From contig OW568876.1 of NCBI GenBank assembly GCA_938743325.2, positions 496,001 to 560,000 of the forward strand: 64,000 nucleotides of DNA, written 5' to 3'. This document shows positions 1 through 64,000 of this stretch, piece after piece. Position numbers and translations under genes: made by a program. The notes beneath the pieces are model-generated. The model searched no databases and had not been told where the DNA came from. It saw nothing but the letters and a program-made list of their open reading frames with translations. The stretch comes from Pycnococcus provasolii. Its lineage: Eukaryota; Chlorophyta; Pseudoscourfieldiophyceae; Pseudoscourfieldiales; Pycnococcaceae. Position 1 is the stretch's first letter. Every line of letters starts with the position of its first letter.

Positions 1-486
1 GTTCCCACAGAACAGCTCGCGGTGGATGAAGATGGACGTCAAAGCGAGTGGCGTGTTGGGCTGGCGGATGGTGGGATCCAGGAGGATGGTGAGATGGAGG
101 GTGGTGGAACTCCGAGACGAGGTCTTCTGCAGTACGATCGATGGGTTGCTGGAGGAGGAGGAGGAGGAGGAGGAGGAGGAGGAGGAGGAGGGCAACAAGG
201 GCAACAAGGGCAACAAGGGCAAGAGCAGCAGCAACAACAACAACAACAAGAGCAGCAGTCATATTTTCCCGTCGTCACGCCGGATGCGCCACTTCGCTTG
301 ACCAACGCTGACTTTGTTCGCAACCAGGCTTCGTTCCGCGCTTGCGCTGTTGCTCCATCAAAAGCTGCACGCCGAGCAAAAGCTGCACGCGTCACGGTGG
401 CAAAGGTGACATCGCCGACGGGACCCGGGTCGGAGGAAAGCGCCGCCGTGGTGGAGGCGTTGATAAGTAAGGTGATATGGTTGTAA
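1..486 (+). CDS. left-edge low-complexity ORF, 5' partial, unassigned
   Basis: A frame open from the first base runs to a stop at 484-486. It has an acidic start, then about 14 Gly, a short Gly-Gln-Gln repeat, a Gln tract, and an ordinary-looking tail of about 80 residues. A second frame, open from base 2 to 301, reads the same DNA as poly-Glu followed by Gly-Asn-Lys and Ser/Asn runs. Triplet repeats keep several frames open, so sequence alone does not decide which frame, if either, is translated. No ATG precedes the tract in the first frame, so a real gene would begin outside the window. No family was recognised. Confidence 0.25.
   Translation, partial: VPTEQLAVDEDGRQSEWRVGLADGGIQEDGEMEGGGTPRRGLLQYDRWVAGGGGGGGGGGGGGGQQGQQGQQGQEQQQQQQQQEQQSYFPVVTPDAPLRLTNADFVRNQASFRACAVAPSKAARRAKAARVTVAKVTSPTGPGSEESAAVVEALISKVIWL
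150..262. repeat. (GGA)n / GGGCAACAA / (CAA)n compound microsatellite
   Basis: A run of about 14 GGA-type triplets passes into three copies of a 9-base GGGCAACAA-like unit and then a CAG/CAA tract. Triplet purity keeps all frames open, which explains the overlapping open frames here. Confidence 0.85.
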
Positions 487-797
487 GTACATAATTCGGA
501 TGCGATCTGGAAAAATGTGCGAAATTTTTGAATAAGAAGCGCGAAAGATGGTTGCTAAGATCGCTCAATTCAGTAACGTAATAGAGTTTACTTTGTCTAT
601 TCGGCAGCGCCATATTCCGCAGCGCGCGTTTGTACATGTCACGAACGGAAGCAGAGGCGCCAAATGGAGGGAGAAAAAACGAGTCAACAATGTTCCGATC
701 AGGTGGAGTACTTCCGATTTTCCGATTTCCGATTTCCGATACCAAATCGCAAACCCAGTCCCCACATTTGTCCATTATCCACAACAACATCCACACC

Positions 798-1730
798 ATG
801 GCGGCGGCGGACAGCAGCGACTGCTCGTCGTGCGCGTCGCCTTGCTTCGGCACCGTCAAGGCGCACGGCACGCACGTCGTAGTGTGCGGCGGCGTGGACG
901 TCGCCCTCCTCTCGGACTCGCACGTCGAGAAGAACGATACGTCGTTCGTTGGGCTACTGTCGTCTGCGCTTAAGACCTGTGGCGCGAAGGATGTTAAGCT
1001 GACTCTGTGTGACCGTGAGACTGGGCCCTTAAAGCCTTCGGTGGTGAGCCTGCGTACGATGGCGGCTCTATGCACGCTGCTTGCTGGCATGGCGTTCGTG
1101 TTCGCCGCGGATCTCATTCCGAACGTGTACGCCAGGTTGGCGGTGGCTCTGGCGACTGGCGTTGGGCCGGCGCTGCAGCTGACGAGACAGGCGGAGCAGG
1201 TAGCGGCGACGGAGAATTACGAGAAAACTGACGAGGCGACGGAGTGCCTTGTATTTGGAAGGCACGGGCGGCGCGCGACGTTCCGTGTGAGGCGAAGCCA
1301 GGTGAATGACTTTGCGCGTGCTCTGTCGGAGCGCGACGCGAGCGTTGACGTCCCCATCGCTCTGCCGCCGTTCAAGCCTCTCGACTCCCACGTACCGTCA
1401 AAGGTGATTTTAATTTGCACACACAAGGCACGTGACGCACGGTGTGGACGAGCGGGACCGTCGCTGGTTGCAGCCTGCCGCGACGCTGCCAAGGAGGTGA
1501 AAGCGGATGTTGCCGTTTACGGCTCAAGCCACATCGGTGGCCACAAGTTTGCCGGCGTTGCCATCGCGTATCCAGCTGGCGACTGGTACGGGCTCGTGAC
1601 GCAGCGCAACGGCGAGGAACTCGTGCGGTGCGTTGTGAGTGGCGAACGCTACTCCTCGAAGTTCAGAGGCAACGGGTTTACCGGAGAGGGCATCGAGGAG
1701 AAGAAGAAGGTGGCGGCGGATGACTTTTGA
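798..1730 (+). CDS. sucrase/ferredoxin-like (Apd1-type) thioredoxin-fold Fe-S protein
   Basis: The 310-aa product begins at the ATG at 798 (caccATGGcg). Upstream in-frame ATGs at 636 and 690 have weaker context, and residues before 798 look like untranslated sequence. The C-terminal half (about residues 205-290) matches the sucrase/ferredoxin-like family: CTHKARDARCGRAGP, then VYGSSHIGGHKFAG and a DWYGLVT segment. In Apd1-type proteins a His-x3-Cys and a distal His near such motifs ligate a [2Fe-2S] cluster, and equivalent residues are visible. A hydrophobic stretch near residues 92-112 (MAALCTLLAGMAFVFAADLI) could be a membrane helix and is unusual for the family. The gene converges on eIF3h with about 60 bp between stops, the first part of which is an A-run. 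Family assignment is good; the redox partner is unknown. Confidence 0.8.
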   Translation: MAAADSSDCSSCASPCFGTVKAHGTHVVVCGGVDVALLSDSHVEKNDTSFVGLLSSALKTCGAKDVKLTLCDRETGPLKPSVVSLRTMAALCTLLAGMAFVFAADLIPNVYARLAVALATGVGPALQLTRQAEQVAATENYEKTDEATECLVFGRHGRRATFRVRRSQVNDFARALSERDASVDVPIALPPFKPLDSHVPSKVILICTHKARDARCGRAGPSLVAACRDAAKEVKADVAVYGSSHIGGHKFAGVAIAYPAGDWYGLVTQRNGEELVRCVVSGERYSSKFRGNGFTGEGIEEKKKVAADDF

Positions 1731-1792
1731 AAAAAAAAAAAAAAGAAGTGAAAGACGTCGGTTGGTTGTAAAGCTATTTTATTTACTTGCTG

Positions 1793-2845
1793 CTATTTGT
1801 TTTCGGCAGAAGGGCCGTGGAGGTACGACGCGAGGCTAAGCTTTTTCAGCGTACCGGACGTGAGGCTGTGAATGCCGTTGCAGAACGTGTTCATCTCATT
1901 CGCGATGAGGTACGCCGAAAGGCGCGTAGGCTCCGGTCCCGAACCGCGTCCCATGGGACCGTCATCGTCCGGCAGAGGCTCCTCGCCCGCCGCACGTCTC
2001 GCGGCGTTCTCGGCGCGTCTTTTGGCCAAAAATGCCATGCGCGCTTGGTTGTTGCGCATGTTCTGGCGCTGCCACTGGTTGATGACCGCCGCCTCGCGAG
2101 ACAGGTCGTCGAGGTTGTCGATGAGAAACTCGACATTCTTCTCGAGCTGCGCGCTCGCGTCCAAGTTGAGCCTGTCCGAGTCTGCGTTGGACATGAGTTC
2201 AGGTGCGGGGACGAGCGTGGACATGAGCGCCGACACGAGCGCGGAGTTGTGCACGTGCAGAGGGATCTCCTCGAAGATGCTGTCCAGCTGCAGTCCAGCC
2301 TTGTGTATTTGCTCGGTTGTGAAGGTGTTGTTTTTGTAGAAGGCGACGAAGGCGTCGGACAGGCGCAGAGCCTTGAGGGAGAGCACACCTCGCTCCGCCA
2401 CCGATGTGGGGTCGTGTATGATGCAAACGCACCTCGAGAGAGACTCCTGGTACGAGAGGAACGTCTCGATGAGCGCCTCCGTCTGGTACGAGCCGAGGTA
2501 GCTGGACATGTACATGCCCACCATGTTGTTGTCAACGTTGATCTCGCGCAGGCAGTGCATCATCGAGATCTGGTAGTCGGCCGAAACCGAGTCCGAGTCG
2601 TTGTTCTTGCTGCCTTGTTCGTGAGACTCTGTGGGAAACGGGAAGCAGTCCGTGATTTCGAGCGTGGATCCGATGTCGAGTCCAAGGAGTTCGCCGGTGA
2701 CTGGCGTTGGCGTGAACGCTGCGCAGTGCCGTATGATTTTTAGGACGGCGCGTCCGTCGATCTGCACCGACTGCAGAGGAGCTTGTAGGCTGTGTGTCGT
2801 AGGAGGCTTTCCCCACGCACCCATACCCTTGGTTTGTGTCGCCAT
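1793..2845 (-). CDS. EIF3H: eukaryotic translation initiation factor 3 subunit h (MPN-domain)
   Basis: The 350-aa product matches eIF3h along its whole length, close to the usual size. The N-terminal MPN domain starts near residue 26 (VQIDGRAVLKIIRHC) and includes the family segment LEITDCFPFP. The C-terminal half is helical, with PTRLSAYLIANEMNTFCNGI near the end. eIF3h is a non-catalytic MPN subunit of the eIF3 complex in cytosolic translation initiation. The start ATG at 2845 has good context (aaaccATGGcg on the minus strand). This is the intact copy; a broken, rearranged copy lies at 6009-8010, and bases 1835-2202 are the parent of the 368-bp tandem unit there. It converges on the sucrase/ferredoxin-like gene. 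Identification is confident. Confidence 0.93.
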   Translation of the reverse strand: MATQTKGMGAWGKPPTTHSLQAPLQSVQIDGRAVLKIIRHCAAFTPTPVTGELLGLDIGSTLEITDCFPFPTESHEQGSKNNDSDSVSADYQISMMHCLREINVDNNMVGMYMSSYLGSYQTEALIETFLSYQESLSRCVCIIHDPTSVAERGVLSLKALRLSDAFVAFYKNNTFTTEQIHKAGLQLDSIFEEIPLHVHNSALVSALMSTLVPAPELMSNADSDRLNLDASAQLEKNVEFLIDNLDDLSREAAVINQWQRQNMRNNQARMAFLAKRRAENAARRAAGEEPLPDDDGPMGRGSGPEPTRLSAYLIANEMNTFCNGIHSLTSGTLKKLSLASYLHGPSAENK

Positions 2846-3246
2846 GGTTTCTTGGAGTTGTTTGTGGGGAGGCTGGGAGGCGGCGGCGGTGGGGACCGCT
2901 CAAACCCCAACCCATTCTGAATAAGTAAAAGTGCCCTCCAGCTATATAGAATTAGGTTTCCCCAGCTATATAGAATTCCCCTCCCCCCTCCATTTTGTAT
3001 TGTCTGAAGCGCGTCAGCTATGGCGGCGCGTCGCTAACACAGAGCGCGTACCTTCAGATAGGTAGCGCAGTGCACTGTTCAGCTCACACTCAGGTAGGTT
3101 GCTACTCGTGTAAGGGCCTACCTTCTTTTTTGGTTTTCGAACAAAAAGTTAACACTTCGATTACTCACTTCCAACCCTCACACCACCTCCCTACATGTCT
3201 CCGCAACGTCTCCGCAACGCGTACTAGGCAATGCCAACTGAACTGC
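2846..3246. other. intergenic, upstream of eIF3h
   Basis: About 400 bases without a supportable gene. They hold the eIF3h 5' flank, a short near-repeat of the phrase ccagctatatagaatt (around 2940 and 2963), and the 3' flank of the SWIM-finger ORF. The first 50 bases resemble the flank of the broken eIF3h copy, so the duplication reached past the start codon. Confidence 0.5.
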
Positions 3247-4167
3247 TTATTCGATGTCATCCTCACCACTATCGTCACTACTGCACTCGCTGAATCCGTC
3301 GTCTTCCTCCTCCGACTCGCTTGATTCAGGTTCGAGTGCCTTGCCTGCTCTCTTCGCCCGACCGCCCGCGCTCTTCGGTTTGGCGACGACGCCAAGTTTC
3401 ATGTCAGGTGGAACCGTGAACAGGCCATCTCGTAGTGCACGCGCGAGTACATGCTTGCACTTGCGCGTGCACTGGAAGCCGAACTTGTGCTTTATTCCAA
3501 GCTTACCATGACACGTGCACGTGTATTGTATGTACTCGCAGATCTTCTGCTCGTTGGGCATCTCCTCGACGAGGTGGAACGATCGCAGCAACTTGATCGC
3601 TTTATCAAACGTCATGGACTTGAGTATGGCGTCGTCGTCGTTCAGGAAGGCTTCCTCATACTTCCGCGCCTTTTTTTCTGCGCGCCTTTGCAGCTCGGCA
3701 GTGAACAGCGGATTTGCTTTGCCCCTCACGTACTGCGGATGCGTCACCTCGGGATCGCTCAGCACTTTTTGAACGAGATTGCTGTGAAACTCGCGTGTCG
3801 GGTACAGGACGGCCGACGGGCGGCGCGCGGATTGCACGCTCACGAACGAGTCCCGCGTGGTCTTCACGTAGGCTTGTGCAGTACGCCAATCCGCTGCCGT
3901 GATCGTCGGGCTGTCCGGCCATTTGCGCTGAGCCTCGACGCGGGAGCGTGTGCGGATCATGCTGACGAGTTCGTCGGTAAACGTGTTGAACGTCAAGAGC
4001 CTGCGCGCGAGCCACTTCTTGAGCTTCCGATTCGCTCTCTCAAGATGCATGTTGTGGTGCACGAATCCAGGCACATTTTGCGCACGGCACCAGTTCACGC
4101 CGACGCGCCAGAAATTGTTGAGCCAGGCGACCCAGGTGTGCTCGCCCTTCGAACGCCACTTCGCCAT
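3247..4167 (-). CDS. SWIM zinc-finger protein fragment, MULE-like DNA transposase C-terminus
   Basis: The 306-aa ORF opens at an ATG at 4167 but the frame is open a further 14 codons upstream, so it may be a 5'-truncated gene. The first 70 residues (AWLNNFWRVGVNWCRAQNVP, then NMHLERANRKLKKWLA) resemble the end of a MULE-type DDE transposase catalytic region. Near residues 213-240 a CTCHGKLGIKHKF...CTRKCKH segment gives the CxC...CxH pattern of a SWIM finger, which MULE transposases carry C-terminally. The tail is Ser/Glu/Asp rich. It lies between the intact and broken eIF3h copies beside another transposon-like ORF. A SWIM-containing host protein derived from such an element is possible. No terminal inverted repeats were found by eye. 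Confidence 0.55.
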   Translation of the reverse strand: MAKWRSKGEHTWVAWLNNFWRVGVNWCRAQNVPGFVHHNMHLERANRKLKKWLARRLLTFNTFTDELVSMIRTRSRVEAQRKWPDSPTITAADWRTAQAYVKTTRDSFVSVQSARRPSAVLYPTREFHSNLVQKVLSDPEVTHPQYVRGKANPLFTAELQRRAEKKARKYEEAFLNDDDAILKSMTFDKAIKLLRSFHLVEEMPNEQKICEYIQYTCTCHGKLGIKHKFGFQCTRKCKHVLARALRDGLFTVPPDMKLGVVAKPKSAGGRAKRAGKALEPESSESEEEDDGFSECSSDDSGEDDIE

Positions 4168-4300
4168 AGTGTCTTCACACTTGAAAGCAGCCTTTCCGAC
4201 ACCGAATCAAGCGTCGCTACGCGCCACATGTCCGCTGGATATGATGAACAAAATGGGTGATGCTGGGCACATGTTCGGCATGAATAACAAGTGAATACAG

Positions 4301-5944
4301 TCATTTTGCATCCTCGTGCACCGTTATTATATCATCCTCCGCCGCGCGCTTTTTCTTTATCAGCCTTAATTGATCTTGAACAAAGCTACTTGCGGCGTTC
4401 CGATTCCTTGAAGAGAATTTTTTCTCGTTTTCTTGAATCGTTTGAATCTCGGATAAGGTAAGCGAATTATGCATGGCGAGAGCTGCATAGTACGCTTGAC
4501 TTGCCGAATTGGGGCTAATATAGCTCCCTAGGTGCAATGTTTCATACTTAGCAACTTCTTTTTTTCTCTTCTTGTCCCATCTTGTTTCGCCTGGTACTTT
4601 GATTCCAATTGTTGCCCTAAATAGTAGACATCCATCGCCTTCTTCATCTTTTGGTGGTGGCGGTCTTTTCACACCGATCGGCAGTATGGCGCCGGACCAA
4701 CCGTCTTCTTTTTCGCCATCCAAACTACCAAGCTGCTTAAGTATTTCTCCATCACTTTCACACGCCCCAGCCCCACACGCTAATTGCGCCGAACTTGCAG
4801 CTATTTCGCTCAATGTCACGGCAAGTTGTACATCGCGAACTTGCCGTGACTCCATAAGCTTGATGATGACCTTCTTCACCTCGTTTGCTATTTCGACCCA
4901 CGTGTGCACGTTCCTCATAGCGAGCGCAATATTGATGAACGTTGTGCACGGTCCACACCCAATCGCTGCCCAAGCTCCTACGACGTCTCCAATGCGTCCT
5001 AATATTGTTGCACGGGCAACAACGTAAAGTGCGGCACGATGGGGGCAAATCGAGTATGCCGCACGTGTCGCGCCTAAACACGCAAAGCTGAGCGTGCGAA
5101 CCACGCGCACGAGCTCTTTGGCATCATCCTCAGAAATGCCTGTGGGGACGTCCAGCTTCTCTCGCACCCATGAAGGATTCATGGTCTCACAATTTTTGTG
5201 AGTCTTAAACTCACTTCTGTTGTAAGTTTTGAGCGCTCTGATGATTTTTTTGCAGTATTGTCGAATCTTCTCGCACCCATGTAGGGTCACGGCGTTTTGT
5301 ACCTTCTTCCTTGATGCATGCATCGCCGGTCGTCCGGCTTGATCGTGCACTCGACGCATGGTGACACCAAGTGCCAGACATCGCTGTTGCCGAGCCTCCA
5401 CGACGCGATTCAAAGCCCGACCACCAATCCCGACGAGTGCGGCTGACTTCGACGATGCCTCACATAACTTCCCGTCGGGTGTTTTGTTGCTTGTTGTTGT
5501 TGCTGCTGTGCAGCTTTCCCTTCCGATTTGCTCCATGACTTCGTCACCTATGGTGTCTATTTCTGTGTCTATGTCCCAAGCTCTTGCCGCCATCGAGCCG
5601 ACTGTGCACACGAGCGTCGTGTGCACAGTCGACTCGATATCCTTGAGTTGCTCATCTTTCGTCTGTTGATTCGCGGCATCTCGTAGCTTTTTGAAAAGAG
5701 TGGCTCCCTTCTTTGCTTCGAGAGCTTCACCTTCTACGCCGGCTTTAAAGCCGGCGCCTTGAAGCCCATCTCGTCCAAGTGCCGACGGCGGCTGCTGCTG
5801 CTTTTGTTGTTGTTGTTGCTCGTGGTGTTGCTCCTGCTTCGATGACATATGGCTCTCCTCAGCACGTCGCAGGCTAAATAGGATTAGAATAGAAACACGA
5901 CACGGCTGACGTGGCCGAGCAAGGAGCGGTAGTTCGCCAGTCAT
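4301..5944 (-). CDS. large ORF with AP2/ERF-like segment, probably mobile-element protein
   Basis: The 547-aa frame has ATGs at 5944 and 5848; the second, before a Gln-rich stretch (about residues 38-53), is the likelier start. Residues about 445-500 include LFRATIGIKV and LHLGSYISPNSASQAYYAAL, which resemble the beta-sheet and helix of an AP2/ERF DNA-binding domain (compare the LG-x-(F/Y)-x3-(E/A)-A-A-x-AYD pattern). The middle is Cys-containing with no recognised family. AP2-like domains occur in host transcription factors and in mobile-element or homing-endonuclease proteins; the setting between eIF3h copies favours a mobile element. Base composition is more AT-rich than in neighbouring housekeeping genes. 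The frame contains several short perfect inverted repeats. Function not assigned. Confidence 0.5.
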   Translation of the reverse strand: MTGELPLLARPRQPCRVSILILFSLRRAEESHMSSKQEQHHEQQQQQKQQQPPSALGRDGLQGAGFKAGVEGEALEAKKGATLFKKLRDAANQQTKDEQLKDIESTVHTTLVCTVGSMAARAWDIDTEIDTIGDEVMEQIGRESCTAATTTSNKTPDGKLCEASSKSAALVGIGGRALNRVVEARQQRCLALGVTMRRVHDQAGRPAMHASRKKVQNAVTLHGCEKIRQYCKKIIRALKTYNRSEFKTHKNCETMNPSWVREKLDVPTGISEDDAKELVRVVRTLSFACLGATRAAYSICPHRAALYVVARATILGRIGDVVGAWAAIGCGPCTTFINIALAMRNVHTWVEIANEVKKVIIKLMESRQVRDVQLAVTLSEIAASSAQLACGAGACESDGEILKQLGSLDGEKEDGWSGAILPIGVKRPPPPKDEEGDGCLLFRATIGIKVPGETRWDKKRKKEVAKYETLHLGSYISPNSASQAYYAALAMHNSLTLSEIQTIQENEKKFSSRNRNAASSFVQDQLRLIKKKRAAEDDIITVHEDAK

Positions 5945-6008
5945 TGGGGGTTGGTCCTACCACAAGTACAGTATTTTATTTTTTCATTTATATTACCTAT
6001 AGTACCGG

Positions 6009-8010
6009 CGAAGGGCCGTGAAGGTACGAAGCGAGGCTAAGCTTTTTCAGCGTACCGGACGTCAGGCTGTGAATGCCGTTGCAGAACGTGTTCATCTCGT
6101 TAACGATGAGGTACGCCGAAAGGCGCGTAGGCTCCGGTCCCGAACCGCGTCCCATGGGACCGTCATCTTCCGGCAGAGGCTCCTCGCCCGCCGCACGTCT
6201 CGCGGCATTCTCCGCTCGTCTCTTTGCCAAGAAGGCCACCCGCGCCTAGTTGTTGCGCATGTTCTGGCGCTGCCACTGGTTGATGACCGCCGCCTCGCGA
6301 GACAGGTCGTCGAGGTTGTCGATGAGAAACTCGACATTCTTCTCGAGCTGCGCGCTCGCGTCCAAGTTGAGCCTGTCCGAGTCCGCGTCGGACATGAGGT
6401 CAGGCTAAGCTTCTTCAGCGTACCGGACGTCAGGCTGTGGATGCCGTTGCAGAACGTGTTCATCTCATTCGCGATGAGGTACGCCGAAAGGCGCGTAGGC
6501 TCCGGTCCCGAACCGCGTCCCATGGGACCGTCATCTTCCGGCAGAGGCTCCTCGCCCGCCGCACGTCTCGCGGCGTTCTCGGCGCGTCTTTTGGCCAAAA
6601 ATGCCATGCGCGCTTGGTTGTTGCGCATGTTCTGGCGCTGCCACTGGTTGATGACCGCCGCCTCGCGAGACAGGTCGTCGAGGTTGTCGATGAGAAACTC
6701 GACATTCTTCTCGAGCTGCGCGCTCGCGTCCAAGTTGAGCCTGTCCGAGTCTGCGTTGGACATGAGGTCAGGCTAAGCTTCTTCAGCGTACCGGACGTCA
6801 GGCTGTGGATGCCGTTGCAGAACGTGTTCATCTCATTCGCGATGAGGTACGCCGAAAGGCGCGTAGGCTCCGGTCCCGAACCGCGTCCCATGGGACCGTC
6901 ATCTTCCGGCAGAGGCTCCTCGCCAGCCGCACGTCTCGCGGCATTCTCCGCTCGTCTCTTTGCCAAGAAGGCCACCCGCGCCTAGTTGTTGCGCATGTTC
7001 TGGCGCTGCCACTGGTTGATGACCGCCGCCTCGCGAGACAGGTCGTCGAGGTTGTCGATGAGAAACTCGACATTCTTCTCGAGCTGCGCGCTCGCGTCCA
7101 AGTTGAGCCTGTCCGAGTCCGCGTCGGACATGAGGTCAGGCTAAGCTTCTTCAGCGTACCGGACGTCAGGCTGTGGATGCCGTTGCAGAACGTGTTCATC
7201 TCATTCGCGATGAGGTACGCCGAAAGGCGCGTAGGCTCCGGTCCCGAACCGCGTCCCATGGGACCGTCATCTTCCGGCAGAGGCTCCTCGCCAGCCGCAC
7301 GTCTCGCGGCATTCTCCGCTCGTCTCTTTGCCAAGAAGGCCACCCGCGCCTAGTTGTTGCGCATGTTCTGGCGCTGCCACTGGTTGATGACCGCCGCCTC
7401 GCGAGACAGGTCGTCGAGGTTGTCGATGAGAAACTCGACATTCTTCTCGAGCTGCGCGCTCGCGTCCAAGTTGAGCCTGACCGAGTCCGCGTCGGACATG
7501 AGGTCAGGCGTCGGAGCGAGCGCGGTTGTGCACGTGTAGAGGGATCTCCTCGAAGATGCTGTCCAGCCGCAGTCCAGCCTTGTGTATTTGCTCGGTGGTG
7601 AACGTGTTGCTTTTGTAGAAGGCGACGAAGGCAGAGGCTCCTCGCCAGCCGCGCGTCTCGCGGCGTACCCTCTAAGAACCGGGATTCGGCGCCCGACTCG
7701 TCGCTGTTCTTCTCGTGAGACTCCATGGGAAACGGGAAGCAGTCCGTGATTTCGAGCGTGGATCCGATGTCGTGTCCAAAGGAGTGGTGACTGGCGTTGG
7801 CGTGAACGCTGCGCAGTGCCGTATGATTTTTAGGACGGCGCGTCCGTCGATCTGCACCGACTGCAGAGGAGCTTGTAGGCTGTGTGTCGTAGGAGGCTTG
7901 CCCCACGCACCCATCTTTTGCTGCTGCTGCTGCTGAGAGGACGCCATATTGTTGTTTGTTTGAGGAGGGAGGAAGGAGGGGCAAGGGCGGCGGCGGTGGG
8001 GACTGCTTGG
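6009..8010 (-). pseudogene. broken second copy of eIF3h with internal tandem amplification
   Basis: Reading on the minus strand, the copy starts at an ATG at 7947 (a Gln-run leader, then GAWGKPPTTHSLQAPLQSVQ as in eIF3h). It follows the MPN domain for about 35 residues, then shifts frame just after FTPTPVT. Sequence equivalent to parent bases about 2350-2600 is missing. The 3' part is repeated four times as 368-bp units (6036-7507). Three of the four units carry TAG where the parent has CAA, and one unit retains the parent reading. The homology extends about 50 bp beyond the start codon. This is a degenerate duplication of the gene at 1793-2845; a short truncated product cannot be excluded. 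Confidence 0.88.
6036..7507. repeat. four direct tandem repeats of a 368-bp eIF3h segment
   Basis: Units at 6036-6403, 6404-6771, 6772-7139 and 7140-7507 each begin gctaagctt and end in a gacatgaggtcag-type junction. They correspond to bases 1835-2202 of the intact gene. Units 1, 3 and 4 share a diverged block (gcattctccgctcgtctctt); unit 2 keeps the parental block (gcgttctcggcgcgtctttt). Confidence 0.93.
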
Positions 8011-8677
8011 TCTCTACACTAATGAATAGGTGATATATACAGTGACAATACCTCACATCGTTTTCATTAGCCTTTGAAATTTGCCGAGGTGTACGTTGCT
8101 AATTACCTCACATCCAAACGTGCTGCAAAGACGTTCAATCTCTGACATTCTCATAAAAATCACAGACGGGGATCGAAGCCCTGTAAGTCTACCTCTAACC
8201 ACCACAAATAAAAAAGAAAACAATCACTAACAACCTAACACACTAAATAAAACAGGCGTGTCCATTCCTCGAAGGTCGAAAGACCAACTACCAACCTGTC
8301 TGAAAGGGCGCGTAGCTCAATTGGTAGAGCGTGGCAGTACGTCCAAATCCCTAATTGTACATGCGGATCTTAAAATACGAATACCAACTAATCTCGAAAC
8401 TTCATCTAGTTCGCATAAAAACCCAACTGGGAACTTGCGACCATTTTTTTTTGCTTTTTTTTTTGATGTAGGTCTCCCCCGTCCCGCAATCAACGGGAAG
8501 TTAAGACAGATGGCGCCGTGGGGAAAATAAATAAAAGAGAAGAGTGAAGGTTACTATGGGGTAAAAGTGAAGGGCCTGCCCGAGTGCGTCTCGGCGCGCC
8601 AGATCCTTCCAAGGGGAGAATAGGTCGAGAGAAAACTCCGACCTATATCCTGGTTAAAAGTCCAATGTCAAGGAGGC
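8011..8677. other. intergenic with tRNA-like scraps
   Basis: No convincing gene. A tRNA-like 5' half lies at 8306-8330 on the plus strand. At 8160-8205 on the minus strand a stretch resembles a D-loop (gtggttagag) and a T-arm (gggcttcgatcccc). Neither forms a full cloverleaf by eye. The rest is AT-rich. Confidence 0.4.
8306..8330 (+). other. tRNA-like acceptor/D-arm fragment
   Basis: GGGCGCG TA GCTC AATTGGTA GAGC fits the acceptor strand, bases 8-9, and the D-stem/loop of a eukaryotic tRNA. The expected anticodon stem, T-arm and CGCGCCC acceptor complement do not follow within tRNA length. It is probably a tRNA-derived remnant (pseudogene or SINE head); a split or intron-containing tRNA is less likely. 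Confidence 0.35.
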
Positions 8678-9008
8678 ATGCTGGCGAAGTTCGCCCTCAT
8701 GCCTTTGGCCCTGCAGCCAACGACCGCATTCCCAATCACCTGGCTTGGGCACTCTGCCGGTGATCCTGTCATACCTGGCGTCGCCGCCCGTGGCTCGGCT
8801 GGCGTCCCAACGCCCTTCAGCATAGAGCAGCACAACTTCGTGCAGGTGTACGTCATTTTCTCCGATATCTCCATGCTAAGAATTTCTTTCCGAATTGCTC
8901 CTCTCACGTATAACACGTACGAAATAATTCTGACAATTTTCATTTTCTTGACCAGTCCAAAACCTATTTGGGGGATGTGTACGAATTTTCTTCGCCAATG
9001 GTCCCTCG

Positions 9009-10811
9009 ATGACCCCTCAAAGTCACAAGGAGTATTGGCCGTTCGATGGCGCGGACCCGGTCAAAACAATTTCAAATCAATTTCAACCGCAACAAACTGG
9101 TGACAGCACAATCATGAGAAAAGCATGGAAAGATGACACTGGAGCTACATGCGATGTAGGAGGATGCATCGTAGCATCTTCGTCCAATCTTACGACGAAG
9201 CTACTTACTCTAAGAGATTCAGCAAAGCTCCTTTTGAGTGGAAAAGAATCGAACGTCTTCGGTTTTCCGCGAGCGGTGAAGAGCTCGAAGCGCACGCCCC
9301 CAAACAACGCGTACACGTCAGTGATGAGCAACCGCATAGCGCGATTACATAATATGTATGTTATGTGGGAAAACGACGAGGAGGCTTGCGAGGTGTTGAT
9401 GCCAGCAGTCTTGGCATTGGCCCACGAGGCTTGCCTTAAAAGCCTTCTCCAAAAGAAGCAAGCTACTACAAGTATCAAATCTGGGTCTGTCGTAATTGGG
9501 TATTATGGAGATGGGTCAACTATTACTGGCATTGATAGATATGGGACTCAGCGTTCATGCACATCGTCATTTCACTACCCACACAAGGATGAATTTCGCA
9601 CCATATATTCTCTTGGCCTTTTGCAGGCGTGTGGAGTTGAAAATTATTATTTTTCAACAACTAAAAGTGGAAACCAGAAGAAGTATACTTTGGAAAGGGC
9701 TCATGGTACTGTACTGGTTTCGTCACATGCGAATCAATGCGCCGACTATTTTCATGGAACTGAAAAAGGTGAAGAAAGTCGGATCACAAATAGATTCAGA
9801 CTACCTGCCAACGTCGACGACGAAGATGTGCGGTTCTACATGAACAACCTCACACGAGCAATCGAACTTGCGACAGAACATTTGGAGGCTGCACGGAAAC
9901 AATTTCATAAAGGGAAGTCTTCTGCTAATGTTGATCTACCTCAAAAGATCAAACAATGGCTTATTTGGGATAACGACGACGAAAGTGATGGCGATGTGGA
10001 AGATGCAGAGAATGGTGATGATGGTGATGATGATGATGATGATGGTGAAGAAGAGGACGATGCAGATGATGATCATCCAGATGCAGATGATGATCCAGCC
10101 GATGGCGGCGGCGGAGGAGGTAAAGATGATGGAGAAGAGGATGATTCAAAAGATCCAGCCGATGGCGGCGGAGGAGGAGGTGCTAGCCAGCCCCAACCGC
10201 CCATCCCCATCAGCATGCGTGACGAGGACGTAAGTAGGTTGAATGATTGGCTTTGGACGTACCCGTCGACTGTTCCCATGCACAAGCTGGAGAGCTTGCA
10301 CGACATGCCCCCACGTGGCGTACGCCCGTCGATTGACGACCCTGCCCATCGCCTGCACATTTCCACCGATGACGCACCTGGCGCAGATGGAACTCCCGCG
10401 TTCCTCCTGCACATCCCAGCCTTTGCCATGATCGAGATGGAAGCGCAACAGCGCGCAGCCTCGGCATCTTCGGGACCCCCATCTGCGGAAGCTTTCGATG
10501 CCGGCGAGCCTCCTGGCGGCGTGCGGCTTGAGGGCATGCGACTGGACGTCCACAAATCTGGAAAGGTGACGATGTGGCTTGACCAATGCTGCTTCGACAT
10601 TACGCCGTCTCTCATCGAGCAGACGAGCGCTCAGGACCTCGTCCTTTTCACGAATGCGGCGCGAGGTGAGGCTGCTACCGCTGCGGACATAGCAGGCCAA
10701 ACCGTTGGCGAGGGACGGATTTACGGCGCGATTGACATACGCGCGTCGGCTGAGTTAAACGTCGAACACGCGCTTGCATTCGAGGATGCTCAGCGTGACG
10801 AAGAGCCGTAA
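9009..10811 (+). CDS. AlkB-like 2OG-Fe(II) oxygenase joined to RNA polymerase III RPC4-like C-terminus
   Basis: The 600-aa ORF is composite. Residues about 160-266 show the AlkB-type pattern: HKD (H192, D194), SLG (201-203), a distal His in DYFHGT (H249), and SRITNRFR with R258 and R262. These positions correspond to the iron facial triad and 2-oxoglutarate-binding Arg, with H-to-H spacing close to that of AlkB. Residues about 320-392 are Asp/Glu and Gly runs. Residues about 440-590 resemble the C-terminus of the Pol III subunit RPC4/POLR3D: FLLHIP, then RLDVHKSGKVTMWLDQCCFD, QDLVLF, and a final IYGAIDI...EHAL segment. The N-terminal part is clearly more AT-rich than the C-terminal part, suggesting a mobile-element ORF joined upstream of a host gene. 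The true RPC4 start could instead be the ATG near 10215. Domain calls are by motif only. Confidence 0.6.
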   Translation: MTPQSHKEYWPFDGADPVKTISNQFQPQQTGDSTIMRKAWKDDTGATCDVGGCIVASSSNLTTKLLTLRDSAKLLLSGKESNVFGFPRAVKSSKRTPPNNAYTSVMSNRIARLHNMYVMWENDEEACEVLMPAVLALAHEACLKSLLQKKQATTSIKSGSVVIGYYGDGSTITGIDRYGTQRSCTSSFHYPHKDEFRTIYSLGLLQACGVENYYFSTTKSGNQKKYTLERAHGTVLVSSHANQCADYFHGTEKGEESRITNRFRLPANVDDEDVRFYMNNLTRAIELATEHLEAARKQFHKGKSSANVDLPQKIKQWLIWDNDDESDGDVEDAENGDDGDDDDDDGEEEDDADDDHPDADDDPADGGGGGGKDDGEEDDSKDPADGGGGGGASQPQPPIPISMRDEDVSRLNDWLWTYPSTVPMHKLESLHDMPPRGVRPSIDDPAHRLHISTDDAPGADGTPAFLLHIPAFAMIEMEAQQRAASASSGPPSAEAFDAGEPPGGVRLEGMRLDVHKSGKVTMWLDQCCFDITPSLIEQTSAQDLVLFTNAARGEAATAADIAGQTVGEGRIYGAIDIRASAELNVEHALAFEDAQRDEEP

Positions 10812-10846
10812 AAGAAATAACTACTCAGTCTCCTTACTCAGTCTCC

Positions 10847-11050
10847 TTACTCTCCCCCCTCGCTGCTCACCACCATCGCTTCCACTTGCATTCGGCATAG
10901 GGGACACCGCCGCCCGTTGTGCGCAAAGTGCGCAAGCAAGCATCGGTAGCACGTTCCCGCGTGGCCGCACGGCCAAGCGAGCGCATCCTGGCCCGCATCA
11001 AGGCAGATGGTGCAGCTTCTCTCCAGAGTCTCGCCCCTCGGCGCGTCCAC
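10847..11050 (-). CDS. RING-finger (C3HC4-type) ORF, 5' end unresolved
   Basis: The frame encodes a complete RING finger in 67 residues: CTICLD, CGHAGTCYRC, and RRCPLCR supply the eight ligands in C3HC4 order. This is the fold of E3 ubiquitin ligases, and C-terminal RINGs with this WPCGHAGTCYRC phrasing are common. No ATG precedes it in frame: the first usable codon is GTG, with a TGA about 12 codons further upstream. An overlapping frame to about 11241 carries a plausible lead-in (MIEAMLKERGEEQW), so a small intron or an indel may separate the start from the RING. It could be a terminal exon or a decaying gene. It lies divergently from the receptor cyclase gene. Confidence 0.55.
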   Translation of the reverse strand: MDAPRGETLERSCTICLDAGQDALAWPCGHAGTCYRCLLAHFAHNGRRCPLCRMQVEAMVVSSEGGE

Positions 11051-11187
11051 TGCTCTTCTCCACGCTCTTTCAGCATTGCCTCAATCATGCTAGCCTTGCT
11101 AGGTGACGACGACTTATTGTTATCATTCTTCGCATCTGACGATCCCACGTCGGGGTTTACCCCCAGTTGGGGATCCCTCACACATAA

Positions 11188-11205
11188 GGGGGGGGGGGGG
11201 GGGGG
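11188..11205. repeat. poly-G run
   Basis: Eighteen consecutive G in the region between the RING ORF and the receptor cyclase gene, a likely site of length polymorphism or sequencing error. Confidence 0.85.
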
Positions 11206-11468
11206 CAGGGGGACTATTGGCGTTTTTAGGAGCTTGCGCAAGGCTTCTTGCGCAGAAAAAAAGGAAAATCCAAAACCCGAAAAAGCATTTCATCCCCACC
11301 AGTCCGTCCACGCTGTCACGGTCCAAGAAGACCGTGACGACTTTTCGGAATTTGTTTCGTCCACACCGTCTCTATCGGGTCGTCGAGTCGACATATTATT
11401 TTGCCTCATTCCCAACTCCCAACCCGACTGCATCTAACTCTCGAGAAAACGTCGTAGTAGTCGTTGCC

Positions 11469-14400
11469 ATGGCGGTGGCGTGGCGAGCGGCGTGCAACAA
11501 CAACAGCACCATCAACCCAAGAAGAGCAACAACAACGTCAATGGTGGCGGTGCTTCTTCTTCTGACAACGATTCTCCTCATGTCATTCAAAGGGTTGTTG
11601 TGCGATGCACAGCAACAGCAGGAGCAGCCATCACCACCACAGCCTTCATCATCGTACACCACCACCCCTCCTCTTCCTCCAAGCACAGACGACGATGACC
11701 AGCAGGAGGAGGTGAACCTGACGACGGAAGCTGCGAAAGTCTCCTCACCTCCTCCTCCTATGCAGATTTCATGTGATGCGTCGAAACTCTCACGATTCGT
11801 TTATCCTGCAGATGCTGAAGATCAACAGAATAGTAGTAAGCTTTGCTCGAGTTTCTTGTTGGTGCAGACCACCACCACCACCACCACCACTCCTTTCAAC
11901 TCATTCGCGACAGGTTTGCGAGCAGCTTTCCATAAGGCTTCTTCTTCTGCATCAATGCTATGCCTCACTCTGCACATTTGCACGCTCGAAGAGGAAGAAA
12001 AATCAGACAACAACCAAAACAATACACAACAAACTCTTGACTTGTCATCCTTCGTGGGACTCTTTGCAAGCGATGAGCTCGCGACAATTAAGACGGCAAG
12101 GTTGTGGAATCACAGCAGCAGCAGCAGCAGCAGCAGCAGCCATCATCATCATCTACCGCTGATTGGTCCTGCGACTGGTCTGAATTCACTGCGCACCAAA
12201 GATCCCTTCATACGCAACGTCGTGAACGTGCGTGTCGGCATCAAAGAGGAGATTGCCGCACTGACGGAAGCACTCTTCGAGGCTCATGAGTCGGAAAACA
12301 CAGCCACCAATGATGATAATAACTCCTTGGATGACGGACGTCGACGTTCCTCCACCAATCGTGGTGGTGGTGGTGAAGACGAAGAAGTCGGTCTTCTACG
12401 CAATGAAGATGTCATCGGCTTTGAAAGCATTGGAGCTATAGTAGCACACCATTTTCCGTCATCAGAGGACGTAATCTCTGCCGCCGAGGAGCAAATGCGC
12501 GCTCGCTTACACCCAGACCTTTCCGTTATCCAAGAGTGGCCATGGAACGCGTCGGAGGATGAAATACAGCGTGTGTTTGAAGCCGTATTCAAGCCTTCCG
12601 GTCCCGATCAAAACAAGCCAGTTCCGCGCGCTCTCTTTCTGCATGGCAGCGCAAAGAATGTGGCTCATTTTGCAAAACTTGCCAGCGACTTTGACACGAC
12701 GACGACGACGAGGACTCGACGACACTTGGAAGCGTCGGACCACGACCACGCTTCTCGCGTGCTTCTCGTGACGAGCGCAACAGGTGCTTATGAGCTGAAT
12801 CGTGAGCTAGCGAGAGTGTTTGCCACCGAGCCCATGTGGGGAGGGAGTACAACAGCAAATAATTCTGCCGTGACGACGTCAACGGCGGAGTTCGCCGCCA
12901 GCTCCGCTACTACCGCGGAGATTCACACCATATCCGTTGCCATATCGCAGGTGCTTCCCACGATGGCTCTTGCGAGTGGCGTCGCCAGTGACTCTGGTCC
13001 AGCTGCCGAGCTCGTCGATGAATTTCGTGACGCGATGAAGCGAAGTCCTCCTCTCTCCTCCGAGTCCACTCATCACTCTTCTCCGAGTGACACGGCATTT
13101 GAGGGGTATGTCGTGGGCACGCTAACCACGCAACTTCTTGTCGATGCGACTCGTTCAATGAGGGAGGCTTACAAAATAGCACAAGACTGTGCGTGCACGG
13201 GCATAAACACCGGAATCAACGAGACGATTTTTGGACGTGGATATGGGACGTCATGTGCCGCTTGGGAAGTTCGACAACAAGATGCAGCAAGTGGTCTTCT
13301 TCTCCCGCTCGATCTCGACAAGTGTGAAGCTCTCTGGGGACCCGATGCGCCTCTCACCAATACCAGTGTGCCGCTCGGGGGCTGGTGCTGTCAGCAATGG
13401 TGTTATGTGAGCCGCAGCTGCCCGGGTGCGCGTCTCAGCAGCTCATCTCCCGAGTCCATGCTCTTCTACAGCTATAGCCCGACAGATTGCCCATCGACAC
13501 CTGCGAGAGAGTGTCTTGCACGCTACGCAGCAAGCGAAAATAATGTGGACGCGTTTCTTGGAACGGAAGATGCATCTTCGCTCGAGAAGGAGCTAGCGAA
13601 TGATGACGACGGCAAGGGCATAAAGATTGCAGCTATCAACTCTCTGCGTGCCGCGATGCTCGATTCACTTTATAATCAAGGAATTTGGGAAGTTGGCGGA
13701 AAGTTCAGGCTTGGTCCGTACGGTGACACGTGTTTCCAGCCAGGCACCGGATGTTATTGCAACTCTGGACTGCACAGCGTTTACATGCTGCACTCTCACG
13801 AACCAGGTATCATGCACGGCGCTCACACGACGCCCACGGGATCTCCCGTTCTCACATTCGGAGGGTGCCGACTAAATACAGTCGCGCCCGATCCCATCAT
13901 CATCGGGCAGAGCTGCGCTCTCACGGGTCCTACGTCGGCGCTCGGCTTGGGCATGAATACCGGAATGCAAATCGGGGTGGACGAGATCGACGCGCTTGGC
14001 GGTGTTGCCGGCACATTCCTAAATCTCGCTGCTGTCGACGATGGCTACGAGCCAAATCGTGCGGCGGACAATGTGCCCGTGCTCCTCGAAGAGAAGGGGG
14101 CCGCTCTGCTCGCTGGTTTCGTTGGCACGCCAACGTCAAAGGCTGTTGTGGAATGGTTGGAGGCAAACAACCGCACGGATGTGCCATTCATTGCACCTTT
14201 CACCGGTGCGGGACTCCTTCGCATGGGCCAGCGTTCGATCATCAACATTCGTGCAAGCTACGGAGATGAGACGGCGGCGATGGTGATGCACTTTGTGGGG
14301 GATCTTGGCATGCGGCGCATCGCCATCTTTGCACAGGAGGATTCGTTTGGCAGAGCAGGATACGACGGCCTCGTTGCGGCACTACAGCTGACGAAAGTTC

Positions 14401-17400
14401 CACTGTATGCGGAAGGATGGTACATTCGCAACACAGTGGACGTTGCTGCCGGAGTCGACGCCATCCTTGGGTCATACGACGCAGATCCGGTACCCGAACC
14501 ACCTCAGCTCATCGTGATGATTGGAGCCTACAAGCCTCTTGCTGCATTTGTCACCGCTGTTCGCGCGAGAGTTCAAAAGACAGGCTCGAATGTTCCAGTC
14601 TTCACCACCGTGAGCTTCGTCGGCACGGCAGCTTTCAGCGCGGCTCTCGCCACGCCGGAGAACCGCGAAAATGTTTGGATCACGCAAGTGGTTCCCAACC
14701 CAAATGGACAAGGCGATTTTGCAAGGCGTTATCGCGCCGCACTCCGTCTCTTCGACCCAAACCTCGAGCCTGACTTTGTGAGCTACGAGGGATACATTGC
14801 CATGCGATTCATCGACGCCGTGCTTATGAGGATGGGGGAGGTGTATCGCCACGGATTGGATTCGCGCGAGTTTGTGCGCGATTTGCGAAAGAAATTCTTG
14901 GATACGGTCTACGAACCGCCGGGGATCTTCATCCTAGACCAGCAAAACCTTGTCATCGGACCTTATTTCGAAGAAGAGCCGGGATACTGGTGCAATCAGG
15001 GATTGCGCACCGTTTGGCTGACGAAGCTGAATCCCAGCAACGGCGAGGCTCTCTACGGCGTTGACGGCGTCACTCCATTCCAGTACTCCACCTGCGGCTA
15101 CGATGCGCTTTCCCGCTTGGAGGAAGAGCAGATTAACTTTGATGTGGGCCGCATCCTCGGCATCATAGCCGCGGTCATCCTGCCACTGCTATTCATATGC
15201 TGTCTCATTTCTGCCTTGCTGGTACGGCGCTACGTGCGGCATCGAGAGGCGAAGGCAATCATGGAGACCTGGCACATCGAATACGACGACCTGACATTTC
15301 TGCACCCTCTCGGTGAAGGCGCCCAGGGTACGACTTGGTATGGCCGTTACAGCGGGACGGAGGTGGTGATCAAGCAGATTGACGCGCCTCCAAAATCACA
15401 ACGCATCGGTGAAGGCAGGAGGAGTTTACATTCGAAACGGACTCCTCCGTCGCCGAGGCCATCTTCTTTAGAGTCATCGAGCCCCAAAGACTCGGCGGAG
15501 GAAGCAGCAGCTGGGACGGTGGTGAAGGCGTCCTTACCAGCTGCTATGCCGCTTACGATGCGCTCAATCAGCAAGGGAATTGTTGCACGCTTGCGCATGC
15601 AGCCGCAGCAGTGCAAGCCAATGCACGTGTCTCAGCTGCCGCGATCCATTCGCGAGTCACGGAGCGATTGTGCAGATATGACGCACGCTCTGACATTCAC
15701 TTCAGAAGATGACGCGGCGGTAGCAGCCGCAGCAGCAGCAACAGCACACCACGATGATAATGGTGATGATGATGGTCACCCTTCTTCTTTATCCACCGGA
15801 ATGGCGGAGGCAGAGGTGAATACAGAGACGGTGGCGGCAACGAAGAATGATGAAAATAATGGTCTACCAAGCGCGCTGCGGCGGGGTGGCAGTCAAATCA
15901 CACGCAACAGCGACGGAAGTCAGAACGATGTCGATGGAACACGAGATGCATTCAAGAGAAGCGTAAGCCTATCGCAGCAGTATGACTCGGTAGAATTCGC
16001 CAGCCTCTCCCAGCGTAAGAATACTATTAGAAGAGGCTTCACGAGTATCTTTAATAGTAGCTCATCACGTGGCAAGACGGTTGATCGCGAATTCAACGTG
16101 CTCCATCGACTGCGCCATCCTAACATTCGGCTGTTCATGGGCGCATACCTCGGCGTGGCGTCGCAAAAGAGAAAGAAGAAGAGAGAATCTTGCAAGGAGA
16201 AGAAGAAGAAGAAGACCTCGAAATTCAACGAGATATTCGCCATGATGACGAGACGAAGAGAGAGGAAGACGGGCAGCGATGCGAGTGACGTAGAGGACGT
16301 GGAAGGTGGTGGTGGTAATGGCGACGACGGCGATTACAACGAGTGCCAAGAGAATGAGGAGAAGGAAAGGCTCCACCCTCGCTCCTCCATCCTCATCGTG
16401 AGCGAGTACATGACGCGAGGGAACCTTCACGACATCTTGTCGAATCCCACGCTGGAACTCGACTGGGAAATGCGCCTGTCGTTCTGCCGTGACATGGCTC
16501 GTGGCCTGATGTATTTGCACAGCCAGGAGCCACCAGTGTTGCACCAAGATCTGAAAAGTCACAACATGCTAGTTGACGATCGCTGGAATGTGAAGGTGGG
16601 TGACTTTGGTCACTCCGCGGTGCTGAACGAGGTACTTGGAAGCAGCGTGACTGGCACTCCTCTGTGGACAGCCCCGGAGGTGCTCTCTGGAAAGCCCAAT
16701 ACGCAGGCTAGCGACGTTTATGGCCTCGGGATCGTGTTCTGGGAGGTGCTGAGCCGCCGCGACCCGTACGACGATGAAACGACTTCACGTGACGACATCA
16801 TCCAACAAATCATTGCTGGCGTGCGACCTCGCATGCCAGCGGCAGGAGGCGAAGGAGGTGTGGTGGTGCCGGAGAGCATGACCAAGCTTATCATGACGTG
16901 CTGGTCGAGCGATCCCGAAAGTCGACCTACCATGATGGAAGTTTCCAAGATGCTCGACAGCATGGTTAGCAGCAACGAACTCACGCTGGGCGGGCGGATG
17001 AGGTCTTCTTCTACCGGTGTTTCAAGCGGCGCGAAGTTGCTCGTGAATCGCATGCTCCCGGCACGAATTGCACGCGCGCTCGAGGATGGCCAACCCGTGC
17101 AGCCAGAGCACTTTGACGACGTCACGATTCTGTTCAGCGATATCGTGGGGTACACCGCCATTTCGAGCTCGCTGCCCCCTGGCGAGGTGATGGACATGCT
17201 CAATCGGCTGTACACCGCATTTGACGCGCTCACAACAAGGCACGGCCTGTTCAAGGTGGAAACAATAGGCGACGCGTACATGGTCGTGGGAGGCTGTCCT
17301 GAAGCTCAACCCGACCACGCGGTTCGCATCGCACGCATGGCACTGGACATGCTCGAGACGGCGGCCACCATCCCCGTTAGCAACATGTCGGATGACTTTG

Positions 17401-20045
17401 GCACCATCTGCATACGAGTGGGTCTCCACTCTGGACCTGTCGTTGGAAGTGTGGTGGGTGATCTGCAGCCTCGGTATACTCTATTCGGGGACACGGTGAA
17501 TGTCGCATCCCGCATGGAGTCGACGTCGTTGGCGAAGATGGCGCAAGTGTCCAGTGCCACGTACCAGCGCCTCGTCGACTCTGGCGAAACCGGCGCATTC
17601 ACGCTGCAGCCGCGTGGCGAGACCACAGTTAAGGGAAAGGGTATGATGCACACATACTGGCTGCGCCCGGCGGGGCACCTCATGCTTCTCGGATGGCTTG
17701 AGGCGCTCGTTGAAAAACACGGGCTGGACATGGAGGATGTCAAGTCGATCCCAGAATCGTACATGCGTACCGCCGCTTCGGAGGAGGAGCTGCTCGCATG
17801 CACGAGGCTTCGGCACCTTGATGCCTTCAAGCTCGGAGCGCGTTACCTTGAGAAAGTTAGCATGATGGGAGGTGACCCGAGCGTGGCGCTTGGCACGATG
17901 CTGAGCGTGGATGTCGAACTGCTTGGCGCTGTTAGAACCTTGGAAGAGTTGCGTGCTGTCGTGAGGATTGCTGCGCAGGCTGCTGGACACGTTCCGCCGG
18001 AGGAGGTGGCGAAGAAGGGAGAGGATGCTGCGGCACATACGTCGGTGTCGTCCTCCTCTCCTCTGAAAAAGTCGAGCGCGACGAAGGCGGCGGAACCTGA
18101 TCATGTCACCACGATGTCCGCCAACGCCAAGCTTGCACAGGCGACGCTCTCCCATTTGCAAGAGCTCGTTGCAGAGAATCGCGTGTTTCTCACGCGCTTC
18201 TCCAACGTGCCGAGCCAGTTATTGGATCTCATATGCAAGCGTGAACATATGATGTGGCTTCTGTCAATGGCGCATGATGAATCTCAGCAGCAGCAGACGC
18301 TTGAATCGCCTTTGGCAAGCCAAAGGATGCAGCATGGCACCTTTGCGGAGGATACGACGCCATCACAAGAGCCTCAGTACGAACGACAGGGAAGCTTGAG
18401 TAGCACAAATACATACAGCCGCTCGTCAAGCCTGAGGATGAGTGGTACCGCGATGATGCTGAAATGGCTGGCAGTCTGCGTCTCTACTGAAGCGCTGTGG
18501 CGTTTTAGTACACACTACCACCATTACCACCCCGCCGATGCCGCCACAGCAGCAGCTACAGAGGCTGAGAACGTGGCAGAAACAATAAGCAGCGCAGACA
18601 AGCTTGACACACTACGTCGCGTTCCGCACTCGTTGTACACGATGGCAAATTCGCTCGAGCTGATGAAGCAGGTCGTACGAATGGAAGTGGAAGGCTCGCA
18701 TGCAGCGCTCGAGGCTTTTGACGAAGCGCTTGGAAGCGGACACGATGCATCGTCAGCACAGGATTTCCATCGCCTGCTGAATGAGTGTCCGTCCATCTTG
18801 CTGGATACTGCCGAATCTGGTGATGACGTACAAGCCTTGCTTTCGTGGATCAAGGCTTCGCCTGATTTGGTCAAGCTTCTCGGCGAAGCGTGCATATCAC
18901 AATTGACTGCCGCGATTGAGAAGAGGACCAGCGCATCTCTTCACGGCGGTAGGAGTTTTGCAAACCAAGTCACGCTGCCGCGACTGCGACATGTACCGCA
19001 TGTTGTGCTGACGCAGCTCAGGTCAACGGAGCACGTGATGAAAGTTCTGAGCTTGGAAAAAAGGTGCCTGGAATGCTTGGCTGAGCTTTTCATGGATGAC
19101 GAGAAGAAGAAGGGCAGAGAGGATTATCTTCATCATCGTAATGATGAACGAGACGACGAGAGTCGTACGAAAGCAGAGACAGTGGTGGTTGCTTCGGACG
19201 ACGACGAGGTGACGCCCGTGCAAGATAGGCGCAGCCGTGTTCCCGCGGCGCCATCACCAACCAGTTCCGAAGCGCACGCGAAGCACCAGGTGGTGCTGAC
19301 GCGCCTCGTGCTCTCTCCGAAGCCCCTGCTTGACGCCTGCAAGACGACGGGTGATCTTCACACGGTGCTTCACGAGTGGCTCGAGCCCGTGGGAGAAGGA
19401 GGTGGGCGGAGGCGGGACGCCAGGCGCGCGTTTAATGAAGACGATGAGTATGAGGATGAGCTTCAGCGTGACCAGAGCAGCAAGAAACCCAATGTGGCGC
19501 TTGTCAAGGTGCTTTCGAGAATCGTCTCCTCCGACGCGTCGCGTTTCGTGGCGTGCCGCGCCGTTCCCACGGCGCTGCTTCAAACTACCGGCGGTGATGA
19601 CGAGGTGAACGTTCTCGTTGAGCTTGCGTGCGTGAATGCTGATGTTATGCCTTGGCTTGCCGAATTTGTGGGCAGCGGGGAGTACACGCTGAACGACGCC
19701 GTGATGCTCCCACGGAATTTGTTTGCGCACATCAAGACACGCGAGCAGCTTGCTTGGACGCTTGGCATAAGGAGCAGCACGTCTGCGGCATACAACGTCG
19801 GAGGAGTCTCAAGTAGTCACTTCAACGACGTTGCCGTGAGCCGGAGTATCTCGACGAACGCGGTGCTTCAGACCGCCGCGACGAGGAGGCTGATGACGAA
19901 GAAGTCGAAGCTGCTCGAGGAGCTCGCGAGGCTTGAGCAGAAGCTCGACGAGCAGAGCAGCATCGGAAGTGAGAAATCAGTGTCGGCAGCGGCGGCGGCA
20001 GCGGCGGCTGGGGCTGTGCCTGAGGCGAGTAACCAGGAGGAGTAG
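11469..20045 (+). CDS. receptor-type nucleotide cyclase: dual PBP ectodomain, TM, protein kinase, class III cyclase
   Basis: The start is the ATG at 11469 (gttgccATGGcg), giving 2858 aa without introns. A hydrophobic segment at residues 25-45 is a signal sequence or anchor. A degenerate periplasmic-binding-protein-like region (about 210-570) is followed by a Cys-rich spacer (about 575-765) and a clear Peripla_BP/ANF-receptor domain (about 808-1130, opening IIIGQSCALTGPTSALG). A membrane helix lies near 1230-1257. The kinase (about 1273-1838) has GEGAQGTTW, VVIK, HQDLKSHN, DFG and APE, so the catalytic Lys and Asp are kept; two long basic/acidic inserts interrupt its N-lobe. The cyclase (about 1856-2071) has FSDIVGY, ETIGDAYMV and DTVNVASRMES, with both metal Asps and the Glu typical of guanylate cyclases. 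Thr replaces the Cys usual in animal guanylate cyclases (PRYTLFGDT), so GTP preference is likely but unproven. The last 750 residues hold a repeat of unknown kind. Plasma-membrane ligand sensing is inferred. Confidence 0.9.
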   Translation: MAVAWRAACNNNSTINPRRATTTSMVAVLLLLTTILLMSFKGLLCDAQQQQEQPSPPQPSSSYTTTPPLPPSTDDDDQQEEVNLTTEAAKVSSPPPPMQISCDASKLSRFVYPADAEDQQNSSKLCSSFLLVQTTTTTTTTPFNSFATGLRAAFHKASSSASMLCLTLHICTLEEEEKSDNNQNNTQQTLDLSSFVGLFASDELATIKTARLWNHSSSSSSSSSHHHHLPLIGPATGLNSLRTKDPFIRNVVNVRVGIKEEIAALTEALFEAHESENTATNDDNNSLDDGRRRSSTNRGGGGEDEEVGLLRNEDVIGFESIGAIVAHHFPSSEDVISAAEEQMRARLHPDLSVIQEWPWNASEDEIQRVFEAVFKPSGPDQNKPVPRALFLHGSAKNVAHFAKLASDFDTTTTTRTRRHLEASDHDHASRVLLVTSATGAYELNRELARVFATEPMWGGSTTANNSAVTTSTAEFAASSATTAEIHTISVAISQVLPTMALASGVASDSGPAAELVDEFRDAMKRSPPLSSESTHHSSPSDTAFEGYVVGTLTTQLLVDATRSMREAYKIAQDCACTGINTGINETIFGRGYGTSCAAWEVRQQDAASGLLLPLDLDKCEALWGPDAPLTNTSVPLGGWCCQQWCYVSRSCPGARLSSSSPESMLFYSYSPTDCPSTPARECLARYAASENNVDAFLGTEDASSLEKELANDDDGKGIKIAAINSLRAAMLDSLYNQGIWEVGGKFRLGPYGDTCFQPGTGCYCNSGLHSVYMLHSHEPGIMHGAHTTPTGSPVLTFGGCRLNTVAPDPIIIGQSCALTGPTSALGLGMNTGMQIGVDEIDALGGVAGTFLNLAAVDDGYEPNRAADNVPVLLEEKGAALLAGFVGTPTSKAVVEWLEANNRTDVPFIAPFTGAGLLRMGQRSIINIRASYGDETAAMVMHFVGDLGMRRIAIFAQEDSFGRAGYDGLVAALQLTKVPLYAEGWYIRNTVDVAAGVDAILGSYDADPVPEPPQLIVMIGAYKPLAAFVTAVRARVQKTGSNVPVFTTVSFVGTAAFSAALATPENRENVWITQVVPNPNGQGDFARRYRAALRLFDPNLEPDFVSYEGYIAMRFIDAVLMRMGEVYRHGLDSREFVRDLRKKFLDTVYEPPGIFILDQQNLVIGPYFEEEPGYWCNQGLRTVWLTKLNPSNGEALYGVDGVTPFQYSTCGYDALSRLEEEQINFDVGRILGIIAAVILPLLFICCLISALLVRRYVRHREAKAIMETWHIEYDDLTFLHPLGEGAQGTTWYGRYSGTEVVIKQIDAPPKSQRIGEGRRSLHSKRTPPSPRPSSLESSSPKDSAEEAAAGTVVKASLPAAMPLTMRSISKGIVARLRMQPQQCKPMHVSQLPRSIRESRSDCADMTHALTFTSEDDAAVAAAAAATAHHDDNGDDDGHPSSLSTGMAEAEVNTETVAATKNDENNGLPSALRRGGSQITRNSDGSQNDVDGTRDAFKRSVSLSQQYDSVEFASLSQRKNTIRRGFTSIFNSSSSRGKTVDREFNVLHRLRHPNIRLFMGAYLGVASQKRKKKRESCKEKKKKKTSKFNEIFAMMTRRRERKTGSDASDVEDVEGGGGNGDDGDYNECQENEEKERLHPRSSILIVSEYMTRGNLHDILSNPTLELDWEMRLSFCRDMARGLMYLHSQEPPVLHQDLKSHNMLVDDRWNVKVGDFGHSAVLNEVLGSSVTGTPLWTAPEVLSGKPNTQASDVYGLGIVFWEVLSRRDPYDDETTSRDDIIQQIIAGVRPRMPAAGGEGGVVVPESMTKLIMTCWSSDPESRPTMMEVSKMLDSMVSSNELTLGGRMRSSSTGVSSGAKLLVNRMLPARIARALEDGQPVQPEHFDDVTILFSDIVGYTAISSSLPPGEVMDMLNRLYTAFDALTTRHGLFKVETIGDAYMVVGGCPEAQPDHAVRIARMALDMLETAATIPVSNMSDDFGTICIRVGLHSGPVVGSVVGDLQPRYTLFGDTVNVASRMESTSLAKMAQVSSATYQRLVDSGETGAFTLQPRGETTVKGKGMMHTYWLRPAGHLMLLGWLEALVEKHGLDMEDVKSIPESYMRTAASEEELLACTRLRHLDAFKLGARYLEKVSMMGGDPSVALGTMLSVDVELLGAVRTLEELRAVVRIAAQAAGHVPPEEVAKKGEDAAAHTSVSSSSPLKKSSATKAAEPDHVTTMSANAKLAQATLSHLQELVAENRVFLTRFSNVPSQLLDLICKREHMMWLLSMAHDESQQQQTLESPLASQRMQHGTFAEDTTPSQEPQYERQGSLSSTNTYSRSSSLRMSGTAMMLKWLAVCVSTEALWRFSTHYHHYHPADAATAAATEAENVAETISSADKLDTLRRVPHSLYTMANSLELMKQVVRMEVEGSHAALEAFDEALGSGHDASSAQDFHRLLNECPSILLDTAESGDDVQALLSWIKASPDLVKLLGEACISQLTAAIEKRTSASLHGGRSFANQVTLPRLRHVPHVVLTQLRSTEHVMKVLSLEKRCLECLAELFMDDEKKKGREDYLHHRNDERDDESRTKAETVVVASDDDEVTPVQDRRSRVPAAPSPTSSEAHAKHQVVLTRLVLSPKPLLDACKTTGDLHTVLHEWLEPVGEGGGRRRDARRAFNEDDEYEDELQRDQSSKKPNVALVKVLSRIVSSDASRFVACRAVPTALLQTTGGDDEVNVLVELACVNADVMPWLAEFVGSGEYTLNDAVMLPRNLFAHIKTREQLAWTLGIRSSTSAAYNVGGVSSSHFNDVAVSRSISTNAVLQTAATRRLMTKKSKLLEELARLEQKLDEQSSIGSEKSVSAAAAAAAAGAVPEASNQEE

Positions 20046-20657
20046 AGGAGAGAGGCTAGTACTACTTGTAAGAATTTTAAATTGGCTCGCTCGCAGTGAC
20101 CTCCTAAGGTAGGAGACCACGGGTCCCAATCACCCACCTCAACAATCCGAGATCATCCGACGCGCGAGGCAAGACAAGTCACACGGGAAGTACCAAATAG
20201 GGTGGAAAGCATAACCCCCTCTCCACTCTCCACAACGGGGCGTTAGGTCGGCGGAGAACAACGGGGCGATAGGTCGGCCGTCGGCGGCGACGTGTCACGG
20301 TGTCAGTTCGGGGATATAGTTCGGGTTTAGCAGAAGTACGCGCACTTAGGTCGTGTCTCGTAGAAACAGTGAAACACTCTCCTGATATAACGGGCGATTT
20401 AACCTTAGTCTGCACCACTAACTGCCCCACTAGACTAATTTTTGGTCGGCAAGCCCCCGACCACTTTGGGGACCCGCACTTGGTCTTGCACCACTCGGAC
20501 CATGCTAAACCTCAATTCTTCCCTTCTCAGGCCCAGCCTTTAAAGGACTGGGCGCCCTTCCTTCCGCCAAAGGGTAACGCCCCATTGGCGTGACTGCCTG
20601 CTACATGCCTGAGCCGCACGTGGCGTCCTCGCTCGCGTTCGTCCAGAACATATCACT
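20046..20657. other. intergenic
   Basis: No supportable gene. There is a short imperfect duplication of caacggggcg(t/a)taggtcgg near 20234-20280, and pyrimidine-rich sequence before the F-box start. Confidence 0.5.
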
Positions 20658-22376
20658 ATGGCTACTGCAGTGGTGACGCCCTCCTCGCTCGCGTCTCTGC
20701 TGGACTTCAGGGGTGACGTTGGTTGGTGTGGGTCATCATTCGTTGACCTGCCGTCCGTGCTCCTCCTACGCGTCGCAACCTTACTCGACGACGCGTCGCT
20801 CGCATCACTCAGCGCGACATGTACGCAGCTACGCGCACTCTTAACGGGAAATAACGTCGACAAAACCTTCGCCGGGCAACAATCCGACGAACGCGCAAAA
20901 GGACAAGGTGACGACGTGCAGGCCATGTGCGCAGCTCTCTGGCGCCGACGATTCGTAAGGGCGGTTGTCGGCGTGCGCAATGAAGACGACGAGTGCGCGT
21001 ACGACGAGGAGACGGCTGTCAGAAGACTCCACGACACATTCATACCCGCCAACTGGAAAGGGCCGCCGTGGCCTCGAGTTGCCGCGAGAGACACGCAAAA
21101 TAACAAGGAGTGGGTGTGGCGACCGTCACCTCTGCTTGTCGCGGAAGCTCCGTCGTGGCGGCTCCGATACGCCGCGCTGCGGCGTGCGGACGTTTCGAGA
21201 GGAGCTCATCACACGCCCATTTTGTGCTTCGAGTGGACGACGCAAGACGCAGACGTGGAAACGGAGGTGTCTGCACCGGCTCCCGAACAGAATGAACAGC
21301 AAGTGACGGCGGCAACCGAGAGTGTCAAGCCGAAACTAATCTTAGGCAACGACGCGCTAAAATTGCTGCTTCAAAGTCACACGGAAACGTCAATGGGTGT
21401 TCAGCGCTGCTCACCGGCAATTGCCGCTTCCCTTGACCTCGAGATTTACGCGAATGAGCCTTGGCATCCACACGGTAAGGCGACGTGCGCGCCGAGTGAC
21501 GCCGAGTGCTTGTCGCGTGCAAACGAGCGGTGGGCGGATGCCGTGGAGGTACCGCCGACGCCTTGCACCGCGATTGGATGCAAGCGCTGTGCGGTTCGAC
21601 GTATGTGCCGTTGTGCGCAGCATCCACCGCCGCCAGAGTGGTTGGCATTCCACGGTTCTGCTGCCGGTCCTGCCACATCGTTCGAGGCGACGCTGGCTTG
21701 CGGCTGTCCGTGCCAGGACCCGTCGGGGCTTACGGATGCGCGAGCCTGCGTGAGACACGGCGATTGGATACGCCTCAAGGCATCCGCACCACCTCGCGTT
21801 CATCTTAGGTGCTTGTCTCATGGCATTGTGCACTTACACATCTCGGAGGATTGGCCTGCGCACGTTGCGGTGGGTGAGGTGGGTGGTCGAATCTGGCTCG
21901 GTGATGCCACTGCCAGGCGTCGTGGTGGTGTTGGTGCGGCAGATTACCCTGAACCTCAAACAGTGCGCGTTGACTGGGTGCGCAGCGGCGCCGCTCGTAG
22001 GTTTGACTTTGACCTTAGTGTTGTGGCCAACTTCATGCGATGGGCACTTCCTCCCATACGTTGGCCGCCACGCGGCGATGCTGCAAACGACGTCGTTCAG
22101 CTTCGCGTGCAGGTTGTGGAGGACCCCCTGTATCCTCACCGCCTGCGCGTACTTGCATCACCTGACGTGCCTGCGCATGCGGGCGCGCGCCTCGTGCTCC
22201 CCGCTCTGGCGCTGGCGGCGTCACCCGAGGTTCAGCGGCGGCGTTCCGCCGAGAGTGCTGAAACGCGCCGCAACCTCACGGAACCTGCCGAGCGCGATCT
22301 GACGTCTCTTCTCGCCGACATGGCGCTGCGTACACCAGACAACGCAGGTTGCCACGTTCTTTACGGTAGCACATGA
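20658..22376 (+). CDS. F-box protein of unknown target
   Basis: The 572-aa product starts at an ATG at 20658. Residues about 26-60 (DLPSVLLLRVATLLDDASLA, then LSATCTQLRALL) form an F-box, the Skp1-binding motif of SCF ubiquitin ligases. The rest carries no LRR, Kelch or WD repeats that I recognise. A Cys-rich patch around residues 300-370 (CTAIGCKRCAVRRMCRC and CGCPCQDP) might bind zinc. The C-terminal part is rich in His, Trp and Arg. It lies alone on the plus strand after the receptor cyclase gene. F-box assignment is fair; substrate and role are unknown. Confidence 0.7.
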   Translation: MATAVVTPSSLASLLDFRGDVGWCGSSFVDLPSVLLLRVATLLDDASLASLSATCTQLRALLTGNNVDKTFAGQQSDERAKGQGDDVQAMCAALWRRRFVRAVVGVRNEDDECAYDEETAVRRLHDTFIPANWKGPPWPRVAARDTQNNKEWVWRPSPLLVAEAPSWRLRYAALRRADVSRGAHHTPILCFEWTTQDADVETEVSAPAPEQNEQQVTAATESVKPKLILGNDALKLLLQSHTETSMGVQRCSPAIAASLDLEIYANEPWHPHGKATCAPSDAECLSRANERWADAVEVPPTPCTAIGCKRCAVRRMCRCAQHPPPPEWLAFHGSAAGPATSFEATLACGCPCQDPSGLTDARACVRHGDWIRLKASAPPRVHLRCLSHGIVHLHISEDWPAHVAVGEVGGRIWLGDATARRRGGVGAADYPEPQTVRVDWVRSGAARRFDFDLSVVANFMRWALPPIRWPPRGDAANDVVQLRVQVVEDPLYPHRLRVLASPDVPAHAGARLVLPALALAASPEVQRRRSAESAETRRNLTEPAERDLTSLLADMALRTPDNAGCHVLYGST

Positions 22377-23296
22377 AGCTTTGATTACTATTGATCATTC
22401 GGTAATGCAATGTACTTTTACTTCGTCCAACGACATTCACCATCCAGCCCATTCCATGGCGCCATTTCCCGGCGCGTTGGTGTGATAGCTCTCCGGTCGC
22501 GCTTGATGTCGTTGCCTGTACGCATCGCACAGGCTGGCCTTACAAGGAGCTTAGACCGTATTGTGGCTGAGTTTGGTTCCCGTAAAAGTTCTAAGGTAGT
22601 TGGAATCACATTATGATGATACATTGCCGCAAGGTATTATAAATCACTTCTCGTCACTTCACTTCACCGTTTGGTAGCCTACGATGATATCCATAGTAAA
22701 GTTGATCATCATCCATTTATTGTTCTCCTCGATTCACACACAAAGAGTGGAAGAAGTGGATATCGCGAACTCGAGATTCGAGAAAGGACAGGCCACGTGG
22801 CTGATGCGAAGGTGCCTAGGTGCCTGAAAGACTTACTCTCCGGACAGGGATAGGCTTCTCTGGACAGTTCTCCGGCCGGCTTCCTGATGGGAGACCTCAC
22901 TCACGGGTCCATGAGAGGGGAGAGGGATGCATATTGTGATTGCTTGATGTGGATTGATGTGATCCCATTGTGATCGGAAGGCCCATCATGATCATTCCCA
23001 CCCTTGATGTGATCTGCAATCTCGTGAAAGCAATCTCCACTTCTCCAGATGCGTCGGAGAAAACCATTCAACGCGTCGGACTCGTCTACAAGGAGAGCCT
23101 CTGAGAGGAATCAGGAATGCGAACGTGGCAGCCGGCCCCAGTGGGAGTCACAATTAGGGGCGGAATTTGCGCAGCAGCGCCGGCCGTCTTTTGTCTTTTT
23201 TCCCCGGCCGGCCCTTTTCTCTCTTTTCCGGCCCTACGCGCACGGGTATCACTTTTCACAACTACAACTGCAGGGTAGTACTACCCTACAGCGTTG
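22377..23296. other. intergenic
   Basis: About 900 bases with no supportable gene. A stretch near 22940-23010 repeats the phrase ttgatgtga and gtgatc several times. The last 100 bases before the next gene are pyrimidine-rich and end in the 5' flank of a secretory-protein start. Confidence 0.45.
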
Positions 23297-24637
23297 ATGT
23301 CGCTCACTCGTGTTGCTTTGTTGAGTTTTCTCATTCTCATGGGGCACAATGTTCTCATGGTGCAAACGCGCACGCTCGGACTGCGCACGCCTCTCTCGAC
23401 GGTGAATGTGGAAAATGTGGTGGAAAATGTGAAGCACGAGCTTGCCCAGGAGGTGGAGGAAAAACTCGCCGAATCGGAGAATCCGGCCGAAGTGCTTTCG
23501 CTGCCGTCTGAGATCAAGAAAGACGGCATGCACGTCGTTAACGAACGCGTGAAGTGTGCCGTGGCGCGCAAGAAGCTTGCGGAGGCGTGCAAGGAGAAAT
23601 TCGAAAAACTTACTGAAATGTACAAGCAGGGCAAACTCAAGCCCCGCGAATTCAAGGCTGACGTCGTAAAGACGAAGGAGGCGTGCAAGGCCAAGGCGGA
23701 GGCGCTCACGGCGAAATGTGGTGGAGGCAAGAAAAAGAAACGCGAAGAATGCCGAGAAATCTTCACGGCGTGCAAGGCCAAGATGGAAAAGTACAACTGC
23801 CCCAAGCCGGCGCACGACAAGAAGGAGGAGGACGTATCGTCCGTCTGCCGCGAAATTTTTACCGGATGCAAGGAAGCGTTCAAGAAGGAAGGCTGCAAGC
23901 TGCCTAAAGGACACCACGGCCACCATCACCCAGATGAGCACCACGGCGATGACCATTACGGTGATGAGCACCATCACGGTGACGAGCACCACGGCCACCA
24001 CCACCACGAGGAGGGCGAGGCGATGGATCTGAAGGAGGCTGAGCTGCGCAGTGTCGAGAAGAACGACGGCGAGACTTATGCCGATGCTGAACCTGGTCGA
24101 GCGGATGAGGAAGCCATCGATGATGAGGATGATGAGGTGGAAGGCCATCAGGATGACGAGGAACACGATCTTCTTGACGAAGATGATGTGGATGATGATG
24201 ATGACGACGATGAGGAGACTGACGGCGAGAAGGCTGAGGAGGATGACGGGGACGAGACTGACGGCGAGGAGGAGGAGGAGGAGGAGGAGACTGACGGCGA
24301 GAAGGCTGAGGAGGAGGAGGAGGAGACTGACGGCGAGGAGGAGGATGACGAGGAGGAGACTGACGGCGAGAAGGCTGAGGAGGATGCTGCCGAGGAGGAG
24401 GAGGAGGAGGAGGAGGCTGCCGAGGAGCAGGCTGAGGAGGAGATTGACGGCGAGGAGGATGCTGCCGAGGAGGAGGAAGACGCTGCCGAGGAGGAGGAAG
24501 ACGCTGCTGAGGAAGCTGCGGACGTGGCCGAGGAAGTGGCCGAGGAAGCTGAAGACCACGCAGATGACCACGCAGATGAAGCTGTAGAGGCTGAGGCTGC
24601 TGGAGGCTTGGTTGCACCTAAGGAGATCAAGGCGTAG
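23297..24637 (+). CDS. secreted or lumenal His-rich, acidic repeat protein with paired Cys motifs
   Basis: The start is the ATG at 23297 (446 aa). The first about 24 residues (LTRVALLSFLILMGHNVLM) form a signal peptide. Residues about 70-205 are charged and helical with regularly spaced Cys; CREIFTACKAKMEKYNC and CREIFTGCKEAFKKEGC are two copies of a C-x6-C-x8-C unit, probably disulfide-bonded. Residues about 205-240 are a His/Asp cluster (GHHGHHHPDEHHGDDHYGDE), and the remaining 200 residues are Asp/Glu runs with a repeated ETDGEKAEE unit. The arrangement recalls histidine-rich Ca/Zn-binding lumenal proteins such as HRC in composition only. Metal buffering in the secretory pathway or cell wall is an inference. 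It ends just before an AT-rich 3' region. Confidence 0.7.
   Translation: MSLTRVALLSFLILMGHNVLMVQTRTLGLRTPLSTVNVENVVENVKHELAQEVEEKLAESENPAEVLSLPSEIKKDGMHVVNERVKCAVARKKLAEACKEKFEKLTEMYKQGKLKPREFKADVVKTKEACKAKAEALTAKCGGGKKKKREECREIFTACKAKMEKYNCPKPAHDKKEEDVSSVCREIFTGCKEAFKKEGCKLPKGHHGHHHPDEHHGDDHYGDEHHHGDEHHGHHHHEEGEAMDLKEAELRSVEKNDGETYADAEPGRADEEAIDDEDDEVEGHQDDEEHDLLDEDDVDDDDDDDEETDGEKAEEDDGDETDGEEEEEEEETDGEKAEEEEEETDGEEEDDEEETDGEKAEEDAAEEEEEEEEAAEEQAEEEIDGEEDAAEEEEDAAEEEEDAAEEAADVAEEVAEEAEDHADDHADEAVEAEAAGGLVAPKEIKA
24214..24400 (+). repeat. coding minisatellite of the ETDGEKAEE unit
   Basis: The phrase gagactgacggcgagaaggct recurs with variable GAG/GAC spacers, encoding Glu-rich units within the acidic tail of the secreted protein. 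Unit number is likely to vary between strains. Confidence 0.8.
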
Positions 24638-25203
24638 GAAGCCTACAAATCCAGGAATTTTGACAACTTTTTTGTGCGCAAGAATACCAGGGTGTGGGCA
24701 AGCTTTAGCTTGAACCGTGTCTTTGGCGTGTTTGTGCTTTTTTTGTGCGTGTTTGTGCCATAATCGAGTTCAAGTAGGTGTGCGGGTGAAAGCAGGAGAT
24801 GGCCAAGCCAATAAACGTTCCATGGAGAAGCTTGCGAATAACACCTTTTTTGTGTGTAAATGAAACCAAAAACAATTAACGCAACGAACGAACACTGCGG
24901 ACTTCTAGAGATTGTTTGTTCGCCGAGCTCCATACGCTCTCGCGCGACGGTGGCGGCTCCTCCATATTCACGTAGATCTCGGTGCTCCACTCGTTCGACT
25001 TGAGCGTACTCTAGCTAAAATGCGCATTACGCCAACGAAAGCGCCCTGATAGAGTGATACAACATTCGAAGTCACCTACGCAGTGTACACAACGCGGTGC
25101 TGAATGGCACCGGTGAATGGGCTGGATGTGAAGTTAATGGTGTGAATGGACGACCGCTAGACAGAGTAAAGTACACTTCATTAATGAATGAGCGATCTTA
25201 GAA
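24638..25203. other. intergenic between convergent genes
   Basis: AT-rich sequence between the stops of the His-rich gene and the PAP/fibrillin gene, with repeated tttttgtgcg-type phrases near 24668-24750. No gene seen. Confidence 0.5.
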
Positions 25204-26208
25204 TTAGTCGCGGCAGAATACGCGAAGTTCACCTCGATCACCACGTGTGACATAGACATCTTTGTCAAGGTACGCGACTCGAAACGTGCTACTTCCGATT
25301 CGTTGAAACGCTTGGCGCACCTCTTCTGGCAGAAGATTTCTCAGTTGGTCGACAAATGGCAGTTTTGGCGTCTCGAATGTGAGCGGCCGGATGAAGCTAG
25401 GCCCTCCTCTGGGACGTATCGTCGCGCCGTCTCCCGTGATGCGTATCCTGTCGTTGTCGACGAGCTCGAGCTCGTGTCCGAGCTGCACCGTGGCGGCGGG
25501 GCTCGGCAGGAACGACGGGAACGGCAGTGGCCACGGCGCGTCGAGGTAGACGGGTTCGATGATGTTGTCGAGTCGTCGCTTGCGCGTTTGTATGCGTTGG
25601 TACACTTTCCCAAGTCTCACGGGTCCGTTCGACGGCGGTCCTGGTCGAGCGCCTCCGAGGCTGGGTGATGACATGCCGTCGCTTCCACCTTCCGCGAAGG
25701 CTGACGTGTAGACGAGTCTCCAACGTCCGTTGAGCATATTGACATCCTCTTCGTTCGCCCAGCTGATTGGTTGCGCACAAGCGTACTCCTCGAGAGCGCG
25801 CGCGGTGCTTTCGATGCTTCGCACATCCTCGACGCGCGCCGCGAGTCCTCTGTCAAGTCCCGCACACCTCTGCAGGAGGAGCGTGCGTACGTTTCTCATT
25901 TCAACTAACTCCTCGGACGGAACAGGCGCTTTTTTGACGATTTCGTTCATTTCGTTCAAATCCTCCTCCTCCGAAGAGTCTGCGTCCTCCGGGGGAAGAT
26001 CTTTGGACGTCGGCATCGAAGAAGGGGTCGAAGACGGCGTGGATGCTGCACGCGTCTTCACGAAGCGGGAGTTCACGAAATGGCCATCGCCACCCAAGCG
26101 CGAGCTACTAACCCTCGCCACCTTCGAGTGGCAGCGAGCAATACGGTTGCAGCGAGTGGTACGAGCGAGCAACCTACCCGAACAGCACGAGCATGAGCGC
26201 ACGGGCAT
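25204..26208 (-). CDS. plastid-lipid-associated protein (PAP/fibrillin family)
   Basis: The 334-aa product starts at an ATG at 26208. The first about 55 residues are basic, rich in Ser/Arg/Cys and poor in acid, as in a plastid transit peptide; an acidic Ser/Asp/Glu linker follows. Residues about 155-330 match PAP/fibrillin: LNGRWRLVYTSAF, GKVYQRIQTRKRRLDNIIEP, a VQLGHELELVD strand, and the C-terminal signature TFRVAYLDKDVYVTRGDRGE. Fibrillins are lipocalin-like proteins of plastoglobules, thylakoids and stroma that bind lipids or quinones. This gene is the clearest sign that the host has a plastid. Subgroup and lipid ligand cannot be decided here. Confidence 0.87.
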   Translation of the reverse strand: MPVRSCSCCSGRLLARTTRCNRIARCHSKVARVSSSRLGGDGHFVNSRFVKTRAASTPSSTPSSMPTSKDLPPEDADSSEEEDLNEMNEIVKKAPVPSEELVEMRNVRTLLLQRCAGLDRGLAARVEDVRSIESTARALEEYACAQPISWANEEDVNMLNGRWRLVYTSAFAEGGSDGMSSPSLGGARPGPPSNGPVRLGKVYQRIQTRKRRLDNIIEPVYLDAPWPLPFPSFLPSPAATVQLGHELELVDNDRIRITGDGATIRPRGGPSFIRPLTFETPKLPFVDQLRNLLPEEVRQAFQRIGSSTFRVAYLDKDVYVTRGDRGELRVFCRD

Positions 26209-26767
26209 GATTCGCGATCTGGGGAATGGAAGGAGCGAGCTCCTCCTTGCTACTTGATCCCCCCGGGGGATACTGGATACGGGGTGCGTGGTGGAAAAAA
26301 CCGGCCTGACCTTCTTTCTCTGCGGGCCCCGGGGACTGGTCGGGGCAGGGGGTCGGGGCTGGTTCGCGCGGGATACCTCGTTGAACGGAAGTCGGAAAAA
26401 ACCTGGCCCCGGGATAATACGAGAGGGGTGTCGAGAGGGGGATAATTGTCCAATTTCGTGGTCGGGAGTGTAACATCACAAAGGGGGATCCCCAGACTTC
26501 CGACCAAATTTTGTGTTCGCCTCGGGATCCACTAATTGAGTGTAACCATGAGTGTAACTGCCTTACACTTACGACCAAATGGGTGGTATTTCCAACAGCG
26601 CGCCGTAGTAAATTTACGTTATGCGAGATTTCACTCAGTGCCGTAGTTAAGGACCGTTGCTGAAGAGCTCACCGAAAGGTTGTATGTAAGGTGGGCACAG
26701 GGTCGGCGACTCGGCGTGCGTAGCAAGGACGTCATCACAATCGCCACCGCGCCCATCGGCATCGGCA
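26209..26767. other. intergenic
   Basis: GC-rich and purine/pyrimidine-skewed stretches; no frame resembles a protein. Runs such as ggatccccccggggga near 26257 are small palindromes. Confidence 0.45.
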
Positions 26768-27010
26768 GCCTCGTTGCGCCGCGCCGACGTTAAGCTGAAC
26801 GGCCGCCTCGTTGCGCCGCGCTTAACACGCTCATCGGCTGCCTCGTTGCGCCGACGTTAAGCTCAGCAGCTGCCTCGTTGCGCCGCGCTTAACACGCTCA
26901 TCGGCTGCCTCGTTGCGCCGACGTTAAGCTCATCGGCTGCCTCGTTGCGCCGCGCTTAACACGCTCATCGGCTGCCTCGTTGCGCCGACGTTAAGCTCAG
27001 CGGCTGCCTC
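26768..27010. repeat. 67-bp bipartite minisatellite
   Basis: Three in-register units begin at 26802, 26869 and 26936, with partial units on both sides. Each unit has two related halves: gctgcctcgttgcgccg followed by cgcttaacacgctcatcg, and gctgcctcgttgcgccg followed by acgttaagctcag. The array therefore has a 32-35 bp sub-period within a 67-bp higher-order period. It is non-coding and lies between the PAP/fibrillin gene and the coiled-coil gene. Confidence 0.9.
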
Positions 27011-27124
27011 GTTCGTCGCGCCGGCGCTGCTGGGATCCCCGGAGAGCTTTGATCTGTGGAATGGACTGACTAGGGGTTTATGGGGTTTTGATTCAGTTTG
27101 GTTGGAATCCACTGGGTCGCTCCT

Positions 27125-27300
27125 TGCGTGACTCCCCGCCCCCTCTGAACCCGGGCGGGGGGGCAGCCCCCCGGGCCCGGGGGCTCCCTTAAGGCCTTCG
27201 GTTCCCCGCCCTTCCGGGAAGGCTTTCCCGCCAAACCGAACTGGTCTCACTCGCGGAGAAGTCGTGTTCCTTCTCCCCCCCGGGCCCGGGACCCTGATGT
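27125..27300. other. GC palindromic cluster upstream of the coiled-coil gene
   Basis: Within 175 bases lie ggggggcagcccccc, two copies of a cccgggcccggg palindrome (27171-27183 and about 27277-27291), and ccttccgggaagg. They could form strong hairpins in DNA or the 5' leader. The start codon at 27380 follows about 80 bases later. Confidence 0.55.
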
Positions 27301-27379
27301 GTTCTCCCGACTCCTTTTCCGAGGCGTGGTGTGGTTCTTCCCCCTCCCCCTCCATTCCCCTCCCCTCGAATCATTCCCC

Positions 27380-30300
27380 ATGGCGAGCCCCCGTCGCTCA
27401 CGTCACGGCGTGGGCAATCACTCTGACTCATTATGCACAGACAGTTGTATGACTCCTTCCTGCCTTGCGCGTCCCTTCCTGCCGCCTGCGCCTCACTCTG
27501 CCGCTGCGCCTGCGCCTGCGTCGTCTGACGGGTTCCCGCGTGCGTCAGTACAGTTGGTCACCGGGGTTGTTGGCGGTTCCGCTTTTGTGTGTGGGAAAAT
27601 TGGGGGGCCGGCCGCCACGTCTAAGAACGACCTTGCACCAGCCTCCTCCGCTTCTTCATCTTCTGGGGAGTCTTTCGCGCCGATACCCACGGACTTGCGC
27701 GCTTCCCTGGACTCGTGCTGGCACTTCTCGCCCACGCAACACGCGCCCATACACACGTTCACTGGTGCATCGCCGCCGCCGACGACAAACACATACACAA
27801 ATACTCCCGGAACGGCCTTAAGCTCGTCCACATCCACATCAGAGGTATCATCGGACAACAATAACACTGAGTCGGAAGACGCAAATCCAAACCAACGCCT
27901 TGCACTCCAAGAAGGACGGCAGAGAAGAAGAGGAAGAAGAAGGTGGAGCAGCAGCTCGGGGAAACACGGCAAACGTCACGACGATGGCAGCAGCATCAGC
28001 AGCGAAGAAGAAGAAGACGAAGAAGATAACGGCGAAGAAGAGGAAGTCGTCGTCGTCTCGCAGCTTGATCAGGCCGACGTCTCCAGCTCCGAGAACGACT
28101 CCAGCTCATCAGAAGGCGGTGCTCTGGCGCCACTTGCACCGGGCGCTGACACGAAGGTTGTTCATCGCGCACTTGCTCAGGTGCGCGTGCGCCTGGACGC
28201 ATGCAAACGCGCCAACAAGCGCTTGCACCGACGTAATGCAGGACGCAAGTTTGCCATGGCAGCACGCGACCAGATCGCGCAGGTGTGCGCACTGCTAGGC
28301 GACGTCGACGAGGGTGGTAACCCAACAACGGCACGTCTTGGACAAGCGGCGCGAAGAAGAGCTGCTGTCGCAGCGACGGAGACTCTCGTGCTGCTAAATC
28401 GATCCCTTGCGCCGCACGCCGCGGAGGTACCGTCGACGTCGGCTGGCAACGGCGACGACGACATGCCCGCGCTGCGCGCCGCGATCGAGACGCTCGAGCT
28501 GGAGCGCGAGGAGATGCGTGCCAGTCACGCCGCAGAGCTTGCTCGCTGCGCGGAGGAGACTGCACAGTGCCGAATGCTCGCGTCGGCAAAGTCGAGGGAA
28601 GCTTCTGACGCACGTGCAAAGCTGCGCCGTGAGCGCCGCGAGAAGCGAGCGGCGGATGATCGCGCCGCGAACGTCGCGGCGCTTGCCGACAAGGCGCAGA
28701 ACGAGGCGTGCACGGCGACTTCGGACGCTGCCGCGGCGCGATCAGTGGCGACAGAGGCGAGGAAGACGAAAGAAAAGCTCGAGGCGCAGGTCGCCGCGCT
28801 AGAGGCTGCGCGGCGCGATCAGGCGATGCACATCGAGTGGCTGGAATCGCAGATGGAGGCGCGGGATGACGGTTTCGCGGCACGCCACACGGTTCATGTG
28901 CCACAGCGACCACCAGGTCGCAACGCGTGCGTGCAAACGGAGGAAGAGATGACCATCGTGATCGCCGAGGAAGGTCTCTCGACGCCAGAGAAGCCAAATC
29001 TTCTCGCCGTGCCGAAGACTGGGGATGCAGGTCGACCACACCCCGACGACTCTGCGATGATGCCAGAGACTCCGCTAACTCCTGTGCAGGATTCTGCGCG
29101 CCGTCAGCTCGACTTCTCGCCCGACGCGAGCAGCTCAATCTTGCCGAGCTGGGACGACGTTTTGGGCATCACGGATGATCACGTCCAGGAAGTGGAGGAG
29201 GGACTGTCGGGCGAATCGCAAGAGTTGTCTGAACCGCAGCAGCCTCCGGTGGCGCATTCGCCAACACTGCCAGACATTACTTCGCTAACATCACTGCTGG
29301 AGGCGGCTCACGCGGAAATCGAAGAGCTGAAGGCGCTCAATGCACGCCTTGCAGATGCCTCGGGTGTACCACCGCCGCCTGCAGAAACTCCTGAAGCCGC
29401 TGAGACGAGTGCCCAGCTACTAGCAGAGGCTGAGGAAAAGCTAGTGCGCAACAATGCCGCATGGGCCGAGACCGTCGCGGCGCTCGAGGAGCGCGTGCGC
29501 GAATCGGCACTTGCCGCTACGGCGGCAGAGCGCGCGAGCGGAGAGCTGCGTCGCCGCTCGGAAGTACTAGAGGAGAAAGTGATATCGCTGGAAATGGAAC
29601 GCGATGTGGACGAGGCTGCACGCGCCTTCTTCAACGAACCTGAACCATGTGTTTCTTCGACGACGGCGGATGCCGCGATACAGGCTGTGACGGACGAGCC
29701 GGTGGTGGAAGGAAAAGGTGATGCCGATCGGATGGACGCATCCATGCAGACGGACGCTGCGAGAGCTAGCCCAACGGTTGACGTGTCGTGCGATGCTCAC
29801 GCTGAGATGTGCGATGCATGTACGGAGACCTCTGCGCCAGCGCCTGTGCGGGAGGTTGCGTCGGCGGTGGAATCTCACCTTCGGGAGCTCGCTGAGTTGA
29901 AGGAGACGCACGCTTCTGTGATGTCCGTGCTGGCAAAGCAGCACGAGTCCAACATGGCAGCACTGGTGGAGGAGGTCAACGCGGCACGCGACCAGGCGAC
30001 GGCGGCGGTGGCGCGCGGCGACGCGATGGATGCGGCGCTCAAGGCGGCACGGGGCGAGGCTCGCCTGTTAGCGGAGCGCCTAGGGGATGCAAAGCAGCAC
30101 GAGTCCAACATGGCAGCACTGGTGGAGGAGGTCAACGCGGCACGCGACCAGGCGACGGCGGCGGTGGCGCGCGGCGACGCGATGGATGCGGCGCTCAAGG
30201 CGGCACGGGGCGAGGCTCGCCTGTTAGCGGAGCGCCTAGAGGAGGCGAAGCGCATGCGGCTGGCGGCGGAGGACAGAATTTCCGAGCATGCACAGAAGGT

Positions 30301-30799
30301 TGAGAGCGCGCGCCGTGCAATAGAGGAGGCTCAGGAGGCGACGGCAGAGGCAAGGCGCGAGGCTCAGCACGCGCAAGAGCAAGCGTTGGAGGCTCAGCGC
30401 GCTCTGGCGGACGAAAGGAGACGGAAGGAGGACGTGCAACCTGCAGCCGAACCGGACGACGACATGTGCCGTCTATCGTGCGAGAGCAACCTCATGATGA
30501 GCTTTGCGAGCGGCATGCCCATCTTGACGCGATCGCCGTTACGTGAAGAGCGAGCGAGCAGCGTCTTGGCAGCGTCGCGCGCCGACGAGGTGCGCGCAAG
30601 CATGGAGCACCTCGAGCGAAGCAAGAGACAGGAGAAACTCGCGCGTCAGTTTGCCGAACAAGCTGCTCGATTCGAGGAGAGTCTCATGATGAGGGTCTCG
30701 GCGGAAGCTGAGGCGACTTCCGTGAGCTCTCCGAAGCTGCCGTGGGACTCGGCAGCTTCAGAAAATAGCTCGTCGTACGTCGTTCACCGATATATATAG
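27380..30799 (+). CDS. large Ala/Glu/Arg-rich coiled-coil protein
   Basis: The start is the ATG at 27380 (ccccATGGcg), giving 1139 aa. The first about 260 residues are Ser/Pro/Thr-rich with acidic clusters. From about residue 268 the sequence becomes heptad-rich and rich in Ala, Glu and Arg (AKLRRERREKRAADDRAANV), broken by Ser/Pro linkers near 520-630. A 52-residue segment near the C-terminus is present twice in tandem. No motor, GTPase or other catalytic domain is visible. It resembles structural coiled-coil proteins of centrosomes, flagella or Golgi in composition, but no specific family is supported. The C-terminus (SSYVVHRYI) is short and non-helical. Confidence 0.7.
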   Translation: MASPRRSRHGVGNHSDSLCTDSCMTPSCLARPFLPPAPHSAAAPAPASSDGFPRASVQLVTGVVGGSAFVCGKIGGPAATSKNDLAPASSASSSSGESFAPIPTDLRASLDSCWHFSPTQHAPIHTFTGASPPPTTNTYTNTPGTALSSSTSTSEVSSDNNNTESEDANPNQRLALQEGRQRRRGRRRWSSSSGKHGKRHDDGSSISSEEEEDEEDNGEEEEVVVVSQLDQADVSSSENDSSSSEGGALAPLAPGADTKVVHRALAQVRVRLDACKRANKRLHRRNAGRKFAMAARDQIAQVCALLGDVDEGGNPTTARLGQAARRRAAVAATETLVLLNRSLAPHAAEVPSTSAGNGDDDMPALRAAIETLELEREEMRASHAAELARCAEETAQCRMLASAKSREASDARAKLRRERREKRAADDRAANVAALADKAQNEACTATSDAAAARSVATEARKTKEKLEAQVAALEAARRDQAMHIEWLESQMEARDDGFAARHTVHVPQRPPGRNACVQTEEEMTIVIAEEGLSTPEKPNLLAVPKTGDAGRPHPDDSAMMPETPLTPVQDSARRQLDFSPDASSSILPSWDDVLGITDDHVQEVEEGLSGESQELSEPQQPPVAHSPTLPDITSLTSLLEAAHAEIEELKALNARLADASGVPPPPAETPEAAETSAQLLAEAEEKLVRNNAAWAETVAALEERVRESALAATAAERASGELRRRSEVLEEKVISLEMERDVDEAARAFFNEPEPCVSSTTADAAIQAVTDEPVVEGKGDADRMDASMQTDAARASPTVDVSCDAHAEMCDACTETSAPAPVREVASAVESHLRELAELKETHASVMSVLAKQHESNMAALVEEVNAARDQATAAVARGDAMDAALKAARGEARLLAERLGDAKQHESNMAALVEEVNAARDQATAAVARGDAMDAALKAARGEARLLAERLEEAKRMRLAAEDRISEHAQKVESARRAIEEAQEATAEARREAQHAQEQALEAQRALADERRRKEDVQPAAEPDDDMCRLSCESNLMMSFASGMPILTRSPLREERASSVLAASRADEVRASMEHLERSKRQEKLARQFAEQAARFEESLMMRVSAEAEATSVSSPKLPWDSAASENSSSYVVHRYI
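29933..30238 (+). repeat. 156-bp tandem duplication inside the coiled-coil gene
   Basis: Copies start at 29933 and 30089 with the same phrase (gcaaagcagcacgagtcc). By eye about 149 consecutive bases are identical, diverging only at the last codons. The unit is 52 codons, so the frame is kept. Lack of synonymous differences implies a very recent event or homogenisation. Confidence 0.93.
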
Positions 30800-31003
30800 A
30801 GGAGATGATGTCTTGTTATAGGTATGGATAAGAATCAACGGCAATCACGCGTCCCCCCCACCCACCGGAAAGTGAGCAAAATTTAGGGTTCGGGGGACCG
30901 ACCCCCCTTAGGAAGACTTCCCCCTCCCTCCCCGAGATCACAGGCGTGTGAGCGAGCTGACGGACGGTGCCTGCGGAGCCGCGAGCGGACCTCTCCCCCC
31001 CTC

Positions 31004-32386
31004 ATGGCCGAGAAGCAAGCGCGCCAGGACGCTACGTGTCCGCACTGCCACAAGGTGTTCTCATCCACGTCCAATCGCAACCGACACGTTCGCGCTGTCC
31101 ATGAGGTCCATGAGGTCAAAAAAACCCACAAGTGCTCGTTCCCAGGATGTACGTACGCGGCGACGCAAAAGGCAAATCTGAAAGTGCACGAGCGGACGCA
31201 CACGGGCGAAAAACTGTTCAAGTGCTCGTTCCCGAATTGTACGTACGCGGCGACGAAAAAGGCAAATCTGATAATGCACGAACGAACGCACACGGGCGAA
31301 AAGCCGTTCAAATGTCAATTCCCAGGATGTACGTACGCGGCGACGCAAAAGGTAAATCTGAAAGTGCACGAACGAACCCACACGGGCGAAAAGCCGTTCA
31401 AATGTCAATTCCCAGGATGTACGTACGCGGCGACGCACGAGGCACATCTGAAAGAGCACGAGCGAACGCACACGGGCGAAAAACCGTTCAAATGTCAGTT
31501 CCCAGGATGTACGTACGCGGCGACGCAGAAGTCACATCTAAAAACGCACGCCATGTTCCGACATACGAACGAGCGCCCCCATGCGTGTACCGAGCCGGCG
31601 TGCGGCATGCGCTTCGTGACGACCGTCGAGCTCAAGAAGCACGTCAAAGGTTATCACACGCCCGAAGGCATTCAGAAGAAGAAGAAGGAGGAAGAGCGCT
31701 GGACGAAGGCGCTGCTCCGCGACGGGTACGTGATGGACGCCGCGAACGACGATTCGGCACCCGTCCCTGGTCATTTTCGCCGCGAGTTCCGGATCGAGTT
31801 CCGGTGCCTCCAGGATGGGAGTACCGCGGCGTACGCCCGGATCGATTTCGTGATTTGTCCCATCGGCGGTTCGCCGAACGTCATCATCTTCCTGGAAATC
31901 GACGAGCATGAACACAGATTTTACTTTGGTGGGGTTGCGTGCGACGTCAAGCGCATCGGGCGCGTGCACGAGGCGCTCGCGCTCGGAAGCCTCGGGTTCG
32001 GCGGCGTGGATGGCGTGAAGATTACGTGGCTTCGTTACAATCCGAACGATTTTACGATCGACGAGGTTCCGCAGAAGCTGGACAAGCGCGAGCGCGAGCG
32101 CGTCCTGCTCCGCCGCCTCCGCGACATTGGCGCGTCCGCCGCGACGGACGAGTCGGGTGACCTTGAAGCGATCGAGTACTTCTGCTTCGACGCGGACGCG
32201 GAGACGGCGGAGCGCCCGCTCGCGTGCGAGGACCCCGCGTTCGCGGCGTACCTCAAGTCCGTGGTTCGACGCACGGAGCGCGCGATGATGGAGGAACGTG
32301 AAAACAAAAAGCGCGCGCACGAGGTCGGTCCGTCGGCGGATGGCGCAGACGCGGCGGGACCGAGCACGAAACGCGAACGCAGTTAG
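31004..32386 (+). CDS. C2H2 zinc-finger array fused to a PD-(D/E)XK-like nuclease domain
   Basis: The 460-aa product starts at an ATG at 31004. Residues 12-218 contain seven C2H2 fingers (first Cys at 12, 44, 74, 104, 134, 164 and 195), with HTGEKPF-type linkers between the central ones. After a basic linker, residues about 255-350 form a separate domain: IEFRCLQ, ARIDFVI (D281), IIFLEIDEHEHRFY (E298, D300), CDVKRI (D314, R317), and ITWLRYNPNDFTID. The order D...ExD-(E)-x-H...D-x2-R...LRYNP is that of a restriction-endonuclease-like (Vsr-like) family that I recall from giant viruses and algae, usually without fingers. The tail is helical, Glu/Arg-rich and ends in Lys/Arg. Sequence-specific DNA binding plus cleavage or nicking is the inference; a non-cleaving regulator is possible. 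Confidence 0.75.
   Translation: MAEKQARQDATCPHCHKVFSSTSNRNRHVRAVHEVHEVKKTHKCSFPGCTYAATQKANLKVHERTHTGEKLFKCSFPNCTYAATKKANLIMHERTHTGEKPFKCQFPGCTYAATQKVNLKVHERTHTGEKPFKCQFPGCTYAATHEAHLKEHERTHTGEKPFKCQFPGCTYAATQKSHLKTHAMFRHTNERPHACTEPACGMRFVTTVELKKHVKGYHTPEGIQKKKKEEERWTKALLRDGYVMDAANDDSAPVPGHFRREFRIEFRCLQDGSTAAYARIDFVICPIGGSPNVIIFLEIDEHEHRFYFGGVACDVKRIGRVHEALALGSLGFGGVDGVKITWLRYNPNDFTIDEVPQKLDKRERERVLLRRLRDIGASAATDESGDLEAIEYFCFDADAETAERPLACEDPAFAAYLKSVVRRTERAMMEERENKKRAHEVGPSADGADAAGPSTKRERS
31130..31564 (+). repeat. 90-bp tandem zinc-finger units with variable contact codons
   Basis: Five units in 90-bp register (31130, 31220, 31310, 31400, 31490) encode fingers 2-6. Backbone bases such as tgtacgtacgcggcgacg are identical between units. 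Differences cluster in the recognition-helix codons, giving residues -1,2,3,6 of QANV, KANM, QVNV, HAHE and QSHT. Confidence 0.9.
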
Positions 32387-32577
32387 TGTGTGTAACACGC
32401 GCGCGTTTCCCGGAATTTAACCCATAACACGCTGCATCCCACACACGGCGCAGGACATCACGCGGTCCTCTCCCTCATCCGCGCGGCGAACGCTCACGCC
32501 CTCAAGTACGGAGACGCCAAAAGAACCGCAGCGCGGACAGCGATGGCCGCTCCCGGTGGACCAGGGTTAGTAGGGGC
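32387..32577. other. short intergenic between convergent genes
   Basis: Separates the zinc-finger/nuclease stop from the stop of the minus-strand secreted nuclease-like gene. No feature seen. Confidence 0.4.
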
Positions 32578-34323
32578 TTACCTCAGCGCGACGTTGAACC
32601 TCGCCCAGACGGCTTGATGGTCACTCGCGCACGCCAGCGGATCGCCTGCTACGCCACCGCAAGGCACGACGCCCGCACCAGTCACGCGCGTGCCATCCGT
32701 ACCTACAAGCACGTGGTCAATCTTGCCCGATCCGAAGTGAGGAGTGGGACACGTACCACGCGGTGCTAACAACCTGGCACTTCTCGCCGCCGCATTCCAC
32801 GCGTCGTTCGTCGCGCACACCGGACCAGGGCATCGTCGTCCCAACTCACCGCCCACACCACATGCAACCGCCTCGCTGTACGTGTCCTTAAGGCGCGACG
32901 CCGCCTGCAAGCCCAAAACGCCCGCATCCGACGCAATCGCGTTGAAGTCGCCAAGCACGACAGGAACGACACGCGTCGTCGCAGATTCTTGGACGAGGCG
33001 GCGGCGACGACGATGACGAAGACTCGGTGGCAACGCCGCGGCGGCGATGGTGGCAGCGTCCACCTCCGTGGTGAGTGGCGGCCGCATCTCCTCGTCGTCG
33101 CTGCCAACCCGCATACTTGAGAGCACGTCGTTGGATGCCGCATCGGTCCCACACGCACCTTCCATGCAGCGAGTGACATTTGCAATGACGCTCGCCACGG
33201 TCATGGCGGGAAGCACCTTCGAGGCGGTCAGCGGCCAGTGCACGTTGATCACCAGCACCGCCAGCCGCGACGCACGTGCGCCGGCGATAGCATTCCTCCA
33301 TTCCGAGTCGCGCCAGGTATCGGGAGGTGATGGCTGCGCCATGCGGGCAGCATCCCAGTACGGAACGAAGCCTGACGTCGCAGCGGATAGAAGCTCGGTA
33401 ATATTCGTCGCTGCCGCCTCGGAGACGCGCCCACCCGTCGCCTCGCCCATCACGAAGCGGTTGCGCATTCTGGGCGCGAAGACGGCCCACTGCACGTGGC
33501 GACCCCACACGGCTCCACCGTGAGCCTGGCGGTCGCATGACCCGGCGCGCGGTGCAGCCTGCCCGTTCGGACCGCAGTTGTCGTGTTTCCAGGGCGTACT
33601 CGAAGCCTGCGCCCACCCGGAGCGGAGAAGCTTCCAGCGCGCCGGGCGAAACAGAAGCGGGTTCATCGCAAAGTGGCCGTAGTCCGCAAGCGTGCGCCAC
33701 CCGCCACGCGCCGCGGCGTACGAGATGGCTGCTCGCTGCGTCGGGTCAGCCTCCTGCAGTGCGACGAAGTCCGCCGGCGCACGTATGCTTGGCCCGTCAA
33801 CCTGCCCATTTCCGTTTGGCGGCGGTGTGAGCGCTGTGCGCACAACCTCGGTGGCACGCCTTGCAAAGTTATGCGGAGGTGCGTCGTCCCAGCCAAGCAA
33901 GCCTCTGTGGCTCGCGGCCGACCCTCCTTTTGCGTCGGTGTACATTCTGGTCGCGGCGCGTGGGTCGATCCAGGCGACATTAGACGCGGAGACTTGCCAT
34001 CGTCGTGCATTGAGTCTCTGCGTGGTATCCTGTGGCGGGACGTAGCTACGCCTGACATTGTACGTGATGGCCGTCACGGCGAAGGACTCCTCCTGCTCCT
34101 CCTCCTCCTCTGACTGCGACATCCTCTGACCACCACCACCACCACCACCACCTGCAGGCCTACTAAGTGTACTCGCACCAAAACTACCCGTACCGGTACT
34201 GTCTTGCACCACCTGGGTCGTCACCTCTTGAGCGTTGACGACCCAGGTGTTCCCATCCAAGACAGAAGTGTGCAGAAGAGTGTAGAGTTGTAAGGCTACG
34301 AGCGTATGGAAAGAAGAAGTCAT
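32578..34323 (-). CDS. secreted endonuclease/exonuclease/phosphatase (DNase I-like) family protein
   Basis: The 581-aa product starts at an ATG at 34323 and has a hydrophobic leader (residues about 5-31) suggesting secretion. The EEP fold motifs are present in order: AITYNVR (Asn), DFVALQEAD (Glu), LVINVHWPL, VVLGDFNA (Asp, Asn), IDHVLV and CASDHQAVWARF (Asp-His). These are the metal- and phosphate-handling residues of DNase I, AP endonuclease, sphingomyelinase and inositol phosphatase relatives. The loops are much longer than in DNase I, with a Gly-rich insert near the N-terminus and a long insert around residues 300-430. Substrate cannot be fixed: extracellular DNA, RNA, phospholipid or phosphoester are all possible; phosphate scavenging is a fair guess. 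Confidence 0.8.
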   Translation of the reverse strand: MTSSFHTLVALQLYTLLHTSVLDGNTWVVNAQEVTTQVVQDSTGTGSFGASTLSRPAGGGGGGGGQRMSQSEEEEEQEESFAVTAITYNVRRSYVPPQDTTQRLNARRWQVSASNVAWIDPRAATRMYTDAKGGSAASHRGLLGWDDAPPHNFARRATEVVRTALTPPPNGNGQVDGPSIRAPADFVALQEADPTQRAAISYAAARGGWRTLADYGHFAMNPLLFRPARWKLLRSGWAQASSTPWKHDNCGPNGQAAPRAGSCDRQAHGGAVWGRHVQWAVFAPRMRNRFVMGEATGGRVSEAAATNITELLSAATSGFVPYWDAARMAQPSPPDTWRDSEWRNAIAGARASRLAVLVINVHWPLTASKVLPAMTVASVIANVTRCMEGACGTDAASNDVLSSMRVGSDDEEMRPPLTTEVDAATIAAAALPPSLRHRRRRRLVQESATTRVVPVVLGDFNAIASDAGVLGLQAASRLKDTYSEAVACGVGGELGRRCPGPVCATNDAWNAAARSARLLAPRGTCPTPHFGSGKIDHVLVGTDGTRVTGAGVVPCGGVAGDPLACASDHQAVWARFNVALR

Positions 34324-34334
34324 ACCTTAAGGTA

Positions 34335-34376
34335 TACACACGAAGCACACGAAGCACACGAAGCACACGAAGCACA
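34335..34376. repeat. 9-bp tandem repeat (acacgaagc)
   Basis: About four copies of a 9-base acacgaagc unit lie immediately upstream of the secreted EEP-family start codon, in the position of its 5' leader or promoter. Confidence 0.75.
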
Positions 34377-35403
34377 GCGCACGCACGCACGAGGTCAGAA
34401 AAAAGGCACACAGAAAGAAACACCTGAGATCTCCCTAGGAAGCTTCCCTCTAGTGTAAAGTTTAAGGTGGTACTTTACTACCCGTAGGAGAAATCCGGCA
34501 ATTAAATATTAATTAAGAACTATTTTAATCGGGTCTATTTTAATCGACTCCATAGACTCGCGGATCGAGGATTCCAGGAGAGCCTCAGTGGTTTCCTCAA
34601 ATGTGCTTTCACTCGGTGGATCCAGGAATAATAGTAGGAATCCAATGGCAATGGCAATGGCAGGCCGGAGAAAACACCTTTAGGGACAACCTTTAGGAAT
34701 AGGGTAGTGGAGGAGGCGAAGCTTCGGAAGGCAGGCGCGCGCCCATACAGTACACCTATGTTCCACCGGTTCTCCTCGAAACCTACCCCTCCCCTCCCCG
34801 AGCAGGCGAAGCAGGCACGGCTGGCTCATTCTTCTTCCCCTCCCCACTGACGGTGGCGGGTACTACGTGCGCGCCGCTGTGGCGTCTGCTCTGTCGCGCG
34901 CGCTGAGGTGGCTTTCTTCTGGCTTCTTATGTTCCGTTCTATTTTAGAAGGGGCGTTTGACGCTCCCTCGGAACAACAAGTTACAAGAAGCACAAGAAAT
35001 AGGCGTTCCGCAGCAGCAGCAGCAGCAGCAAGGAAGGCGTCGTTCTCGCTCGACGTTTGCCGCTGTGGTGGCTTACGTGCCCCCGGCGGCTTTCTCCGCT
35101 GCAGCGACTCCCTCCCAACAGGGTAGTAGTTCGCTCGACGTTTCGTCGTGGCTGCCGTGTGCGCGGTTAGCTGCCGTGCGGCTTTCGCCACGGTTGCCTA
35201 CACCTTGTCATCATTTCCTTTGTCCTTGACGTATGACATAGATAGTATACCGTTGGGACGTCTCCCTCCGATACGTCGAACCCTAGGTTATCGCAACAAG
35301 GGTCTTTTTAAGAGCTTCCTATAATTTAATATAACAGTATCCCACACATCACATGAAAACCCAACCAACCCCGATCTGAATCGGACCGTTGATTGAGCGA
35401 CGT

Positions 35404-35540
35404 GAGTGGAGCGCGTTCCGCCGCCACAAAGGCGGAGGAGGACCACATGAAGGTGGTGGAAAGTCTTAAGGCTGAAATGTCGGAAATGAAGCAAGCGCTG
35501 GTGACGAGCACCTCTGATCTCGAGAAGATGACATCAGATC
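35404..35540 (+). pseudogene. coiled-coil gene fragment
   Basis: About 42 codons read as a good amphipathic coiled coil (AATKAEEDHMKVVESLKAEM) with no start codon and no continuation; flanking sequence is non-coding in character. It looks like an exon-sized scrap of a long coiled-coil protein. The parent is not identified. Confidence 0.35.
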
Positions 35541-35889
35541 GATCAGTCGGTCGGGGCGAAGGAGGGGTCTCGAGGAGGAGGGGAGGATCCACCTGGGATC
35601 CACCTCACATAAGCCTTAGGAAGGGGGGAGGGACCGTTGGGGGGTTTGGTTTGAAGGGAGAGGACCGTTGAAGTGACAGATGGGTTTTCACTGGTTCAAA
35701 GTCCAAAGTCCCCGGTCTGCCCGCTTTCGTTCGGCCTGCTTTGCACCCGGCCTGCTTCACGCTTACTTTTTCACATCCCTCTCCCTGCGCACTTGCACAG
35801 CTTTCATACTTTTTTTCATATAATTTATTTTTGCGGCGTGCGTGCTGACTGAGTGAGTGAGTGACCAGCCAACTGGTGTGGTGTGTACG

Positions 35890-36472
35890 ATGAACCATGG
35901 CGGCGCTCCTCGGCGTGGAGGTGGAGGTGGTGGTGGTGGTGGTGGTCCGACGACTCGTGGTGGTGGCGAGCACTCTTCAGCTCCACTGGCAATGGCGTCC
36001 GACTCGAGGGCGAGCCGTCCTCATCACACTCGCGGGGAACGTCGTGCCGCTCGAAGCACGCGCACTGCACCGAATACATCACGCGTAAGTATCTGTTCAT
36101 TGCCAGACGATGACGAGGAGAAGGAGGAGAAGCCGATAATACTCAATCATGAGCCTGATGATGATGATGAAGAACTCCTGGAAGAAGAAGGCGCAACGAC
36201 GACGACGACGAACAAACAGCAACAACAGAATTCAGCAAAGAAGCGACTGGCGTCATCGTCATGCACCGCTGCTGCGCACTCGAATCGTCATCAATCTGAT
36301 GATGACGGCGCCACCACGACTATCACCACCACCACCACCACGACAACGGCTAACGAAGGGTACACGCACGCGTACTCAACAACACGCACGAACAACAACC
36401 TCAATCTGCTACGAAGGAAGGAAAGGGAGGAGGAGGATGGATGCTGCTCCACCATTGCGTCAGTCGTCGTGG

Positions 36473-36512
<40 letters not shown>

Positions 36513-39174
36513 GCGGCGGCAGCAGAAGCATCATCACCAGGAAGAGAGATACATGGACGACGAAATGGAAGAAGATTCTTCCTCAGAAACTCTGCTATCC
36601 AAGAAACGAAAGTATGATGCTGATCAATATCATTCTGCTTCCGCACGACTGACGACAACAACGAGCTCATTCGTTACGGCACAACAAACCTTCTTCGTCA
36701 ATAGCAGCATTGCGGCGGCACCGCCACTACTACCGGCAACATTCTCGTCGCTGCCTTTGGACTTTCTTGTGGAACTTGTCGAGAATTATGTGCCATTTCA
36801 CGCGCCTACCATCGCCGCTCTCCGACTCACGTCGCGCTCACTTCTTGCCGCTGTGCGAGGATCGCGGTGGGCTGGGACTGCTCGCCGTCGTGATCTCGAC
36901 GATCTGCTCCACGACCTCGATGACAAGCCACAGCAATCATCGTCATCCTCCATTCGCAATGCAAGCAGCTTCGACGAACTCCGCCCGCTGCTCCGTCTCA
37001 TGCCTCGTCTTGAGCGTATCGACTTCACGCTGTGGACGCACCTCAATGGTCCCGAGCTGGCATACATCGCTGAACACGCACCGCACCTGAGCGGTCTTAA
37101 ACTTCACTTGCCACGCGAGGATGCACGCCTGCCACACCCTGCTATTCTCAGCGGCGACGATGTCGCATCCGCCATTCGACGCCTTCCAGCACTCGCGGAC
37201 GTAGATCTATCGCACGTCTTTTCGCTGACGAGCGAGCTGTACGGTGCGCTCGCCGGCATGTCACAACGCCTGCGCTCCATCACAATCGGTCGCACGATGG
37301 ACCGCATTCCTGTGGCACTAGTGTCGATACGAAGGAGGAACGGAAACGACGGTGCCGAAGGCAACGATGCGGAGGCGATGATGACGGAGGAAGAGGACGG
37401 TGTCGACGACGATGCCGATCGCATGACCGTTTCGAATGATGAAGAATCCTCCTTGGAAGAAGAAGAATCCGATGACGATGGCGATGGTGTTGACGGCAAT
37501 GGCCACAATCATCATCAACAACATGCATCTTCCATCGTCCTGCACTCCATGAGAGAGCTCTCCTTCTGGCGACCGCAGGCGCACATTGAGCACCGTGGAG
37601 CAAGTGCAGCAGGATGGTATCCCATTGCCTCTGGGCACGACGATGATTTAGAGCGTGCAGCGGTGCAGAATGCCACCTTGCTTCCAATTCTTCTTCGGAA
37701 GAATTGCTCGTCGATCGAGGAAATTGCATGCGTCGACCTCCCCGCAATCCCAAACCCAGGCTTGTGGATCTCAAACAACGCGGAGCGCTTCACGCGCCTC
37801 ACGAAGCTGCAGCTGCTATCGTGCGATAACTTCACGCTCGAAGACGCCGAAGGTCTTTTCGGTACCCAACATGGCAGCAGCTCATTCTCGCGCGTACCAG
37901 CTCTGCGATTCCTCGAACTTAGCGGGTCGTTCGACGCGCCACTCGTGAATCGTATCCTCGCGTCGATCGGCGCAGGCCAGCTTCGATCCATCATGCTGCT
38001 GGGTTGCAAGAGCATCGATAATACCGTGCTGGAAGTCATTCTCAACAGGCACGGCGACGTCGTGGAGGAACTTTTCCTTGGACGGAAGCTCACATGCTGT
38101 TCGGACGACGATGGGTCTGTCTCAACCTTGTCATCACGCAACCGCCGGCATTCGCTGCACCAATTCATAGCCACACGCCATGGTGGTCACCTTGTGGGCG
38201 ATGATCATCATGCTGCTGTCGTCGACGCCACCAGTCCGCAGCTGGAAAATGCGTACATTGACTACATGCGTGCAGTGGAAGAATACTGGGCGAATGTCTC
38301 CCAAGGGCAGCTCGTGCGTCTCATCGCGCAGACACCACGCCTGCGATCTCTTCACTTAGAGAGCTGCTTTGCTCCAAGCCTCTTGAATTTGCCTCTCGCG
38401 GCACTGGGAGCACGCGCGTCGCACTTGGCTCCGCATCACGAAAGCGGCAGTGGTCGAGACACGCTCACATCAGCAACTTTCATGCGCCCGGTGATGCGGT
38501 CTGACGCACTTGTCGAACACTTCGTCAGCGGAGGCGGTGGTGCGAGCACAAGCAAGACCTTGCCGGCGCTCAAGCAGCTCAACCTCACTCACGCCGTCGT
38601 CCTCGCTCCGCCACGTGATGCTTGCTATGGAGGCGGCACCCATCTTCTCAGCGCTCTTCCACGCGTGCGCTCGTACTATAGTGCCGTGGAGACGCTGAAC
38701 ATATCCTTCTCCGACGCGTGCGACACACACCTAGGGGCGATGTTGTGGAGCACGCCGAGACTTCGCAGCTTGTACGCGAACCGATGCTCGCGACTTTCGG
38801 AAATCGTGATTCCCGACCAGGTGCTCGAAGAGCTAGAAGTGGTGCAGGCGGTGGATTGCGAACGCCTCCGCGTGCTTCGCATAGGCGCCAGCCCGCGCCT
38901 TCAGTATGTGTGGATGCGTGGGACGCCAAGTGGCGACCGCCTTGCAGTCGTCGAGGGTCCCAAGGCTATTTCGCAGCGCCATTCGAGCATGACCGCTCCG
39001 CCAGTGGCTTGTGGCAAGCGTCTCTCATTCGTCTGCGAGTCGGATTCAGGCAGCAGAAGCGCCAGCAGCACGCAATCTGCAAGTGCTCGCGCCACCTCGT
39101 CGTATTCGTCGTACGTCTCGGTGTGCTTTTCCGTGAGTCGTGCTTGTCCCTCAAGCGCACAAATCTATTGCTGA
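35890..39174 (+). CDS. F-box/leucine-rich-repeat-type protein with low-complexity N-terminus
   Basis: The start is the ATG at 35890 (1094 aa). The first about 285 residues are disordered: a Gly run, Asp/Glu runs, Thr runs and about 14 Gln. An F-box-like segment follows near residue 288 (LPLDFLVELVENYVPFHAPT). From about 340 onward LRR-like units recur, for example LIAQTPRLRSLHLESC, LPALKQLNLTHAV, VETLNISFSDACD and TPRLRSLYANRCS; an acidic insert breaks the series near 500-550. This is the layout of FBXL substrate receptors of SCF ligases. Start choice is fairly safe because upstream frames lack an ATG. The substrate is unknown. Confidence 0.75.
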
Positions 39175-39387
39175 TGATAAATACTATTATCTATAATAAC
39201 TTATGCACATTCGCGCGCGCGCATTCCGACGCGACGCACTTTGCGGGGCGAGCATGCTGCTGCTCGAGATTCCCCTCTACGATAGTAAAGACGAACCATT
39301 CATAGGTATTCTTGACAACTCTTAACTCGGTCCGCGCCGTCACGTCACACTCATAAAATTTAGCTTAACTACGACACACGACCGTGC

Positions 39388-39804
39388 GTGTGCCCAAAAA
39401 AAGTGGGTGTGTCTCTTGACCACGGCAATTTCCTAATCGCAGCGCCCCCGCTCGATGCGACGTTGCGAGTCGTCATCGATATCGTGCTTAAGAACATCGA
39501 ACGGCAAATTGCCTTGCCTCACCACAAGCGCGAGAAAGGCAGAAAAGGCGTGATCCGGATTACAGGACCGATCGCATTCGCGCGTGGAGTGGAGAAGGCG
39601 TATCGCGACAACGGGCTCAAATCTCCGAGCGAGCAAGCACCGATATTTCATGATCTTGGCGTCATGTATGAATGGAACGCCGCTGGAATACTACATAAAG
39701 GAGATGGGAGTCGTCATGGGCATTGGAAAATGGGTCACGAAGATGAAGGGAAGGATTGGCACTACTCACGCCAAACAACCCCAGTTGTGCTCGGACCAGT
39801 GTAA
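39388..39804 (+). pseudogene. OCH1-like glycosyltransferase C-terminal fragment
   Basis: The frame has no ATG at its head and about 138 codons. The segment DHGNFLIAAPPLDATLRVVI, with ITGPIAFARGVEKAY about 40 residues later, resembles the C-terminal part of DXD-type sugar transferases (Gly_transf_sug, OCH1-like mannosyltransferases), which have an N-x-(F/M)-x-A-x-P-x-H/D phrase and a conserved TGP. The catalytic DXD half is absent. It is probably a 5'-truncated gene remnant beside the foldback element; the missing half was not found upstream. Confidence 0.45.
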
Positions 39805-40056
39805 ACGATGTCCCTGTGTCCACGTGAAGAACCGCCGTATCGTTTCCCTGCCTTCACGGTCGTTTCGCCTTGCGCAGACAATAAGACGTGCAATGCCATG
39901 TCGGGACGCTGGGGCGGGTACACGGGCACATCGCAGTACTCGACGCTTACTGGGGAGGAGGGGGAACTGGGGGATGCGGGTTGAAGTCAGCGCGATCGAT
40001 GTTGGGGGTTTGGAATGCGGTTGGAATGGGACCTTAGCTAACCAACCCCCCGGCCG

Positions 40057-40145
40057 ATAAGCCTTGTCGACAGAAAAATAAGGTCGCGTTGGTTTCGGGT
40101 CTATTTTCCGGTTGCATTCCCCACTCAATTCCCCCCGATCCGGCG

Positions 40146-40179
<34 letters not shown>

Positions 40180-40817
40180 ATGCGAAAATCAGAAAACAAC
40201 GAGGGAAAAAGACCGGCATTCCCCCAAAGCCTGATAATTTTCCCTTCATAACGGCGATCCCCGTTATAAATTAATGGCGCCGCGGCCGTCAGCGTGCGTG
40301 CGTTCTATCAACGCACTCTATGGGCTATTGAAGAGGACACATTGGGCAGCCACCTGCGAGAAACCCCGTCTTTATCCGACCTGAAACGGACATGTATTCG
40401 TTGATCTCCGTATTATGCCGTATAACGGGAAATTTGGTCGGGGGAAAGGGAGTTTTGATCAGATCCCGACCAAATTTATGGTTATACGGCCATTATGCAA
40501 AACGTCGATAACTTCTCCGTTTCAGGTCAAAACAAGAATTGGTTTGTGACTGACAGTAGCTCTATGTGTGCTGTTCAATAGCCCATAGAGTGCGTTGATA
40601 GAACGCACGCACGCTGACGGCCGCGGCGCCATTAATTTATAACGGGGATCGCCGTTATGAAGGGAAAATTATCAGGCTTTGGGGGAATGCCGGTCTTTTT
40701 CCCTCGCTGTTTTCTAATTTTCACATGGGGGGAAGATGAGTGGGGAATGCGATGGCTGGATGGGGAAATAGACCCGCGACCTTATTTCCAAAATCGGGCT
40801 TCGTCGACAAGGCTTAT
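40057..40817. mobile_element. foldback element: long near-perfect inverted repeat
   Basis: The left arm begins ataagccttgtcgac (40057) and the right arm ends gtcgacaaggcttat (40817). The arms pair almost to a centre near 40453. The middle of each arm is the best conserved, from gagggaaaaagaccggcatt to tctatgggctattgaa (about 40199-40336 against 40571-40706). The inner part still pairs through acctgaaacgga, the region around ccgtataac, and aaatttggtcggg. A 33-base C-run expands the left arm. No coding sequence lies inside. This is the form of a foldback/MITE-like non-autonomous DNA element; no clear target-site duplication was seen. Confidence 0.88.
40147..40179. repeat. poly-C run of 33
   Basis: The homologous spot in the right arm has only six G, so the run expanded after the element formed or reflects sequencing length error. 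Confidence 0.9.
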
Positions 40818-40899
40818 TGATTATCCCGTTCTCGTTCCCTTCCCCAGGCATAGAGTCTGCGTTTTCGACCCTCTCTCTCCCTATTTGGTATATTCTCTG

Positions 40900-41979
40900 A
40901 TGATGTCCGCCTCTGGTTTTCTCAGGAACTCCGCGTTGGTTCTAAGTCGCATGGGAACCACCATGTCCTCGAGACTGGTTCCAAATACCAGCAGTGCTTT
41001 GTCGTTTTGGTTCGGCCTCTGTGGAGTACGGCCTCTAGGTGTTTCAGCTGCGCTGTCATCACCCCCTCAGCGCTCATTCTCAGGCTCATCATCATCAGGC
41101 GCGTCGTCATCAGACAAGTACTACGACTCGCAGTCAGGACGGTGGGTCTCCGCGCCGGGATCGCGAGGAATACGTGTGCACGCCATCGCGCCGCTGACGT
41201 TTGCAGAGAAGTTTGCAAGCCCGGAGAGAAGGGCAGCCGCGCTCGCGGCGGTGCTCGCAGCTCGTCCGACTTCCGTGGAGATCTGGGCGGAGGCGTGCAC
41301 GTGTCCGCACGTGAGAACCATCGTTGCAGCGGCGAAGCAGGAGCAGCCGGACTTCGATACCGTTATTGTGCAGCGCGTCGCCAACGCCGCCGCGCTGGAG
41401 ACGGCTGTGACGCAGGGAAAGGATGTCGTCGACGAGCTGAGCGTTGCCATTCCGTGCTTCCCTCCAGACTCTCCGGCGATGCAGGGAAACGCCGAGGCGC
41501 TCGGGCAGATGCTGAGAACCGCGGCGGTGTCGCTCATCTCGCAGTCGCCTCTCCCCGTTCGAGGGTCTGTGCTTGGCGCGTTCGAGCCGTCTTGCCACGC
41601 TGACGCCGCAACGGCAGCAGCAGCCTTTGCCGACGCCGGCTGCGAGACGATCGTCATGAGCGAGTCGCGTCCCGCGAGCGAGCACGTGTCTGCTCCCCCT
41701 GTTGCGGACGAGGACGACGTACGCGCGTGTCTCGAGGACGTGTGCGGCATGGATTTCGAGGGCGAGTTGATGAGCGAGCGTGTCGTCGTCGCTGCGAGCA
41801 CGATCGACGCGTTTACGATGGCGCAGAGCGTTTTGGGAATCACGCAGATTGCCGTCGGCGGTGACGCCGTCGCGCCGGAGGAGGCGCTGAAGGCGGCTCA
41901 GAGCGAAGAGAAGATTAAGGAGTGCGTGGACGTCGTGCAGCGGCTGATGGATGCGCAGCACATCGTCAACCAGCTGTAA
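40900..41979 (+). CDS. HMG-CoA lyase-like protein lacking catalytic residues, probably mitochondrial
   Basis: The start is the ATG at 40900 (a second ATG follows at once); the open frame reaches back into the foldback element but that part is not protein-like. The first about 45 residues are Ser/Arg-rich without acids, as in a mitochondrial or plastid presequence. From residue about 92 the sequence tracks the HMG-CoA lyase TIM barrel: IRVHAIAPLTFAEKFASPER in place of the PRDG strand, a VANAAALETAVTQGKD helix, LPVRGSVLGAFEPSC for the VRGY-x2-C strand, and ITQIAVGGDAVAPEEAL where the active-site loop would be. The family's catalytic Arg, the Asp of DTIG, the HxH pair and the loop Cys all appear replaced. 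It is best read as a pseudoenzyme relative of the lyase. Confidence is moderate. Confidence 0.6.
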   Translation: MMSASGFLRNSALVLSRMGTTMSSRLVPNTSSALSFWFGLCGVRPLGVSAALSSPPQRSFSGSSSSGASSSDKYYDSQSGRWVSAPGSRGIRVHAIAPLTFAEKFASPERRAAALAAVLAARPTSVEIWAEACTCPHVRTIVAAAKQEQPDFDTVIVQRVANAAALETAVTQGKDVVDELSVAIPCFPPDSPAMQGNAEALGQMLRTAAVSLISQSPLPVRGSVLGAFEPSCHADAATAAAAFADAGCETIVMSESRPASEHVSAPPVADEDDVRACLEDVCGMDFEGELMSERVVVAASTIDAFTMAQSVLGITQIAVGGDAVAPEEALKAAQSEEKIKECVDVVQRLMDAQHIVNQL

Positions 41980-42111
41980 GCACTACTACCACCCGTATTA
42001 TCGTTAGATTCGTCCGCCACCTGGCCAGTTTCGGCATTTTTCACCCCCCATTCCGCACCTGTCATTTCTCACCTCCCTTGTGCCCTTTGGTGCAGAATAA
42101 TAAACTTTCCC

Positions 42112-43161
42112 ATGCTGCGCCGTGCGTGGTCGTCATTGCCGTCGTTGCCGTCGCCGTCATCGCTTTTAGTGGACCCCGCGCCTCTGCGCATTCTCACGTG
42201 GAATATCCTGGCGGATGGACTTGCGCAGGATGGTGGATTCGACGGCGTTGCGCCGGACTCCGACACCTTGACGTGGACGCACCGCCTTCCGCTCATTTGC
42301 GCGGAAATCGCAAACGCTGGGGCGGACGTCATATGCTTCCAAGAAGCTTCCCGGTGCTTCGCGCCGCCTGAAACAGAACAGAACGAAGGTGAAGGTCAAG
42401 ATGATGGCTCGTCTCCCACGCCTCTCTGGAGGACGCTCGAGCCGGTCATCGCCGCGCTGGGGTACGACGGGTGCTTTGCACCGAAGCGACCGTCGCCGTG
42501 CGTAAAGCTTGGCGCTCCGCCTGACGGCGTCGCAGTTCTTTGGAAGAAGAGCCGGTGCGAACTCGTCGGTGAGCCAGTCGCGCACTACTACCCACCCGAG
42601 GAGGATGGCAAAAAGCACGCTAGCCAGTGCCTTGTGGTCGCTCACCTCGCAGACAGCCTGTACGGTGACGGCGAACGGGTCGTCACGGTCGTCGCCACAC
42701 ACCTGAAGGCGAAGTCTGATCACTCAGCCATCCGCGCACGCCAGGCGAGGCACATGTGCGAAAAGATCACGGAGATGCACGCGCACAAGCTGTCCTGGCT
42801 CTCAGAGAGCGGAGAGCGTGCCTTCGTGCTTTGCGGTGATATGAATGACACGAGAGAGTCGGAGGCACTGAGCACGTTGCTTGCGCATGACGCGCCGCCG
42901 CTTGCAGCCGCCGTCGACGCAGAAGCTTATCCTTGGACGACGTGGAAGACGCGTGACGGCAAGACGAAAAAGCACGCGATTGACCACGTCGTCGTCGAAA
43001 GGGATGGGCCGCTCGTTCCCCTTCGCACATGGGCATTGCCGACAGACGTGGACGTCGGCTGCGCCACCGGCCTTCCGACGAGCGCATATCCGTCCGACCA
43101 CGTGAGCGTGGGCGTCGAGCTCGCGTGGCGCAGTCGACCAGCGAAGCGCAGAGCGGTGTAA
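42112..43161 (+). CDS. nocturnin/CCR4-like endonuclease-exonuclease-phosphatase
   Basis: The 349-aa product starts at an ATG at 42112. Motifs run in EEP order: LRILTWNILADGLAQ (Asn), GADVICFQEAS (Glu), VVATHLKAK (His), FVLCGDMNDT (Asp, Asn), AIDHVVV, and YPSDHVSVGVEL (Asp-His). The TWNILADGLA opening is that of the CCR4/nocturnin/angel branch, which includes poly(A) deadenylases and the NADP(H) 2'-phosphatase nocturnin. There is no LRR domain as in yeast Ccr4. The first about 20 residues are basic and Ser/Leu-rich and could target an organelle. It lies 130 bp after the HMG-CoA-lyase-like gene in the same direction. Substrate is undecided between mRNA tails and NADPH. Confidence 0.8.
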   Translation: MLRRAWSSLPSLPSPSSLLVDPAPLRILTWNILADGLAQDGGFDGVAPDSDTLTWTHRLPLICAEIANAGADVICFQEASRCFAPPETEQNEGEGQDDGSSPTPLWRTLEPVIAALGYDGCFAPKRPSPCVKLGAPPDGVAVLWKKSRCELVGEPVAHYYPPEEDGKKHASQCLVVAHLADSLYGDGERVVTVVATHLKAKSDHSAIRARQARHMCEKITEMHAHKLSWLSESGERAFVLCGDMNDTRESEALSTLLAHDAPPLAAAVDAEAYPWTTWKTRDGKTKKHAIDHVVVERDGPLVPLRTWALPTDVDVGCATGLPTSAYPSDHVSVGVELAWRSRPAKRRAV

Positions 43162-43228
43162 TTTAGTTATTCGACGAGTTTGGTACAGCCATTGTATTAA
43201 AAAGATTGAAACCTTGTGTTGGGTGTTT

Positions 43229-44164
43229 TTAGGGCCCGCCGTCGCGTTCCACCATCGGCTTCTCCACCTCCACAACCTCCTCCGGTTCCGCGACCCGTTC
43301 CTGGTCCTCCGTGTCCTCGGACGCCTTGCTCATGATCTCCGCCATGGCACGTTTCGAGATGCGCGCGATGACGACGAACAGCACGATGATGAGCACGCCA
43401 GAAATGATGTACGTCGCTTGGGCCATCGGTCCGTCGAGCTTCTGTTCACCGTTGATGATTTTGGAAATGTCGCGCGCCGTTGAGCCGACGTAGACGAACA
43501 CGATAGTAGCGGGTAAGATGCCGACCGACGAGTACAATGTGTAGTCTCTCATGCCCACGGACGTGACGGCAAGCGCGTAGTTCGAGAGGCTGTACGGGAT
43601 CACAGGTGTAAGGCGTACGAGGAGTACCACCTTCCACGCTTCGACGCGAGTCGCCTTGTCAATCGCCTTGAGTTTTTCATTTTTTGCAAACATGGACTCA
43701 ACCCAGTCGCGCAGCAGATATCTTGCTACGACGAACGCGCCGTTCTGTCCCAAGTTTGCGGAAATCCACACGATGAGGACGCCTGCCCAGAACTTGAAGA
43801 TGGCCCCTGCTGCGAGGGTGAGAATGGCGGCCGGGACCATGAACACAACTGAGGTTGCGTAGACGATGACGAAGACGAGTCCACCAAGCTCTCTGTTCCG
43901 GTCGATCCACTCGAGCCATAAGTTGAATCTGTCGTCCTGAATTCGCACGACAAAGATGAGTATGAGGATGAGTGCTGCCATGGCAAGGACCACGAGTCCC
44001 TTAAAGACTTGCATGTGCCTCTTACGCCTTCGGTCGTCCGTGGCCATCGCCTCGTCCGAATCTGAATCTGTTGTTGTTTCTTCTGACGCGAGTGCGACGT
44101 TCAGGTTCTCTGTGAAGTCTTCTTGAGCAGAAGTTGTTATGTTCGAATCACGAGGAGGCTCCAT
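43229..44164 (-). CDS. TVP38/TMEM64 (DedA/VTT) family membrane protein
   Basis: The 311-aa product starts at an ATG at 44164. A soluble acidic N-terminus is followed by a helix near residues 53-71, a longer hydrophobic stretch (FVIVYATSVVFMVPAAILTL), and the family core with AGAIFKFWAGVLIVW, then LLVRLTPVIPYSLSNYALAV. This core is the VTT/SNARE-associated domain with re-entrant loops; eukaryotic relatives act in Golgi, ER or plastid membranes and bacterial DedA relatives move phospholipids. A last membrane helix lies near residues 255-278. The C-terminus is charged. It converges on the nocturnin-like gene with about 70 bp between stops. Confidence 0.85.
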   Translation of the reverse strand: MEPPRDSNITTSAQEDFTENLNVALASEETTTDSDSDEAMATDDRRRKRHMQVFKGLVVLAMAALILILIFVVRIQDDRFNLWLEWIDRNRELGGLVFVIVYATSVVFMVPAAILTLAAGAIFKFWAGVLIVWISANLGQNGAFVVARYLLRDWVESMFAKNEKLKAIDKATRVEAWKVVLLVRLTPVIPYSLSNYALAVTSVGMRDYTLYSSVGILPATIVFVYVGSTARDISKIINGEQKLDGPMAQATYIISGVLIIVLFVVIARISKRAMAEIMSKASEDTEDQERVAEPEEVVEVEKPMVERDGGP

Positions 44165-44352
44165 GGCCGCCTTCTCCGTGGCTTTCTTCTTTCTTCTTCG
44201 GAAGCTGATGAGGAGGTAGGGTACAAGACAACACCGGAAAGGAAATGGCCGCGCAGGATGAGGGAAGAGGGAACACGGAACAGTAAGTTAAGGGAAGTCT
44301 GTGCAGTGGAGGGAAGGGCAGACAAATAAAAGCGGAGTTCGGGGAAACCTAA

Positions 44353-44410
44353 AACGGGACCACGACCACGAGCACGAGCACGACCACGAGCACGACCACG
44401 AGCACGAGTG
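44353..44410. repeat. CACGAC/CACGAG hexanucleotide microsatellite
   Basis: About nine hexamers alternate cacgac and cacgag. In one frame they would encode His-Asp/His-Glu repeats, but no start or flanking protein supports translation. Confidence 0.85.
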
Positions 44411-44799
44411 GTGTCCCGTCGTCCCTCCCTACAGTCATTTGTTCTCAGTTGGCCAGACTTTTGAGGCCAACTTCGGAGGGCAAAACGGAGGCCTTTTGAC
44501 CTCCGAAGCACATCAATCTCCGAATCTCGATCACGCAACAACGGGCTCTCTCGTCGGGAGTATGTACCAGCATAGTCTGTGTACGTAACTGAGTGCGTGA
44601 AGTCACGTGGATGTACTGTACTGTACCTACCTCTTTGTGTACCTGGGCAGCGTACTGTACCTTGCTTGCATGGCAGAGCTTGCAAGAACCACTCGCGGCG
44701 TACTACGATAAGGGTGTTCAACGTCGGCACGATAGTCTACACTCTACAGTAACAGCGTGGATTCGGGGCACTACATGCGTACCTCTCGGGGGGTTTGGG

Positions 44800-44935
44800 G
44801 CACTTTCTTCATTTCGCCTGATCTCGGGCAGAACCTCGTACCTCCCGGGAGTTTCGGGCAGAGTCGCGTACCTCCCCCGGAGTTTGGGGCAGAATCGCGT
44901 ACCTCCCCCGGGCAGAATCGCGTACCTCTCATGGC
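44800..44935. repeat. degenerate about 40-bp tandem repeat
   Basis: The phrase gggcagaatcgcgtacctcccccgg recurs with variants four to five times, joined by gagtttggggc-type spacers. It sits directly upstream of the small ORF at 44931. Confidence 0.75.
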
Positions 44936-45296
44936 GCCGAAGAAGCAGCGTCATGGCAAAGACGCCGTGCAGACTCAAGTCGAGGACCGAAAGGGCAAGC
45001 AAGTGGCTTGCTTGGACTTGACTTTTACGCCGCAAAAGGAACAAGAAGACGACACTTCATCGAGTGAAAATGACGACGACTCAGACGACTCAGATGACTG
45101 CTTGACAGCAAGAGGCAGGCTCCCTCCCCCTCCCGACCCTCACAGAAAGAAGAGGATCATAGTACTACTGTACTGTACTGTCGAGGAACCACGACAGGCT
45201 GTACCCAACACCTTACTGTACCCTCCTGGCCTCCTCCCAAGTGACCAAGTGACCAAGTCCCAACCTCGACGTCCCTACCAACACTGTAGTGCTTAG
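44931..45296 (+). CDS. small acidic ORF, hypothetical
   Basis: The frame from ATG 44931 gives 121 aa: a basic head (MAPKKQRHGKDAV), a Ser/Asp/Glu block, then a Pro/Arg-rich tail. The start is in fair context and follows the 40-bp repeat. No family was recognised. It could be the head of a degraded mobile-element protein or a chance frame. Confidence 0.3.
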   Translation: MAPKKQRHGKDAVQTQVEDRKGKQVACLDLTFTPQKEQEDDTSSSENDDDSDDSDDCLTARGRLPPPPDPHRKKRIIVLLYCTVEEPRQAVPNTLLYPPGLLPSDQVTKSQPRRPYQHCSA

Positions 45297-45643
45297 GGAG
45301 GTAGGAAGGCCTTCCTATCGTAGTACAATGGACGGCCGCCGCCGTTGGGGCGATTGGCTTTGGCTTCCTAGTAAGTACTACTATTGATGGGACGGTGTGA
45401 CTGAGAGGGTGGTAAGTATCTTAAGGTTGCCAATGAGTTGAGGGAAAAGGAGGCGAACTTAATGACGCTTAATGGCGTGTGGATTTCCAACCCCTAAACC
45501 CCGCCTCCCCCCTCCCGCTCCCGCGCCTCCCCGCGCCTCGTGGAAGGCTCGTCGCCTTCCCTTCCCTTCCCTTCCCGGGTCCCCATCTCCGCGTGGCGTC
45601 TGCCGGCGGGCCACACAACAGCTAGCTAATACAGTAATACGGT

Positions 45644-48600
45644 ATGCACGACCACTTGGTGGTTCACCCTCGCTCCTCTGCTTCTCCCAAAGGCGGCGCC
45701 TCATCTTCTTTTCGGGAAGATGCGCGGGATCCGTCAGTGTACGGTACACTGGACGATCCGTTCTATAAGGGCACGCCCGCACGCACTTGGTCATTCCCGC
45801 TCGATACATTCCAATCGCAAGCGTGTGCGTGTGTCGAGAGATCGGAATCCGTGCTTGTGGCCGCACACACGTCCGCGGGGAAAACTGTCGTCGCGGAATA
45901 CGCTGTTGCCAAAGCACTACAGGAAAATGCACGTGTCATTTACACGAGCCCGCTCAAGGCTCTGTCCAACCAGAAGTTTCGCGAACTCTCCGAGGAATTC
46001 AATACCAACAAAGACGGAAAGCAGGAACAAAATGTTGGCATCATGACGGGTGATGTCACGCTCCACACCAACGCGCCCGTGCTCGTCATGACGACGGAAA
46101 TCATGAGGAGCATGATGTACAAGGGGAACGACGAGGTGATGGGAAGCGTGCGCTACGTCGTCTTCGACGAGGTGCACTACATGACCGACAAGGAACGAGG
46201 CGTCGTGTGGGAGGAAACCATCATCATGATGCCAAGCAACGTCACCATGGTGTTCCTGTCCGCCACACTCGCGAACGCGCACGACTTTGCGTCGTGGATC
46301 GCATCAGTGCACAACCAGCCGTGCCACGTCATATCCACCTCCAAGCGACCGACGCCGCTCGTGCACTACGGGTTTCCGTGCGTGGCATCCGGGCCGTCCA
46401 AAGGGGCACCACCGGGCTCGTCGCCACCGCCGCCAAAGGAGTCGACTGGTCTGTATCTGGTGGTGGATGAGAATGGACGCTTCGTCGACGAGTCGTTCGA
46501 CAAGCTGTCCGCCGTGATTGCGACGCACCATGCATCGACGACGACAACCGCGGGAGGCGGGCAGCATGGAGGAGGTGGTGGTGGCAGTGGCGACGGTGCG
46601 CCGCCGCCGTCTTCTTCGTCAAAACCCGCGAGGGCCAAACCCGCGAGTCCCAAGGATCTTCAGCGCATCATGAAACTGCTTCACGCGAGAGATTTGCATC
46701 CCGCTATCGTGTTCGCCTTCAGCCGTAGAGAGTGTGAGCACAACGCGCTGCAGGTGAGCAAGCTCGACTTTCTACCAGACGAGGAATCCAAAGCGCAGGT
46801 TGCGAGCATATACGACGCCGCGCTAATGAGCCTTCCAGAGGCGGATCGCTCCTTCGCGCCGCTCGCGAGCTTGAAGCCTCTACTGCAGAGAGGCGTGGGC
46901 GTGCACCACAGCGGTCTGCTGCCCATGGTGAAGGAGGTGGTGGAGATCCTGTTCCAGGAGGGATTTCTTCGCGTTCTGTTCACCACTGAGACGTTTGCCA
47001 TGGGACTGAACATGCCCGCGCGAACTGTCGTGTTCACGTCGCTTTCAAAATTTGACGGCGAGAAGGTGAGGCACGTGTCCAGCGGCGAGTACATTCAAAT
47101 GTCCGGTCGCGCTGGCCGTCGAGGTGTCGACTCGGTTGGTATGGTCATCTTCCTTGCGACGTACGACCCGCCAGAGAATGTCGATGCGCAGACGAGCATC
47201 GTTGGCTTGGACAAGGAGGTCTTCAAGAGCATTATGCTTGGCAAGCCCAAGCCGCTCGTGAGCGAGTTCCGCCTCACATATTACACCCTGCTCAACTTAA
47301 TCCGACGCTCCGCGAGCGGATCGATGAGCGGCAGCTGGACTGGTGTCATGGCAGCGAGTGGCGCATCCAAGGGAAAGCGCAAGCGCGGGGTTCAAGGCGA
47401 CGCGTCTCCCTCGCAAGCCGCGGCGGCTAGTGCCCTTTCGTACCAAGAGCATGTCATCAGCATGAGCTTTCACGCGCATCAGCGCGAAAGTGTGTGCCGT
47501 CGCATGCGCCGGGAGGCGAGCCAACTACTCAAACGTGCACAACGCCTCGAAGCTGGACTGGAGAATCTCGACGAATCTGACGATGACGCCATGGACAACT
47601 CTTACGACGAAGAGGCGGAGGATGGCGAGAACGACAACGACAACGACAGCGACGAAGACGGTGAGATGGATGACGCTGGGAAAGAATCCGCAGGCGATGG
47701 TGCCAATGCCAATGCATTTTCCCGCGCCTGTGACGCGCGAGATGTTCTCCTGAACAAGCTTCGTAAGGTGGAGGATGCATACTACAAATGTCTTCGCAAG
47801 GCGGTGGATTGCAAGAAGAACGCGCCGTTAATGGAAGCGCATCTGCAGGCGGGTCGCATGGTCAAAGTGCGTTTGCGAGAGCGCGACGTGGAGACTGACT
47901 GGGGATGGGGCATCGTTCTCGCGGTTATGCACAAGGATGCAACCTGGTTATCATCCGGCGGAACGGGAGCCTCGTCGAAAGTGGGCGACATGGTCGTCGA
48001 CGTGCTAGTCGAAGCTGCACCTCGCAGCTCGCCGCGCGAAGATGCCGTACCTCCACGCTGGCGTACCGTACTCTACGCTGGTAGAAGTGCAGATGCCAGG
48101 TCATTACCGCCTCCACCGGAGGCAGAGCCACTGCCGTCCATGTCGGATGCGGCGTATTCCGAGATGTGTCCCGTGCGCTTCCCACTTTCGGCGATCGTGG
48201 GCATCAGCGCTGGGCGACTGAGCCTTCCGCGTGACCTCACGCAGCTGTCGAGTCGCCAGGCGGTGCTGAGCAGCTTGCGTGAAATGCAACGCCGCTTCCC
48301 GAAAGGCCTTCCACGCTTACATCCAGTGGAGGACATGAAACTGACCATCGCTCATTTTGCCACGCAGATCAAGGATAGTGGGAAAGACAAGCAGCACAAA
48401 CGACGCGCGGCGGTTGTATCGTGTGCAGAAAAGCACAAGGACGTGTGCAAGCTGGAGGAGGAGCTTGGTGCAAATGCGGCGTTTCAGGCGGCATTCGATG
48501 CGTTCGTCGCCCCGAAGGCTTCTGGTGGAGGCCCTTCTGGGAAGGATTCTAAGCACAAAGAAATCACCTGGGAAGGAAAAAGAGCCGACGGTGTGGCAGC

Positions 48601-49411
48601 GTTGGATCCCCGTGTTCTTCTAGCGTCATCGGAATTGCGTCGTCGCGCCGCGCGGCTCCGCGAGGCAGCTGAGCAGACGAGTCTTGCAGCATTCCGAAGA
48701 GAGCTGAACGCGCGAAAGCGTGTGCTACGCTCGCTCGGACACCTCGAAGTGCACCGCGAGACGGGCGACGGCACCACAGCCCCTGCAGCTGCGGCTGAGC
48801 CGATCGTTGATCTGACGATGGATGACGATGCAAGTGGTGATGCGCCGGGCACATTTGATGTGGTCACTCTCAAGGGGCGCGCCGCATGTCACGTGGACAT
48901 CGCGGACGAGCTACTGACCACAGAGCTCCTCTTCAACGGTGGTTTTAATGCGCTCACGGTGCCGCAGCTGTGTGCGCTGTGCTCGTGCCTGCTGCCCGAG
49001 ACGGAGAAGACGGCGGAGGCAATCAAGCTGCGTTCAGAACTTCAAAGCACGCTTGAAATGCTCCAGGAGGCGGCAACACGGGTCGCAGAGGTGGCATTTG
49101 ACTGTGGAGTTGCTCCGCCGGAAGCTGAGCGTGAGACATTTGTGAGCAAGTACGTCGAAAGCTTTCAGCCTGGACTAATGGACGTTGCTTTCGAGTGGTC
49201 GCGCGGACTGAAGACTTTCGCGGAGATTGCGGATATGACAGATCTATTTGAAGGCAGCATCGTGCGCAGTCTCCGTCGTCTCGTCGAGTTCCTTGACAAT
49301 CTGCACAACGCGTGCGTGGAGGTTGGCGAGAGTTCACTCGCCGAGAAGTTTGAGGAGGCGCACAAGAGCATCAGTCGCGGTATTGTGCATGCAAACAGTC
49401 TGTACCTCTGA
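45644..49411 (+). CDS. MTR4: MTR4/SKI2-like exosome RNA helicase
   Basis: The 1255-aa product starts at an ATG at 45644. RecA domain 1 has WSFPLDTFQSQACACVE, motif I AHTSAGKT, TSPLKALSNQKF, motif II DEVH and motif III LSAT. RecA domain 2 has GVHHSGLLPMVKE, FATETF-like TTETFAMGLNMPA, and QMSGRAGRRG. The segment TGLYLVVDENGRF matches MTR4, and a central region with VKVRLRERDVETDWGWGIVL fits its KOW/arch module. The C-terminus (SIVRSLRRLVEFL, then EKFEEAHKSISRG and VHANSLYL) is the helical DSHCT domain. MTR4 unwinds RNA for the nuclear exosome; SKI2 does so in the cytoplasm, and the features favour MTR4. A Gly/Ser/Pro insert near 290-330 and an acidic insert near 645-690 are lineage-specific. 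It converges on a hydrolase gene. Confidence 0.9.
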   Translation: MHDHLVVHPRSSASPKGGASSSFREDARDPSVYGTLDDPFYKGTPARTWSFPLDTFQSQACACVERSESVLVAAHTSAGKTVVAEYAVAKALQENARVIYTSPLKALSNQKFRELSEEFNTNKDGKQEQNVGIMTGDVTLHTNAPVLVMTTEIMRSMMYKGNDEVMGSVRYVVFDEVHYMTDKERGVVWEETIIMMPSNVTMVFLSATLANAHDFASWIASVHNQPCHVISTSKRPTPLVHYGFPCVASGPSKGAPPGSSPPPPKESTGLYLVVDENGRFVDESFDKLSAVIATHHASTTTTAGGGQHGGGGGGSGDGAPPPSSSSKPARAKPASPKDLQRIMKLLHARDLHPAIVFAFSRRECEHNALQVSKLDFLPDEESKAQVASIYDAALMSLPEADRSFAPLASLKPLLQRGVGVHHSGLLPMVKEVVEILFQEGFLRVLFTTETFAMGLNMPARTVVFTSLSKFDGEKVRHVSSGEYIQMSGRAGRRGVDSVGMVIFLATYDPPENVDAQTSIVGLDKEVFKSIMLGKPKPLVSEFRLTYYTLLNLIRRSASGSMSGSWTGVMAASGASKGKRKRGVQGDASPSQAAAASALSYQEHVISMSFHAHQRESVCRRMRREASQLLKRAQRLEAGLENLDESDDDAMDNSYDEEAEDGENDNDNDSDEDGEMDDAGKESAGDGANANAFSRACDARDVLLNKLRKVEDAYYKCLRKAVDCKKNAPLMEAHLQAGRMVKVRLRERDVETDWGWGIVLAVMHKDATWLSSGGTGASSKVGDMVVDVLVEAAPRSSPREDAVPPRWRTVLYAGRSADARSLPPPPEAEPLPSMSDAAYSEMCPVRFPLSAIVGISAGRLSLPRDLTQLSSRQAVLSSLREMQRRFPKGLPRLHPVEDMKLTIAHFATQIKDSGKDKQHKRRAAVVSCAEKHKDVCKLEEELGANAAFQAAFDAFVAPKASGGGPSGKDSKHKEITWEGKRADGVAALDPRVLLASSELRRRAARLREAAEQTSLAAFRRELNARKRVLRSLGHLEVHRETGDGTTAPAAAAEPIVDLTMDDDASGDAPGTFDVVTLKGRAACHVDIADELLTTELLFNGGFNALTVPQLCALCSCLLPETEKTAEAIKLRSELQSTLEMLQEAATRVAEVAFDCGVAPPEAERETFVSKYVESFQPGLMDVAFEWSRGLKTFAEIADMTDLFEGSIVRSLRRLVEFLDNLHNACVEVGESSLAEKFEEAHKSISRGIVHANSLYL

Positions 49412-49725
49412 GCGGTAGTGAGTGATGTGATGTATGTATGTAAATACATTTCAGTATGTTGTGTAAAAATACTCTTTTCACCAAACAAGTTGTAAACTAA
49501 AACTTTGTGAGGAAGTGGGTGAGATGAGATGGGATTGTGGTGATCCTCTTTTGCAGCAAAATAATAAAAATCTCATTATTGCATAAATACGTAAATAGTG
49601 AATGATGTTCTCGTCGGCAATCATTGTCGTAATGTCGTTGTTATATCATCTGTCCTTGCTAGGCGCCGCGGTGCAATGAAACATCATCAGTCGAAAAATT
49701 CGAGGATTTGACGTGTTATTAAGAC
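49412..49725. other. intergenic between convergent genes
   Basis: AT-rich 3' flanks of MTR4 and the hydrolase gene, with several aataaa-like phrases (for example near 49560). No gene seen. Confidence 0.5.
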
Positions 49726-52545
49726 TTAAGCTGGCGCGATCGATACATCCACGTAATCCTTTGTTGGCGTCGCACTCGCATCCTCTTCTGATACTGATGC
49801 GTCCACAGCGCCCAGCCATACGCTTATCATGCTTCCTAGAGGGAAGATAGAAAGATTCGCTCCAGGCTCAATCCCGATGGACACGGCGAAGGTTGCCTTC
49901 TCGCCAGGTAAGAGCGGTCGAGAGATTGCGCTTGCTCCTCCTCCATCGCCGATTTTCACCACAAGGCCCTCCGGTACGTCGACGGGTACGACCTTGACAC
50001 TCACGGGAGGGGCACTGCTGTTTTCGTTCTTGTGCGTGACGATCGCGCTGATGCGCTGATCCTGCGACATGTTAGCAGAATGTATGAGCAGAATATTAGG
50101 TGGGTCTAGCCCGAGTGTAAGATAGTCCTGCTCAATTGGGACGCGAGGGACACGAGCGGGTGTCACGAAACTGACGAAAGGCTCTGCGGGATTTGCTTCT
50201 TTTCCATCGTTGTAGTCGTACTCGTACTCGTATTCGTATTCGTATTCATATTCACCGCCGTAGTCCTCGTATTCGTACTCTTCGTCGTCGTCGAGTGGCT
50301 CCTCCTCTTCGCTTGGCGGTGGACGCTGGGAAGGAGTTTCGGAGAATGGCGGTTCTTGCGGCGGTGCCTCATTCTCTACGTCGCCACCATTCTGTAGGTG
50401 AGCTAGACAGTTTTCAGCGCAGTCCGCGAATACATCCGCCATCTCGGTGTCATCCAACAGCTTTCCATTGCCAGTTACCTGTCCACCGTCACCGCGGCCT
50501 CCTCCTCCGAAAAGACCTCCGCCTCCGAAGAGATCCGAAAGAAATCCAGCGCCGGCGACGGGATCCCAGAAGATGCCTGCGGCGTCCGCGTCGTCGTTCA
50601 GGTAGAGGTGAAACCAAGCCGTTACGTACTTCGTCCAGCGGCGCGCTCCGATTATGTCGCACGGCTCGAGGTGGCCGGCGGACTGTAGCACAGCCTGGAT
50701 CTTTGGCACCTCAATTTTGTTGTAAGCGAGCGATGTGATTAGTGCACTCGGTGTGAGAAAATCAGCGGTACCCGATGTGATGAATGTTGGCACACTCACC
50801 GCGCCGTCAGCCTTTAGAGACGGTGTGGCGTGGATTGGCGCGATCGCCTTCACCGTGTCCTTCAGCACAGGGTCGATCGAAGCCAGCATCGCGGCATTGA
50901 ACGTCCCTCCTCCGCCCATCGAGTGACCAGTCAAACCCATGCGCTGCGCGTCGGCGATTCCGTACACGAGCGATCCAGGTTGCGTGCTCTGCGCGGCGAC
51001 CCAGCGAAGGCACTCGAGCAGATGGACTCCTCCAATTAGAATCGTTGTCTCTGGTGCGATGACGATGTATCCGTGCGAAGCGAGGTGATCCAGCGTCGTC
51101 TGGTAAACGCCGGACCACGCACCAAATCCATGTCCAAACGCGATGATCGGGAATCCGGAGGCGGGTACGTCACTTCCACCTGGCGCCATCGGCACGACAA
51201 GCTGTGCAATTATGCGTTCTCGTGTCTGGGGCCCTTCGATATCCACTCGCTCGTGCTTTGTTATCGTGCTCTTGTAAGGCCCCGGCGAATCACACGATGC
51301 CAAGTACACCGCAAGCGGCGACGAGTCCATCTGCTGTGCCTGCACAGTTGTCGTTGTATTCACCGGCCGCGGCTTCCCCAGGGATGGCCGAGCGCGCTTT
51401 GGTGACGCTGCCGGAGCACGCCGCGCGGATGAGGACTGAGTTTTGTTTCCGTCGTGCTTGTGATGGTGTCGACGGCGTCGGCGACGTCGGCGGCGACGTG
51501 CGTTGGTGATGTTGCCGGAAACGCTGTTGATCAAAACCATATTCTGCTGCTGGCTTGCGTGTAGCCGGCACCATGGTACCTCCGTATTTATTTCGCATAT
51601 GAGCGAAATCGTGTCCTCAATCTCCCGCGCGAGCGCGTCCCAGTCGGGACCGTACTGTATCGGCACGCCTGGAAAGGCTTGCGCGGCATCCTCGCGATTC
51701 TTGGCGTAAATAGGATCGTGGAGCGCAACGCCGACTGTCGTCGTTGAAGCACCACCACCGTTCGTTGTCGTCATGCCCTGAGTATCATCATCAGAAGCAC
51801 CGTAGATGGGGTCTTGTTGTGTCGTGTAGACTTGTCCCGTCAGCTGAACGTCCGTCAAGAGGTAGTTCGCTTCGTCACCGCGAATCTCCTCTAACGCGAT
51901 CTCTTCGACACTCGCGTTATTCCAGATCGGGCCGAGCATCGGCAGCCATACGTCCACACCCAACCACTCTTGACCGCCATCCTCACTGTCGGATGAAAGC
52001 GAGTTCAGTGGCAAGACGGGTGGTGCGTTGATGCCGTAGCCGTCGTCGAAGTCAACGGACACGCCAATGCCATCGAGCTGCGTTTCCCCCTCGAGGTTCA
52101 GAGAAAATGTGAGCAGGTTGTTGCTCGAGATGGACGGTTTGTGCTGATGGTCACCGTCGTCGTCATCACCATCGTGCGGTGGTTTGGTAAGCCCGGCGAC
52201 TCCTCCTGCAATGGCTACGAAGACATCGTCGTCAGCTTCGTCGTCGATTGAGATTGCGATGCGCTCGTACGGTTGTGCACTCACTGCAATCACTTTCTTA
52301 CGCTCCGTTTGGCTGGGACCACTGTCCCCATCATCTCCCGCCATAATTGTGTAGATGGAAGAAACGTCGCGCGTGTCACCACCTACAATGTTCCACCCTG
52401 GCTCGGCGGATCCCTGCGTTCGATTGCTGAAGACGGTAGCAACACGCACGCGCGTTGCTGCTGCTGCCACACCACCACCACCACCACCACCACCACCACC
52501 ACACGCCAATACGACGAAAGCAAGCAGCAGCAGCTGCAGCAGCAT
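49726..52545 (-). CDS. secreted PETase/cutinase-like alpha/beta hydrolase, copy A
   Basis: The 939-aa product starts at an ATG at 52545. A signal peptide (LLQLLLLAFVVLAC) is followed by a Gly run. Residues about 30-240 form an unrecognised domain shared with copy B (FSNRTQG, NLLTFSLNLE, NASVEEIALEEIRGD). Residues about 430-680 are an alpha/beta hydrolase: FPIIAFGHGFGAWSG for the oxyanion side, GLTGHSMGGGGTFNAAM (Ser542), PTFITSGTADFLTPS (Asp) and QSAGHLEPC (His), then KYVTAWFHLYLNDD. GHSMGGGG and the order of the other motifs are those of bacterial cutinases and PETases. A Glu/Tyr-rich linker and a beta-rich C-terminal domain follow. Polyester, cutin-like or other ester substrates are possible; activity is not shown. 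It is a tandem paralogue of copy B. Confidence 0.8.
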   Translation of the reverse strand: MLLQLLLLAFVVLACGGGGGGGGGGVAAAATRVRVATVFSNRTQGSAEPGWNIVGGDTRDVSSIYTIMAGDDGDSGPSQTERKKVIAVSAQPYERIAISIDDEADDDVFVAIAGGVAGLTKPPHDGDDDDGDHQHKPSISSNNLLTFSLNLEGETQLDGIGVSVDFDDGYGINAPPVLPLNSLSSDSEDGGQEWLGVDVWLPMLGPIWNNASVEEIALEEIRGDEANYLLTDVQLTGQVYTTQQDPIYGASDDDTQGMTTTNGGGASTTTVGVALHDPIYAKNREDAAQAFPGVPIQYGPDWDALAREIEDTISLICEINTEVPWCRLHASQQQNMVLINSVSGNITNARRRRRRRRRRHHHKHDGNKTQSSSARRAPAASPKRARPSLGKPRPVNTTTTVQAQQMDSSPLAVYLASCDSPGPYKSTITKHERVDIEGPQTRERIIAQLVVPMAPGGSDVPASGFPIIAFGHGFGAWSGVYQTTLDHLASHGYIVIAPETTILIGGVHLLECLRWVAAQSTQPGSLVYGIADAQRMGLTGHSMGGGGTFNAAMLASIDPVLKDTVKAIAPIHATPSLKADGAVSVPTFITSGTADFLTPSALITSLAYNKIEVPKIQAVLQSAGHLEPCDIIGARRWTKYVTAWFHLYLNDDADAAGIFWDPVAGAGFLSDLFGGGGLFGGGGRGDGGQVTGNGKLLDDTEMADVFADCAENCLAHLQNGGDVENEAPPQEPPFSETPSQRPPPSEEEEPLDDDEEYEYEDYGGEYEYEYEYEYEYDYNDGKEANPAEPFVSFVTPARVPRVPIEQDYLTLGLDPPNILLIHSANMSQDQRISAIVTHKNENSSAPPVSVKVVPVDVPEGLVVKIGDGGGASAISRPLLPGEKATFAVSIGIEPGANLSIFPLGSMISVWLGAVDASVSEEDASATPTKDYVDVSIAPA
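50205..50275. repeat. Tyr/Glu hexanucleotide tract
   Basis: A run of gtattc/gtactc units on the plus strand encodes about ten Glu-Tyr pairs (minus strand) in the linker after the hydrolase domain of copy A. Copy B has a shorter Asp/Tyr tract at the matching place. Confidence 0.8.
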
Positions 52546-52739
52546 CTACTTACTACTTCAAGTGAATAAATAATAAATTAAAGTGAGTGTTGTTGTGTGA
52601 ATTGTTTGTGAGCCTTTTTTTTGTTTGTTTTTTTATGTTTTGGCCTGCTTTGTGTTTTTTCTGTCTACTCTCGTTTGAAAATTGCTTCACATCAGGGCGA
52701 ATCGATTGGGGGTTAAAAAGTTTTTAGTAGTAGGGATGG

Positions 52740-54890
52740 GAACTTTTTGTCCCGAAGGGTATTCCCCGAACCAGGCGGGCGCGCAGGCGGCGGGAGGTCA
52801 TTCCTTGCTCCCCTCCGTAGTCGCGTCTGTGTCGTCGCCCTAGGCGATCAGCATCAGCGTGACGACGTTCGTTTTTCTTCCAAGCTTGCTTGGTGGTGCG
52901 TATCGCGACCATCTCGTGTTTCTTGGGGAGTATAGGAATCCGTCGTGCTTTGCACCCCGTTGTAGGCAGTTCTGCCTATTGCCTCGATGGCGTCGTTCTA
53001 CGCGTCAGAGTTGGAGGCGCGGTCGACTCAGTCTCGTCGTGCCTCCCTGTCGTCACGCACGGGCGTTCCCCCGTCGCGCCAACTCGCTGTGCCTGTGGCT
53101 CAGCTGTGGAAAGATGCCGTGCGCTCTGTGATTGCTGCTGCAGTGGCGGAAACGCTGCCGCATTCCCCCGATCCGCTTCCTGCCGGTAAGCGTCGCGCCC
53201 GTTCTACGCTGCTCGATGACTTCGCAGATCGTCAGTCTGCGGCAGGAGCTCTCGCATTACAGCTCGATCTCGCATGTGTTGCGCGTGTTCTGGCGTCCAC
53301 GCCAGAGCGTGTCGCCTCTGCTCCCAAGCGTTCCGCTCATCTTTCCATTGCTCACTTCGTTTCGTGGTCCGCTGGCTACATTCGTACTGCTACAAACATT
53401 CTGAGGAGACTCAGATCTTTTACGGCTAATGCGAAAACTGTGGATGGTCTTCAGTTGGCATCGTTCCTTGATCATGTTGACAGGGATGCCCGAAGAAAGA
53501 TGACGGCGAAATCAATGTCGTCTTCAGCGGCTGGCGCCCCAGCCGAAGTTGATGGCTTCGTACGGACTGATGCGGGCGGCAGCACGGCTGCCGTCAGCGC
53601 CCAGCTGCAGTCATCAACTTCAGCAGTGTTTCGGTATTCATCGCGTCTTCCGGAGCAAGGCTCCTCGCCCTGCTCATCGCAGTTTACATCGACGACTTTA
53701 TGATCGTAGACCTGAAGCGAGCCGGAGAGGGAGGTCAGCGCGCCTTTGCGTCATTCGTCAGGCTGCTAAAGTACCGCCTCGACGTACCAAAGAGGCTGCC
53801 GATGGCGCCAAGGAACAAGGCGCTGGGAGTGCTAGTCGACCTCGCATCCGCGCACATCTCAGGGGTCTGCACGCTGTCGCCGACGCCCGAGAGGGTGGCT
53901 GACATGAGTGAGAAGCTGCGCGAAGTGATCAGCCGTGGACACTTCCTCCACACCGAGGCTGACACTGTGCTCGGTCGGCTCGGATTCTTGGCAACTACCA
54001 TGTTCTCGAAAGTAGGGCGGGCAGCCAACGCACCTCTGCGCATCGCGGCAAATGACCGTAGAAACTCAGATTGGAGTGCAGTGGACAGGTGCCTCAATTT
54101 CATGCTCATCATCCTTGAGACGGCAGGTGCGCGTCAAGTGGAGATCTTCCCTGCGGCGGTACGACGCTTTGCGCGGATCTACACAGACGCCTCGTTCAAG
54201 GGTCTCGGAGTCGTCATCCTGATTGGGGATCGCGCCTTCTGGACGTCGGTTCTAGTTGACGCCGCCCTGATGGATCGATGGTCTCTAACGGACATCGGAG
54301 GCCTCGAAGGACTCGCCGCTGTCTGTGGGCTCTGCTTCCTTGCGTCGGTCGCGCCTGACGTCCGCGACTTCGTCATATATGTTGACAACATGGAGGTGGC
54401 GTCGAACCTTGTTTCGGGATACTCCGACAGAGAGTGTCTAGTGTGCTTGATGCTGGAGTTTTACCTATTGGTGGCTGCGCGCCCTGGGCGTGTCTGGATT
54501 GAATGGGTGCCCACGGCTGCCAACATCTCGGACATCCCTTCCAGACACCCAGGCACCACCTGTCTTGCCCACCACGTGCGATCACCTACGCTCAAGGCGA
54601 TCTTTGCTGCAGACAACTTTGCTGATTTTGTTTTTCCCACCCACTCCTCCCTGTGGACGGCTCTACCTCCCATGCTCCCAGTTCCTGCGAGTATGGGGGG
54701 GACCAGCCTTCACGATGGCGATGAAGGCGAACAGCCTGAGCCGTCGTGACCACCTACCGGTCCTCGCTGAAGAGATCGGCCCGGCACTGGTTCATGAAAT
54801 GTAAGGAAGTGTAACTATGTAGTTACACGAAAAGTAAAAAAAACACCGAGGGGCGTGGCCGCGGGCGCGCAGCGCCCGCCTGGGGGGAAT
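52740..54890 (+). mobile_element. DIRS-like (tyrosine-recombinase retroelement) fossil
   Basis: A retroelement relic lies between the two hydrolase paralogues. Parts seen: a leading ORF region in the left half, and in the right half the end of a reverse transcriptase followed by an RNase H domain with the DIRS-type phrases YVDNMEVASN and WVPTAANISDIPSR. GC-rich ends with a partial inverted match (aggcgggcgcgc-type near 52777 and its complement near 54865) may be remnants of inverted terminal repeats, as DIRS elements carry. No tyrosine recombinase domain was recognised. The element is incomplete and broken, with about one or two interruptions beyond the lost parts. Good preservation of the RNase H suggests moderate to young age. 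Boundaries are approximate. Confidence 0.65.
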
Positions 54891-55212
54891 TGGGGACAAA
54901 TCAGGTGGACAAATCCAGGTGACAAATCCCGAAAGCTTTGAATGTTGAATTTGACAGATATGTAGTCAGAATGTCAGCATCACGTGTATAATAGAATCAT
55001 GAAATAAAAAATATATGATTACTCAGTCATATATAAAATAAATGGAATCGATCGCGTCCGCGTCGGCAGTCACTAATAATAAAATGTATGAGTGATAATT
55101 AGTGTATGTCTGCTAAGTCCTTGATAGGCGCCGCGCTGCAACCAGGGACGAGATGAAAAGTGGCGATGATTATTGAAAGAAGAAGGGATGATGCGTCAGA
55201 TCGTCATCAATC
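54891..55212. other. AT-rich intergenic
   Basis: The 3' flank of hydrolase copy B, unusually AT-rich with atataaaataaa-type stretches. The phrase ccttgataggcgccgcg near 55118 matches cttgctaggcgccgcgg near 49656 in the 3' flank of copy A, so the duplication includes the 3' flank. Confidence 0.55.
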
Positions 55213-58200
55213 CTACTGCTGTAGAGGATCTCCGGTAAGTCCTACAATGTTGACGAATCCTGTAGTCGTCATCTCGTCGTTGTTCACCACATATGCGCTC
55301 AGCTGCACTCGATCACCGTAGACCGGAAGGCCGAATACGGGGCTAGGTGTCGCGTCGGGTTTTAAGCCGATGGAAACATCAAATTTCGCCGTATCGCCAG
55401 GGTAAAGCGGGCGAGAACGTGAGTTGTCCATGATCTTCACATCAAATGCCGCGGGCGGGTTCACGATAAAGAGTTTGACGCGCACAGGTCCGGCACTACG
55501 ATCCTCATTTTCGTACGTCACTGTTGCGTTTATGATTCCCGACTGCTTCATGATCGGGTCGATGCCAAAAAGCGGAAGCCCATTATACAGAAAATTCGTA
55601 CTATTTGGTGGTCGTGTATTCAGCGTAATTTGTTCTGGTTCCACCGCCAGCGTAAGATACCCTGATTCGATCGGTACAATCGGCTCGTCGTCCTCATCGT
55701 CGTAATAATAGTCGTTATCATCTTCTCGCTGTGGTGGCAGCGGCGACGATCGCGGAGTTGGTGGTGATGGCGGCGTCAAGACCCGTCCACCCGTCTGTGA
55801 ATCCACGGCATCGCTGTATTCGTCGTCCTCATAATAGATATAATCATATTCGTCGTTAAAGCCTGTTTCAGGAGAAGAAATAGGAGAAGGTGACGACGGC
55901 GATGGCGATGGCAATGTCGTCGTCGGAGGCATCGGTAGAGGCGAAGTGGGAGTTGGAGTAGCAGCAGGAGGAGAGACTGCTGACGACCCACCGCCGCCGG
56001 CACCAGGCCAAAAGAAGGTGCCACGAATGGCATCTGGCCCACCAACGCCCGTGCTAAGGTGGGAAAGACAGGTTTCCGCACAGTCAGCAAATACGTCCGC
56101 CATCTCGGAGTCAAGACTAAGCTCTCCGCCAATTGCACCTGATGCAGTCGCCCACTTATCCCAGAAGACGCCCGCAGCATCCGCGTCGTCGTTCAGGTAG
56201 AGATGGAACCACGCCGTCAGGTACTTTGTCCAGCGGAGCTCGCCGGGGCCATCGCACTGCTCAAGATGACCGGTGCCATCGAGAACAGCCTGGATCTTTG
56301 GAACACGAATGTGATTGTAAGCGAGCGACGTGATCATCGCGGCTGGCGTGCTGAAATCGGCCGTGCCTGATGTGATGAATGTTGGCACACTCACCGCGCC
56401 GTCAGCTTTCAGAAGAGGTGCAGGGTGGATTGGCGCGATCGCCTTCACCGTGTCCTTCAGCACAGGGTCGAGCGAAGCCAGCATCGCGGCATTGAATGCG
56501 CCTCCTCCGCCCATCGAGTGACCAGTCAAACCCATGCGCTGCGCGTCGGCGATTCCGTACACGAGCGATCCAGGTTGCGTGCTCTGCGCGGCGACCCAGC
56601 GAAGGCACTCGAGCATGTCGACACCGTCGAGCAAATTCCTGACGTCCGGTGCGATGACGATGTATCCGTGCGAAGCGAGATGCTCGATCGTGCTCCTGTA
56701 CACGCGTGACGTCGTACCGAGGCCGTGTCCAAACGCGATGATCGGGAACCCGCCGGTGGCGGGTGCGCCACCACCGCTACTTCCTGGTGCCATCGGCACG
56801 ACGAGACGAGCAGATATGCGAGATCCAAAAGTTGTCGAACCTGAGCTCCCGTCGACCATGACTCGATCGTAAGACTTCATCGTGTCCGCGAACGGCCCTA
56901 GTTCGCCAAGCGTTGTGAGGTGCTCGCGCGCCGTGGACGCAAGCACTTCTTGATCCTGCCGCTGCCTCCGAGAGATGGCGGAGTCGTCGCGTGGACGGCG
57001 TGGTGGTGGTACCAGTGTGGCTGGCGCGGGGACTGGTGCGATAGTAGTCCCTGGCGGAGGAGCTGAGGTAGTGGTGGTGGTGGTGGTGGTGCGTCGACGA
57101 CGTCGGCGCCTCCTCGTCCTATTACCACCAGCAGGAGTGACTGCTGGAGTGGTGGTGGTACTCGTAGTCGTCGTGCTGGTCGTTGTTGTCGGAGTCATCG
57201 TTGTTGTGCTAGTCGTACTCGTCGTCGTTGTGCTAGTCGTTGTTGTCGGAGCCATCGTTGTTGTAGTGGTGGTGGTACTCGTCGTTGTTGTGCTGGTGGT
57301 CGTCGTATTCGTCGTATTGTCACCTTGATTGTTCTTGTTCTTGTTCTTACGGCGGCGGCGGCGACGACGACGGTTGCGACGACGACGACTACTGGGATTA
57401 ATATCATCATCATCATTGAGCGTGTTGTTGTTGCCTTCTGCCGTGTACTGAGCAGCACTCCATGACGGCCCGCGCCTCTGCACAAGGCTTGCGTGCAGAC
57501 GGCACCACGCCACTTCCATGTGCATCTCACATATGAGCGTTATCATATCCTCATTTTCTTGCGCACGTATATTCCATTCAGACCCGTACTGCACTGGCAC
57601 ATCGCCGTAAGTGCTACTCGCCTGTGCTGACTGGTATGATGATTGCTGATTTGGAATGGACCTGTAGGTGATTGGCATGCTCGTGATGCCTTCTCCCGTC
57701 AGCCGAAGGTTCGTCAAGAAGTAGTTCGCATTGTCGCCGCGGATCTCCTCCAGGGCGATCTCTTCGACACTCGCATTATTCCAGATCGATCCTAGCATCG
57801 GCAGCCACACGTCCACACCCAGCCACAGACCGTCGCCGTCGGAATCTGAAAGCCTCTGTGACAGCACATTCAGCGGCACGGTTGGTGTCGCCTTGGCGCC
57901 AATATCGTCGTCAAATTCCACGGAAACGCCGAGACTGTCGAGTCGCGTTCCCGCCTCGAGGTTGAGAGAGAAGGTGAGCAGATTGTTCCTTGAGATTGTC
58001 GGAGGACCGTCGCCTCCGTCGTCACCCCCGCCGCTCGGTGCGCTCCTCGACGGTGCTTCGTCTCGACCACTCGGCACGGAAGATTCTTCGCCGCCGCCGC
58101 CGTCGCCGCCGCCGTCGTGCGGTCCATCCATGCCGTCCGGATCGTGAAGTGCGACGATGCGATCTGACATGGCTGAGGAAATATCTTCGTTGGCGCTGTT

Positions 58201-58656
58201 GTCGAGCGAGAATGTGAGGCGTTCGTAAGGGCTCGCTTTCACCGAGATGACCTTCTCGTCGTTCAGATCTTCACGCAAAAGTCCTGCCTGCTGTCCACTA
58301 ACTCCACCTGCCATCATGGAGTAAGTGGAAAAGTCGCGCATGGTACCTCCTGTCATCTTCCATGGCGTCGCGACCATTCCTTCCGTGCGGTTGCTGAAGA
58401 CGGTGGAGACGCGTACGAGTGACGCAGCGGTAATCATCTGTGGCGAAGACATATCGTCCACGCTGTCATAATTGGGTGCCGTCGGATCGAGCGCTGCGTA
58501 CTCCTCGAGGCTCGGCGTCGCGTTCGTTTCATCGTCTCCACTAGCTACACCCACGAAGGATGAAAGTAGTAGCAACGAGACAATTGCCACCACCGCTGCT
58601 GCCATAAGGCTGCTGATATTATCGTTGTTGTTGCTGCTGCTGCGCACTCCCACCAT
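55213..58656 (-). CDS. secreted PETase/cutinase-like alpha/beta hydrolase, copy B, with Thr-rich stalk
   Basis: The 1147-aa product starts at an ATG at 58656. A hydrophobic segment (residues about 16-39, VVAIVSLLLLSSFVGVASG) is the signal or anchor. The shared N-terminal domain (about 80-345) contains FSNRTEG, NLLTFSLNLEAG and NASVEEIALEEIRGD. Copy B then has a basic patch and about 110 residues of Thr-rich, mucin-like repeats that copy A lacks. The hydrolase (about 620-850) has FPIIAFGHGLGTTSR, GLTGHSMGGGGAFNAAM (Ser714), TSGTADFSTPA (Asp) and DGTGHLEQC (His). A Pro/Ser linker with an Asp/Tyr tract and a beta-rich C-terminal domain close the protein. Catalytic-domain DNA is very like copy A. 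Cell-surface display on an O-glycosylated stalk is inferred. Confidence 0.8.
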   Translation of the reverse strand: MVGVRSSSNNNDNISSLMAAAVVAIVSLLLLSSFVGVASGDDETNATPSLEEYAALDPTAPNYDSVDDMSSPQMITAASLVRVSTVFSNRTEGMVATPWKMTGGTMRDFSTYSMMAGGVSGQQAGLLREDLNDEKVISVKASPYERLTFSLDNSANEDISSAMSDRIVALHDPDGMDGPHDGGGDGGGGEESSVPSGRDEAPSRSAPSGGGDDGGDGPPTISRNNLLTFSLNLEAGTRLDSLGVSVEFDDDIGAKATPTVPLNVLSQRLSDSDGDGLWLGVDVWLPMLGSIWNNASVEEIALEEIRGDNANYFLTNLRLTGEGITSMPITYRSIPNQQSSYQSAQASSTYGDVPVQYGSEWNIRAQENEDMITLICEMHMEVAWCRLHASLVQRRGPSWSAAQYTAEGNNNTLNDDDDINPSSRRRRNRRRRRRRRKNKNKNNQGDNTTNTTTTSTTTTSTTTTTTTMAPTTTTSTTTTSTTSTTTMTPTTTTSTTTTSTTTTPAVTPAGGNRTRRRRRRRRTTTTTTTTSAPPPGTTIAPVPAPATLVPPPRRPRDDSAISRRQRQDQEVLASTAREHLTTLGELGPFADTMKSYDRVMVDGSSGSTTFGSRISARLVVPMAPGSSGGGAPATGGFPIIAFGHGLGTTSRVYRSTIEHLASHGYIVIAPDVRNLLDGVDMLECLRWVAAQSTQPGSLVYGIADAQRMGLTGHSMGGGGAFNAAMLASLDPVLKDTVKAIAPIHPAPLLKADGAVSVPTFITSGTADFSTPAAMITSLAYNHIRVPKIQAVLDGTGHLEQCDGPGELRWTKYLTAWFHLYLNDDADAAGVFWDKWATASGAIGGELSLDSEMADVFADCAETCLSHLSTGVGGPDAIRGTFFWPGAGGGGSSAVSPPAATPTPTSPLPMPPTTTLPSPSPSSPSPISSPETGFNDEYDYIYYEDDEYSDAVDSQTGGRVLTPPSPPTPRSSPLPPQREDDNDYYYDDEDDEPIVPIESGYLTLAVEPEQITLNTRPPNSTNFLYNGLPLFGIDPIMKQSGIINATVTYENEDRSAGPVRVKLFIVNPPAAFDVKIMDNSRSRPLYPGDTAKFDVSIGLKPDATPSPVFGLPVYGDRVQLSAYVVNNDEMTTTGFVNIVGLTGDPLQQ
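57070..57335. repeat. Thr-codon repeat tract in hydrolase copy B
   Basis: Repeated gtcgttgttgtgctagtcgt-type phrases encode Thr4-Ser and Met-(A/T)-Pro-Thr4 units on the minus strand. Absent from copy A. Confidence 0.85.
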
Positions 58657-59569
58657 GCTGCACTCCTCCTCTTTCTTTTTGTTGTTATATGTTGTTTCGT
58701 TGTTTGTTTGTTGTTGTTGTTTTCACCACTCACTGCTGCTGGTTCTTCTGCCAACCGCGCACCACACCAATAAATAAAGTTCACCACCTCTCAATAAATA
58801 CTCTCAATAATAAAGTATGCAGCGGTGCGTGCGTGCTCGCTGCACGTGTTTGCTGCAAATAATAAATAAATAAAAGAGACAAAGGTGAGCGATATATAGA
58901 CTATACTATTATTCTTATACGGAGAGAGACCGACTGAGTCCTGACTTTTTCGCGCGACACTACGACGACACAGAAAGTTTAAAAGTGAAGCAGGGAAGCA
59001 GGAAAGCAGGCAAAAAAAAGCAGGCCTGATCAGAGGCAAATTAAATTCAAATCCCTGAATTTTTGAGGCGGGAAAGTTCAGCAATTCATGGAGGTAATTC
59101 GATGGTGGTGTATATTACATGTAGCTTGTAAGTGTAAGTGCGCCGCTGCGCGCATGAGGCGCTCCTCGTGCAGCAAGAGGGCGTGCATGTTGCCTGTTGC
59201 AATCACATTCACGTGTTTAGATCGAGGTGGAGCTCACAAGAAACAGCTTGTCACACACAAGACACTACACTCCAGCGCGTCAAAAGTGTTCTGGAACAAC
59301 AGCTTTTCCACGTCGCGACGGAGGCTCTTTGTGAGCATTGTCAGCAGGTTCACAAGGCGACGCAACGAACGAACATCAGTCGCAACTCGCAAACAAAGAA
59401 TCAATCAATCATGCGAAGTACAAGGCGGAGCACACGCCTGCCGTCTTGCCTTGGACGGTACCTTGGCAGTACAGCATGGTGTGCAGAAGAATGCCTCTGT
59501 TGGTTAAGATAGATAGATGAGTTTTTTCCTAGCTTTATTTATAAAATTACACTCAATACGGGTATGTAA
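58657..59569. other. intergenic
   Basis: 5' flank of hydrolase copy B and 3' flank of the EF-hand/WD40 gene. AT-rich with aaataaataaataaa near 58850-58875 and a tagatagatag run near 59508. Small frames here lack protein character. Confidence 0.5.
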
Positions 59570-60829
59570 TCAAAATGGAGTTGCGCTGACGTCGTGGATC
59601 TTGCCGTCGCCAGTGTCACGCGCGTGCGCCATCGCGTTGCTGAGCGTCCAAATGGGACGGAAACATGTTCTCCAAACTGTCTGCTTGTGGCCTGATAACG
59701 TGCGCAGGCACTCCCCAGTTTCCGCATCCCAAATCTTCGCCGTCTTGTCGTGGCTGCACGTGACGATGCGCGTACCGTCCGGTGAAAAGGCGGCGTCATT
59801 GACGTGATTGGTGTGACCCGTTAGCGTGAGCTTGCACTCGCCGTCAGCAAGAGACCAGACTTTTGCGGTATTATCATAGCTCGCCGTAAGCAACAAATCC
59901 GCGTGATCGTTAAACGTGGCTGTGAATACGGCGTCCTTGTGTCCCTCGAAGGTATGCGTGCACTTGCCTGTTTTAGCGTCCCACACTTTCGCCGTCTTGT
60001 CTGAGCTCGACGTGGCGATGAGAGTGCCGTACGAGCTGTATTCCGCGTGTATCACGTGGTCCGTGTGCTCAGCGAGCGTCATCAGGCATGTGTACGAGCC
60101 GCAGTCCCACACCTTTGCCGTGTTATCCCTGCTCGCGCTCACGATGCGCGTGCCGTCCGCGCTTGACCTTGTCATGAAGACGGCGTCCCCGTGCCCGGTC
60201 AAGGTTCCCACGCACTGAAACGACTTCGCGTCCCACACCTTGATCGTTTTGTCGCCGCTACAACTCAAGATACGCAATCCAGCCTTGGTGAAGCAGGCGT
60301 CGAATGCGTTATCTTCGTGCCCTTCAAGAGTCGCCACGCAGTGCAAGGTTGCATAGTCCCAAACCTTTACGGTTTTATCGAAGGAACTTGTCACAATTCG
60401 TCTGCCGTGGGGACTTCCGTCAGGGCTGAAGTTGACCGAGGTGACGAAGTCCTTGTGTTCGCTGAGAGTATGTAAGAGCTTGCCCGAACTTGCACTCCAC
60501 ATGTGCACCAAGCCGTCAAGTGAAGCAGTGCACACGACGTAGTGATCCTCATCCTCGTCCTCCTGGACGAACTTTGCGCACAGACCCTTCTCAAAACCCA
60601 AAACAAACTCGTCGACGCTCACCGAGCCGTCTCCGTCCGTGTCGAGCACAACCATCAGCATGTTGGCCATATCCTCCTCGCCCATTTTCTCGAGCCACAC
60701 TTGCATTTCTTCCAGCGTCAGTTTTCCATCCCCGTCTGCATCGATTTGCCTGAAGACGGCCTTCGCTCTCTCCGTGGTGGTTGTCTTCTTGACTTCCCTT
60801 TTCGGCGCCTTGCGAACGACGTCGGTCAT
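59570..60829 (-). CDS. EF-hand pair fused to a seven-blade WD40 propeller
   Basis: The start is the ATG at 60829 (419 aa); the frame is open further upstream but without an ATG. After a basic head, two canonical EF-hands lie at residues about 22-80 (DADGDGKLTLEE and DTDGDGSVSVDE). Seven WD40 blades follow from about residue 103, recognised by DKTVKVWD, DKTIKVWD, DNTAKVWD, DKTAKVWD, DNTAKVWS and DKTAKIWD with GH/EH dipeptides before each. Calcium sensing linked to a protein-binding propeller is the inferred role; similar fusions occur in algae and ciliates. The blades are alike enough to suggest recent repeat expansion. No catalytic domain is present. Confidence 0.85.
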   Translation of the reverse strand: MTDVVRKAPKREVKKTTTTERAKAVFRQIDADGDGKLTLEEMQVWLEKMGEEDMANMLMVVLDTDGDGSVSVDEFVLGFEKGLCAKFVQEDEDEDHYVVCTASLDGLVHMWSASSGKLLHTLSEHKDFVTSVNFSPDGSPHGRRIVTSSFDKTVKVWDYATLHCVATLEGHEDNAFDACFTKAGLRILSCSGDKTIKVWDAKSFQCVGTLTGHGDAVFMTRSSADGTRIVSASRDNTAKVWDCGSYTCLMTLAEHTDHVIHAEYSSYGTLIATSSSDKTAKVWDAKTGKCTHTFEGHKDAVFTATFNDHADLLLTASYDNTAKVWSLADGECKLTLTGHTNHVNDAAFSPDGTRIVTCSHDKTAKIWDAETGECLRTLSGHKQTVWRTCFRPIWTLSNAMAHARDTGDGKIHDVSATPF

Positions 60830-61857
60830 AAAGCTACCGTACCAGTGTATCGCTGTACTACTGCACGCAAAGAAGAGCACAACTAACGACAACTTAACGC
60901 TCAAGTCGTCGACAGGCGAGAAGAGATGAAGCGCGAACGACGGAGCGAGCTGGTGGGCCGACCCGTTTGGCAAGGGATGCCGGATGAAGATGGAGCGCGA
61001 CAACTGAACTACTGAAGATACCACTGGGAGCTCGAGGGCTCTCTCGTGTACTGTTCTTCTTTCTACCACCTAAGGTTAGGTCGGTGGGATACGGTATGTA
61101 CTGTACATCTGGGCTGGGACAGGGAAAGGACGCCTGGACTGTGGAACAGGTTAACCTTTACCTGTACCTGCTGTTCTCGTTGACGCGGGGGGTGGGGCCG
61201 GGAGACTCTGGCATCTGGCCAGCATCCCGTTGAGGACCCCGTTACCCGTTCCGTCGTCGTATCGTGTGTGGTGCATAGTTCTTACATACTGTAGTTCTAC
61301 TATGTGAGAACTATTACCACTAGGTTAGCACTACTCATAACGACGTTTTGAGAGGCGTGCGGGACAGCTTGGCGCTTGCAATGAGCCTCAGCAAGGTTTC
61401 CAGATTCCTTGATCGTTCGACCACCTTCACAGTGACACACCGGTCACTGCACTGACAACTGACAACTGACAACTATCGTACATAGGGATCGTTGGGAAAA
61501 AGACGGACAAGCAGGCCGGACAGACATCATTAATCGCGACATCAGGCCGCCATGGATGCGACCATCGATGCGATGCGGGATTCCCCTCGCGCCTCGCCAA
61601 GCGGTCATTTCATTTCTTGGGCGTCGTGAACGTGTGCGTTGCAGGTCCTTGCGGCCTGAGAATCACGTGATACCTTTGGATTTGGGCAGGCTTCGTTACG
61701 CCTCCGCAACCCGCGTTACTCCTGCCCGTTACTCCAGGCTAACCCGAGGGTTAGGGCTAGGGTTAGAGTTAGGGTTAGGGCTAGGGCTAACCCGACCGAG
61801 CGAACAACAGCAGTTTACCTTTATGCGATCCAACAATTAAAGGTACACACTTTTCGC
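60830..61857. other. intergenic
   Basis: About 1 kb without a supportable gene. It contains a ctgacaa triplet repeat (about 61449-61473) and the telomere-like tract at 61738-61801. Confidence 0.5.
61738..61801. repeat. interstitial telomere-like TTAGGG/CTAGGG tract
   Basis: About eight 6-base units, gttagg/gctagg with variants, flanked by ctaacccga on both sides, giving an inverted arrangement at the ends. Confidence 0.8.
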
Positions 61858-62451
61858 ATGTCTAGCGCAGTCAGTAGGAATGCGACGGGTCGCATACGCA
61901 CACGTTGTCACGCGCACGGAAGGCGCGAAGTGCTGACGGGCTTGGGGATGGCGGGACTCGCGACGAGAACAGAGCAAGCAAATGCAAGGCAAACCGACGG
62001 ACCGCGCGTGCTGGTGCTCGGTGCGACCGGGCGGTGCGGGGCGGCGTGCGTCGCCGCGCTCAGGGCAAGGGGTGCACACGTCGTGGCGGTGGTGCGGCCT
62101 GGCGCGGCGCTCGCACAGGAGGTAGAGGCGGTGGAGTACGCGGAGGTGTCCGAGCTCGACGCAACTGGCATGGCGCGGATTCTCGACGGATGCGACGCTT
62201 GCGTGTGCATGCTCGGGCACAGGCTCACGCGCGACGACGTGTTTGGTGAGCCGCGCAGGCTTGTGGCAAACGCCACGCGTGCCGTTTGTGGCGCAGCACC
62301 AACGACGCCACGTCCACTTCGGTTCGTGTTGCTGAGCACGGCTGGCGTGGACGCACCGGAGGATGCCACGCCCAGGCCGCGGCAGGAGAAGGGAGCCCGC
62401 CCGCCCGCCCGAAGGAAGGAAGGGAAAAAACCCAACCCTGCTAACGCCTGA
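61858..62451 (+). CDS. truncated atypical SDR (NAD(P)-binding Rossmann) with thylakoid-lumen-like leader
   Basis: The 197-aa frame starts at an ATG at 61858. Residues about 1-50 include GRREVLTGLGMAGLA, a twin-arginine, hydrophobic leader like those of lumenal plastid proteins. Residues about 50-150 are the N-terminal half of an atypical SDR/NmrA-type Rossmann fold: RVLVLGATGRCGAACVAALR, VVAVVRPG, a V...LDATGMARILDG strand, and RFVLLSTAGVD. After about residue 160 the sequence becomes Pro/Arg/Lys low complexity and stops in a second telomere-like tract. The substrate half of the fold is missing. It is probably a 3'-truncated gene; a small stand-alone protein is possible. Confidence 0.55.
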   Translation: MSSAVSRNATGRIRTRCHAHGRREVLTGLGMAGLATRTEQANARQTDGPRVLVLGATGRCGAACVAALRARGAHVVAVVRPGAALAQEVEAVEYAEVSELDATGMARILDGCDACVCMLGHRLTRDDVFGEPRRLVANATRAVCGAAPTTPRPLRFVLLSTAGVDAPEDATPRPRQEKGARPPARRKEGKKPNPANA

Positions 62452-62500
62452 TTAGGGCTAGGGTTCGGGTTAGGGTTCGGGCTCGGGTTACGGTCCTTTC
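62450..62500. repeat. second telomere-like tract
   Basis: tagggctagggttcgggttagggttcgggctcgggtta begins at the SDR stop codon. With the tract at 61738 it brackets the SDR fragment. Confidence 0.75.
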
Positions 62501-62593
62501 GCCTCCTTCTTTTGGGGTCCCGTTAACCTTAGGTTTCTCTTCTCTCGTTCCTTTCTCCGGCCATCAGGCGGCGCCTTTCCCCCTGAAGTCCTC

Positions 62594-63913
62594 ATGGCGG
62601 ATACGCGCGCAAAAGAACGCTTACAGGCGGCGGGCTTGGACGACTCCAGCGACGACGACGACGATGCTCCTGCTCCTCCTCCTGCTGCTGCTGCCCACGC
62701 TCCTGAAGCAGCTCAGCCTCCGTCGTCTTCGTTGGCAGCCAGCCAGCCAGGAAAGTCGCTCTTAGCTGCGGCAGGTCTCGACTCCGACTCCGACTCCGAC
62801 GACGACAACGCACCCGCCCCTGCACAAGCAGCTCCTGCTGCTCGACCAACCACCCATGACGACAACGAAGACGACGAAGACGACGACTTCATCGTCGCTG
62901 ACGATGCTGACGACGACGGTGGACCGACCATACCTCGAAAAGGAAGTTTGTCAGCTGCAGCAGGAGCAGCAGGGATGTCGGGCGGGGCAACTGCAGCCGA
63001 CGGAGAAATTAAGCACATGGAAACCAACCTGCTGCAAGATCAGATGGTGCTCTCACCGCACACGCAGCAGGTCCTCTTCAAGACGTCGAACATCGTCGGA
63101 GTCGCCCCCGTTCGGTTCGACCCGAGCACTCACGAGCGCGAGAAGACGGCGTTCACGGACGAGACGGGAAAAAGCCGCGTGATTCTGAACGACAACGTCG
63201 TGCGATGGAGGGTTGATCCGAAGCAGCCCGGGGCAAGGCAGAGCAACGCACGCTTCATCCGCTGGAGTGACGGCAGCCTTCAGTTGCAGGTGGGCAACGA
63301 GGTGTTCAACGTCGCAGAACACCCTGTCGAGCACGAGAAGGGCTACGTCTTCGTGCGTCACTCAAATCCAACCATGCTGCAGTCGCGTGGACCGTGCGAT
63401 GTGCGACTGAACTTCCTCCCGAGCTCATTGAAGAGCCGTAGCCACCGCGCACTCACGGACGCCATCGAGAAAAAGCACGCTAAGGAGGCGAAGGTGACGC
63501 GTGTCGCCACGCTGATGGACCCAGAGGTGGAGAAGAAGAAGATGGAGGAGGAGGAAGCGAAGCGCATCCAGCAGGAACGAAGAGGAACGCAAAGGCAGGA
63601 AAAGACGATGCGTCGTGCGACGAGCGGGTATGCTCGCGCCGGGCGTGCTGGACGCCCCGAGACGACGTTTGTGGGGTACGAGGACGAGGAGGACGACGAG
63701 ATGTTCATCGACGACGGCGATGAGGAGGAGGACGACGACGACCTGCGTCGTGGAGGAGGTGGCGCCGCAGGCGATGCACGCTTGACGGCGGCGAAGGAAG
63801 GTGGCACGAAGCGTCGCCGTGAGGTGAACGACGAGGAGGAGCTATTCGACGACGACGACGAGCCTGGTGCTGGTGCGAAGCGTGTCTACATCAGCGACGA
63901 TGATAGCGATTGA
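62594..63913 (+). CDS. LEO1: LEO1, subunit of the Paf1 transcription elongation complex
   Basis: The 439-aa product starts at an ATG at 62594 (cctcATGGcg). An acidic/Pro/Ala N-terminus with Asp-Ser-Asp runs is followed by the LEO1 core at residues about 135-290: VRWRVDPKQPGARQSNARFI, RWSDGSLQLQVGNEVFNV, KGYVFVRHS and the RLNFLPSSLKSRSHRALT segment. The C-terminus has a basic Lys/Arg/Glu helix (EEEAKRIQQERRGTQRQEKT) and acidic tracts. LEO1 pairs with PAF1 and supports Pol II elongation and histone modification in the nucleus. Length is usual for algal members. Identification is confident. Confidence 0.92.
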   Translation: MADTRAKERLQAAGLDDSSDDDDDAPAPPPAAAAHAPEAAQPPSSSLAASQPGKSLLAAAGLDSDSDSDDDNAPAPAQAAPAARPTTHDDNEDDEDDDFIVADDADDDGGPTIPRKGSLSAAAGAAGMSGGATAADGEIKHMETNLLQDQMVLSPHTQQVLFKTSNIVGVAPVRFDPSTHEREKTAFTDETGKSRVILNDNVVRWRVDPKQPGARQSNARFIRWSDGSLQLQVGNEVFNVAEHPVEHEKGYVFVRHSNPTMLQSRGPCDVRLNFLPSSLKSRSHRALTDAIEKKHAKEAKVTRVATLMDPEVEKKKMEEEEAKRIQQERRGTQRQEKTMRRATSGYARAGRAGRPETTFVGYEDEEDDEMFIDDGDEEEDDDDLRRGGGGAAGDARLTAAKEGGTKRRREVNDEEELFDDDDEPGAGAKRVYISDDDSD

Positions 63914-64000
63914 AACGAGAACATTATGTTTACATACATTACTCTTTGGCGCCGCCGCCGCCATCACTGCCTGCGCTGCCGTCGCCGTCGTCGCCTCTGC
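63914..64000. other. window end, 3' flank of LEO1
   Basis: The last bases are a gccgccgcc/gtcgccgtcg triplet-rich stretch that may belong to the next gene; too short to call. Confidence 0.4.

Follow-up and report, generated by a model that had tools for sequence, protein, structure and literature searches.

A zinc-finger gene of Pycnococcus provasolii with a putative Vsr-like nuclease domain and paralogues that diverge at the DNA-contact residues

The green alga Pycnococcus provasolii possesses a gene in which seven C2H2 zinc fingers are followed by a putative Vsr-like nuclease domain, and what is new about it is the presence of three intact copies in the genome whose DNA-contact residues have diverged beside a conserved domain. 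The gene lies at positions 31004-32386 (+) of the window, that is, the whole stretch of 64,000 nucleotides that was analysed. The best explanation, to which we assign a probability of about one half, is that the gene is a host-encoded, sequence-directed endonuclease with a fast-changing address, probably engaged in an arms race against mobile elements or invading DNA; the probabilities given to this explanation and to its rivals overlap, and their total is not one. The interest of the gene is raised by the comparison of the paralogues and limited by the weak evidence for the fold.

The open reading frame (ORF) runs from an ATG to a stop codon and encodes 460 amino acids. It is not a chance frame, since two more intact copies and three partial matches are present in the genome and since it includes a 90-bp coding tandem repeat over fingers 2-6 (31138-31550, +; 4.6 copies, 88% matches). 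A Pfam scan of the ORF gave seven zf-C2H2 stretches (PF00096) with 60.3 bits against a curated cut-off of 25.2, and the tandem fingers, with their ligands intact, belong to the C2H2 zinc fingers; outside them, the ORF has no Pfam family above cut-off. The fingers occupy residues 12-33, 44-66, 74-96, 104-126, 134-156, 164-187 and 195-218, and this listing and the Pfam stretches bear out the seven fingers of a preliminary description of the gene. The same description had placed D281, E298, D300, D314, R317 and an LRYNPNDF strand behind the array; all of these were located at those residues, and the description is right both about the architecture of fingers followed by a domain and about the order in which the motif residues occur. 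Finger 1 (31037-31102, +) is of the CPHC type; its contact residues SSNR are identical in the copy on contig C35, and finger 1 was not found in the copy on contig C4. Fingers 2-6 (31133-31564, +) form the variable array, with QANV, KANM, QVNV, HAHE and QSHT at contact positions -1, 2, 3 and 6 and with linkers of the TGEKP or TGEKL type. Finger 7 (31586-31657, +), which contains CTEPAC, is identical in protein sequence across the three intact copies.

The genome examined comprises 32.3 Mb in 46 contigs. The C-terminal part of the gene matches at least six places in it, the match counts being lower bounds: the window, C4, C35, a second place on C4 at 884 kb, C13 and C12. The first three, each on a different contig, are intact copies (C4, 97% identity; C35, 98%), and the partial matches at C4:884 kb, C13 and C12 read as broken fragments. 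The gene body is common to the three intact copies and the 5' contexts differ: homology with the window copy begins near the ATG in the case of the C35 copy, and within the array or at its margin in the case of the C4 copy, and the open frames on both C4 and C35 bear acidic N-terminal extensions. Downstream, the common 3' flank (32387-32556, +) extends to 32478 with the C35 copy and to 32556 with the C4 copy, which corresponds to 92 bp versus 170 bp of homology past the stop codon. In the relics at C4:884 kb and C12, pieces of fingers of another type precede the domain, which suggests that the fusion of fingers and domain probably predates the three intact copies and, as far as these sequences can be read, that a diverged subfamily survives as relics.

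In addition, two places, C43:158611-159003 and C37:290351-290497, hold finger arrays of this type that lack the nuclease domain, and 143 bp of the C37 piece are 99% identical to the C43 piece. The relic at C4:884 kb (C4:880000-889000) adjoins a same-strand frame which reads by eye as RCC1-like repeats, and a frame near the C13 relic reads by eye as a plastid-type sulfite reductase. Around the window copy, the neighbourhood looks like ordinary chromosome, judged from the ORF matches: four of the ten window ORFs scanned have a Pfam match (Leo1, a VTT domain and two of the endonuclease/exonuclease/phosphatase family). An Rfam scan of the window gave no match, and an ORF of 2980 amino acids spans 11103-20045 (+) of the window. 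RAP-domain places over the Pfam cut-off number 16 in the genome.

The divergence of the arrays is concentrated at the residues that contact DNA. When 17 variable fingers from the three copies were compared, the mean amino-acid difference between finger pairs was 0.67 at the contacts (positions -1, 2, 3 and 6) versus 0.15 at the other 15 positions, so that, of all 3876 possible four-position sets, the contacts rank at P = 0.0008, and of the 1365 sets from which the ligands and the core Leu are excluded, at P = 0.0022. Synonymous differences between finger pairs were 0.013 at the contacts versus 0.125 at the other positions. In terms of minimum changes, the contacts have 16 amino-acid changes and one synonymous change, the other positions eight and six (Fisher P = 0.028), and 16 of the 24 amino-acid changes fall on four of 19 codons (P = 1.9e-6) or, counted differently, on four of 15 codons (P = 4.8e-5), all these P values being rough because the changes are taken as independent, which duplication or exchange of fingers would violate. 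The division into contact and non-contact positions used here agrees with that in a passage of PMC4169156, where positive selection at several finger positions is also described for PRDM9.

Varied contacts are expected of any array that reads varied DNA, and the comparison between copies is therefore the sharper test. The last five variable fingers of each copy were aligned for this comparison, the C4 array having seven of which only the last five entered. Contact residues differ at 11 of 20 positions between the window and C4 copies, at 11 of 20 between window and C35 and at 8 of 20 between C4 and C35, and the other finger residues differ at 12, 7 and 7 of 75, respectively. Over the last 266 codons, which take in finger 7, the same three pairs differ by six, five and three residues. 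Synonymous differences at the contact codons are absent in all three pairs. The contrast of amino-acid and synonymous differences between contacts and C-terminal part gives P = 0.014 for window-C4 and P = 0.002 for window-C35 and is not significant for C4-C35 (P = 0.13). C-terminal synonymous changes exceed expectation in the window-C35 (P = 0.0035) and window-C4 (P = 0.039) pairs, with no significant excess in the C4-C35 pair (P = 0.33). Divergence at the contacts together with conservation of the C-terminal part indicates, at the level of the sequences compared, that the array changes fast next to a conserved C-terminal part, and the paralogue comparison thus supports an array of changing specificity.

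The putative nuclease core, of a Vsr/EDxHD-like PD-(D/E)XK kind, covers residues 229-347 (31688-32044, +), as outlined by a motif alignment, a low-confidence model and a weak profile. Its motif comprises D281, E298-x-D300-E301-x2-H304, D314-x2-R317 and R344 in LRYNP. D281 in RIDFV (codon 31844-31846, +) is a candidate metal ligand, and E298-H304 (31895-31915, +) are the candidate active site, which reads EIDEHEH in the window copy and EIDEHQH in the C4 and C35 copies (DEHEH and DEHQH, respectively, over the last five residues); the codons of D314-R317 (DVKR) lie at 31943-31954 (+). D281, E298, D300, H304, D314 and R317 are present in all three intact copies. The order D, E-x-D, H and D-x2-R of Vsr/EDxHD nucleases was found, part of it being the search pattern, and in Vsr a conserved Asp is paired with a conserved His, according to a passage of PMC11879112. 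Seven distinct viral-contig proteins share the order D, E-x-D-E-x-Q-H, D-x2-R and R, of which E-x-D-E-x-Q-H is common by construction because the set was collected with the pattern IEIDExQH. D314 and R317, which are outside the search pattern, align with the viral D and R in every row set tried, and D281 and R344 align with viral residues in some row sets only. Both of the two viral-contig proteins scanned, out of the seven, touch DUF559, one of them above the cut-off (24.9 versus 20.6 bits) and the other below it (15.9 bits).

A profile of the seven proteins ranks the gene first of the 540 window ORFs, but with 4.8 bits only; against the domain it gives 6.8 bits and rank 19 of 20001 sequences including shuffles, with 18 shuffles higher and the best of them at 11.7. 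In a profile-profile comparison, hhalign aligns the same motif at a probability of 15.7%. The profile ranking is a weak sign and no proof. Pfam and other family libraries gave no match on the domain, the sole PHROGs match on it was a tail protein (E 0.15), and sequence searches of the PDB gave no match; a significant family-profile or solved-structure match to a Vsr/EDxHD-like nuclease was thus not found in these searches. AlphaFold on the single sequence of the domain gave a pLDDT of 37, and with four viral rows a pLDDT of 48 and a pTM of 0.41, which are low-confidence values obtained with rows chosen from five trial row sets because D281 lines up with the viral D in them, a selection biased towards the hypothesis. 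At that confidence, the model consists of a helix, three strands, a short helix, a long helix and a strand, approximately an alpha-beta-beta-beta-alpha-beta core plus an extra short helix. Foldseek with this model gave 126 matches at E <= 10 and none at E <= 0.001, the second match being an R2 protein at a non-significant E of 2.3. The PD-(D/E)XK/Vsr-like nuclease of the preliminary description is partly supported: it stands as to residue order, which matches the viral-contig proteins, and lacks a significant profile match; the fold prediction proposed there gave an approximately fitting order of elements, at low pLDDT and pTM and without a significant structural match. We consider a Vsr-like nuclease fold of the domain rather probable, roughly twice as probable as its absence, and nuclease activity is a plausible prediction from the motif.

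Homologues with the same fusion in viral genomes, which the preliminary description had suggested seeking, did not appear: four of the eight viral-contig scans were empty, and none of the eight gave a close relative. One scan gave five stretches, one of them nuclease-like by eye (L027), and the scan with the IEIDExQH pattern gave fourteen, ten of them nuclease-like by eye and seven distinct, L027 included. Another gave seven stretches, none nuclease-like by eye, and a further one gave eight loci, every one on contigs found before. Most of L027, L029, L031, L034, L036 and L038, which are on viral contigs, have a Vsr/DUF559-like end preceded by short repeated motifs, and by eye they are perhaps free-standing homing endonucleases. 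In prokaryote contigs, a protein scan with a piece of L032, rather than the window protein, was empty, and a pattern scan gave at least 118 stretches; of the 80 that were listed and inspected, 10 passed a loose motif test, and inspection by eye left L095 alone as a possible nuclease. Phage records gave no match. Since Vsr-like nucleases occur in mirusvirus introns, with unicellular eukaryotes as hosts, according to a passage of PMC12768974, the domain could, by analogy, conceivably have come from a virus. In the open-licence literature, a fusion of this sort between a C2H2 array and a nuclease domain was not found described.

In the endonuclease reading, the C2H2 array would recognize up to about 18-21 bp of DNA, the distance would be set by finger 7 together with the lysine-rich segment that follows it, and the Vsr/EDxHD-like PD-(D/E)XK domain would nick or cut beside the array-bound site, with a metal held by D281, E298 and D300 and with H304 assisting. 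The array would be rebuilt in two ways, through duplication and exchange of the 90-bp units that encode the fingers and through substitutions at the residues that contact bases, the cutting domain being kept, and each copy would address different DNA. Most likely, the gene would serve in an arms race against DNA that invades or moves, such as that of viruses and retroelements; divergent contacts beside a conserved cutter would be the pattern expected of an enzyme chasing changing DNA. The wider proposition, in which C2H2-Vsr-like nucleases form a re-addressable family that arose within a eukaryotic lineage, has a PRDM9-like turnover of specificity and destroys or drives specific DNA, is more tentative, the odds being somewhat against it.

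A different purpose would be that of a selfish homing or drive gene, which would be copied into its own empty site after its nuclease has cut there, finger changes giving it new sites. The nearest motif relatives, being viral-contig proteins that resemble free-standing homing enzymes by eye, point in this direction, as do copies at unrelated places with differing 5' ends and short common flanks and the existence of relics. However, the intact copies found are only three, and homology ends unequally between them (near the ATG versus within the array or at its margin, and 92 versus 170 bp past the stop), unlike precise homing. Because the copies are few and the ends unequal, defence is favoured, and homing is considered unlikely. 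A DNA-binding regulator with a C-terminal domain that is Vsr-like in shape and does not cut is about equally unlikely. It has a precedent in the Vsr-like FASTKD4, for which the authors suggest an absence of nuclease activity in a passage of PMC11879112, and the acidic N-terminal extensions of the C4 and C35 frames could be regulatory, but none of the 16 listed RAP matches of the genome is at the gene or its copies, which were thus not found to belong to the RAP-domain proteins, and the six motif residues from D281 to R317 are retained in all three copies.

The remaining rivals concern the fold and the cellular process. That the C-terminal domain has some fold other than PD-(D/E)XK, with a motif order due to chance, would agree with profile and fold matches that lack significance, but it is judged somewhat less likely than the two preceding rivals in view of the profile ranks (19 of 20001 with shuffles, first of 540 ORFs) and of D314 and R317, which align with the viral D and R in each alignment although the search pattern did not contain them. 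A marker or maker of meiotic breaks, that is, a specifier in the manner of PRDM9 that brings its own cutter, is very improbable; contact change within a coding 90-bp repeat does resemble PRDM9, but the Pfam matches of the ORF at E <= 10 include no SET/PR domain, and the results have no bearing on meiosis or hotspots.

Several known systems resemble the gene in part. The Vsr/EDxHD (I-Bth0305I) and DUF559-like domains have, like the domain here, the order D, E-x-D, H and D-x2-R followed by a strand, and in EDxHD enzymes the DNA-binding part is separate from the nuclease domain, as here (in a passage of PMC3943268). Unlike in these, a tandem C2H2 array is predicted to bind the DNA here, the gene is in a nuclear genome with several paralogues, and the profile match is not significant. 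R2-type retrotransposon proteins, as described in a passage of PMC10499050, also combine one or more N-terminal C2H2 fingers with a C-terminal restriction-like endonuclease. Unlike R2, the ORF has no reverse transcriptase match in Pfam at E <= 10, and its three copies have seven or eight fingers whereas R2 has one to three. The active-site spacing presumably differs as well between R2 and the window domain. PRDM9 and other fast-changing polydactyl C2H2 proteins share with the gene a coding tandem repeat whose changes cluster at the base contacts; unlike PRDM9, a putative nuclease is present here and a SET/PR domain match is absent (Pfam, E <= 10). In engineered zinc-finger nucleases, a C2H2 array is followed by a cutting domain, as here; they use FokI, and the cutter here is a Vsr-like candidate. 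If the gene cuts, it would be a natural zinc-finger nuclease re-addressed by evolution, and the three copies would be matched cutters with different arrays, which would allow direct tests of specificity, of targets and of a conflict with mobile DNA. Furthermore, if the domain cuts, it could be an alternative to FokI for genome engineering.

Target words were derived from a finger code and compared with reversed words as a control. The predicted target of the window array has no match within the window and 97 matches in the genome versus 71 for the reversed control; the figures are 116 versus 159 for the C35 array and 153 versus 551 for the C4 array. There is thus no clear excess of predicted target sites in the genome and no support for the targets. 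Seventeen of the 97 window-array matches are one word, TGAAGGTAAAAGAAA, and all eight of those sampled lie in one repeat family, a match which is probably due to chance. This family (L191-L198, on C1, C2, C6, C7, C13, C19, C31 and C38) has 216-bp direct terminal repeats, with both ends in L194 and L195 and one end in the six others, which run to the edge of the stretch. The eight sampled copies match one another at >98% identity, and TGAAGGTAAAAGAAA sits 48 bp inside one end of them. The longest open frame in L191 (3.3 kb, one strand read) is 224 amino acids, and the family looks, from its sequence, like a recently active LTR-type element.
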